This document shows, in pieces, positions 1-40,016 of a stretch of DNA of 40,016 nt; position 1 is the stretch's first letter; every line of letters starts with the position of its first letter. Under the pieces are notes generated by a model. That model had not been told where the DNA came from. It saw only the letters and a list, made by a program, of their open reading frames with translations, and made no database searches. Position numbers and translations under genes: made by a program. The stretch is from Acidobacteriota bacterium (GTDB lineage Bacteria; Acidobacteriota; Terriglobia; Terriglobales; SCQP01): assembly GCA_027459505.1 (NCBI GenBank), contig DAIDIE010000033.1, positions 1 to 40,016 of the forward strand, written 5' to 3'.

Positions 1-286
1 GGTGGAGGGCCGCGAAATTCCGAAGGGCGGCTCCCTCGCGGGGGAGAGGAGCCCGGCATCGGCGGCTTCACGTTCTCACTGGAGAACGTGCCAGCGACCA
101 ACGGGAGCGGGCGGCCTGAAGGAGACGAGGCCGTGCCTCCCGGCTCCAGGGACTTCGCAAGCCTAGCGGTACCCTCGCGCCGTTTGTGCGTGCTCGAACA
201 CAACCACGAGCCTGGGCGTGAATGGTGCTGAATCCATTTAGGTCCCAGCCGTCGTAAGTCAGTGACGCCAGCGCCGGCTGCGTGGC
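1..286. other. window-edge region, no assignable gene
   Basis: Plus-strand frame 1 is open from the first base to a TGA at 229-231 (76 codons), so it could be the tail of a gene that starts outside the window. The translation is rich in Gly, Pro and Arg and shows no motif I recognise. In GC-rich DNA an open frame of this length is not strong evidence. No RNA gene or clear terminator is visible before the end of the GntR gene at 287. Confidence 0.3.
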
Positions 287-1021
287 CTACCGGAAGCGGC
301 GGATGAAGAGGGTATGACGGTCGGAGCGATAAAGACCCACGACGTAGACGGTGGGGCGGGCCTGGCTGGTGTAGATGACCTGGCAGAGGCGCAGCAGGGG
401 AGCGCCGCGCTGCACGCGCAACAAGCGCGCGGTGTTGCCGTCGGCGGCGGTGGCGTTGACCTCCTCGTCGGCGTATGAGAGGGTGAGACCGTAGTGGTGC
501 TCCAGGACGTGGAACAGGGAGTGATGCTCCAGGTCGGTCTGGGTGAGGTCGCTGAAGTCCTTGAGGGCGAGGTAACAGGTTTCCAGCGCAAAGGCTTCAT
601 TGCCGGCGCGGCGCAGACGCTGCACGCGAAACAGGGCGGCATCAGAGGCTAAAGAGAGGCGCGCGCTAATCTCCGGTTCGTTGCTGACCTGCTCCATGGA
701 GAGCAGGCGGGAGACGGCGTTGAGGCCGCGGCTGGCCATGGCCTCGGAGAGGCTCATCAACTTGTTGAAATGAATGCGGGGCGGGGCGATGAAGGTGCCG
801 GCGCCGCGGCGCCGCTCCACAATGCCCTCACGCTCCAGGCCGCCCAGGGCATGGCGCGCGGTCATCAGGCTGACGCCATAGCGGCGCGCCAGCTCGCGCT
901 CGGACTCGACCAGGTCGCCGGACTTCAACTGACCCTCCTCCAACTGCTGCCGGATGGCGTTTTGAATCTGGCGGTAGACCGGCACGGCGGCCGGGCGGGT
1001 ACGTAGGGCGCGAAGTTTCAT
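287..1021 (-). CDS. GntR/HutC-family transcriptional regulator (copy 1)
   Basis: This is a 244-residue DNA-binding repressor. The N-terminal winged helix-turn-helix (about residues 12-80) has the GntR pattern VYRQIQNAIRQQL, SERELARRYGVS, TARHAL and ERRRGAGTF. A UTRA effector-binding domain follows (about 95-240) and ends in VVGLYRSDRHTLFIRRFR. UTRA domains of the NagR/HutC group usually bind a phosphosugar or small metabolite; GlcNAc-6-P or GlcN-6-P is a reasonable guess here because of the downstream nag genes, but this is inference. It starts at the ATG at 1021, which has only a weak Shine-Dalgarno sequence. Two copies of a palindrome (1089-1098 and 1151-1169) lie just upstream, which suggests autoregulation. 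It is a paralogue of the next gene, with near-identical segments around SLMTARHAL and PPRIHFNKLMSLSEAM. Confidence 0.9.
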   Translation of the reverse strand: MKLRALRTRPAAVPVYRQIQNAIRQQLEEGQLKSGDLVESERELARRYGVSLMTARHALGGLEREGIVERRRGAGTFIAPPRIHFNKLMSLSEAMASRGLNAVSRLLSMEQVSNEPEISARLSLASDAALFRVQRLRRAGNEAFALETCYLALKDFSDLTQTDLEHHSLFHVLEHHYGLTLSYADEEVNATAADGNTARLLRVQRGAPLLRLCQVIYTSQARPTVYVVGLYRSDRHTLFIRRFR

Positions 1022-1088
1022 GAGAAGCCGGGGGGAGCGCCGCGCGTGCGGGCAGGTGTGGAGAAGGATGGCGCGGCACTCCCATACA

Positions 1089-1098
1089 GCTATATAGC
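1089..1098. promoter_or_regulatory. palindromic operator GCTATATAGC (copy 1)
   Basis: This is a perfect 10-bp palindrome about 70 bp upstream of the first GntR start. The identical 10-mer recurs at 1156-1165 and at 2243-2252. Its symmetry and its placement in front of regulator and receptor genes suggest the binding site of the GntR dimers. The assignment is inferred. Confidence 0.55.
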
Positions 1099-1150
1099 AC
1101 GCTCGCCACGTTGTCCGCCAATAAATTTTTTGTCCATAGCGGCATTCGAC

Positions 1151-1169
1151 ATATAGCTATATAGCTATA
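1151..1169. promoter_or_regulatory. extended palindromic operator (copy 2)
   Basis: Positions 1152-1169 read TATAGCTATATAGCTATA, an 18-bp perfect palindrome with GCTATATAGC at its centre (1156-1165). It lies upstream of the copy-1 GntR gene. Overlapping half-sites could hold two dimers in tandem. The binding protein is inferred to be one or both GntR proteins. Confidence 0.6.
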
Positions 1170-1387
1170 CAAAAGCATGGGGTGGCGGCGGAAGGCTTGG
1201 GATGCTAGGAGAAACTGGTAAACGCGGCGCTGCGGGCGGGAAAAGCTATGCTTTGCCGAAAACCCACGGCTTGCGCGGCATTTTTTGACGAGAGAAAAAG
1301 TGCGTTGCCCTCAACCCGCTCCCGCGCGCGGCAGGCGCCGGGCGGACGCACCGGAATTTCTGGGCGAGCATCTCCCGGCCGCGGACG
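1170..1387. other. intergenic region between the two GntR genes
   Basis: Apart from the operator that ends at 1169, I see no gene, tRNA or convincing terminator here. Confidence 0.4.
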
Positions 1388-2119
1388 TTAGCGGAAGCGG
1401 CGGATATGCAGGCTGTGGCGATCGGAGCGGTAGAGACCGAGTACGTGAACAGCGGGCTTGCCCAGGGTGGAGTAGATGACCTGACGGATGCGCAGCAGCG
1501 GGAAGCCGCGCTGCACGGCCAAAAGTTGTGCGGTGCGGCTTTCGGCGGGAGTGGCGTCAACCTCCTCATCGGCGTAGGCGAGAGGAATGCCGTACTGCTG
1601 CTCGATGAGGGTAAATAGTGAGCGGCGCTCCAACTGCAGGCGCGAGAGGTCGCCAAAGATGCTGGCCGGCAGCGAGCAGATTTCCAAGGCGAAGGGCTCG
1701 TCGGCGGCCTGGCGCAGGCGTTCCACCCGCAATAGCTCGGAATCGGAGGGCAGGCCCAGGCGGGCGGCCACCTCGGTCTCGTTTTTGACCAGGCCGCAGT
1801 GCAGCACCTTGGTGGAGGCGCTCATGCCGCGCGCCGCCATCGCCTCGGAGAGGCTCATCAGCTTGTTGAAGTGAATTCGCGGCGGAGCGACAAAGGTGCC
1901 GGCGCCGCGGCGGCGCTCCACCAGCCCTTCCTTTTCCAGTTCGGCAAGGGCGTGGCGCGCGGTCATCAGGCTGACCTCGTGCAGGCGGGCCAGTTCGCGC
2001 TCGGAGGGAACTACGTCACCTGGTTTCAGCGCGCCCTCTTTGATGCGTGCCGCCAGTTGCGACTGAATGCGTTTGTAGGCGGGAAGCGCCGGGGTAAGGA
2101 TGGGCGAAGAGATGGGCAT
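1388..2119 (-). CDS. GntR/HutC-family transcriptional regulator (copy 2)
   Basis: This is a 243-residue paralogue of the preceding GntR protein. The wHTH is at about residues 12-80 (PSERELARLHEVSLMTARHALAE as key stretch, ERRRGAGTF wing) and the UTRA domain at about 95-240, ending in GLYRSDRHSLHIRRFR. I chose the ATG at 2119 because AGGA lies about 6 bases upstream on the minus strand and the resulting length matches copy 1. Longer in-frame extensions to 2521 would run through the promoter region and into the receptor gene. It is transcribed divergently from the TonB-dependent receptor, with the palindrome at 2181-2192 between them. Having two near-duplicate repressors suggests either heteromeric regulation or response to two related ligands. 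Confidence 0.9.
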   Translation of the reverse strand: MPISSPILTPALPAYKRIQSQLAARIKEGALKPGDVVPSERELARLHEVSLMTARHALAELEKEGLVERRRGAGTFVAPPRIHFNKLMSLSEAMAARGMSASTKVLHCGLVKNETEVAARLGLPSDSELLRVERLRQAADEPFALEICSLPASIFGDLSRLQLERRSLFTLIEQQYGIPLAYADEEVDATPAESRTAQLLAVQRGFPLLRIRQVIYSTLGKPAVHVLGLYRSDRHSLHIRRFR

Positions 2120-2180
2120 CGGTAGTCCTGGCAATAGTTTACGCCGCTGCGGGCGGCCGGGGGCAAGGGGAACTGTAACC

Positions 2181-2192
2181 CTATAGCTATAG
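2181..2192. promoter_or_regulatory. palindromic operator CTATAGCTATAG
   Basis: This perfect 12-bp palindrome lies in the divergent region between GntR copy 2 and the receptor gene. It shares the TATAGCTATA core with the operator at 1151-1169. It is probably a GntR site that controls the minus-strand repressor promoter. Confidence 0.5.
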
Positions 2193-2222
2193 AGCGGTAC
2201 GGAAAAGATTTGTGAAAGTTTG

Positions 2223-2252
2223 TTGACAGGGCCTCCTATAATGCTATATAGC
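2223..2252 (+). promoter_or_regulatory. sigma70-type promoter with operator over the -10 box
   Basis: A perfect -35 hexamer TTGACA is at 2223-2228. Sixteen bases downstream is TATATA (2245-2250), which is embedded in the palindrome GCTATATAGC (2243-2252). A repressor bound there would block RNA polymerase directly. This promoter would drive the TonB-dependent receptor, whose ATG is about 50 bases downstream of the -10. The TATAAT at 2237-2242 is only 8 bp from the TTGACA, so it cannot pair with that -35. Confidence 0.6.
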
Positions 2253-2300
2253 TTTATGTGTTCCGCAGTTTGGGCGGCACCCTTCGAAATCAGGAGCGTT

Positions 2301-5300
2301 ATGAAAGCGAGATTGTGGTTGTATCCTCCCCGTCCAGTGTGGTGGATGGCGGCGCTGATGTTGTGCTTCAGCCTGCTGCCGCCCCGGCTGGCGGCGCAGG
2401 ACGTTACGGCATCCGTTGTCGGCGTGGTCACCGATCCTTCGGGAGCGGCCGTGCCCGGCGCAACTATCAGCATTACCGACGTGCAGCGCGGCATCACGCT
2501 GACGGCGGTCACCAACAGCAAAGGCGCCTACACCATCCCCCACCTGCAGGTGGGCACCTATAAGATGAGCGTGAAAGCGCGGGGCTTCGCCGAGGCGAAA
2601 CAGACTCCGTTCACGCTGGTGCTCAACCAGGTGGCGCGCGAGGACTTCGCCTTAAAAGTGGGCCAGACCACGCAGGCGGTGACGGTTACCGCCGGCGCTC
2701 CGGTGCTGCAGACGCAGAGTCCCATGCTGGGCACGGTAATCAATGCCCGTACCAACGTGTCGCTGCCGCTGGCCACGCGCAACTACGTGCAGCTCACGCT
2801 GCTGGCCCCCGGCAGTGTCAATCCCAATCCCTCGACGCTGACCGGTGAAACCACCATTGCGAGCGCGGGCCGCCCCTACATCAACGGCAACCGCGAGCAG
2901 GACAACAACTTCCTGCTGGACGGTATGGACAACAACCAGGTGTCGGACAACCTGGTGGGCTACACCCCCAGCGTCGACGCCATTCAGGAATTCAACCTGA
3001 TCGAGCAGAACGCGGGCGCGCAGTTTGGCAACTATGAAGGTGGCATCGTCAATACCACCATCAAGTCGGGTACCAACCAGTTCCACGGCGATCTGTTCGA
3101 GTTTCTGCGCAATGACAAGCTGAACGCCAATAACTGGGCGAATAATTTCAACGGTGCGCCTCGTCCGCTGCTGCGCTGGAACATGTTCGGCGGCACCATC
3201 GGCGGTCCGATCATCAAGAACAAATTATTCTTCTTTGGCGATTACCAGGGCGAGCGCTTCGATCACCCTGCCACGCAGCAGTTTGCCTGGGTCATGCCGA
3301 CCGCGGAGCGCGGTGGCGATTTCAGCGGGTTGACCTACACCGACGCCAGCGGCACCCATCCTCTGAACATTTACGACCCGAACACGACCACAGCAAACGG
3401 AACCAGGACGCAATTTGCCGGCAACATCATTCCCAGCGGCCGCATTGATCCGGCGGTAGCGGCGTTGTTCAACAGCGGCCTCTATCCGGACCCCAATTGC
3501 ACTGGCTGCGGGAGCGGCAATTACACCTATCGTCAGAGCAGTCACCTGAACGTCAACCAGGAGGACGTGAAGGTCGACTTCGATCCCAACCAATCGGATC
3601 GCTTCTTTGCCCGCTATTCGCACAGCTTTGAAGACAATCCGACCCTCAATACGTACAGCCTGATCGGCAACGGCTTCAATCAGGCGCCGACAGATAACAT
3701 CGTGGGCGACTGGACGCATACCCTGGGCAGCAATATCGTGAACGACGCCCGCCTGGGTGTGAACTACGTGAAGCTGAATACTGGCACGGACATGAGCGCG
3801 CTGGGCGACCTGGCCAACAAGATCGGCATCGCCGGGGGTAATAATCCCGGGTCCGGATTGCCCGCGTTGCAGTTCAGCGGCAACAATCCCTCGCCGTTCA
3901 CCGCTTTGGGCAGCTCGAACGTAACGCAGCTTTTTGCCGACACCGTGATCCAGTTCAACGATGGTTTGGTGATCACCGCGGGACGCCACAACTACCAAGT
4001 GGGTTTCCAGTACCTGCGTGAGCGCGTGAACACCTACTACTCGGGAAACAACGGAAGTCTCGGTTACTTCAATTTCGACGGCCAGTACACGGCGGCCAGC
4101 ACGGGCGGCGTTTCCAACAGCAGCGGCGTCGGCGCGGCCGACTTCTTGCTGGGCTTGCCGAATGACGAGGGCCGTGGCGTGGTGGGCGGCACCTGGGGGC
4201 AGCGCGCCAACATCATCTCCGGATACATCCAGGATGACTGGCGCAAGACCGACAACCTCACCCTGAACCTGGGATTGCGGTGGGAAGACCACACGCCCTG
4301 GATCGAGGTGCATGACCGGCAGCTCAACTTTAGCCCGATCAGCGGGGCGGTGGAGTACGCCGGTTCCAGTAACACGCCCTACAGCAACAATCGCGCGCTG
4401 TACAACAACTACAACGGCATTTCCAACTTCCAGCCCCGTCTGGGTTTTGCCTGGACGCCGGCGATGTTCAATGGTCAGACCGTCATCCGCGGCGGTTATG
4501 ACATCTCCACCTACATGGAAGGCACCGGGACCAACCTGCGCCTGACCATGAACCCGCCGTTCAGCTCGGAAGTGGAGAGCAACTACACATCGCTGAACTA
4601 TCCCTCGACCACGCTTGACCAGGGGATTCCGACCGTCCTTCCCAGCAATCCCTTCTATGGCGCGGTGCTGCGCATGTGGAATCCGAACGTGCGCCCGTCA
4701 GTGGACCAGCAATGGAACCTGACCGTCGAACACCAGCTCGGTAAGAGCACTGCTCTGCAGGTGGGCTATGTCGGCCAGCATGTCACGCACATGATGGTGC
4801 CCATGCCCTACTCGCAATTGCAGCTTCTGCCGAATGGCACGACCGCACCCAGCCCCTATCTGTCCGGAAACTCGAGCCTCTCGGTGCCGCTGTCGCAGGG
4901 CATCGGAACCATCTCGGGTACCGAATCCAACGGCAACATGCGCTACGATGCGCTGCAGGCGACGCTGAAGAAGGACTTCAGTCACGGCCTGCAGTACCAG
5001 GTGGCGTACACCTATGGCAAGTGCATGACCAACTCCAGCGGCTACTACGGCTCCTGGGGTGGGCAGGTTGTGCCGACCTCTCCCTATTGGCAGAACCTGT
5101 ACAACGGCGCCGCCGAGTGGGGACCCTGCTACTACGACGTGCATCACGTCCTCACGACGTATGCCGTTTATCACCTGCCCTTCGGCCATGGTCGCGCCTT
5201 TGGCCACAACATGAACGGCGTGGCGGACGCCATCGTGGGCGGCTGGAACGTGAGCCCGATCTTCACCTGGCGCGGCGGCTTCCCGCTCACCATCTGGGGA

Positions 5301-5702
5301 CCTGATAACTCGGGAACCAATTCGCGTGGTGCACGCGCTGATTGTATTGCTCCGCCCCACGTGTTTGGCACTTCCAATCCGTTCCCGGGAGGCGGGTACC
5401 AGTGGTTCGACCCGAACTCCTACACGGATGCGGCCCCTGGGACGTTTGGAACCTGCGGTGTCGGTACCGTCCGTGGTCCGGGCTTGACTGACCTCGATCT
5501 GAGCTTGCAAAAGGAGTTCCATTTCTCCGAAAGCAAGTACCTGCAGTTCCGTACGGAGTTCATCAACTTCACGAATACGCCCATCCTGAACACCGGGTGG
5601 GGAACGACCTGGGAGACCCATGCCTCAGGTAGCCAGTTCGGTGTTGTCAACAGCTCACAAGGCGAACGCAACATCGAGTTTGGATTGAAGTTGTACTTCT
5701 AA
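2301..5702 (+). CDS. TonB-dependent receptor, Oar-like, with carboxypeptidase regulatory-like domain
   Basis: This 1133-residue outer-membrane receptor probably imports oligosaccharides, here likely chito-oligosaccharides judging from the neighbours (inference). It has a signal peptide to about residue 32 (MAALMLCFSLLPPRLAAQ), then a CarboxypepD_reg Ig-like domain (about 36-118, with VVGVVTDPSGAAVPGA). A plug-like region follows (about 120-260, with YINGNREQDNNFLLDGMDNN). The rest is a long beta-barrel ending in an aromatic C-terminus (FGLKLYF), as expected for BamA-dependent barrels. The ATG at 2301 is preceded by AGGAG at 2292-2296; in-frame codons upstream overlap the promoter. This architecture is characteristic of the greatly expanded TonB-dependent transporter family of Acidobacteriota. 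Its promoter carries an operator shared with the GntR genes. Confidence 0.93.
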   Translation: MKARLWLYPPRPVWWMAALMLCFSLLPPRLAAQDVTASVVGVVTDPSGAAVPGATISITDVQRGITLTAVTNSKGAYTIPHLQVGTYKMSVKARGFAEAKQTPFTLVLNQVAREDFALKVGQTTQAVTVTAGAPVLQTQSPMLGTVINARTNVSLPLATRNYVQLTLLAPGSVNPNPSTLTGETTIASAGRPYINGNREQDNNFLLDGMDNNQVSDNLVGYTPSVDAIQEFNLIEQNAGAQFGNYEGGIVNTTIKSGTNQFHGDLFEFLRNDKLNANNWANNFNGAPRPLLRWNMFGGTIGGPIIKNKLFFFGDYQGERFDHPATQQFAWVMPTAERGGDFSGLTYTDASGTHPLNIYDPNTTTANGTRTQFAGNIIPSGRIDPAVAALFNSGLYPDPNCTGCGSGNYTYRQSSHLNVNQEDVKVDFDPNQSDRFFARYSHSFEDNPTLNTYSLIGNGFNQAPTDNIVGDWTHTLGSNIVNDARLGVNYVKLNTGTDMSALGDLANKIGIAGGNNPGSGLPALQFSGNNPSPFTALGSSNVTQLFADTVIQFNDGLVITAGRHNYQVGFQYLRERVNTYYSGNNGSLGYFNFDGQYTAASTGGVSNSSGVGAADFLLGLPNDEGRGVVGGTWGQRANIISGYIQDDWRKTDNLTLNLGLRWEDHTPWIEVHDRQLNFSPISGAVEYAGSSNTPYSNNRALYNNYNGISNFQPRLGFAWTPAMFNGQTVIRGGYDISTYMEGTGTNLRLTMNPPFSSEVESNYTSLNYPSTTLDQGIPTVLPSNPFYGAVLRMWNPNVRPSVDQQWNLTVEHQLGKSTALQVGYVGQHVTHMMVPMPYSQLQLLPNGTTAPSPYLSGNSSLSVPLSQGIGTISGTESNGNMRYDALQATLKKDFSHGLQYQVAYTYGKCMTNSSGYYGSWGGQVVPTSPYWQNLYNGAAEWGPCYYDVHHVLTTYAVYHLPFGHGRAFGHNMNGVADAIVGGWNVSPIFTWRGGFPLTIWGPDNSGTNSRGARADCIAPPHVFGTSNPFPGGGYQWFDPNSYTDAAPGTFGTCGVGTVRGPGLTDLDLSLQKEFHFSESKYLQFRTEFINFTNTPILNTGWGTTWETHASGSQFGVVNSSQGERNIEFGLKLYF

Positions 5703-5711
5703 CGTGGCACC

Positions 5712-5742
5712 TTTGGGGCAGGCGATGGGCGCCTGCCCCAAA
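5712..5742 (+). terminator. 13-bp perfect hairpin after the receptor gene
   Basis: The arms TTTGGGGCAGGCG (5712-5724) and CGCCTGCCCCAAA (5730-5742) are exact inverse complements around a 5-base loop. They start ten bases after the receptor stop codon. No long T-tract follows. It may be a partial terminator, an attenuator or an mRNA 3'-end stabiliser that lowers expression of the TPR gene starting at 5748. Confidence 0.6.
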
Positions 5743-5747
5743 CTTTC

Positions 5748-6704
5748 ATGAACCGCCGATTCTTCTCGTACCTTCTCGGCTCAGCGTTGTTCGCCAGCGG
5801 CACTGCCGGCCTGAGCCAAAGCAAGACTCCTCGCAAACAGACAACCGCCGCCGCTCAATGGATGCGCCTGGCGCAACAGGGGCACTGCCGCCGCGCGCTG
5901 CCGCATATTCAGGCCTTGCTGCCGGCGCAAGCCAGCCCCACTGGACGCGACCTGGCGCTGGCCGGCGTGCAATGCGCCCTGTCGTTGCAGAACAACCCCG
6001 CCGTGCTGCATTTTCTGGGATGGTTGGGGGAAAAGTTTCCCAAAGATCCGGAAGTACTCTACGTTTCCGTGCACGCCTATTCCGACTTATCGACGCGGGC
6101 GTCGTTGGAGCTGCTCTACAAAGACCCCTCCGCATATCAGGTGCATGAGCTCAATGCGGAAGCCCTGGAAGCGCAGGGGAAGTGGGATAAAGCGGCGGCT
6201 GAGTACCGGACCATTCTGGCGCAGCATCCGCACTTGGCGGGCATTCACTACCGCTTGGGACGCCTGTTGCTGTCCAAGCCGGGACTGAACGCCGCGGGCA
6301 TGCAGGAGGCCAGAAAAGAGTTTGAGGCGGAGTTGGCGATTGATCCGAAAAACGCCGCCGCTCATTTCGTGCTGGGAGAGATTGCCGTGCAAACCGGCAG
6401 CACCGCCGCGGGCGTGTCGCAGTTTCGTCAGGCGGTAGCGCTGGACCACGACTTTACCCAGGCCTACCTGGAGTTGGGCAAGGCGCTGATGCAATTGCAG
6501 CAGCCCGCCCAGGCCGTCGCACCCTTGCGGGAGGCGGTGCGGCTGGAGCCTAAGGATTCGACTGCGCATTACCAACTGGCCGTGGCGCTCAGCCGCACTG
6601 GCCAGTCCGCCGCGGCGGCGCGGCAGCGGATGATCTATCAGAAGTTGAAGGTGCAACAGCGGCAGCAGCAGGAGAGCGTGCGACGGCAGGTCACGGGAGG
6701 CTAG
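5748..6704 (+). CDS. exported TPR-repeat protein
   Basis: This is a 318-residue protein with an N-terminal signal peptide (FFSYLLGSALFASGTAGLSQ). Tetratricopeptide repeats cover most of the rest, for example YRLGRLLLSKPG, AAAHFVLGEIAVQTG, TQAYLELGKALMQLQQPAQAV and AHYQLAVALSRTGQSAAA. The C-terminus is Gln-rich. TPR proteins next to TonB-dependent receptors in Acidobacteriota are common; a periplasmic scaffolding or partner role is plausible, but the sequence shows no catalytic function. It lies 45 bp after the receptor, separated by a strong hairpin, and has no clear Shine-Dalgarno sequence, so it may be translated less efficiently. Confidence 0.85.
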   Translation: MNRRFFSYLLGSALFASGTAGLSQSKTPRKQTTAAAQWMRLAQQGHCRRALPHIQALLPAQASPTGRDLALAGVQCALSLQNNPAVLHFLGWLGEKFPKDPEVLYVSVHAYSDLSTRASLELLYKDPSAYQVHELNAEALEAQGKWDKAAAEYRTILAQHPHLAGIHYRLGRLLLSKPGLNAAGMQEARKEFEAELAIDPKNAAAHFVLGEIAVQTGSTAAGVSQFRQAVALDHDFTQAYLELGKALMQLQQPAQAVAPLREAVRLEPKDSTAHYQLAVALSRTGQSAAAARQRMIYQKLKVQQRQQQESVRRQVTGG

Positions 6705-6810
6705 TGGGTACGGTTGTGGGTGGTCAGTTGTCCGTTGGGCCTCCTGAAGGTTGATGTTCATAGTGCACGGTTCACCGTGAGGCGGTGCTGAGGGTTGGGC
6801 GGCGCGCACG

Positions 6811-6900
6811 ATGTGGGCGATGCCCACCCAACAAAATACGTTGGGTGGGGCACCCGGCGAAGTGTGCGATGCCCACCAACAAACACGTTGGTTGGGGCAC
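6811..6900. repeat. tandem hairpin-forming intergenic repeat (two units)
   Basis: There are two imperfect copies of a unit of about 42-44 bp. Each contains GATGCCCACC, a short AC-rich loop and a GTTGG(G)TGGGGCAC arm. Hairpin 1 spans 6822-6851 with 11-bp arms, GCCCACCCAAC against a GTTGGGTGGGGC arm. Hairpin 2 spans 6871-6898 and is less perfect. This resembles a REP-like dispersed element. It fills the gap between the TPR gene and the SIS gene and might act on mRNA stability or termination. Confidence 0.65.
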
Positions 6901-6987
6901 TTGGTACCCGGATTCAGAGGAGTCGCCGGTGGCCTCTTCTAAGCGGGTTTGAGTTTTGTTGAGAGATTGAGGCGGTTGGAAAACCTT

Positions 6988-8028
6988 ATGTCGAAGATGC
7001 TTGAGGAGATTCAGCAGCAGCCGGAGGCGCTGGAGCGCACCCTGAAGGCGGCGCTGCCGGAGGCGGCAAAGCTGAAGAAGGTGCTGGAGCGTGATCCGCC
7101 ACGCATGGTGCTGTTCGCGGCGCGTGGCACCTCCGACAATGCCGCACAGTTTGGGCGTTATCTGATCGAAGTGGCGGCGGGGGTTCCGGCGGCCATGGTG
7201 GCGCCCTCGGTTTATACCCTGTACCGCAAGCGGCTCGATCTGCGGCACATGCTGGTGGTGGGCATCTCCCAATCCGGCGAATCAACCGACACCAATATGG
7301 TTCTCAAGCGCGCACGGCAGTACGGAGCGCGCACGCTGGCCATCACCAATGAACCCGAGAGCAGCATGGCCTCGCTGGCGGACCACACCTTCCTGGTGCG
7401 GGCGGGCAAGGAAAAGAGCGTTGCGGCCACCAAGACCTATACCGGGCAGCTCGCTGTACAGTACCTGCTGGCCGAGGCGCTGGGGGCGGGGTTTGCCAAC
7501 GCGGAGCTGATGCGCATTCCCGAGCGGGCGGCGCAGGCGCTGCGCCTGCACGACAAGATTGGCCTGCTGGTGGAGCGCTACCGCTATATGAGCCGCGCGC
7601 TGGTGATTGGCCGCGGCCTCAACTACGCCAACGCCTTTGAATTCGCTCTTAAATTGATGGAGACCAGCTACGTGGTGGCGGAGCGCTTCTCCTCCGCCGA
7701 TTTGTTGCATGGACCCGTGGCAATGGTGGAGAAGGGCTTTCCAGTCTTTTTGTTCGCACCCTCGGGGGTTACCTGGCGTTCGCTGCGGGAGACCTTGCAC
7801 CGCGTGCAACAGGTGCAGGCGGAGACGGTGGTGATTACCGACCAGGGCAATCCGGCGGCGCGTGGCCTAGCGGGGCGCTGTCTGCAACTGCCCTTCGAGT
7901 TGCAGGAGGCGTTTACTCCCATCCCCTACATCATTCCAGCGCAACTTTTCGCGGCGCTGCTGGCGGTCACCAAGGGACTCAACCCCGATCAACCCCGTAC
8001 ACTAACAAAGGTCACCCGGACCCTGTAA
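6988..8028 (+). CDS. double-SIS-domain glucosamine-6-phosphate deaminase (NagB-II/AgaS type)
   Basis: This 346-residue cytoplasmic enzyme is predicted to convert GlcN-6-P to fructose-6-P and ammonia. It has two SIS domains. The N-terminal one contains AARGTSDNAAQFG (about 44-56), ISQSGESTDT (about 93-102) and TNEPESSMASLAD (about 120-132), followed by AGKEKSVAATKTYT. The C-terminal one contains VIGRGLNYANAFEFALKLME and a LLHGPVAMV segment. It lacks the glutaminase domain of GlmS, so deamination rather than synthesis is expected. I chose the ATG at 6988 (MSKMLEEIQQQPE), which matches the usual N-terminus of this family; a TTG at 6949 would add 13 residues. It sits directly upstream of nagA, which supports the assignment over other SIS isomerases. 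Confidence 0.88.
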   Translation: MSKMLEEIQQQPEALERTLKAALPEAAKLKKVLERDPPRMVLFAARGTSDNAAQFGRYLIEVAAGVPAAMVAPSVYTLYRKRLDLRHMLVVGISQSGESTDTNMVLKRARQYGARTLAITNEPESSMASLADHTFLVRAGKEKSVAATKTYTGQLAVQYLLAEALGAGFANAELMRIPERAAQALRLHDKIGLLVERYRYMSRALVIGRGLNYANAFEFALKLMETSYVVAERFSSADLLHGPVAMVEKGFPVFLFAPSGVTWRSLRETLHRVQQVQAETVVITDQGNPAARGLAGRCLQLPFELQEAFTPIPYIIPAQLFAALLAVTKGLNPDQPRTLTKVTRTL

Positions 8029-8035
8029 GCAACCC

Positions 8036-9187
8036 ATGCGTACGATCTTTTCAGCCAGTCAGGTCATCACCGCCGAGCGCATTATCCCCAGCGGTTTTGT
8101 GGTCGTTGAAGACGGGGTGGTCGCCGAGGTGGGGGCGCGCGCCGAGCAGGCAATGCCGAAAGGCGAGTTGCACGAGTACCCGGAGGCGGCGATTGCGCCT
8201 GGCCTGGTTGACATCCATATCCACGGCGGCCGCGGCGTGGATGTGATGGCGGCCAGCGAGCGCCAGTTGGACGAGTTCGGTCGCTTCCTGTTGGCGCATG
8301 GCGTGACCAGCTATTACCCGACTACCGTGGCGGCGCCGCTGGAGCGCATCCGCGCGGCGCTGGAGCGGTTGGGGAATTACGTCAGACGGCAGCCGCAAGG
8401 GACGGCGCGAGCGCTGGGCATTCACCTGGAGGGCCCTTTCCTCAGCCACGCGCGGCGTGGCGTGCATCCTCCGGAAAACCTGCTGGCGCCGGCGCCGGAG
8501 CTGCTGGAACAGTTCCAGGAGGATGCCGGCGGCGCGATCGGGATTATCACCATGGCGCCCGAGTTTGACGGTTCGCTGGCCACGATCCGGCGGGCTCGCA
8601 AGCTGAACATTGTGGTCAGCCTGGGGCACACCGACGCCACACTGCAGGTCAGCAACAGCGCCATCGCGGCGGGCGCGAGCCATGCCACACACACCTTCAA
8701 CGCGATGCGCCCGTTACACCATCGCGAGCCCGGAGTCCTGGGGGCGGCTCTCACCTCCTCGCTCTTGACCGCCGATCTCATTGCGGATGGCATCCATGTG
8801 GCGCCGGAGCTGGTGAAGCTGTGGTTGCGCGCCAAAGGACTGGACAAGGCGGTGCTGATCACCGACGCCATCTCGGCCACCGGCATGCCCGACGGAACGT
8901 ATGACCTGGGTGGGATTACCGTCGAAGTGAAGGCCGGCCGGGCGCTCTGCCAGGGCGCGCTGGCGGGCAGCACCTTGACTCTGGATCAGGCGGTGCGCAA
9001 CACGATGCGTTTCGCCGGAATCAGCCTGGGCGAGGCGCTGCGCCTGGCAACGGCGAATGCCGCCGGCGTGGTGAGCAAGCCGGTGGGACGCATCCAGGCG
9101 GGCGAGCCCGCCGACTTGATTGTGCTGTCGTCCGCCGCCCAGATCCGCCAGACCTGGCTGGCGGGGAAGTTGGCCTACTCGGCCTGA
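8036..9187 (+). CDS. nagA: N-acetylglucosamine-6-phosphate deacetylase
   Basis: This 383-residue amidohydrolase removes acetate from GlcNAc-6-P to give GlcN-6-P, the substrate of the preceding gene product. Metal and substrate motifs are all visible: HIHGG (61-65), HLEGPF (130-135, with the metal-binding Glu132), GHTDA (His198), HATHTFNAM (His219), DGIH (251-254) and LITDAI with the catalytic Asp277. The length is usual for NagA. The start is 7 bp after the SIS gene stop, and the stop overlaps the Shine-Dalgarno sequence of the next gene. This indicates a tightly packed nag operon. Confidence 0.96.
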   Translation: MRTIFSASQVITAERIIPSGFVVVEDGVVAEVGARAEQAMPKGELHEYPEAAIAPGLVDIHIHGGRGVDVMAASERQLDEFGRFLLAHGVTSYYPTTVAAPLERIRAALERLGNYVRRQPQGTARALGIHLEGPFLSHARRGVHPPENLLAPAPELLEQFQEDAGGAIGIITMAPEFDGSLATIRRARKLNIVVSLGHTDATLQVSNSAIAAGASHATHTFNAMRPLHHREPGVLGAALTSSLLTADLIADGIHVAPELVKLWLRAKGLDKAVLITDAISATGMPDGTYDLGGITVEVKAGRALCQGALAGSTLTLDQAVRNTMRFAGISLGEALRLATANAAGVVSKPVGRIQAGEPADLIVLSSAAQIRQTWLAGKLAYSA

Positions 9188-9199
9188 GGAGTGCTGTCC

Positions 9200-11836
9200 A
9201 TGCGGCTGCGCGCGCTGCCATTGCTGTTGGCGATGCTTGGAACTTCTCTGTTGGCGCAGGGACATGGCAAAGTGGCTCTGCGCTGGCGCCTCGATCAGAA
9301 CTTTACGTCCGCACCGGGCGTTTCCCGGTCGACGTTCATCCTTGTGAATCAGGGAGAAAACGATTTTCCGGCCTCCGGCTGGACCCTGTACTTTAACTTC
9401 GCGCGCGCGCTACGCCCGCAGGATGTCCCGCGTTCGATCCGCATTACCCACATCAATGGCGACTTCTACAAGATCGAGCCAGCCGCAGGGTTTCCAACCA
9501 TCGCCCCCGGCAAGCGCCTGGAGCTGGCGGTATCTGAAATCGGAGCGGTGACGAACGTCTCCGGCGCGCCCGCAGGGCCATATCTGGTGTGGTCCAATGG
9601 CGCCATTCAGCCGATTCGCGACTACAGGGTCTTACCAATCCTTCATACGCGGCGCAGCCTGGCGGATCATGTCCCGCTGTCGACCCCGAAGGAACGCTAT
9701 GAAAAGAACCTTGCGGTGCACTTGCTGCCCTCGGGAGAGTTGCCGCCGGTTTTGCCGACCCCGCTGCATTACCAGCGGACTGGCGGTCACGCACAGATCA
9801 GCGCGCAGTGGACGATTGATTACGGCAAGGGTTTACGGCAGGAGGCGGGATTCCTGCAAAGCATCCTTGCGCGGCATCTGGAGCACACGCCGGGTTTAGT
9901 GGCCCAGCCCGGGGTGGCCAAGCCCGAAACGTTGCGGGCGTCCAGTTTGCACAATAGCATCCTGCTGCGTATCGGGACGGTTCAGCTTCCGGATCCGCTC
10001 AGCGCCGCAACGCAACGCGAGGCGTACCGCCTCTCGATCGCGCCGCACCGCATCGTCATCACGGCCGCATCGGCATCGGGGGTGTTTTACGGGGTGGAGA
10101 GCCTGCGGCAGCTCTTGCCTATTGCAGCCGCGCGCGCCCGGACGGCGACTGTTGCGCTTCCTGGGTACACGATTATCGATGCCCCACGCTTTCATTACCG
10201 CGGACTGCTGATCGATGCGGCGCGTAACTTTCATCCCGAGCCGGAGATCCTGAAGTTTCTGGACGCCATGGCGCTCTACAAGATGAACCGTCTGGAACTC
10301 CACCTGGACGATGATGAAGGCTGGCGGCTGCAAGTGCCTTCATTGCCGGAATTGACCAGTGTGGGCGGCTTCCGCGGACAGACAGTGCGCGAGATGCACC
10401 GGCTGTATCCATCGTTTGGTTCTGGCCCTTACGCCAATCCTGCCATCTCGCACGGCAGCGGGTACTTCACCGGACGGCAGTTTGTCAAAATTCTGCGCTA
10501 CGCGCGGGAGCGGCATATTGAAGTTGTCCCGGAAATTGAATCGCCGGGACACAGTCGCGCGGCCATTGTCGCCATGAAGGCGCGCGCGGCACGGCTCACC
10601 GCCGCCGGAAAGCCACTGGCCGCGGCGGAATACCTGTTGTCCGATCCGCACGATCAATCCGTCTATGGCTCGGTGCAGGGTTGGAACGACAACGTCATCA
10701 ACGTCTGCGAGCCGTCGACCTACCGTTTCTATGGCGCCGTCATTGACCGCTTGCAGGCGTTGTATCGCCGCGCTGGATTACGGCTCCGGGTGATGTCATT
10801 GGGAGGTGACGAGGTTCCCGCCGGCGTATGGGAGCGCTCTCCGGCCTGCGCGTCCCTGCTGCGCTCGGACAAGAGGCCGCTCTCTGGCGCGGGGCCACAT
10901 AGCGTGGCCGCCCTGCCGGCCTACTTTTTTCAACGAATGGCGGGGATGCTGCAACGGCGCGGTATACGCATGGCGGGATGGGACGATGTGGTTCTGACGC
11001 GTCCGGCGCGGGGCAGGGAACGGCAGCCGGTACAGGTCGTCGCTCCGCAACAGTTTCGGGCATTTAGCTGGGACAACGTGTGGGGCGATGGCAATGAGAA
11101 CAATGCCTACCGGCTGGCCAACCTGGGTTATCCCGTGGTTCTTGCCAGCGCCACGAACCTCTACTTCGACCTCGCCTATGATCGCAACGCGCTGGAGCCG
11201 GGATATTCCTGGGCGGGATACGTCAACACACACAGCGCATTCAGCTTCTCGCCTCTCAACGTCTTCGGCGATTACGAACGGGACAGTATGGGGAATCCGA
11301 TTGCGGCCGGGGCGGTGGCGGCGAAGCGCGTCACGCTGAGCGCCAGCGGCGTTGCCCACATTCTCGGGTTGCAGGGTAATCTCTGGGGGGAAAACGCCAA
11401 AGGGAATCGCGTCTCCGAGTATCTCGCCTTTCCCAAACTGCTTGCCGCGGCGGAGCGCGCGTGGGCGCCGGAGTCCCGCTGGGAGGCGCTGCCGGCGGGA
11501 GCGCGGCGGCAACGTGAGTTGGCCGCGGACTGGAATGTGTTCGCCAACGTTCTCGGCCAGCGCGAGTTGCAGCGGCTGGCGTATTTCCACGGCGGGATTG
11601 CCTGCCGGCTGCCACCTCCCGGCGCGGTTTTGCGAGAGGGCCGCTATGCCGCCAACGGCGCCTATCCCGGGCTGGTGCTACGTTACACCCTGGACGGATC
11701 ACGTCCCACAGCGCATTCGCCGCGCTATGTCGCTCCAGTGACCGCCGCGCCCAAAAGTGTTTTCCGCGTGGCCGCGTTTGATTCCGCGGGACGAAGCAGC
11801 CGTACGACAACCATCTCCAACGGGTTGAAGCCATGA
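9200..11836 (+). CDS. exported GH20 beta-N-acetylhexosaminidase (chitobiase-like)
   Basis: This 878-residue enzyme is predicted to release GlcNAc from chito-oligosaccharides in the periplasm or at the outer membrane. It has a signal peptide (about 1-20) and a chitobiase N-terminal carbohydrate-binding-like domain (about 25-165). A GH20b domain (about 180-325) follows, then a GH20 TIM barrel with FHYRGLLIDAARNF, LHLDDDEGW, EIESPGHSRA and SLGGDE. The catalytic Asp-Glu pair is D537-E538. It ends in a CHB_HEX_C domain (YTLDGSRPT). I chose the ATG at 9200 because AGGAG lies at 9187-9191; a GTG at 9191 would overlap that site. The 3' end overlaps the transporter start by 4 bp (ATGA), so translation is probably coupled. 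Confidence 0.94.
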   Translation: MRLRALPLLLAMLGTSLLAQGHGKVALRWRLDQNFTSAPGVSRSTFILVNQGENDFPASGWTLYFNFARALRPQDVPRSIRITHINGDFYKIEPAAGFPTIAPGKRLELAVSEIGAVTNVSGAPAGPYLVWSNGAIQPIRDYRVLPILHTRRSLADHVPLSTPKERYEKNLAVHLLPSGELPPVLPTPLHYQRTGGHAQISAQWTIDYGKGLRQEAGFLQSILARHLEHTPGLVAQPGVAKPETLRASSLHNSILLRIGTVQLPDPLSAATQREAYRLSIAPHRIVITAASASGVFYGVESLRQLLPIAAARARTATVALPGYTIIDAPRFHYRGLLIDAARNFHPEPEILKFLDAMALYKMNRLELHLDDDEGWRLQVPSLPELTSVGGFRGQTVREMHRLYPSFGSGPYANPAISHGSGYFTGRQFVKILRYARERHIEVVPEIESPGHSRAAIVAMKARAARLTAAGKPLAAAEYLLSDPHDQSVYGSVQGWNDNVINVCEPSTYRFYGAVIDRLQALYRRAGLRLRVMSLGGDEVPAGVWERSPACASLLRSDKRPLSGAGPHSVAALPAYFFQRMAGMLQRRGIRMAGWDDVVLTRPARGRERQPVQVVAPQQFRAFSWDNVWGDGNENNAYRLANLGYPVVLASATNLYFDLAYDRNALEPGYSWAGYVNTHSAFSFSPLNVFGDYERDSMGNPIAAGAVAAKRVTLSASGVAHILGLQGNLWGENAKGNRVSEYLAFPKLLAAAERAWAPESRWEALPAGARRQRELAADWNVFANVLGQRELQRLAYFHGGIACRLPPPGAVLREGRYAANGAYPGLVLRYTLDGSRPTAHSPRYVAPVTAAPKSVFRVAAFDSAGRSSRTTTISNGLKP

Positions 11837-13611
11837 ACCTCAGCAATAACCTCGTGTGGTACAACCGCTTTCTGCTCCTGGTGGCCGGACTGGGTGGGCT
11901 GCTCTACGGCATCGACGTGGGCATCATTGCCGGCGCTTTGCCCTACCTGCAGGACACGTCGAAATTCACCGCGGGACAGCTCTCGCTGGTGGTGGCCGCG
12001 GTGCTGTTGGGCTCGGTGCTCTCGACACTGTTTGCCGGCCTGCTCGCCGACCTCCTGGGGCGCAAGCTGGTGATGAGCCTGAGCGGCCTGCTGTTTGTGA
12101 TCAGCATTCCCTCCATCGCGCTGTCGCACGGATTTTCTCAACTGCTGATGGGACGCCTCTTACAGGGCATCAGCGGTGGCCTGATCGGTGTCCTCGTGCC
12201 TCTCTACCTTGCCGAGTGTCTGATCGCCGCCAAGCGCGGCCAGGGCACCGCCATTTTTCAATGGCTGCTGACGGCGGGACTGGTCGTGGCGGCGGTGGTG
12301 GGCATGTACTTCAGCCTGCGGCTGGAGCATGTGACGGCGCATGGCACCGCGCATCAGGTGTTTGCGTTCAAGGACCACGCCTGGCGCAGCATCTTCTGGG
12401 TCTCGCTGCCCCCCGGGCTGATCTTCGTGCTGGGCAGCCTGCTGCTGGCCGAGTCGCCGCGCTGGCTGTTTCGCCGTGGACGCAAGGAGGCCGCCCTGCG
12501 CTCTCTGCTGCGCTCGCGCACGCCGGACGAGGCGCATGCCGAACTGCGTGAAATCGAGGAGATCACGCTCGCCGAGCGGCAGCGCCGCAAGGAGGCGGGC
12601 GCTTCCGATTCGCTGCTGCGCCGCAAATATGTGGTCCCCTTCCTGCTGGCCTGCGTGATTTTGGCCTGCAACCAGGCGTCGGGCGTGAATTCCATCATCC
12701 AGTACAACGCCACGATACTGATTCAAAGCGGTCTCTCCGACCTGCAGGCGCATTGGGGATACCTGTTGCTGACTGTGGTCAATTTCCTGATGACCTGGGC
12801 CAGCGTGCTGCTCATCGATCGCAAAGGGCGCAAGTTTCTACTGATGCTGGGCAGCGGCGGAATGATTTTCGCGCTGCTCGCGGTGGGACTGGTGTTCCGG
12901 ACGGTGGAGCGCTCGCGCGTGGACGCGGGGCCGCTGCTGCAGGCGCAGGTTACGCCGGCACAGGCGCTGCATCTGCGCTATGATCCCGCCACCGCCGCGC
13001 AGTTGCTCGGCGCCGAACACGCCGCCAGCCTGACGGCGCACCCGAGTTCACTGGTGGTGATCTACTCCTGCGGAGGCTTCCGTGCTTCCACCAACGTGCT
13101 GCGCTCGGATCAGGTGCCCGCCGGGGAACTCAGCCTGAGCCGCGCTCAGTGCCTGCCGGACAATAAGGTGGTCGCCTTCTTCTCGAATCCATTCGCCAGC
13201 CTGGCGCAGGCGCGCACGGCGCCCCTGCGCATTGAAAACGCGCTGATTACGCCCGTGCCGGGTCCGCGGCAGGGCTGGACAGTGGCCATCTGCCTCTACA
13301 TCTTCATGGCGTTTTTCGCCATTGGACCGGGGGTGGTGGTGTGGCTGGCCCTATCCGAGCTGATGCCGACCCGGATCCGTTCCAATGGCATGAGCATTGC
13401 GCTGGTTATCAATCAGGGCGTTTCAACCACGATCGCGGCGGTGTTCTTACCCACCGTGGGCAAGTACGGGTATTCGACGATGTTCTTCATCTTTGCCGGC
13501 GCCAGCGTGGTGTATTTCATCGCGGCGGTGTTTTTCCTGCCGGAGACCAAGGGAAAGACGCTGGAGGAGATCGAGGCGCATTTCGAAGGACGGGTGGAGG
13601 TGGCGCGGTAG
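11833..13611 (+). CDS. MFS sugar porter with large periplasmic insertion
   Basis: This 592-residue inner-membrane transporter has the sugar-porter signatures: GLLYGIDVGIIAGAL in TM1, DLLGRK, the PESPRWLF-like AESPRWLF after TM6, LIDRKGRK after TM8, and PETKGKTLEEIE after TM12. About 12 membrane helices are visible. It probably imports GlcNAc (or a short oligomer) produced by the GH20 enzyme; substrate is inferred from context. Between TM9 and TM10 (residues about 357-480) there is an extra soluble segment of about 124 residues with two cysteines (C413, C440). This makes the protein longer than the usual 450-480 residues. It overlaps the upstream hexosaminidase gene by ATGA. Confidence 0.92.
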   Translation: MNLSNNLVWYNRFLLLVAGLGGLLYGIDVGIIAGALPYLQDTSKFTAGQLSLVVAAVLLGSVLSTLFAGLLADLLGRKLVMSLSGLLFVISIPSIALSHGFSQLLMGRLLQGISGGLIGVLVPLYLAECLIAAKRGQGTAIFQWLLTAGLVVAAVVGMYFSLRLEHVTAHGTAHQVFAFKDHAWRSIFWVSLPPGLIFVLGSLLLAESPRWLFRRGRKEAALRSLLRSRTPDEAHAELREIEEITLAERQRRKEAGASDSLLRRKYVVPFLLACVILACNQASGVNSIIQYNATILIQSGLSDLQAHWGYLLLTVVNFLMTWASVLLIDRKGRKFLLMLGSGGMIFALLAVGLVFRTVERSRVDAGPLLQAQVTPAQALHLRYDPATAAQLLGAEHAASLTAHPSSLVVIYSCGGFRASTNVLRSDQVPAGELSLSRAQCLPDNKVVAFFSNPFASLAQARTAPLRIENALITPVPGPRQGWTVAICLYIFMAFFAIGPGVVVWLALSELMPTRIRSNGMSIALVINQGVSTTIAAVFLPTVGKYGYSTMFFIFAGASVVYFIAAVFFLPETKGKTLEEIEAHFEGRVEVAR

Positions 13612-13713
13612 GGAGAGGGAAGGGACTGGCCCGCCCTGACGACACCTTGTAATTGAGACTGCAAAGCCGTTCGTCCCGTTGAAGTGCTGGCACGCACATC
13701 AGGCACATTCGCC
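13612..13713. other. short intergenic region after the transporter
   Basis: No gene or clear intrinsic terminator is visible between the transporter stop and the promoter of the next gene. Confidence 0.35.
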
Positions 13714-13740
13714 TTGACATGCCAGCTCCGGCTCAATAAT
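13714..13740 (+). promoter_or_regulatory. possible sigma70-type promoter
   Basis: TTGACA at 13714-13719 is a perfect -35. AATAAT at 13735-13740 matches the -10 consensus at five of six positions, but with a short 15-bp spacer. Transcription would start within a few bases of the ATG at 13756, giving an almost leaderless mRNA. This fits the lack of a Shine-Dalgarno sequence there. Confidence 0.4.
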
Positions 13741-13755
13741 GATTTTGCGCAGCCA

Positions 13756-14202
13756 ATGGACGCTGGAACCAAGCAGGCGAAGGTGGGGCCGGGAATCCCG
13801 AAGGGTTCCACGCAGCTCTGGACTCATGCCATCGTTCCTAACGCGGTCGGGCTGTTTGTCGCAGCGAAGGCCTCTTTTGGCGCCTATCACGATCTAGCCA
13901 GTGCGTTTCCCGCGTTTTTCTATTACATGGGCGCAACGCTGGGCGGAGCGTACCTGTGTGCTCTCTTTGCTTATGGGTTCGGTGCCTTGGGCAGAATGGG
14001 CGAGCGCGGCAGGGTTTGGTTTACAGGGATGATCTTCTGGCTCGCGACATTCGCTCTTGCCTACGCCTATCTGCAGGGCCGGCCGGCGGTTCTGCCGTTT
14101 CCATACTATCGAGATGCCGGTTCATATCGCCCCTGGCTTGAAGGTTTGGGGACTCTCCCGCTTGTCATTCCCTACTTTCTTTACAAACTCAGCCGTGAGT
14201 AG
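13756..14202 (+). CDS. hypothetical membrane protein
   Basis: This is a 148-residue protein of unknown function with about four hydrophobic segments: IVPNAVGLFVAAKASFG, FFYYMGATLGGAYLCALFAYGFGAL, VWFTGMIFWLATFALAYAYL and GTLPLVIPYFLYKL. I placed the start at the ATG at 13756 because a promoter-like sequence lies immediately upstream; a longer frame reaches 13684 but would include that promoter. The last 22 bases overlap, tail to tail, the end of the minus-strand glycosyltransferase gene. I do not recognise the family. Confidence 0.6.
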   Translation: MDAGTKQAKVGPGIPKGSTQLWTHAIVPNAVGLFVAAKASFGAYHDLASAFPAFFYYMGATLGGAYLCALFAYGFGALGRMGERGRVWFTGMIFWLATFALAYAYLQGRPAVLPFPYYRDAGSYRPWLEGLGTLPLVIPYFLYKLSRE

Positions 14203-16952
14203 ATCAACTGCGCCGCCTCGTCCCATCCGCTAGCGAGCCCCGTCAGGGCGGAGTGGCGGGGGGCCAGAGGCGGAGGCTGCATGGCCCACTCGCTCAGTGC
14301 CTCGGCCAAGGCCCTGGGGTCGCCCGCGGGAATGACGCGGCTGTTCTGGCTATCTCCGACGAGTTCCGGCAACCCTCCACAATCGGTGACTAATAACGGA
14401 AGGCCGGCGGCCTTGGCGAGGTGGCCCACACCGCTCTGCGAGGCGGCGCGGTAGGGGAGCACGGCAAAATCAGCGAGACGGAGATACCAGGCGATTTCCG
14501 CTGTCGGAATGTAGCTGGGTATCCAGCGCAGGAAGGGCGCGACTCCCGCCTGTTCCGCGCGCATTTGCAGGCTGTTGAGCGGAAAGTCCGCGGCGGGAAA
14601 CCCGGCGATCACAATGACGGGCCGATGCTTTTCCTGGAGCAGGGCCAGGGCTTCAATGAGGACGTCAACACCTTTGTATTTGGTGAGCGTTCCTAGTAAC
14701 AACCCGGTGGTGGCGCGGGGGGGAATCTTCAACCGCCGCCGCAGGCCGGGATCGTTTGGCGAGGCGGCTTGCAGTAGCAGGTTCTGATTGCCATGCGGAA
14801 TGGCAATGGCGGGGCGGCCCAGACCGCGCCAGAAGGAGTGGCGCAGGTTTTCGCCGTGCACAAAGACGGCGTCGAGTTCCCAGGCGAGCCGCCGCCGCCA
14901 GCCGGGCTGGCGAGTGAGAGTTCCCGGATTTGCGTGCAGGCGTTCAAAGGCTTCCACGTTATGCCAGATGTCGGCGACGCGCACGCCGCGACAGAGCCGC
15001 TGAAGCGCCAGGACGAGAAGCCGGTCACAACGATGCTCGAAATCACCCAGTAAAACCCAGCCGGGACGGGTACGCACGGTTTGCAGGACCACTTGCGCGC
15101 AGGCAATCGTGTAGCGCAGGCCGTGCATGAGGCGGCGCAGCGGCGCCGGGAGGCGGCTCGGCGCGCGCGGGTTCCAGGTCAGCAGGCGCGCCAGCATCGT
15201 GCGGCCCTGAACCTGATCGGGAATGAATTCCGGGTTCCGGCCAGTGAGGAGAATGACCTCGCCTCCGGCATGCGCCAGCGCGGCGCTGAGCTGTACGGAG
15301 TAGTGATAAAGGCCCGCATGGGAAAACATTTCGACCATCAGCACGCGAATCGGAGTGCGGCGCGCTCCAGCCCGGGTTCCCGAATTGTTTCCATTGCAGG
15401 ACATCGTGGACGGTTCGGCTTTGAGCTCGGCGGCATTGCTTCCGGCAATGCCGTTTTGCGCTGCACGGGCGTGGGCGGCGGATGACAAGGGAGACGAAAA
15501 GGGAATGACGTTGCCGAACCTGAGCACACCCCCACGCATGGGCAGCGGCAGGTGCGGAGCGATCGTGGACGGCGATTCCGGCGAATGAGGGTCGGACTGA
15601 CTGGAGTTTTCCCGCCCCGGCGATTCCGGGCTCGATAAGTCCGGGCCTGCCACCAGAGGGGCGGCCGCTTGTGAGCTCTGTTGCGAGGCTGCTAGCGAAC
15701 CCGGGATCGGAGACGGGGCGCCAGTGGCGAGCGAGGGGGCGAGTTCGCTCGCCTGCCCAGTTCCGCGCGAGCGAATGGCAGCCGGCATGAGCAGCAGGTT
15801 GCGAGCCGGCGTGCGACCAGCAACCTGGTCCGGCTTGCGCTGCAGCAGCCGCTCGTATTCGGCAAACAGGCGGTCGCGCCATGCGGAGGCGGAATAGGTG
15901 GAGAGAAAGCGCTGGCGCCCGGCTTGCGTGAAGCGCTTCCGCAAGGTGGGCGTTCGCAGCAGCTTGACGCAGCCTTCGGCGAACGCGCGTGGGTCTGCGG
16001 GGGGCACCTGAAGGCCGGCCCCCTGAATCACTTCGCTGATGGCGGGCAGAGTGGTCGTGACAATGGGAACGCCGGCCGCCATGGCCTCCATGAGGGCGGT
16101 AGGCTGGGCTTCGCGCTCGGAGGGAAACAGGAACACGTCCGCCGCTTCGAGCCAGCGTTCGATATCCGCGCGGCCGCCCGCGAGATACAACTCGTGGCTG
16201 AGGCCTAACCGGTCGCGCTCCGCTTTAAAACTCTGAAAATCCGGCCCGCCGCCCACCCAGATGAAACGAGCTTGGGGTAAGGCAGTGCGCACGCGGGGAA
16301 TCGCTTCCAGCAGCGTTCGCCAGCCTTTGGGCTCGCGCACCACGGCGACGGTGAGCAAAACGATGTGGTCGAGACTGAAACCGCATTGATGCAGGATTTC
16401 CTGGCGGCTGCGCGGGGCGGCGGGAGGCAAGGTGACGCCGTTGGGGACGAGGCGTAGTTTGGTGGCGGGAACGCCGAAGCGGCGCCAGGCTTCGGCCTGT
16501 TCGCCTCCAACGGCAAAGACCGCATCGCAATTGCGGCGCAGGGCCCGGCGCTCCAGGCGCTCGAGCAGGCCGTTGCGGAGTCCGCCGCTGACATCCGGCA
16601 TGACATGCAGCGTGGCGACGTTGGGGATCTGATCGCGGCGGGCGAGTTCGCTTCCCCAGAGTGTGGCGTAGCGCAGGTGGCAGTGGATAAGGTCCGGTTG
16701 AAGATGATGAATGATCCGCCGCAGCCGCTGGTAGGCGTGGTGATCGCGAAGATGGCGGGCGCGCAGGCGATACCAGTAGAGGCCCGCACCTTCCAATTCG
16801 TTTTCCAGCATCTCGTTGCCCGCAGTGGCGTCACGCAGGCTGACCAGGTGAACTTCCCAGCCCGGGTGCAGACCGCGGCGGAAGAGATCCGCCGCCAGCC
16901 GCTCGGCGCCGCCCAGCGAGAGCGAGTCGATGATCCATAGCAGGCGTTTCAT
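14181..16952 (-). CDS. tandem GT-B glycosyltransferase fusion protein
   Basis: This 923-residue polypeptide carries two glycosyltransferase family-4-like GT-B domains. Domain 1 (about 1-372) has the DSLSLGGAERLAADL start, NGV donor-fold motifs, VAVVREPKGW and the EX7E pair E281/E289 in SEREAQPTALMEAMAAG. Domain 2 (about 533-923) begins VLMVEMFSHAGLYHYS and contains HGNQN, GTLTKYKGVDVLIEAL, ADFAVLPY and GLPLLVTDCGGLPELV. The segment between them (about 373-532) is rich in Ser, Pro, Ala and Gly and looks disordered. They probably add sugars during repeat-unit synthesis on the cytoplasmic face. The gene starts 8 bp after the ligase stop. A second start inside the linker (Met517) has no Shine-Dalgarno sequence, so I treat it as one gene; an assembly or sequencing fusion remains possible. 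Confidence 0.85.
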   Translation of the reverse strand: MKRLLWIIDSLSLGGAERLAADLFRRGLHPGWEVHLVSLRDATAGNEMLENELEGAGLYWYRLRARHLRDHHAYQRLRRIIHHLQPDLIHCHLRYATLWGSELARRDQIPNVATLHVMPDVSGGLRNGLLERLERRALRRNCDAVFAVGGEQAEAWRRFGVPATKLRLVPNGVTLPPAAPRSRQEILHQCGFSLDHIVLLTVAVVREPKGWRTLLEAIPRVRTALPQARFIWVGGGPDFQSFKAERDRLGLSHELYLAGGRADIERWLEAADVFLFPSEREAQPTALMEAMAAGVPIVTTTLPAISEVIQGAGLQVPPADPRAFAEGCVKLLRTPTLRKRFTQAGRQRFLSTYSASAWRDRLFAEYERLLQRKPDQVAGRTPARNLLLMPAAIRSRGTGQASELAPSLATGAPSPIPGSLAASQQSSQAAAPLVAGPDLSSPESPGRENSSQSDPHSPESPSTIAPHLPLPMRGGVLRFGNVIPFSSPLSSAAHARAAQNGIAGSNAAELKAEPSTMSCNGNNSGTRAGARRTPIRVLMVEMFSHAGLYHYSVQLSAALAHAGGEVILLTGRNPEFIPDQVQGRTMLARLLTWNPRAPSRLPAPLRRLMHGLRYTIACAQVVLQTVRTRPGWVLLGDFEHRCDRLLVLALQRLCRGVRVADIWHNVEAFERLHANPGTLTRQPGWRRRLAWELDAVFVHGENLRHSFWRGLGRPAIAIPHGNQNLLLQAASPNDPGLRRRLKIPPRATTGLLLGTLTKYKGVDVLIEALALLQEKHRPVIVIAGFPAADFPLNSLQMRAEQAGVAPFLRWIPSYIPTAEIAWYLRLADFAVLPYRAASQSGVGHLAKAAGLPLLVTDCGGLPELVGDSQNSRVIPAGDPRALAEALSEWAMQPPPLAPRHSALTGLASGWDEAAQLIYSRLSL

Positions 16953-16960
16953 ACGCGAGA

Positions 16961-18520
16961 TCAGGCGGCGCCGGTCGCAGGCGCCGCGGAGTGCGGAAGG
17001 ACTTCCCCAACCCCGGGTTCGTCCGGCCGGAACTGATCGGGACCGGAAACGGTCTGAGCGAGATGCGCCAAACGCTTTGACAGCAGGACGGCGCAGCCCG
17101 CAAGAGCCAGCAGCATAAGAAAGTGGCGGAAGAAGGCGGCGTGCAGAAACACCGAGAGCAGCAGATAGGTGAGCATGGAGAGTTCCAATCCCCAGGTCAA
17201 GCGCGACAGGGAATCAGCTCCGAGATGGGCAAAGCGGTGGCGGGCGCGCCGCGAGGCGTAGAGCACAGTCCACAGCAGGAACAAGAACGCGGCTGCGCCC
17301 AGTAGCCCCGTCTCCGATAGCACCTGCGTGTAGAGGCTGTGTGGATCGCGCACCTCATTGCGGATATCGGTGCCGAGCATGGCGCTGTAGCGCTCGTAAT
17401 TGGCGCTGAAGCCGCCCGCACCCACGCCGGTGATGGGGTGGTGACGGAACATTAATAACGCGGTGAGAACTTCGTTTTCGCGGCCGCGGAAAGACTGGTC
17501 CTGAATCGAGCTGACGTTGGAGACATGCTTCAACTGCGTCAGGGTCAGCATGCGCTGCCAGTAGTTGGAGGGCAGGATAGCGAGCACAACCAGCACGCCC
17601 GCAATTTCCACCCCGGTAATAAGTTTGCGGCGCGGATGCCACAACAGCATCAGGGCGGCGAAGACCAAGCCAATGAGGGCGGCGCGCGAGTAGGTAAAAA
17701 TCGCGGCGGCAAGGCAGAGGGCCACGCTGGCGCCGGCCAGCAGCCGGCGCAGAAGCGGCCCTTTCTCCAGCAGCACGATCACCGCCAGGGGAAGCACTGC
17801 CACCAGTACCAGAGCCAGGAAGTTGGGATCGCCAAGGGCGCCGCCCGGGCGGTAGCCCATCACCCCGGGGGCGGTTTCCGCCCACTCCATCTTGCCCAGC
17901 CCCCAGAACTCGAAGTGGCTGCCAGTCAGACGTTGAATGACCGGGGGCAGGGCCAGCAGGGCCGCGGCGGCCAGCAGCGCATCCACGCCCAGGCGCAGCA
18001 GGCGCGGGGTGCGGAGCAGGTTGACCACCAGATAAATCATGACCAGATCTTTGCCGTATTCCCACAAGCTGGCGGTAACCAGCCGGGGAAAGCCGGTACT
18101 GGCGAAGGTGGCGATCTGCGCCGCCCCGTAAAACAGCAGGGCGAGCGCAAACGGCCAACGCCAGGGGCGGCGGCGCGCGTTGGTCAGATCGCGCAGCAGC
18201 AACCCAATCAACGTCAGTGCCAGAATGGAGCGTAGAACCCAGCTAAATCCGGTCTGTTCGGTGATGATGTCAGAGAAATTCCAGAAGCCCACCAGGAGCA
18301 GCGCCAGGCTGCCCCACTCGGGACGCATCAGGATGGTTGCCGTGGCTGCGGTGATGGCGCCGGCAAGCAGCACGGCGAGCGCGGGGTGAGCGGGAACGCG
18401 GGCCGCGAGCAACAACATCGGCGAGGCGCACAGCAGGGCCAAAATGGCGATCGTGAAATCGCCGAGCAGGTGGGGGCGGCGCAGGGGCGCCGCGACGGGA
18501 GGCAGCGCCAGGGTATTCAT
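16961..18520 (-). CDS. O-antigen ligase / polymerase family membrane protein
   Basis: This 519-residue polytopic membrane protein has about 11-13 hydrophobic helices. A large periplasmic loop follows the segment near GENEVLTALLMFRHH and carries ITGVGAGGFSANY and RDPHSLYTQVLSETGLLG, which is the Wzy_C-type signature with a conserved His. Such proteins polymerise or ligate lipid-linked glycans in the periplasm. The C-terminal 40 residues after the last helix are Pro/Ala-rich. The start overlaps the stop of the sugar transferase gene by ATGA, so the two are probably translated together. Confidence 0.88.
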   Translation of the reverse strand: MNTLALPPVAAPLRRPHLLGDFTIAILALLCASPMLLLAARVPAHPALAVLLAGAITAATATILMRPEWGSLALLLVGFWNFSDIITEQTGFSWVLRSILALTLIGLLLRDLTNARRRPWRWPFALALLFYGAAQIATFASTGFPRLVTASLWEYGKDLVMIYLVVNLLRTPRLLRLGVDALLAAAALLALPPVIQRLTGSHFEFWGLGKMEWAETAPGVMGYRPGGALGDPNFLALVLVAVLPLAVIVLLEKGPLLRRLLAGASVALCLAAAIFTYSRAALIGLVFAALMLLWHPRRKLITGVEIAGVLVVLAILPSNYWQRMLTLTQLKHVSNVSSIQDQSFRGRENEVLTALLMFRHHPITGVGAGGFSANYERYSAMLGTDIRNEVRDPHSLYTQVLSETGLLGAAAFLFLLWTVLYASRRARHRFAHLGADSLSRLTWGLELSMLTYLLLSVFLHAAFFRHFLMLLALAGCAVLLSKRLAHLAQTVSGPDQFRPDEPGVGEVLPHSAAPATGAA

Positions 18521-19332
18521 TTGCCCCCCTTACCGGTGACCACCACGCGCACCGTCGCCCATAGCAGCCAAAGGTCCAGGCCCAGGCTGTAGCCGCGGAC
18601 GTAGGCGACATCGAGGCGCAGTCGCTCGTCAAATTCCGACTCGCCACGCGCCAGCACTTGCCACAAGCCGGTCATGCCGGGCAGCACCTCCAGCCGCTCG
18701 GTATGCCAGGGCTGATAGGTGTCGCTGGAAAAAGAGGTGGGGCGCGGCCCGACCAATGACATGTCGCCGCGCAAAACGTTCCACAGTTGTGGCAGCTCGT
18801 CCAGGCTGCAGCGGCGCAGCCAGCGGCCGACGGCGGTCACACGCGGGTCCTGGGAAATCTTAAAATCGGGCCACGCCAGTTCGTTGAGCGCCTGCAGTTG
18901 CGGCTTGAGCTGTTCCGCGTTCTGCACCATGGTGCGCAACTTCCACAGGCGGAAGCGGTGTCCGTGGCGACCAGTACGCCACTGGCAGAACCAGGGCGCG
19001 CCGGGCGATTCCAGACGGATGAGCAGCATGGCAACGCCGACCAGCACAGCGGCCAAGGGAAGCAGAAGGCCGCCAAGGCAAAGATCCAGAGCCCGTTTGA
19101 CGTACTGTTCCGCCGGGCTCAGTCCGGTGCGGTTGCGGAGCAGCGCGCGCTCGCGCAGCCGTTGCAGCAACGCCTGGCATTCGGTTTCGCGCATGCCGCT
19201 GCAGCCGAGGTGATGGGCGGCTGTTTGGGCCGCCGCTGTCCCGGTGGGAACCCCAGCCGGTTCGCTGGCTGCCGGGGAGGGGAGGACGGGCGGATTGGTA
19301 AGGGTGGAGCCGCTGGCCAGATCCAGTTTCAT
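18517..19332 (-). CDS. initiating sugar-phosphate transferase (bacterial sugar transferase family)
   Basis: This 271-residue enzyme transfers a sugar-1-phosphate from a nucleotide sugar to undecaprenyl phosphate and so starts repeat-unit assembly. After a variable N-terminal region it has one hydrophobic segment (RALDLCLGGLLLPLAAVLVG, about residues 74-93). The catalytic core follows with WKLRTM, SLDELPQLWNVLRGDMSLVG, PRP and PGMTGLWQV. It lacks the four N-terminal helices of full-length WbaP-type proteins. The ATG at 19332 is chosen because AAGGAGG lies just upstream; it also overlaps the preceding stop by ATGA. A longer frame to 19545 would add an Arg/Pro-rich non-conserved stretch. Confidence 0.9.
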   Translation of the reverse strand: MKLDLASGSTLTNPPVLPSPAASEPAGVPTGTAAAQTAAHHLGCSGMRETECQALLQRLRERALLRNRTGLSPAEQYVKRALDLCLGGLLLPLAAVLVGVAMLLIRLESPGAPWFCQWRTGRHGHRFRLWKLRTMVQNAEQLKPQLQALNELAWPDFKISQDPRVTAVGRWLRRCSLDELPQLWNVLRGDMSLVGPRPTSFSSDTYQPWHTERLEVLPGMTGLWQVLARGESEFDERLRLDVAYVRGYSLGLDLWLLWATVRVVVTGKGGK

Positions 19333-19751
19333 GCCGCCTCCTTGCCTCCGGCACGCGCGGCGCGGCCGGGATGGGCGAGTTGCTGCCGCAGACTCTCCAG
19401 CGTGAGGCCCTGGGCGGGGAAGTGGGCCAGGGAGGCCTCCAAACGCCAGCCCTGGCCGCCGAGGTGTTGCAGCCGGCGCAGCACGGGAGCGGCGTCGTCG
19501 GTTTCTTCCAGCAGGAGCCAGAGCACGCGCATGCGGGGTTGCCACCAGAGCAGATCTCCAATGCGCAAGCGCGCCGCGATTTGCAGCGCGAGACGGTGGG
19601 AGGAGACGCGCGCCATGCCGGGCAGCGGGCGGCAGCGCAGCCGCACCAACACCATGGGCTTGCGGCCGCGGCGGGCGCGGCTGAATAGGCGCAGCAGCCC
19701 CGCCGCGGCGGCGCGCTCATCGGCGAGTACGGGTTTGGGGCCGCCGCTCAT
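19329..19751 (-). CDS. small protein resembling a degenerate GGDEF domain
   Basis: This is a 140-residue protein between the BY-kinase-like and sugar transferase genes, with ATGA overlaps at both ends. Residues about 53-122 follow the order of a GGDEF domain: LQIAARLRIGDLLWW, then RVLWLLLEETDDAAPVLRRL, then ASLAHFPAQGLTLESLRQQL. These correspond to the usual R-x-GD, vLLpeTd and vGiA-yP-dG-T blocks. The GGDEF signature itself is absent; PRMRV stands in its place. It is therefore unlikely to make c-di-GMP but might be a structural or sensory domain controlling the polysaccharide machinery. The start at 19751 has GGAGG upstream. The fold assignment is by eye and needs a profile comparison. Confidence 0.65.
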   Translation of the reverse strand: MSGGPKPVLADERAAAAGLLRLFSRARRGRKPMVLVRLRCRPLPGMARVSSHRLALQIAARLRIGDLLWWQPRMRVLWLLLEETDDAAPVLRRLQHLGGQGWRLEASLAHFPAQGLTLESLRQQLAHPGRAARAGGKEAA

Positions 19752-21919
19752 TGCGCCTCCTGGGGCGCAACGCTGATGAACGTGGAGAGGCGGGGCGCGG
19801 CGCGCAGCCCGCGCAATCCCGGCGCGGACAGGTCGGCGCCGTTGAGCACGGTCCCCAGCAGCGGGGCACCCGCCCGCGCCAGGTCTTCCGCCCAATTGGC
19901 GAGATCCTGCTGGCGGGTAAAGCCCCACCGCGCCACCAACACCACCGCATCACTGAGCCGGGAAAGCAGCAGCGCGTCTCCGCTGCGGCTGGCGGCGGGA
20001 GAGTCGAGCAGCACGTAATCGTATTGCCCGGTCCAGACGGCTTTCTGCTCGGCAATCTTGCGCGGCAGCATGGTGGCCGTGCCGTTGCCGTTGGGCACAT
20101 ACAGTTCCAGGTTGGGTCCCAGCCCCTGGACTTCGCCGCCAGCACTGGGGGCGCTGAGCAAGGTGGCACAGCCGGGGCGCAGCGGGTCGGCATCGACGAT
20201 CAGGGTGCGATAGCCGGCCTGGGCCAGCGCCCGCCCCAGATTGCAGACGGTTTCAGTCTTGCCCTCTCCGCTGTGGGTACTGCTGACCACGATCATTTTG
20301 TGTGGCGCCGGGCAGCGCGCGGCAACGCGCGCGGCAAGCTTGGCATAGTAATCCGCGAGTGGGCCGTTAAGGTTAGCCGCGCCCGCGGCGAGCAGCCGGG
20401 TGCCGCGCAGGTTGGAACGCAGAGCTGTGGGTGACGACGGCGCCAGCGGAATGACGCCCAGCGAGGGCAACAGTTCCGGTGTTTCGCCATCCTCAGGGCC
20501 AGTGACCACGCCTTGCCAGCGCTCGCGCACAAGCGCGGCCCCGATGGCAAAGGCAGCGCCCAGCAGCACGCCCAGCAGCAGGTATAGCGGACGATTGGGG
20601 TACTGCGGCAACAGCGGAACTTGCGCGCGGTTGAGCGGGCGCAGGTTGGCGCTGGGCAGACTGGCGGCCAGGGTGGCCTCGCTCAGCTTGTCGTGCAGAT
20701 CGTTATACACGGCGGTGGCGAGATCGGCCTGCCCTTTCAGGTTCTGGTAACGGATTTCCGTGGCGCTCTCGCCGGCGGCGCGGCGGCGCAGTTGGCGGAC
20801 CAGGGCGGTCAATTCCGCCTCGTGCAGCGCTTCCTGCTGGACCCGGCCGCCGAGTCCCTGCCGCAGTTGCACGACGGCATGGGCCAGCGCCGCCTGGCTG
20901 AGGTGCAATTGCTGGCGCGCATCGGTGACGGCGGGGAAGTTGCGGCGGTAGGTGGCGCGTAGCTCGTCAAAGTGCGCCTGGGCGGCTTCTACCGCGGCGC
21001 TGGCGCTGTTGAGCTCAGGTGTGCGGTAAGCCTCCGGAAGCTGTTGCGGATCGCCCTGGAACGCTTGGAGCGCGGCATTGTCGGCGAGCCGCTGCGCCTC
21101 GGTGGCGGTCAACTCGCGATTGGCGAGATCAAGCTGTTCCAGCAGCACATTTTGCTGCCCGCCGGGAACCACCAGCGGGGTGTAAGCATGTTGTTGCTGG
21201 AAGGCAACCAGCGCGGTCTCGGCCTGCTGGCGCTGGCGCGCCACATCCTGCAATACGCCGTTCAGCCATTGGCTCATCTGCACGCCGGCGGCGAGGCGGC
21301 GCTGCTGGGCATAGGCCCCGAAAGCGCTCATGGTCTGGTTGACCACCGCCGCCGCCAGCGCCGCATCCTGGGCGCCGTAGCTGACCAGAACGGTGCGGCT
21401 GAGCTTATCCGGCGCGGCGCTGAGCTTGTTGAGGAAAATTCCTTCCGCAATCTGCAGCCGCAGCGCCGGGCTGGCTTGCTCGTGCTTTTTCGCCAGGCTG
21501 GCGGCCAGATCGTCCAGCGAGCGCTTGATCTGCGGATCGTTCTGCTCGAGCTTGAGTTGGGCGATCACGCGGGCCGCCACCGGCTGGCTGTGCAGCACCG
21601 TGAGCTGGGTCTGGATGTCGCGATCCTCATCACTGGGACTGTAGCTGCCACCGGTTTCGTGCAGTTGCGTCATGCGTTGCGGCGGCCGGTCGAGCACCAA
21701 TGAGCCAGTCGCCTGGTAATACGGACGGATGAGCAGGGCGACCGCGGCGGCCAGCAGCACGAAGGTGGCAAATACAATCAGCGCCAGCCCGCGGTGGCGG
21801 TAAAGGGCGGTGCCAAGGCGGCGGGCCCAGGGCGTGCGCCGGGTTTCTTCCTCAAGCCAGCGTTCCACGCCGGCGCGTCCGCGCAGCGGCCCGGAGTAAG
21901 GGGCGGTTATCAGTTGCAT
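19748..21919 (-). CDS. Wzc-type polysaccharide co-polymerase / BY-kinase-like protein
   Basis: This 723-residue inner-membrane protein controls chain length and export in Wzx/Wzy systems. It has a Wzz domain starting with a transmembrane helix (about 45-64), a long periplasmic coiled-coil region (about 200-420), and a second helix (about 446-464). The cytoplasmic ATPase domain has Walker A SSTHSGEGKT (546-555), Walker A' LIVDADPLRP (573-582) and Walker B YDYVLLDSPA (633-642). The C-terminus (RLSTFISVAPQEAQ) lacks the tyrosine cluster that BY-kinases autophosphorylate. The ATG at 21919 has AAGGA about 8 bases upstream. It is followed by the GGDEF-like gene with an ATGA overlap. Confidence 0.92.
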   Translation of the reverse strand: MQLITAPYSGPLRGRAGVERWLEEETRRTPWARRLGTALYRHRGLALIVFATFVLLAAAVALLIRPYYQATGSLVLDRPPQRMTQLHETGGSYSPSDEDRDIQTQLTVLHSQPVAARVIAQLKLEQNDPQIKRSLDDLAASLAKKHEQASPALRLQIAEGIFLNKLSAAPDKLSRTVLVSYGAQDAALAAAVVNQTMSAFGAYAQQRRLAAGVQMSQWLNGVLQDVARQRQQAETALVAFQQQHAYTPLVVPGGQQNVLLEQLDLANRELTATEAQRLADNAALQAFQGDPQQLPEAYRTPELNSASAAVEAAQAHFDELRATYRRNFPAVTDARQQLHLSQAALAHAVVQLRQGLGGRVQQEALHEAELTALVRQLRRRAAGESATEIRYQNLKGQADLATAVYNDLHDKLSEATLAASLPSANLRPLNRAQVPLLPQYPNRPLYLLLGVLLGAAFAIGAALVRERWQGVVTGPEDGETPELLPSLGVIPLAPSSPTALRSNLRGTRLLAAGAANLNGPLADYYAKLAARVAARCPAPHKMIVVSSTHSGEGKTETVCNLGRALAQAGYRTLIVDADPLRPGCATLLSAPSAGGEVQGLGPNLELYVPNGNGTATMLPRKIAEQKAVWTGQYDYVLLDSPAASRSGDALLLSRLSDAVVLVARWGFTRQQDLANWAEDLARAGAPLLGTVLNGADLSAPGLRGLRAAPRLSTFISVAPQEAQ

Positions 21920-21990
21920 GGCAAATATCCTTGGTAAGCGCCGCACTGGAGTGGGCGCTGTTTCACGCAGCGGCCTCGCGGGAGGCGGTT

Positions 21991-23136
21991 CTAGAAGTGG
22001 GTGAACGCGGCGCCTTCAATGCGCCAGCGTGTGGCGGCGCCGATGAAGTCCAGCACCGTAAGTCCGACTTCTTTGGATTTGGACGAGGGCACCAGCACGA
22101 TGTCATCCGCTTGCAGGGGCAGGTCGGGGGCGCGATTTTCCCGGATACGGCTGAGATCGCAGAGCAGGATGCGGCGCTGGTCGCCGCTGCGGCGCAGCAC
22201 CCGCACATGATGGATGTCGCTTTGCGGCAGGCCGCCGCCGGCGCGGCTAAACGCCTGGGCGAGAGTCAGGCCAGGGCTGAGCGGCATGCTCCCGGCGTGG
22301 TTGATTGCGCCGCTGATATAGATTTCGTCGGTAGGGGGCACCTCGACGCTGTCGCCGGGGGCCAGTGCTAAATCCAGGCGCGGGTTGCGCAGCAGATCGT
22401 TGGTGGCAATGGTGCGCAGCACCGTCTGCACGCGCAGGTGGGCTGGTTTTCCCGGCGTGACCTGAACGGGGCTGGCGTGCAGCACGTACAAGCTGGCCCC
22501 ATCGCGGGCCGGGTCGAGCCCGCCGGCCAGGGCCAGTGCCTGCCGCAGGGTGAGCTGACCGCTATAGGCGTAGACGCCGGGACGGGGCACGGCGCCGGTT
22601 ACGGAAATGGTGCGGCTGTTGTTTTCCAACACGCGCACGCTGACGCGCGGCGAACGCAGCATGCGGCCATACAGAGGCGTGAGCTGTTGCTCCAGTTGTG
22701 CCGGGGTTTCTCCGGCGGCGGCGACCGCGCCGAGGAAGGGCAAATCGAGCGAGCCATCGGCGCCGACCCGCGCCGTGCCGCTCAGTTGGGGCTGGCCGAG
22801 GACCTCGACATCGAGCAGGTCGCCGGGGCCAACCGGGTCGGCCGCGCCCGCACCCCAGGTCTGGATGACCCCGGAACTGGGCAAACTGGGCAGCGGCTTG
22901 ATTGCCGCGACGCTGGAACGCAGCGGAAGCTGTGCCAAACCAACGCCCGTGCCAATGGCAAAGCTGAAGGCGGCAGCCAACGCCATCAGCAGCGCAGTGG
23001 ATAAGTGAGTAGACCGGTGGCCCGAGGCTGGCCCCTCCTGGGTTTGGAGGGTACCCGGCAAGGCGCAAAAAACGCCACTCGGTCCGCTGAGAGCGAGACC
23101 ACCGGGAAGGGGGAGGGAAACGCGAAAAGTCTTCAT
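21991..23136 (-). CDS. polysaccharide export protein (Wza/OPX-like, SLBB domains)
   Basis: This 381-residue protein belongs to the outer-membrane polysaccharide export family. The Poly_export domain has GPGDLLDVEVLGQPQLSG and DGSLDLPFLGAVAAAGETP. Two SLBB domains follow (ISVTGAVPRPGVYAYSG and IYISGAINHAGSMPLSPG). A hydrophobic segment ALLMALAAAFSFAIGTGVGLAQ is at about residues 48-70, so the N-terminal leader before it is unusually long. The ATG at 23136 has AGGAG five bases upstream and is preferred. An ATG at 23169 would add 11 residues and overlap the previous gene by ATGA, as at other junctions in this operon, so it is a real alternative. It partners the Wzc-like protein to move polymer across the envelope. 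Confidence 0.9.
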   Translation of the reverse strand: MKTFRVSLPLPGGLALSGPSGVFCALPGTLQTQEGPASGHRSTHLSTALLMALAAAFSFAIGTGVGLAQLPLRSSVAAIKPLPSLPSSGVIQTWGAGAADPVGPGDLLDVEVLGQPQLSGTARVGADGSLDLPFLGAVAAAGETPAQLEQQLTPLYGRMLRSPRVSVRVLENNSRTISVTGAVPRPGVYAYSGQLTLRQALALAGGLDPARDGASLYVLHASPVQVTPGKPAHLRVQTVLRTIATNDLLRNPRLDLALAPGDSVEVPPTDEIYISGAINHAGSMPLSPGLTLAQAFSRAGGGLPQSDIHHVRVLRRSGDQRRILLCDLSRIRENRAPDLPLQADDIVLVPSSKSKEVGLTVLDFIGAATRWRIEGAAFTHF

Positions 23137-23165
23137 GCCATCTCCTATGTGCTGCGGCGCGTCAG

Positions 23166-24032
23166 TCATGCGGCGGGGGCGAGGCCATTTCCGCTACCGC
23201 TGTGCACCGGCTCCAGGGTTGAAATTGCAGGGCGGGAATTGAGGAGCGCGGGCCGTGGCGCCGCCTGGGCGCGCACTTGCAGGTTGAAGGCCTGCACCGC
23301 CTCCAGCAGTGGCGCGCCCCCAAACTGGCGCCCCACGGCAATCAGAGCGGCCAAGTCTTTGGGCAGGCAGCGGCCGCCGAAGCCGCGCTCGTCGGTAACC
23401 AGGGTGTGGGAGCGGTTGACGCGGCCATCCAGCAGCCAGAGTTCGCGAACCTCGTTGTAGTCGACGCGCAGACCCTGGGCGAGCTCATAAATCTGGTTGA
23501 CGAAAGCCACCTTGGTGGCGAAAAAGCAGTTTTCCATGTATTTCACCAACTCCGCCGTGCGCGCCGACGTGATGCGGTATTGCGGCGCGGGGCCGAGTAC
23601 CTCCTGGTAAACCCGCACCACATGTTGCGCCGCGGCCGGCTCCCCTCCCACGATGAGGAACCCGTGCGTCTCAATCTGTTTGAAGGGGTGCCAGGTGGTT
23701 TCGCCAACATATTCCGGACTAAAACAAATGCTTTTTCCCGTTTTGGTCACCAGCCGGTCCACCGTCCCAGGAGGAACTGTGGACTTAATACAAATGGGCG
23801 CTTGCAGCCAACCCACGACGTCTTCGATGGCGTCCAGCTCGGCGGCGCCGTCGGGACCTTGCGGGGTAGGAACCGCCACCAGGGCGAGATCGCAGGCATT
23901 AATGCGCTGGCGTTGTTCAGCGCCGTTGCAGCCGTCGCGAAATTTGTCATAGATGGTGACGCGTTCCGTGCCGAACAGCGCCGCCAAAGCGTGTCCCACT
24001 ACCCCATAACCGACGATGCCTACACGTTTCAT
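23166..24032 (-). CDS. UDP-glucose/GDP-mannose dehydrogenase family protein, short form
   Basis: This 288-residue protein has the N-terminal Rossmann domain (GYGVVGHALA, 8-17), KSTVPPGTVDRL (83-94), SPEYVGE (105-111) and the central domain with NCFFATKVAFVNQI. The catalytic cysteine is Cys222 in RGFGGRCLPKDL. UDP-glucose or UDP-ManNAc dehydrogenases usually have about 430 residues; here the C-terminal nucleotide-sugar-binding domain is missing, and the protein ends in an unconserved tail. It may oxidise a nucleotide sugar to the uronic acid for the polysaccharide, but activity without the C-terminal domain is uncertain. The ATG at 24032 has AAAGGAG 11 bases upstream, a rather long spacing. 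It is the first gene of the tight export operon. Confidence 0.85.
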   Translation of the reverse strand: MKRVGIVGYGVVGHALAALFGTERVTIYDKFRDGCNGAEQRQRINACDLALVAVPTPQGPDGAAELDAIEDVVGWLQAPICIKSTVPPGTVDRLVTKTGKSICFSPEYVGETTWHPFKQIETHGFLIVGGEPAAAQHVVRVYQEVLGPAPQYRITSARTAELVKYMENCFFATKVAFVNQIYELAQGLRVDYNEVRELWLLDGRVNRSHTLVTDERGFGGRCLPKDLAALIAVGRQFGGAPLLEAVQAFNLQVRAQAAPRPALLNSRPAISTLEPVHSGSGNGLAPAA

Positions 24033-24291
24033 GCTGTAATCGACTCCTTTCAGCGAGCATTTTGCCCGCCGCACTCCCGAGTATCCCCAGCCGGGTGGGC
24101 AGAGAACAATCAGGCATAAGTGACAAAGTAGCTGGGTTATGCTGCCGGAGCGCCGAGTTAGCCCGCCAGCGTTGCGCTGGAGGATGCTGCTGAAGGAGTA
24201 GGCGGCTGACCGGAGATCAATCAGCCCCTCGCTATTCACTGGAAAAAGGCGCGCTCCCAGGGCTTCGCACGCGTTCTCCGGGCACCCAGCA
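24033..24291. other. intergenic region upstream of the polysaccharide operon
   Basis: This probably holds the promoter of the dehydrogenase-export operon on the minus strand, but I see no convincing -35/-10 pair. A short perfect hairpin (CCAGCG, TTG loop, CGCTGG) is at 24166-24180. No gene is apparent. Confidence 0.4.
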
Positions 24292-26013
24292 TTATTGAGA
24301 AGTGGCGAACGCCCGCGCCCATTTCCACTCCGAGCCCAAAAAAAGTCTGTGCCTGCCGTTGCCGTTGAATTCAGCGCTCCAGACCCGGTTGCACCGCCGG
24401 GCGTAGGCGGAAAAGGCTTCCGGCGCGGGCAGCTCTCCAAACCAAATCCGGCCCTGGTTGGGAAAACTGGCGACAATCCAGTCGCTGCTGACAGAGAGGG
24501 TTATGGAAGGCTGGCGACGCAACAAATCCTCAATGATATAGGGGTTGCTATAGAAGCCGAGATAACAAAGCCTTCCGGAGGAACGCCCGGCGTGGTCCTG
24601 CAATACCTGGCTGAGGTGGCGCATTGCCACTGCCTTCCGGTTGAGCAATTGCGCGCTGGAGAGGAGGTTTCCGGAGGGGAAAAGCGTCACGTTGGAAGAA
24701 GCGGGGACGGCCCAAAACGTGACAGCCATGGCGAGCGCGGTCGCCGGCGCCAATGCGGGTATGGTGTGCTGGGGGCGGCTGTTTTGGACTCGTAGGCCTT
24801 CCGTGGTGGATCGCGAGCCGTCTCGCGCGCTCTCGCTGAAGGTTTGGGATGCATCCCGCCGGTGAAACAGAGCACGAAGGCTGAGCTGCTCGAGCGCCCA
24901 CCAAAGAATCGGCACAAAACAAAGTGCGACGTGGCGGACATTATTACCGCGGATCAGAAACCAGAAGGTGAGGGGAGGAGCGCTCCAGAAACAGGCTAAA
25001 ACTGCCAAACAAAGTGAGCGTTGCCGCTGGGAGGCAGTTTTGTGAGCAAAAACGAACCACGCCAAGGCGACGGCAAGCAAGAGCCAAAAGCCCACGCCTG
25101 CAGCGAAGGCTACAGGCGCTAATTGCTTCAGCAGGGCGAGGCCACGCGGCCATTGCAAAAATGAGGCCACCGTCGCTCCCGCTTTGTGCTGTGTAGCGGA
25201 TAGGGAGGCGCTCAGAAGCCGTTGCCGCAGCGTCAGGAAAAGGACAGCGCTCAATCCCCACAAAGCGGCGGAAACGACCAAGGGCCGCAGCCACAGACGC
25301 CAGCGGTGAACGGGGACGGGCGCGGGTTTATCAAGCAGCAGCGCAACGCCGGCGAAGGCGCCGCAATACAGCACGGCGTCGCTTTTTAGCAGCAGCGCCG
25401 CCGTGAGCGCGGCGGCGCTCAGCGCGGCCCAGGCGTATTGCAGTTGCGGACGGGAGCGCCGGGCTGTGGCGCGCCAGAACTCCGCCCAGGCCGCAAGCGC
25501 GAGCAGCAACGCGGCGTAGGAGAGCATTTGCGGGTGGGCTTCTACGCTCAGCCACCAAAACGCCGGAGAAAACACGGTCAAAAGTGCGGCGGCATAGGCC
25601 ACCGGCCGGGTCGTGATCCGCGTTCCCAACCAATACAATGCGAATGTGGCCCAGAGGCTGCTCCAGGCGCTCCACTGCTGCAGATGCGCGGCGAGAGCGG
25701 ACAAGTCCCAATGGTAAAGGCGCGTGAAGAACGTGGCGAGGGCGTAGTAGGCGGGCGAGAAAATGGCGCCATAAGCGATATGCGCTCCTGGTCCAAAGCG
25801 TACCCACTGCGTGATGCCAATCAGAAAACGGGAACAGTCGGCCTCTCCCGCGGCCAGCGGAAGCAGAATGAAACGAGAGGCCGCGGCGGTAGCCAAAAGC
25901 GCCACCGGTGCGGACCAGGAGGTGAGGCGAGCGCGTGTCTTGAGACGCCACGCCGGGACCGATCCGGCGGGCATCGATTGAGAGGACGACGCTGGGCTAG
26001 TGGTACTGGCCAT
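24292..26013 (-). CDS. multi-pass membrane protein, GT-C glycosyltransferase-like
   Basis: This 573-residue protein has about 10-11 hydrophobic helices up to about residue 440, then a soluble C-terminal domain of about 130 residues (RRQPSITLSVSSDWIVASFPNQ). The layout (long first periplasmic loop with ADCSRFLIGITQWVRFGPG, then many helices) resembles dolichyl-phosphate-mannose-dependent glycosyltransferases of the GT39/ArnT group, but I cannot point to a definite catalytic motif beyond an acidic residue in the first loop. It follows the GHL15-like gene by 2 bp and precedes the export operon, so a role in decorating the polysaccharide is plausible. Confidence 0.7.
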   Translation of the reverse strand: MASTTSPASSSQSMPAGSVPAWRLKTRARLTSWSAPVALLATAAASRFILLPLAAGEADCSRFLIGITQWVRFGPGAHIAYGAIFSPAYYALATFFTRLYHWDLSALAAHLQQWSAWSSLWATFALYWLGTRITTRPVAYAAALLTVFSPAFWWLSVEAHPQMLSYAALLLALAAWAEFWRATARRSRPQLQYAWAALSAAALTAALLLKSDAVLYCGAFAGVALLLDKPAPVPVHRWRLWLRPLVVSAALWGLSAVLFLTLRQRLLSASLSATQHKAGATVASFLQWPRGLALLKQLAPVAFAAGVGFWLLLAVALAWFVFAHKTASQRQRSLCLAVLACFWSAPPLTFWFLIRGNNVRHVALCFVPILWWALEQLSLRALFHRRDASQTFSESARDGSRSTTEGLRVQNSRPQHTIPALAPATALAMAVTFWAVPASSNVTLFPSGNLLSSAQLLNRKAVAMRHLSQVLQDHAGRSSGRLCYLGFYSNPYIIEDLLRRQPSITLSVSSDWIVASFPNQGRIWFGELPAPEAFSAYARRCNRVWSAEFNGNGRHRLFLGSEWKWARAFATSQ

Positions 26014-26015
26014 GG

Positions 26016-27158
26016 TTATTGCGAGGGTTGTTCGGAATTTGTTGTGAGCGTGTTTCCGGAGCAGGTATCAGATGAGAAAAGTTGGGGATACGGCCAGTAG
26101 TTGCGGTAGTCCGCATCATGGGCATCCGCGTAGCGGAAATACAGGTTGGGGCTGGCCAGACTGCAATAGGCCCGCAGCGCGTCGCTCAGACGCTCGGGTT
26201 CGCGGCGACCGCCCTGGACGACGGCAATGACGCTTTTGCCGTGGGCTAAGGCCAAACGGATATTGGTGAACTGCCGCTTGCGCTGCGCGGGATCGAGCGG
26301 GGCGTTGCGCCAGCCAAGGGCGAAGTCTTCGACCATCATGCCGTTCAGGAATGGGAGATAGGGTGCCCACCCGCCGCCATCATCGTGCACGAGGTTGGCC
26401 CAAAGTGGAACATTCCTGGGTAGATGGCTGCGTATAAATGCGAGATAGCCGCGCATGGCGGCTTTCCATTGCCGGGCAGAGGAGTACTCGCGGACACCGC
26501 CTGGATTCAACGGGTCCTGAAAAAGGCCATCGCGGCTGAGCGCAACGTTGTCCAGAAAAAAACCGTCGTAACCGAGCGCACGCTCGGCCAGCAGGCGTGA
26601 GACGACGAAGCGGCGCCAGCCGGGGCTGGCCGGGTTCATGTAATAGATGTTGCGGAGAATGCCTCCCGCGGAGTGCCAGGAGGTGTAAAGGCGCTGTCCC
26701 TTGCGGTTATGCAGGAACCAGCTTTCATGCGGGTGAACGGCGCGGCAGAACAAATCGGGCTGGTTGACAACAGTACGTTGGTAGGGGGTGTAACCGCGCC
26801 GGCAGGCTTGCGACTTGTATAGATAAGGACCAGGACCTTCCGCCTCATTGGCCGCCAGGCATTGCAGGATCAGTCCGGTGTAGCCGTCCTGACGAAGCCG
26901 GCGTGCGTAGGACTCGTCGTTGTGCATGAGGATGATCAGCGCCATGTGACGCGCCAGAAAGTGCGCAGAGGTGCCGTCCTGGGGCGGCTTGTAGAAGTAG
27001 GCAAGCGGAATGTGGCCTGAGGCGGATGCACGGGCATCCGCCTTTGCGGGAAAGGAGGCTTGCGGAGGCAACGGTACGGCGAGGCCCAGCAAGACGGTGA
27101 TCGGCAACACGGTGATCCACGAACCAAGCTGGCGGCGAGCCGCGCGCATGCACTTCAT
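26016..27158 (-). CDS. exported GHL15-like putative glycoside hydrolase
   Basis: This 380-residue protein has an N-terminal signal or anchor segment (WITVLPITVLLGLAVPLPPQ). A TIM-barrel-like domain follows, with GYTGLILQCLAAN, GWRRFVVSRLLAERALGYDGFFLDNVALS (Asp203) and NGMMVEDFALGW (Glu277). These match the pattern of the hypothetical glycosyl hydrolase 15 / GH114-related families, where such acidic residues sit at strand ends. It probably cuts or trims polysaccharide outside the cytoplasm; the substrate is unknown. The start at 27158 lacks a good Shine-Dalgarno sequence; an ATG at 27149 is an alternative. It probably heads the transcript with the membrane protein gene 2 bp downstream. Confidence 0.7.
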   Translation of the reverse strand: MKCMRAARRQLGSWITVLPITVLLGLAVPLPPQASFPAKADARASASGHIPLAYFYKPPQDGTSAHFLARHMALIILMHNDESYARRLRQDGYTGLILQCLAANEAEGPGPYLYKSQACRRGYTPYQRTVVNQPDLFCRAVHPHESWFLHNRKGQRLYTSWHSAGGILRNIYYMNPASPGWRRFVVSRLLAERALGYDGFFLDNVALSRDGLFQDPLNPGGVREYSSARQWKAAMRGYLAFIRSHLPRNVPLWANLVHDDGGGWAPYLPFLNGMMVEDFALGWRNAPLDPAQRKRQFTNIRLALAHGKSVIAVVQGGRREPERLSDALRAYCSLASPNLYFRYADAHDADYRNYWPYPQLFSSDTCSGNTLTTNSEQPSQ

Positions 27159-27344
27159 GTTAGTGGCGGACGCGCTGGAGTTGCGGAAAAGGGTAGCGGC
27201 TTAGGCCATTCGGCGGGGAGGCGGCAGAGTACTTTCCACTATTAGCCTGGGGTGGGAGGTGCGTGGTGCGATCGCCTCGGCTCAGGCCCTGTAAGACAAC
27301 AGCACCGCGCTTTACTTCGGCGCTGAGCCCAGCTCCTCCCCGGA

Positions 27345-29834
27345 TCAGATTCCGTAAGTGCGGCGCAGCAGGCGCAGGACGCGCGCATGCAATTCCGGGA
27401 CGGCGAACGGTTTGCCCATGTAGTCATCGGTGCCGACGAGGAAACCCTGGGTGCGGCTCTGCTCCTCGACGCTGGCGGTGAGCATCATGATCGGGATGAA
27501 CGCGGTCTGCACCTTGCTGCGCAGTTTTTGACAGACCTCGTAACCGCTCATGTCCGGCATTTGCACGTCGAGCAGGATGAGATCGGGTTTGTTGGCTTCC
27601 GCGCGTGCCAGGGCCTCGGCGCCATTTTCCGCTTCAATCACTTCCGGCGCAAAGGGCAGTTCCTCAAGCACCTTGGCAGTAATGCAGCGCATAACCTCGT
27701 CGTCATCCACCACCATGATGCGCGGCTTGCGGCCACCGAGTTCTGCGAATTCATGACGCGGCTCGCCCAGTCCGGCGGGAGCGGGGGGCGGGACGGGAAC
27801 TGCGGGAGTGCTAGCTGGGACAGGTTTGGCCTCAGGGGCGGCGCTCGCAGCCGCGGCGCTGGCGGCCTGGGCGGGGACCTGCGCAATCGCCGCCGTGCTG
27901 GGCAAATTGGCAGGCGTGCCGCAGACGGGGCAGATGCGCCAGCCGCTTTGGAGCGTCTGGCCACAATTGCCGCACGATAAAGAGCTTCCCTGTTGACCAG
28001 AAACGCCTGCTCCCGCACCGCCCGCCGCAGTGGTTTGGGCGGACCCGGAAGTGAGATTCGGCGCGGCCGAGGCTCCGGATAGGGCTTGATGTGCCGCTCT
28101 TTGCGGGTCGACCGCCCAGTCCAGTTCGGTGGCATCGACCTGCAGCACGCGCAGTACTTCATCCAGAGAGGTAAGGCCGGCGTAGACCTTGTTGAGCGCG
28201 TCCTGCAGGAGGAAGGTGGTGCCGCTGGCGACGGCGGCGGCGCGCAGCGCGCCTTCGCCAGCGCGGTTGCGGACAAGTTCGCGAAATGAGGGGGTGAGGC
28301 GTAGCAGCTCAAAAACGCCGATGCGGCCGCGGTAGCCGCTATGGCGGCAGTTCTTGCAGCCTTTGCTGCGGTACACCGGTGCGTTGCTGAGGGCGGCCCC
28401 GAGGCGTTCGCGTTGCGCGGGGGTCGGAGTGGCTTCGACGCGGCATTCGGGACACAGTTGTCGTACCAGGCGTTGCGCCACGACGAGGTTCAGCGCGGAA
28501 CTGATGAGCGGGGCTTCCAGTCCCAGGTCCATCAGGCGCACCAGGGTGGCAATGGTGCTGTTGGTATGAAGACTGCTCAGCACGAGGTGACCGGTGAGCG
28601 CTGCCTGGAAGGCGATTTCGGCGGTTTCCAGATCGCGGATCTCACCGACGAAGACAACATCCGGATCCTGGCGCAAGATGGAGCGCACCGAAGCGCCAAA
28701 GGTCAGTCCGGCGCGAGCGTTCACCTGCACCTGATTAAGGCCGGGCAGTTGGAACTCGATGGGGTCTTCCACGGTAATGATGTTGAGGGAAGGGTCGCGC
28801 TTGTGCTGCAACATCGAGTAGAGGCTGGTGGTCTTGCCGCTGCCGGTGGGCCCAGTCACAAGAATCAGTCCCTGGGGCTGACTCAGAGCGTGGAGAAGCT
28901 TGCTTTGATCGGCGGGGGCGAGGCCGATGCGCGGCAGTTCCGGCAATTGGCGGATGGTGCCCAACACGCGCATGACGATCTTTTCGCCGAATTGTGTGGG
29001 CAAGGTGGAGACACGCAAGTCCACGTCTTCCTGGCCAACGGCGATCTTGATCCGTCCATCCTGCGGGGCGCGGCGTTCGGTGATATCGAGATTGGCGAGT
29101 ACCTTGATGCGGGAAATCAGCGCGGGCTGCAGCCATTTGGGCAGCTGCATGAACTCCTGCATGAGGCCGTCAATGCGCGTGCGCACCTGAACCAGCGTGG
29201 CGGTGGGCTCGATGTGGATATCGCTGGCGCCCTGGGTGATGCCGTCGTGAATGATCAGGCTGACCACCTTGACGACCGGCGCGGTCTCCGGCGATGGTTC
29301 CACCTCGTCAACGGGTGCGTCGAGCACGCGGACGTCATCGCTCTCCTGCACGTTCTTGAGAAAACTCTCCAGCCATTGTTCCGGTGCGTAGGAGCGGGTG
29401 ATGGCGTCGCTGAGGTCGGTGCGCGTGGCGACCACGGGCTGAATGCGGCAACCGGTGGCGAACTCGAGGTCCTGGAGAACGCCGAGATCGGTTGGATCGG
29501 GCAGCGCCACGACCAGCGCGGGGCGGCGGCGGGCGGCGCCGGTTCCCACTTCGGCTTCTTTGCGAATGGGGAGCGCCAGGTGTTTGCGGGCGACGGCTTC
29601 CGGAATCGCCTTGATGAGCTCGGGGTCGATGTTGAGCGTGGCCAGGCGCATGTAGGAGAGCTGCAGCCCGCGCGCAATGGCTTCCGCCAGGCGCACCTCA
29701 TCGACGTGGTAGTCGCTGAGGAGGACCTCCCACAGCGGGCGGCGGCTGGACTGTGCCGTCTCGAGCGCGGCAGCGATCTGGGCGTCGTCGAGGAAGGCTG
29801 TCTTCTTGAGAATTGAGGCGAATTGCCGGCTCAT
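27345..29834 (-). CDS. PilB/GspE-type secretion ATPase fused to zinc ribbon and response-regulator receiver domain
   Basis: This is an 829-residue cytoplasmic motor ATPase for type IV pili or type II secretion with extra C-terminal domains. An MshEN-type N-domain (about 15-150) is followed by the T2SSE ATPase with Walker A GPTGSGKT (328-335), Asp box ITVEDPIE, Walker B and VGEIRDLETA, and His box HLVLSSLHTN. The tetracysteine is CPEC (461-464) and CKNC (493-496). After about residue 575 come a Gly/Ala/Ser linker, a zinc ribbon (C621, C624, C635, C638), an Ala/Pro linker, and a REC domain (about 704-826) with DDD 710-712, phosphoacceptor Asp756, Thr786 and Lys808. All key REC residues are present, so it is likely phosphorylated by a histidine kinase. 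The Shine-Dalgarno sequence AGGTGG precedes the ATG at 29834. No other pilus genes are nearby. Confidence 0.93.
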   Translation of the reverse strand: MSRQFASILKKTAFLDDAQIAAALETAQSSRRPLWEVLLSDYHVDEVRLAEAIARGLQLSYMRLATLNIDPELIKAIPEAVARKHLALPIRKEAEVGTGAARRRPALVVALPDPTDLGVLQDLEFATGCRIQPVVATRTDLSDAITRSYAPEQWLESFLKNVQESDDVRVLDAPVDEVEPSPETAPVVKVVSLIIHDGITQGASDIHIEPTATLVQVRTRIDGLMQEFMQLPKWLQPALISRIKVLANLDITERRAPQDGRIKIAVGQEDVDLRVSTLPTQFGEKIVMRVLGTIRQLPELPRIGLAPADQSKLLHALSQPQGLILVTGPTGSGKTTSLYSMLQHKRDPSLNIITVEDPIEFQLPGLNQVQVNARAGLTFGASVRSILRQDPDVVFVGEIRDLETAEIAFQAALTGHLVLSSLHTNSTIATLVRLMDLGLEAPLISSALNLVVAQRLVRQLCPECRVEATPTPAQRERLGAALSNAPVYRSKGCKNCRHSGYRGRIGVFELLRLTPSFRELVRNRAGEGALRAAAVASGTTFLLQDALNKVYAGLTSLDEVLRVLQVDATELDWAVDPQRAAHQALSGASAAPNLTSGSAQTTAAGGAGAGVSGQQGSSLSCGNCGQTLQSGWRICPVCGTPANLPSTAAIAQVPAQAASAAAASAAPEAKPVPASTPAVPVPPPAPAGLGEPRHEFAELGGRKPRIMVVDDDEVMRCITAKVLEELPFAPEVIEAENGAEALARAEANKPDLILLDVQMPDMSGYEVCQKLRSKVQTAFIPIMMLTASVEEQSRTQGFLVGTDDYMGKPFAVPELHARVLRLLRRTYGI

Positions 29835-30025
29835 GCACCACCTGGAGCAGCGGGAGTGGTGCTACTCCGGCTGTAGTGTGGCACATAGCGAAGCAAAACG
29901 GTAGGCGTGCTTGTGCCCGGCACGATTGGCGCACACAAGTTTAGGATCGGAGGCGAGAATGTCCTTAGAGGCTGGGGCTAAACAGTCGCGGCGAAAAGCG
30001 CGGACGGGAGGGGCCGGATGGCTGC
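29835..30025. other. intergenic region upstream of the secretion ATPase gene
   Basis: This presumably holds the minus-strand promoter of the ATPase gene, unless the small gene upstream is co-transcribed. No clear promoter hexamers or gene are visible. Confidence 0.3.
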
Positions 30026-30241
30026 TCAGGCGGCCAGCGGTTGCTGTGTCGCTTGCTCCTGCTGCCGCAGGTCGTTGCGGCGGCGCAGCTCCTGGTGAAT
30101 GGACTGGACGTCGCTGGCAATTTCGTTGCGGATGGAGTTGCTGGGCAGCAGTGCCTGGTAGAGCGCACAGGCACGAACGAGATAGCTGGCTAGTTCATGG
30201 TCTTCGAGGCGCTCAATCGTTTTGGAATCACGGAAGAACAT
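30026..30241 (-). CDS. small helical protein of unknown function
   Basis: This 71-residue protein has predicted alpha-helical, charged sequence (RLEDHELASYLVRACALYQ, IASDVQSIHQELRRRNDL) and a Gln-rich tail. The ATG at 30241 has AGGTGG about 6 bases upstream, and the block CCAGGTGGTG is shared exactly with the ribosome-binding region of the ATPase gene downstream on the same strand. There is no signal peptide or membrane segment. I do not recognise the family. The protein-like composition and ribosome-binding site support it over the overlapping frames. Confidence 0.6.
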   Translation of the reverse strand: MFFRDSKTIERLEDHELASYLVRACALYQALLPSNSIRNEIASDVQSIHQELRRRNDLRQQEQATQQPLAA

Positions 30242-30386
30242 GGCTCACCACCTGGGTCGCTACCTAAGTTCTTCGATGCCGAGCGGCACGCTGGCGATGT
30301 CCTGCTGGCGGACACCGCCGGTCTCCACGAGCGCTGCAATGGCGCTCTCGCTGCCGCACGCAGCGGCCGCGGCTGCAAAGCAGTCC

Positions 30387-30415
30387 TTGCCTTTTGTGGC
30401 GAATTCGCCGAGAAT
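30387..30415 (+). promoter_or_regulatory. possible tRNA promoter
   Basis: TTGCCT (30387-30392) and GAGAAT (30410-30415) are spaced by 17 bp, and the predicted start is a few bases before tRNA-Val. Both hexamers are imperfect, so this is a weak call supported mainly by position. Confidence 0.35.
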
Positions 30416-30430
30416 TAATTTCTGCCCGAC

Positions 30431-30507
30431 GGGCGATTAGCTCAGTTGGTTAGAGCGTCTGCCTTACAAGCAGAAGGTCATCCGTTCGAGCCGGATATCG
30501 CCCACCA
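30431..30507 (+). tRNA. tRNA-Val (anticodon UAC)
   Basis: This is a 77-base cloverleaf. The acceptor stem GGGCGAT pairs with ATCGCCC, the D-loop has AGCTCAGTTGGTTAGAGC, the anticodon loop is CTTACAA with anticodon TAC, and the T-loop is GTTCGAG. The CCA end is encoded. It lies 83 bp upstream of tRNA-Asp and is probably co-transcribed with it. Confidence 0.96.
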
Positions 30508-30590
30508 TTTTTCCGGCCGGGGAGCCAGTTTGCGCGGTGCCGTCCAGGACCGCCACAAAGCGCGGCGGGGTGGTAGCGCCGTTCAGATGC

Positions 30591-30667
<77 letters not shown>

Positions 30668-30845
30668 AATCCTTCCTTTGCCCTTCCGGCAGCGAATCTT
30701 ATTGCAACGAAACAACTTCGAGCTCTTCCCTGGCACACCGTCGGGAGCCTGAGGTCAATCCAGGGAGTGAGCTCAGGCAAATGCCCCAGGCGGCCGTATT
30801 TTGCTTGGAGGCGATCCAGCTCTGTTTTAAACTAGCGCTACTCCT
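30668..30845. other. intergenic region between tRNA-Asp and mreD
   Basis: An AT-rich patch TTTTAAACT near 30825-30833 could be the -10 region for the mreD operon. It would start transcription only a few bases before the GTG at 30846. No gene or clear terminator is visible. Confidence 0.35.
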
Positions 30846-31370
30846 GTGCGGTATTTATTCAGCACGTCCCGCGACGAAGCGGCACTGTTTGACTTCCCCC
30901 CACTCTTTCTGCCTCTGACAGCGCTGCTGGCGCTGGTAATGCAGGCCTATTTGCCGCTGCTGGCGCCGCGCCTGGCGGCTTTTGTGGACTTCCCGTTGCT
31001 GGTGGTCGCCTATTACGGGCTGAGCTCGCGCAACCAGGTGAATGCGATCTGGTCGGGCTCGCTGGTGGGCATTGCGCAGGACAGCCTCACCCACGTGGCT
31101 TTGGGACTCAATGGGCTGGCCAAGACGCTGGTGGGCTATCTGGCGGCCTCGCTGGGATTGCGGCTCGACGCCGAGCATCCCGGAATGCGCTTTTTGGCGG
31201 TGTTTGGCCTGGGCTGGTTGAACGCGGTGATGGCGTTTGCCGTGGAACGTTTCCTCATGGTGAAGCCCGTTACCTGGCTGCCGGCGCAGATGACGGTGGC
31301 GGCGGTGGTGAATGCCGTTTTGGCGGTATTGTTGTTCCGTTTTTTTGATCGCTTCCGGCGCTACGCCTGA
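30846..31370 (+). CDS. mreD: rod shape-determining protein MreD
   Basis: This 174-residue inner-membrane protein of the elongasome has five to six hydrophobic helices (PPLFLPLTALLALVMQAYLPLL, FVDFPLLVVAYYGLSS, SLVGIAQDSLTHVALGLNGLAKTLVGY). The segment G-x-x-QD with G-x-N-x-x-x-K is the usual MreD signature. It starts at a GTG with no visible Shine-Dalgarno sequence, and the mRNA may be nearly leaderless. It is followed 14 bp later by mrdA. MreB and MreC normally precede MreD, but here the upstream neighbours are tRNAs. Confidence 0.88.
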   Translation: MRYLFSTSRDEAALFDFPPLFLPLTALLALVMQAYLPLLAPRLAAFVDFPLLVVAYYGLSSRNQVNAIWSGSLVGIAQDSLTHVALGLNGLAKTLVGYLAASLGLRLDAEHPGMRFLAVFGLGWLNAVMAFAVERFLMVKPVTWLPAQMTVAAVVNAVLAVLLFRFFDRFRRYA

Positions 31371-31384
31371 GGCTCCGCAGTCCT

Positions 31385-33370
31385 ATGTTTGACCATGAAC
31401 AGAAGTTGCCGGTAGCGCGCCTGCTATTTTTGCAGTACCTGCTGCTGGCGTGTTTTCTGGGGCTGGGGTATGGGCTGTGGCGCCTGCAAATCCTCGAGCA
31501 GGGCGCTTATCAGCTCATGGCCGAGCACAACCGGATTCGCAGCGAGCCTATTCCAGCGCCGCGCGGTCGCTTCCTGGACCGCTTCGGTCATTTGATCGTC
31601 GATAACTACCCCTCCTTCAGCGCGTTGCTGGTGCCGGAGCAGACCAAGCATCTGCAACGTGATCTGCCGCGCATCGCCGACGGCCTGGGCATGCAGCTTT
31701 CCGATCTGCAGCAGACGCTGGCCCACTTCCGCGGCGCGCCCGACTATCAGCCCATCATCATCAAAGAAGACATCACGCAGCGCGATCTGGCCTTCATTGA
31801 CGCGCACCGCGACGACCTGCCCGAGTTGGAAACCATGACCATCAGCCGGCGGCTGTATCCCAAAAACGGCTTCGCCGCGCATGTGCTCGGTTATGTGGGC
31901 GAGGCCAATGAAGACGACATCCGGCGGATGCATGTCGCGCCGGGTACGCTGGTGGGTAAATTTGGCCTGGAGCAGTACTACAACAAAATTTTGATGGGGA
32001 AAGACGGCATGCGGCAAGTCGTGGTGGACAGCCGCGGCCATGTCGTGCAGGAGGCGGCAACCGTCGAGCCGGTGCCCGGCCACGATTTGCAGTTGACCCT
32101 GGACGACAACCTGCAAATTGCGGCGGAGGAGGCCATGGGGGAGCGGCCCGGAGCGGTCGTCGCTTTGAATCCGCAAAACGGGGAAGTGCTGGCTATGGTG
32201 AGCCGCCCCACCTTTGATCCGAACCAGTTCACTGGAGGCATTTCGCCCGAGGCCTGGAAAAAGCTGATTACCAATCCCGACAACCCCATGATGAATAAGG
32301 CCATTCAGGCGCAACTGGCGCCGGGATCGACTTTCAAGATCATCATGTCAACGGCGGTGCTCGAAACGGGGCGCGGCGACCAGAAGGTGGTCTGCAACGG
32401 CGGCGCCGTGTTCTATGGCCGCTATTACAAGTGCTGGATCAGTGCCCGCCATCAGACGCATGGCCTCACCGATTTGCATAAGGCGATCGCGCAATCGTGT
32501 GATGTTTTCTTCTATACCCTCGGCAACGAGATGGGGATTAACACGATTGACAAATACGCCGATGAAGCTGGAATCGGACAGCGCACCGGGATCGATTTGC
32601 CGCACGAGTTTGCCGGGCTGATGCCGTCACCGGCGTGGAAAGAGCGCCGCTTTCACCAGGAATGGTGGAAGGGCGAGACCATTTCGGTGGCGATTGGGCA
32701 GGGGGCAATTGAAGTCACGCCGCTGCAACTGGCGCGTGCGGTGGGCGGCATTGTGAATGGCGGCGTTTATTTCCGCCCGCACCTGGTGCTGCATCCCGGC
32801 GAGGTGCCGCAGCCTGCACATCAAAAGCCGCTGGAAGTTTCTTATCCACTAAAGCCGTCGACGGTGTCCACCATCCTGGGGGGCATGCGCGATGTGGTCC
32901 AGCCGGGGGGCACGGCGGCCAGCGCCGAGTTGCAGGGCGTGGACTTTGGTGGCAAGACGGGAACCGCCCAGACCATCTCCAACGAAAAACTCCAACAGAT
33001 CGGAATGCAGCACAAGTTCGTCGACAACGCCTGGTTTGTTGGCGTCTATCCCTTGGATCACCCACAGCTTGTGGTCGTGGTGCTTTACCAGCATGGTGCG
33101 GAAGGCTATTTTGCCGGCCGCATCGCGGCGCAGGTGATCAAAGCCTTTGTCGACGAGCAGCACGCCGCCGGCGGGGCTGAGTTTGCGGGCGGCGCCAGTG
33201 GGGCGGCCGCTAACGGGCAGGCCGCGGCGCGCCAGCCCCAGCCGCCGCATCCTGCCGGCGGGCAGGGTGCAAGCGTGGCGCAGGCCAGTGGCGTTGAACC
33301 GCCCCGCGAGGTGAGCAAGGCAAGAGGGCCGAATCTGGCACTCGCGCAGCGGCAGGGAGGAGGGAACTGA
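31385..33370 (+). CDS. mrdA: penicillin-binding protein 2 (peptidoglycan transpeptidase)
   Basis: This 661-residue class B PBP cross-links peptidoglycan during cell elongation. It has one N-terminal membrane helix (LLFLQYLLLACFLGLGYGLW). The dimerisation/pedestal domain follows (IPAPRGRFLDR, ISRRLYPKNGFAAHVLGYVGE). The transpeptidase domain has SxxK at S315-K318 (GSTFK), the SxN-equivalent S371-C-D373, and KTGT starting at K524. The C-terminal tail (about 595-661) is Ala/Gly/Gln-rich and probably disordered. The stop overlaps the rodA start by one base (TGATG), so the two partner proteins are co-translated. Confidence 0.95.
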   Translation: MFDHEQKLPVARLLFLQYLLLACFLGLGYGLWRLQILEQGAYQLMAEHNRIRSEPIPAPRGRFLDRFGHLIVDNYPSFSALLVPEQTKHLQRDLPRIADGLGMQLSDLQQTLAHFRGAPDYQPIIIKEDITQRDLAFIDAHRDDLPELETMTISRRLYPKNGFAAHVLGYVGEANEDDIRRMHVAPGTLVGKFGLEQYYNKILMGKDGMRQVVVDSRGHVVQEAATVEPVPGHDLQLTLDDNLQIAAEEAMGERPGAVVALNPQNGEVLAMVSRPTFDPNQFTGGISPEAWKKLITNPDNPMMNKAIQAQLAPGSTFKIIMSTAVLETGRGDQKVVCNGGAVFYGRYYKCWISARHQTHGLTDLHKAIAQSCDVFFYTLGNEMGINTIDKYADEAGIGQRTGIDLPHEFAGLMPSPAWKERRFHQEWWKGETISVAIGQGAIEVTPLQLARAVGGIVNGGVYFRPHLVLHPGEVPQPAHQKPLEVSYPLKPSTVSTILGGMRDVVQPGGTAASAELQGVDFGGKTGTAQTISNEKLQQIGMQHKFVDNAWFVGVYPLDHPQLVVVVLYQHGAEGYFAGRIAAQVIKAFVDEQHAAGGAEFAGGASGAAANGQAAARQPQPPHPAGGQGASVAQASGVEPPREVSKARGPNLALAQRQGGGN

Positions 33371-34449
33371 TGCGCTCCGCATGGCGGGACTTCGACTGGT
33401 TCCTGTTTGCTCTGGTGCTGCTGGTCTGCGCCATCGGCATTGTGGAGATTTACAGCGCCACACTGGGGACCAAGTTCGCCTCGGTGTACATCAAGCAGAT
33501 CTACTTCTTGGGGGCCGGTCTGTTCCTGATGGCGGTCTTCAGCCGCATCGACTACAAGGCTCTTTTAGAAGTAGCGCCCTGGCTCTACGTCGCTTCAGTC
33601 GGGGCGTTGCTGACGGTGTTGGTGGTGGGGCGGGCCATTTTTCACTCGCGGCGCTGGATTCCGATTGGCGGGGCGCATCTGCAGGTCTCCGAGTTCGTCA
33701 AACTGGCTATAATCATCGTAGTGGCGCGGTTCTTCGCCGAGAGTAAGGCTCCGCCTGGCTTTGGCGACGTACTGCGACTTGGGGCGCTGGTGGGGGTGCC
33801 GATGCTGCTGGTGCTGGCCGAGCCAGACCTGGGTACGACGCTGACCTACGCTCCCATCGCTGTGGTAGGACTGTTGTTGGGCGGATTGAGCTGGCGCCGA
33901 TTTGGCGTGCTTTTGTTGGGTTTTGTGCTGGTGTTGCCGCTTGCCTGGCATCATCTGCATCCCTATCAAAAGGCCCGGCTGGTGAGTTTTGTGCATCCCG
34001 AGGCGGATCCGCTGCACTCCGGCTACCAGGTGTTGCAGTCCAAGATTGCGGTCGGTTCAGGTGGATTGTGGGGCAAGGGAATGGCGCAGGGTTCACAGAC
34101 CCGCGGTGAATTTCTTCCCGTCCCCCAGACGGATTTCATTTTCGCCGCCTTTGCGGAAGAGCATGGATTCGTCGGGGCGATCATCGTCCTCGCGCTGTAT
34201 TTTTTGATTTTGACGCGTTTGATTCAGGGCGCTCAGCTGGCTCCGGACAAGGGTGGCGGGCTCCTGATCATGGGTTTGGTTGCGGTTTTGGCTTTCCACA
34301 TCCTGGTGAACGTGGGTATGGTCGTGGGCTTTATGCCGGTGACCGGAATTCCACTGCCCTTGATGAGTTCGGGAGGCAGTTCGCTATTGTTTTGTTTTGC
34401 GGCGCTCGGCATGGTGATGAACGTGCGCATGCGCCGTTTTGTTAATTAA
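33370..34449 (+). CDS. rodA: peptidoglycan glycosyltransferase RodA (SEDS family)
   Basis: This 359-residue polytopic SEDS protein polymerises glycan strands from lipid II together with PBP2. Family landmarks are visible: VEIYSATLG in TM1, RRWIPIGGAHLQVSEFVKLAIII, LAEPDLGTT, SGGLWGKGMAQGSQT with the QTDFIFAAFAEEHGF block, and GIPLPLMSSGGSS near the C-terminus. The length is normal. It is the third gene of the mreD-mrdA-rodA operon. Confidence 0.95.
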   Translation: MRSAWRDFDWFLFALVLLVCAIGIVEIYSATLGTKFASVYIKQIYFLGAGLFLMAVFSRIDYKALLEVAPWLYVASVGALLTVLVVGRAIFHSRRWIPIGGAHLQVSEFVKLAIIIVVARFFAESKAPPGFGDVLRLGALVGVPMLLVLAEPDLGTTLTYAPIAVVGLLLGGLSWRRFGVLLLGFVLVLPLAWHHLHPYQKARLVSFVHPEADPLHSGYQVLQSKIAVGSGGLWGKGMAQGSQTRGEFLPVPQTDFIFAAFAEEHGFVGAIIVLALYFLILTRLIQGAQLAPDKGGGLLIMGLVAVLAFHILVNVGMVVGFMPVTGIPLPLMSSGGSSLLFCFAALGMVMNVRMRRFVN

Positions 34450-34915
34450 GAGCCGGGCTCGTGAAGAGCTCGCGTGGACGAGCCGGTCGAATATGCCGGT
34501 CAGCGTGCCGCTGATGGCCAGGTGCGAATTCCGCGCCGCAAGCCGCCGCGCCGCTGGCTGGTGTTGTTCCACCCAGGCTCGTCGGCATACGGATTGAGCA
34601 AACGATTTTGAATGGTCGAGCGCTGGAAAGGCCTCGGCTGAAGATTTTTGAACGCCTGTTTGGCCCCGGAGCGAGGGGCTGGCGCGCTGGCGGCATGGCC
34701 GCGCAAGCGCCCGGCGGGCGGTAAAGGATTCAGGGTGCAGCACCGGAACCGGTTCACGAAGCCGCCCTTGGGGCGGGCTTCCCGGCGGCGATCAGGATGT
34801 TGTCGCGTGGCCGCATGCGCGCCCCGGGCGGCGTGTCTCTGCCGCGCCGGCTCCGGCTGTTGGCCTCTCCCCCTTTCCCGTCTCTTCCTTGCTTCCCCGG
34901 CCTGGGGAAATTCGC
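34450..34915 (+). other. long leader/intergenic region upstream of the RNase E/G gene
   Basis: These 466 bases have no convincing gene on either strand. A 7-bp stem (GGCTCGT 34456-34462 with ACGAGCC 34478-34484) lies just after rodA but has no T-tract. The region may hold the promoter and a long 5' untranslated leader of the ribonuclease gene, as is known for E. coli rne; a small RNA cannot be excluded. Confidence 0.45.
34893..34909 (+). promoter_or_regulatory. hairpin sequestering the RNase E/G ribosome-binding site
   Basis: The arms TTCCCC (34893-34898) and GGGGAA (34904-34909) pair around a 5-base loop. The only Shine-Dalgarno-like sequence of the gene, GGGGA, lies in the 3' arm, 7 bases before the ATG at 34916. 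Translation could be controlled by this structure. Function is inferred. Confidence 0.45.
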
Positions 34916-37804
34916 ATGAATAAAGAGTTGTTTGTCTCGTCGACACCGCACGAGACACGGATCGCCATCTCCGAAGACGGGGAATTAACCGAAGTCTATA
35001 TCGAGCGCGAAGAGGAATACACGCTCGCCGGCAGCATTCATAAAGGGCGCGTCACGCGCGTCCTGCCCGGCATGCAATCCGCCTTTGTGGATCTCGGGCT
35101 GGAACGCGACGCGTTTCTCTACGTCTCGGACTTTTTCGAAGACAGCGAGGAATATGAGCGCGTCGTCAGCGAAGCCGAAGAAGCGGTGGCCAAGCTGAAG
35201 ACGGCGGGCGCGGCGCCAGCCGAGTCCAGCGGTCCGGCCGCGGCGCCGGGGCCGGGTGGACGTGAAGCTGGCGGCCGCCGCCGGCGACGCGAGCGTGGAC
35301 GGCGTGGCCGGGGAGGCTTTCCGGATTCGAAGTTCGCACGCCCGGACCAACTGCAGGCGCCGGGAGCGGAGGGCGCCGAAGGCGGCGCGCTGAGCGAAGC
35401 CCGCGAGGATAGCGACGCGGAAGCCGACCTGGATGGCGGCAGCAGCGAATTCGAGGAATTCGGCGGCGACGTATCCGCGCTGGAGGACGGCGCGGAAGGC
35501 GAGCGCCTCGAAGCGGAAGGCTTTGCCGAGGAGCAGGTTTCCGGCGAAGAGGAACACGCCGAGCTGCTGGACACGCCTCCCAGCTTTACCCCGGAACCTG
35601 TCGGCGAGACTGCGGCGATGGAAGCTGCCGGCGGCGAGCCGGAACCCGAAGTGGGCGCGAACCAGGCCCGGCAAGCTGGCGAACAGGAGTCCGCCGGCGG
35701 CGCGTCCTCACGTTATCGCGATGAGCGCCGCGGCCGCCGCCACGGGCGCGACCGGCGCCACCGGCACGGGCGCGATGGGGAGCGGGAGACGCCCCGGGAA
35801 AGCGCGCCGGAGCCGTCACGGCCGCCCGAGACCAGCGCACCAGCCGCAAAGGTAACTTACCCGTTTGTGCTCCCCGGCGAGTCGCTGGCGAAGTATCGCG
35901 GCGCGGCCCCATCTTCAGAAGGCGTACCGCAGGCAGGGCCCCACTCCGCGCCAGCGCAGTCCGCGAGCGAGACCGCCACGGGAAAGCCGGAACGGACCCC
36001 GGATTTCACCCTGCCCAACGGTTTTGACGAGGAACAACCCACCGAGCGCGCCTGGCACAACGAAGTGCTGGAACAGCACGTGCAGCCGGAAGCGCTGGAA
36101 CAGCGCGCTGAGAAGAACATCCTGGAACAGCGCGTTGAATCTAAGCACACGGCCGAGCCTGCCGCGCCTTTGGCGAACGAATCCGGCAGCGCTTCGAGAT
36201 TTGAGTCAGCAGTTGAGCCGGAGCAGGCGGCCAGCCCCGCTCTTCCGGAGTTGGAGAGCATTGAGGCGCCTGCCGGTGACGAGGAAAGTGAGCAGCTCCA
36301 AGCCGAGGGCGACGGAGAAACACTGGAACCCGAAGGCGACGGAGAACCTGACGCCGAAGGCGGAGACGCGGCAGCGGAGCCGTCCGCCGAGGTGCGGCAG
36401 CAGCCCGGGCAGGCGCGCTTCGAGGCGCGCGGCCGCCGCCGCCGCCGGCGCGGAGGACGGGGTGGCGAAGGTCGCAACCTCAACCCGGCCAGTGGTGGGC
36501 AGCAGTTGGCCACCGCGGAGCCGCCGCGCCTGGTTGAAACTCAGGTTCCCGGGCGCCCCGCCGAGGCGCGCGCGGAAGATGGTGATCACCGCCAGCGCGC
36601 GCCGCGCCTGATTGGCGACCTGCTGCACGCCGGGCAGGAGATACTTGTGCAGATTTCCAAGGAGCCGCTGGGCAAGAAGGGGGCGCGCATTACCAGCCAC
36701 CTCGCTTTGCCGGGACGCTTCCTGGTTTACATGCCGACCGTGCATCACATCGGCGTGTCGCGCAAGATCAGCTCTGACGAGGAGCGGGCGCGGTTGAAGC
36801 GCATCATCCTGGAGAACACGCGCGATCTTCCCGGTGGCTTCATTGTGCGCACTGCCGGTGCGGGCGGCACCGAGGAGGAGTTCAAGGCCGATATCCGCTT
36901 CCTCAGTAATCTCTGGAACGAGATCCGGGAAAAGTTCGAGAACTCGCGGGCGCCGAAGGTGCTCTACCACGATCTGAACCTGGTCGAGCGCACGCTGCGC
37001 GATCAGCTCTCGGCCGAGTACACCCACATCTGGGTGGACAGCGAGGAGCAGTACCAGCGGGTGGTGCGCTTCATCGGATACTTCATGCCGGCGCTCGCGT
37101 CGCGGGTTCGCCTGTACACGCGCGACGAGCCCATGTTCGAGCACTTCGGGCTGCAGGAGGAGATCAACAAGAGCCTGAAGAGCAAGGTGTGGTTGAAAAG
37201 TGGCGGCTACATCGTCATCAACCAGACCGAGGCGCTGGTGGCGATTGACATCAATACCGGCAAATACGTTGGCAAGTCCAACCGGCTGGAAGACACCATC
37301 GTCAAGACCAACATTGACGCCATCAAGGAGATCGTCCGGCAGATCCGGCTCCGCGATCTGGGCGGCATCATCGTCATCGATTTCATCGATATGGATGAGC
37401 GCAAGAACCGGCAGAAGGTGATGCAGGCGCTCGAAGAGGCGATGCGCGCCGACAAGGCGCCCTCCAAGCTGCTCTCGTTCAATGACTTCGGGCTGGTGGC
37501 GCTGACGCGCAAGCGCGTCAAGCAGTCACTGGAGCGCACCCTCGGCAGCCCCTGCCCCTACTGCGCGGGCGTGGGTCTGGTGAAGTCGGTGGTGACGGTC
37601 TGCAACGAGATTCACGGCGAGATCAGGAAGATGGCCCGCACCATCAACCGTCCGGATCTGGTGCTGCGCGTGAATCCGGAGATTGCCAAGGCGCTCAAGG
37701 CGCGCAACGCGCGTTACTTGAACGAAATGGAAGAGGTGACCGGCAAGACGATCCTGATCAAGCCCGATCCGCTGGTGCATCAGGAACAGTTCGAGATCTT
37801 CTAA
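34916..37804 (+). CDS. rng: Rne/Rng-family ribonuclease with giant insertion in the S1 domain
   Basis: This 962-residue endoribonuclease processes and degrades RNA. The N-terminal part of the S1 domain (GSIHKGRVTRVLPGMQSAFVDLG, about residues 38-75) is separated from its second half (GQEILVQISKEPLGKKG, from about 570) by a roughly 490-residue low-complexity insertion. The insertion has acidic stretches and three Arg-rich blocks. The catalytic domain follows with ISRKI, the metal-binding Asp778 (AIDINTGKY) and Asp822 (VIDFIDMD), and the zinc-link CPYC. E. coli RNase E carries its disordered region at the C-terminus instead; here the protein ends soon after the zinc link as in RNase G. The ATG at 34916 is preferred over an upstream in-frame TTG. 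Confidence 0.93.
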   Translation: MNKELFVSSTPHETRIAISEDGELTEVYIEREEEYTLAGSIHKGRVTRVLPGMQSAFVDLGLERDAFLYVSDFFEDSEEYERVVSEAEEAVAKLKTAGAAPAESSGPAAAPGPGGREAGGRRRRRERGRRGRGGFPDSKFARPDQLQAPGAEGAEGGALSEAREDSDAEADLDGGSSEFEEFGGDVSALEDGAEGERLEAEGFAEEQVSGEEEHAELLDTPPSFTPEPVGETAAMEAAGGEPEPEVGANQARQAGEQESAGGASSRYRDERRGRRHGRDRRHRHGRDGERETPRESAPEPSRPPETSAPAAKVTYPFVLPGESLAKYRGAAPSSEGVPQAGPHSAPAQSASETATGKPERTPDFTLPNGFDEEQPTERAWHNEVLEQHVQPEALEQRAEKNILEQRVESKHTAEPAAPLANESGSASRFESAVEPEQAASPALPELESIEAPAGDEESEQLQAEGDGETLEPEGDGEPDAEGGDAAAEPSAEVRQQPGQARFEARGRRRRRRGGRGGEGRNLNPASGGQQLATAEPPRLVETQVPGRPAEARAEDGDHRQRAPRLIGDLLHAGQEILVQISKEPLGKKGARITSHLALPGRFLVYMPTVHHIGVSRKISSDEERARLKRIILENTRDLPGGFIVRTAGAGGTEEEFKADIRFLSNLWNEIREKFENSRAPKVLYHDLNLVERTLRDQLSAEYTHIWVDSEEQYQRVVRFIGYFMPALASRVRLYTRDEPMFEHFGLQEEINKSLKSKVWLKSGGYIVINQTEALVAIDINTGKYVGKSNRLEDTIVKTNIDAIKEIVRQIRLRDLGGIIVIDFIDMDERKNRQKVMQALEEAMRADKAPSKLLSFNDFGLVALTRKRVKQSLERTLGSPCPYCAGVGLVKSVVTVCNEIHGEIRKMARTINRPDLVLRVNPEIAKALKARNARYLNEMEEVTGKTILIKPDPLVHQEQFEIF

Positions 37805-37827
37805 GCGGAGATCGAAGCGAGAACACG

Positions 37828-37860
37828 AAACGGGGCGCCTTTGAGGCGCCCCGTTTTTTT
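37828..37860 (+). terminator. strong rho-independent terminator
   Basis: The stem AACGGGGCGCCT (37829-37840) pairs exactly with AGGCGCCCCGTT (37844-37855) around a 3-base loop and is followed by seven or more T residues. It ends the ribonuclease transcript 24 bases after the stop codon. Confidence 0.95.
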
Positions 37861-37953
37861 GGGGGAGGAGGGGAAGGCCGCCGCCGCATATCCCTGTTTT
37901 CGGCAAGCTCGCCCGCAACAGGAATGCAAAAACAAAAACCCTCCTAACAAGGG

Positions 37954-37990
37954 TAAAGTGTCAGGGATGTGCCCGCACTAAAGTGTCAGG
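37954..37990. repeat. direct repeat TAAAGTGTCAGG x2
   Basis: Two exact 12-bp copies lie at 37954-37965 and 37979-37990, with a 25-bp period. Both are followed by a similar GGATKTGCCC-like sequence. They may be IS-end remnants or protein-binding sites; no adjacent transposase of the same element is visible. Confidence 0.6.
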
Positions 37991-37995
37991 ATTCT

Positions 37996-38063
37996 GCCCA
38001 GCCGTACACGCTTCGGCGTGGGAAGGGGCCGGACACCGAAGCGGGTGGAAAAAGCGGCTGGGC
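37996..38063. repeat. nested inverted-repeat (long hairpin) element
   Basis: The outer arms GCCCAGCCG (37996-38004) and CGGCTGGGC (38055-38063) are exact inverse complements. Inside them CGCTTCGG (38009-38016) pairs with CCGAAGCG (38036-38043). The 68-bp element could form a branched or long stem. It sits directly after the direct repeats and before the end of the DUF488 gene. It might be a bidirectional terminator, a REP-like element or a mobile-element end. Confidence 0.6.
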
Positions 38064-38082
38064 CCTGCGCCTCAACTTCGCC

Positions 38083-38436
38083 TCAATGCTTGAGCGCGCC
38101 CTGCAGCAAATCGCGCAGCACCACCGCTTGGTTATGCTCCTCGTCGCGGGCGCTGTAGACCAGAGTGACGGAGGATTGGCGGGCGGCGTCGAGCAAGGGC
38201 TGCCAGGCTTCTTTGTTGGCGCGCAATTCCGCCAGGTACCGCTTGCGGAACTCCGGCCAGCGTTCAGGGTCGTGACCGAACCAGCGGCGCAGGGTGGTGC
38301 TGGGTGCGGCGTCTTTGATCCACGCTTCCAGCTTCAACTGGGGCTTACTCAGACCGCGGGGCCAGACGCGATCCACCAGGATCCGCTTCCCGTCATTGCG
38401 GGCGGGAGCCTCGTAGGCACGCTTGATTTGAATCAT
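38083..38436 (-). CDS. DUF488 family protein
   Basis: This 117-residue cytoplasmic protein of unknown function has the family landmarks: MIQIKRAYE at the start, ILVDRVWPRGLSK (about 27-39), KDAAPSTTLRRWFGHDPERWPEFRKRY, and TLVYSARDEEHNQAVVLRDLL near the C-terminus. The ATG at 38436 has AAGGAG about 7 bases upstream and is chosen over an in-frame ATG at 38466. It is transcribed alone, on the edge of a decayed accessory island. The family is widespread and its role is not known to me. Confidence 0.93.
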   Translation of the reverse strand: MIQIKRAYEAPARNDGKRILVDRVWPRGLSKPQLKLEAWIKDAAPSTTLRRWFGHDPERWPEFRKRYLAELRANKEAWQPLLDAARQSSVTLVYSARDEEHNQAVVLRDLLQGALKH

Positions 38437-38586
38437 ATCGAGCTCCTTGGTTCTATGGTACGGCAAGCATGATGATCACAACTGGATCACTTCGTCACCA
38501 GGTATGATCAATTCGTCGTTCAGCGGAGATTGCCTCGCCCGTTCCATAGAGGTACCAAGCAGCACCGCAGGTCTCTTGAGAATTGA

Positions 38587-38916
38587 TACTGCATTTTCCT
38601 GGGTGACGAGCGCATTGCCGACATCCGGGGCGGCGCGGTGAGCTACTACTTTCCCGGCCACATTGGCTCGACGGCGCTGATGCCGGCGGCAACGGCAACG
38701 AAATGTCCGGCTGGGTCAACCACGCCTACACCGCCTTCGGCGAGGACTGGGTCGGCAGCGTCAGCGAGCGCCGCCGCTCCACCCGCAAGGAGCGCGATCC
38801 CAACGCCGACTTTGAAGTCCGCTACAATAGCCAGCCTGAGCCGCTTCATGACCCCGGACGCGCTGCAGGGCACCATCGCCAACCCGCAGACCCTGAACCG
38901 GTTCGTGAAAGCAGAA
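38587..38916 (+). pseudogene. Rhs-family core remnant, frameshifted
   Basis: The tail of an Rhs/YD-repeat core is spread over two frames. Frame A (from 38587) reads IFLGDERIAD and SYYFPGHIGSTAL, frame B (from about 38679) reads DAGGNGNE, NHAYTAFGEDW and KERDPNADFE, and frame A resumes at about 38830 with SRFMTPDALQGTIANPQTLNRF. These are, in the right order, the blocks found at the end of Rhs cores (GHxGST, TDAxGN, YxAFGE, KERD, RFxTPD, NPQxLNR). At least two frameshifts and the missing upstream part make it non-functional. Confidence 0.75.
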
Positions 38917-38925
38917 AGGAGCTGC

Positions 38926-39644
38926 ATGAAACTCGTCGAAGTGGTGCTCACCGTTCTTTTACTGGGCGGTTCGATCCAGTGTTTGAACGCACTGGGGAGT
39001 CGAAGCGCTCAGCCGGCTTCCCGAACAACTAGCCAGCGCAGCGATGAAACCGTCGTAAGATACCTCCAATCGGTACTGCCTCCATCTGGTAACGCCGTCC
39101 GGATTTATTTTCATGGGATCTGCAGTTCTGCTGGAGCGGATCGTATGCTCTTCCCTGCGATAAAAGTGCAGCCCCCAACGAATGGTGTGACAGGATTAGT
39201 TGCAGTTCGAGAGATATTTCGAAATGACAAAAATGTCACGGTCCTGGAAGGCCCTTCGAAAATAATCAAGATTAGGATAGGGAATGTATTTACATCGATC
39301 TTGGATGCGAAATTGCCCATCCTTAAGCTGAGCGGGACCGCTCGGTACAACCCGGGTGGGCCAGGCGGAGCCATTGACACAATCGAAAGCGCGGCAGCCG
39401 TGAAAGCCCCGTACACAAGCTCGGAATCCATCAGGAGTCCTACTTCTACATCGGCCTCGTGGAGCCACCGATGACAACACTTCCGCATCTCCCCCCCGAG
39501 ATGAGGAATGTGACTGTGGATCAGGCGCTGGACGTTATTGCAAAAACGTTTCCGGGTGTTGTGGTGTATGGCGAATGCACAAGACCCGACGGCGGTCGCC
39601 TCGTTGACATTAAGTTTGACTGGTTCCATAGGGTGGCTCAATAG
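38926..39644 (+). pseudogene. exported hypothetical protein, frameshifted near 39405-39413
   Basis: An ATG at 38926 has AAGGAG 5 bases upstream and begins a signal peptide (MKLVEVVLTVLLLGGSIQ). The frame stays plausible to about residue 160 (VREIFRNDKNVTVLEGP, IIKIRIGNVFTSILDAKLP). It then degrades and stops at 39474. In the frame that is shifted by one base the sequence continues sensibly: HKLGIHQESYFYIGLVEPP, LPHLPPEMRNVTVDQALDVI, AKTFPGVVVYGECTRP, to the TAG at 39642. The break lies around the GCCCC run at 39406-39410; a single lost base would explain it. Whole, it would be about 239 residues. The N-terminal part uses more AT-rich codons than the housekeeping genes. It resembles secreted Acidobacteriota proteins of unknown function (from memory). 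Confidence 0.7.
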
Positions 39645-39836
39645 CCGAGACGTCCTATAGGCGGCCCAACAGCAGGTGACAACCAGAATGCGCCGCAGCC
39701 ACCGCCCACAGACGCCAACGGGAAACCAATTGCGCCGCCGGTCCCCGTGCCCGGCTGTCCGACGTGCGGGTGGGTATGGCACGGTGACAAGCAAAACCCG
39801 CGTGGAGGCAGATGGGATCTCCTTCCAATTGGAAGG
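39645..39836 (+). pseudogene. Rhs-type C-terminal tail remnant
   Basis: A frame without a start codon reads [20 protein letters not shown], then [18 protein letters not shown], then [11 protein letters not shown]. The Pro-rich linker followed by a W-x-x-D-x-QN-x-RGG-x-W segment looks like the C-terminal ends of Rhs/polymorphic-toxin proteins. This resemblance is from memory and the fragment is not an independent gene. Confidence 0.4.
39821..39836. repeat. 16-bp perfect palindrome
   Basis: CCTTCCAATTGGAAGG is a perfect palindrome at the border between the Rhs-tail-like sequence and the transposase fragment. It may mark the junction, or be a regulatory or target site. Confidence 0.5.
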
Positions 39837-39869
39837 GGCCAAACCCTCAGAATGGGAGTGGGGGCTCCA

Positions 39870-40016
39870 GCGGCCATCGCGCCGAACCGGCGCAATCGCG
39901 GTAAAACGCAAGACGGGCGGAGCCTTCGCCGTTACTGCCGCCGCTGGAAAGTGGAGCGCCTGTTTGCTTGGCTTCACAACTTCCGCCGACTTGTCACAAG
40001 GTGGGAGTACCATGTG
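39870..40016 (+). mobile_element. IS5-type transposase, C-terminal fragment (partial at window end)
   Basis: The frame reads [18 protein letters not shown], then [19 protein letters not shown], then [11 protein letters not shown] up to the last base. This is the conserved C-terminal block of IS5/IS4-family DDE transposases, where the Glu of R-x-x-VERxFAWL is the third catalytic acidic residue. The preceding sequence is Rhs-tail-like rather than transposase, so the 5' part of the gene, with the first two Asp residues, is absent here. It is a truncated copy that continues beyond the window. Confidence 0.8.

Follow-up and report, generated by a model that had tools for sequence, protein, structure and literature searches.

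A PilB-like ATPase with a C-terminal zinc ribbon and a receiver domain in Acidobacteriota

Architecture of the ATPase and its locus

The analyzed window is an entire contig of 40016 bases from an Acidobacteriota bacterium, so the view of the gene surroundings stops at the window ends. The following features, all on the minus strand, were distinguished.

27345..29834 (-), PilB-like ATPase with C-terminal zinc ribbon and receiver (REC) domain, 829 amino acids (aa) (ORF, Pfam, homologues)
29379..29663 (-), MshEN domain, residues 58-152 (Pfam, E 2.7e-18)
28149..29288 (-), T2SSE ATPase core, residues 183-562 (Pfam, E 6e-130)
27912..27980 (-), zinc ribbon C621/C624/C635/C638 (cysteine pattern; matches the second of the two ribbons of relatives)
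27378..27719 (-), REC domain, PhoB/OmpR-like, residues 706-819, phosphoacceptor D756 (Pfam Response_reg, E 3.4e-26)
26016..27158 (-), GHL15 glycoside-hydrolase-like gene, the next gene downstream, 186 bp from the ATPase gene and between it and the exopolysaccharide genes (Pfam)
14181..24476 (-), exopolysaccharide cluster: GT4, Wzy_C, Bac_transf, Wzz/tyrosine-kinase-like, Poly_export, UDP-sugar dehydrogenase (Pfam)

According to the ORF listing, the 829-aa reading frame (27345-29834, minus strand) is uninterrupted from its ATG to the stop codon. A preliminary description of this DNA had proposed that the ATPase continues into a zinc ribbon and a complete REC domain. This was borne out: the positions of the four ribbon cysteines and of D756 are exact, and the segment to which it referred (27345-27980) corresponds to residues 619-829. 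The zinc-ribbon matches at residues 620-641 (E about 4e-4) lie under the Pfam cut-off. The REC signature is complete, with the acidic pair D711/D712, phosphoacceptor D756, T786 and K808, and the domain matches PhoB chains at E 1.5e-20 in a PDB sequence comparison.

The protein shares MshEN and T2SSE domains, Walker A motif, catalytic Glu, His box and zinc tetracysteine with canonical PilB/GspE ATPases. Its ordinary PilB/GspE tetracysteine site (C461/C464/C493/C496) is also intact and distinct from the C-terminal ribbon. Such a zinc tetracysteine distinguishes assembly ATPases from retraction ATPases (PMC5061722). On the basis of the T2SSE core and this site, the predicted 829-aa protein is assigned to the PilB/GspE-type assembly ATPase family, and its best solved relatives in a sequence comparison are PilB chains (5zfr, 3jc8). 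Unlike canonical members, it bears the C-terminal ribbon and REC, lacks the c-di-GMP motif, belongs to a separate clade and scores under both curated equivalog cut-offs, i.e. 561.5 bits against 675.65 for TIGR02538 (PilB) and 538.4 bits against 630.25 for TIGR02533 (GspE). An AlphaFold model built from a six-row alignment had a pLDDT of 50, a quality too low for interpretation.

Pfam detected neither a histidine kinase nor any pilin, PilC or alignment-complex protein among the window proteins scanned. The earlier remark that pilus genes are not close thus holds for these proteins, and the canonical set sits on other contigs of the source genome: pilB, pilT and pilC-like genes lie together on contig C26, and pilM/N/O-like genes on contig C8 (both partly recognized by eye). 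A sigma-70-like promoter was not detected near the ATPase gene, and terminator-like sites there were not above chance.

The ATPase gene, the GHL15 gene and the exopolysaccharide cluster share one strand. This neighbourhood is absent from most relatives, and its occurrence after the ATPase gene may be a coincidence. Within the cluster, a 923-aa protein (14181-16952, minus strand) gives two matches to each GT4-type model and apparently comprises two glycosyltransferases in one chain. On the other side of the ATPase gene, tRNA-Val and tRNA-Asp genes (30431-30667, plus strand) are located between it and mreD-mrdA-rodA.

Conservation, distribution and descent of the fusion

A set of 14 homologues, i.e. 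the window protein and 13 other intact Acidobacteriota proteins with the same fusion, was aligned. K334 (Walker A), E398 (catalytic Glu) and H423 (His box) are invariant, as are the ribbon cysteines, D711, D756, T786 and K808, and the spacing of the ordinary tetracysteine (CXXC-28-CXXC). D712 is replaced by His in one of the 14 proteins. The REC domain matches the ATPase core in conservation, since the mean identities of the window protein to the other homologues are 0.64 and 0.57, respectively. REC is preceded by a long linker with little conservation (mean identity 0.19). Identities of the ATPase and REC parts are correlated (r 0.84) and so fit joint descent of the two domains. All 13 other members carry two zinc ribbons and the window protein only one; judging from the alignment, its first ribbon has been lost, with an Ala/Gly/Ser-rich stretch in its place.

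In our mapping, the conserved dimer-face residues of PhoB (R91, D101, E111 and R115) have counterparts in the window REC (R794, D804, E814 and R818). R794, D804 and R818 are invariant in the 14 homologues, and E814 is present in 13. Overall, we take the fusion to be real and conserved, and it is probably functional.

A one-genome-per-species scan revealed five full-length relatives with about 50% identity and the same domain order, all from Acidobacteriota. In a class sample of 200 genomes, strong or partial matches were found in 13, leaving the source genome out of the count, and 11 contained the REC-bearing architecture; the wider phylum sample comprised 129 genomes. Among the 59 closest relatives searched, a few of them incomplete, the fusion was absent and only canonical PilB/GspE-type matches were obtained.

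Two explanations were rejected. The 13 other intact homologues rule out an assembly or frameshift artefact, and the 11 class genomes with the same architecture rule out a fusion unique to the source genome. Recent transfer receives no support from composition, as the GC and GC3 of the gene resemble those of its neighbours. Given that the fusion was not found in the 59 close relatives searched, an older transfer or repeated loss may have taken place.

When a tree was built from the ATPase region, ribbon-only and REC-bearing proteins fell into one group (17 rows, SH-aLRT 96), separate from GspE and from the canonical PilB of the source genome (contig C26), and a second tree was similar. Two ribbon-only proteins (L147, L148) come from the same class, and a third (L150), placed near the base, from a different family within the phylum. 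The grouping would be compatible with a single gain of REC followed by loss as well as with several gains.

REC-ATPase fusions were also seen in at least three other lineages, in a sample picked partly by query similarity that shows recurrence and not frequency. L189, from another Acidobacteriota family, and L179, from a genome labelled Gemmatimonadetes, carry a C-terminal REC, and in L184, from a genome labelled Actinomycetota (minus strand, 726-aa frame), REC is N-terminal to the T2SSE ATPase. These three resemble the window protein in the fusion of REC to the ATPase; unlike it, they have no ribbon and lie outside the REC-ribbon clade or are unplaced. A single clade of all C-terminal REC fusions, including L156 and L179, is disfavoured in the tree comparison without being rejected (p-AU 0.0506, long branches).

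The arrangement had been called unusual, which is correct only in part: 11 of the 200 class genomes share the architecture, and other lineages have comparable fusions. A division of the fusion into two genes in relatives, named in advance as a ground for refutation, was half observed: in two Parcubacteria genomes (L024, 4415-4834; L025, 9719-10162), pilB and pilT flank a gene that encodes REC as a single domain. As for the possibility that the fusion is common and already characterized, no characterization was present in the papers searched. The freely accessible literature searched yielded no description of a PilB- or GspE-receiver fusion, and in a 2024 review of PilB both “receiver” and “fused” are absent (PMC11656802). 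PMC5013675 mentions an association of MshEN with REC, but a description of the window protein is absent from its main text. The fusion is thus of a recurrent kind, made from known parts, with a function undescribed in the papers searched.

Gene neighbourhoods and the N-terminal domain

A histidine kinase or response regulator gene is located within about 4 kb at 12 of the 14 REC-ribbon loci, the exceptions being the window locus and L144. Close histidine kinases were found in seven of ten genomes, compared with 0.77 expected (p about 1e-6); with the f8 family counted once, they were found in four of seven lineages (p 0.0015). In L010 a hybrid kinase gene ends 2 nt upstream of the gene encoding the fusion (pilB-REC), in L143 a divergent gene encodes an NtrC-type regulator with a REC-HD protein further away, and in L146 a convergent gene encodes a GAF kinase. 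In L007, L008 and L011, genes for DnaJ, a PAS kinase and a REC protein follow pilB-REC. The kinase of the source genome nearest to the neighbour kinase of L008 shares only 39% identity with it.

In one family, a gene encoding a fusion of REC with a metallo-beta-lactamase-like domain is located directly upstream of pilB-REC (L140, 6871-8103; L141, 4863-6077; L145, 9638-10873), at a distance of 15-40 nt. In L140 this gene is accompanied by a DnaJ gene directly downstream of pilB-REC and then by two kinase genes. Genes encoding DnaJ-domain proteins directly downstream of, or overlapping, pilB-REC were distinguished in five relatives (L007, 10425-11345; L008, 10446-11333; L011, 3931-4782; L140, 10586-11395; L141, 1591-2403). 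Their position recalls cyanobacteria, in which a DnaK/DnaJ system connects type IV pilus (T4P) motors with polysaccharide secretion (PMC9239167).

MshEN domains bind c-di-GMP through two tandem 24-residue RLG...Q motifs (PMC5013675). With MshE-type ATPases the window protein has in common the family of its N-terminal domain and the principle of an input built into the motor, which in MshE is c-di-GMP; the window protein is without the motifs, those in its residues 1-57, upstream of the Pfam MshEN match, being degenerate. A relaxed form of the 24-residue motif matched none of the 14 REC-ribbon proteins, and at least one copy was present in 30 of 37 other PilBs. The basal ribbon-only protein L150 keeps the relaxed motif. 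Neither of the two ribbon-only proteins of the class matched it, one of these sequences being perhaps N-terminally incomplete; motif loss therefore marks the clade and not REC alone. It is conceivable, and we propose it only tentatively, that the control input was exchanged in this Acidobacteriota clade, an N-terminal c-di-GMP sensor having decayed and a C-terminal phosphorylation switch having been added, inside a conserved module that comprises REC-metallo-beta-lactamase, PilB-REC, DnaJ and histidine kinases.

Proposed mode of action and alternatives

The reading that we favour, with reasonable though far from full confidence, is that the window protein serves as an auxiliary extension ATPase for type IV pili and that phosphorylation of the REC domain it carries gates its activity. 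D756 would be phosphorylated by a histidine kinase whose gene lies elsewhere in the source genome but next to the ATPase gene in most relatives. REC would then pair or re-dock through its PhoB-type alpha4-beta5-alpha5 face (R794, D804, E814, R818), and this rearrangement would alter how the hexamer assembles, how fast it hydrolyses ATP or how it binds the PilC platform. The ribbon, together with the long and flexible linker, would act as a tether for REC. As pilin and platform genes are not adjacent to the window ATPase, the motor would probably serve the shared T4P machine of the genome, which is available given the canonical genes on C26 and C8. The putative pilus role rests on homology, as the ATPase gene has neither a pilin nor a platform gene linked to it, and this weighs against the reading. 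We infer the phosphorylation and its sign, the partner machine and the docking of REC.

Direct control by a histidine kinase, as the preliminary description put it, finds indirect support: REC is catalytically complete and conserved and the genes of relatives lie among kinases and regulators, but no kinase is near the window gene. On balance, a sensor probably controls the motor directly. Counting against the gated ATPase are the lack of a nearby kinase or regulator gene at the window locus and L144, the scores under both equivalog cut-offs, and the loss of the c-di-GMP motif in two ribbon-only relatives, which is hence not strictly tied to REC.

The protein might instead be mainly a signalling node, in which REC and the nucleotide state report the state of the pilus or envelope to another output, e.g. 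exopolysaccharide production, and no pilus extension is driven. In Myxococcus xanthus, PilB is described as having a signalling role for exopolysaccharide (PMC5544727), the window gene precedes an exopolysaccharide cluster of the same orientation, and the DnaJ genes of the five relatives recall the cyanobacterial connection. The polysaccharide neighbourhood is, however, unconserved and missing from most relatives, and every ATPase residue is kept, which a purely signalling role does not need; we consider this explanation rather unlikely. Still less probable, in our view, is that the ATPase powers a separate pseudopilus or secretion filament and not a type IVa pilus, the pilins of that filament being encoded at another site. 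Pilin-like genes (recognized by eye) adjoin the ribbon-only clade member L190 directly and lie within 1.5 kb of L147, but none were noticed near the REC-bearing members examined. The long, poorly conserved linker does not require tight coupling and would suit a passive REC, i.e. a phosphate sink or docking module that leaves the ATPase unaffected; this is very improbable considering that REC, including its PhoB-type dimer-face residues, is conserved to the same degree as the ATPase core.

Gating by an attached receiver would have precedents in separate proteins, for which direct action of a receiver on PilB is established. EmvR, a single-domain regulator of Xanthomonas oryzae, reduces the ATPase activity of PilB by about 40% on binding it (PMC11973254), and PixE of Synechocystis is thought to bind PilB1 (PMC7690835). 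The likeness to EmvR lies in a receiver acting straight on the PilB ATPase, without a transcription step, the function of the window protein being predicted from sequence; EmvR is a separate regulator, whereas the window receiver is part of the ATPase chain. PixE, for which binding to the extension motor has been reported, is a CheY-like regulator and, unlike the window REC, a separate protein with a PATAN domain. By analogy, the simplest reading is that the REC-ATPase would exert within a single chain the kind of control represented by the EmvR-PilB or PixE-PilB1 pairs.

As far as is known, it is mostly separate adaptor proteins that convey two-component signals to pilus motors. With a motor that has its own receiver, one purified protein could show whether aspartate phosphorylation alone shifts the ATPase rate and the hexamer state. 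The clade also forms a natural series, from proteins with the c-di-GMP motif and without REC, through ribbon-only proteins, to those with both ribbon and REC.
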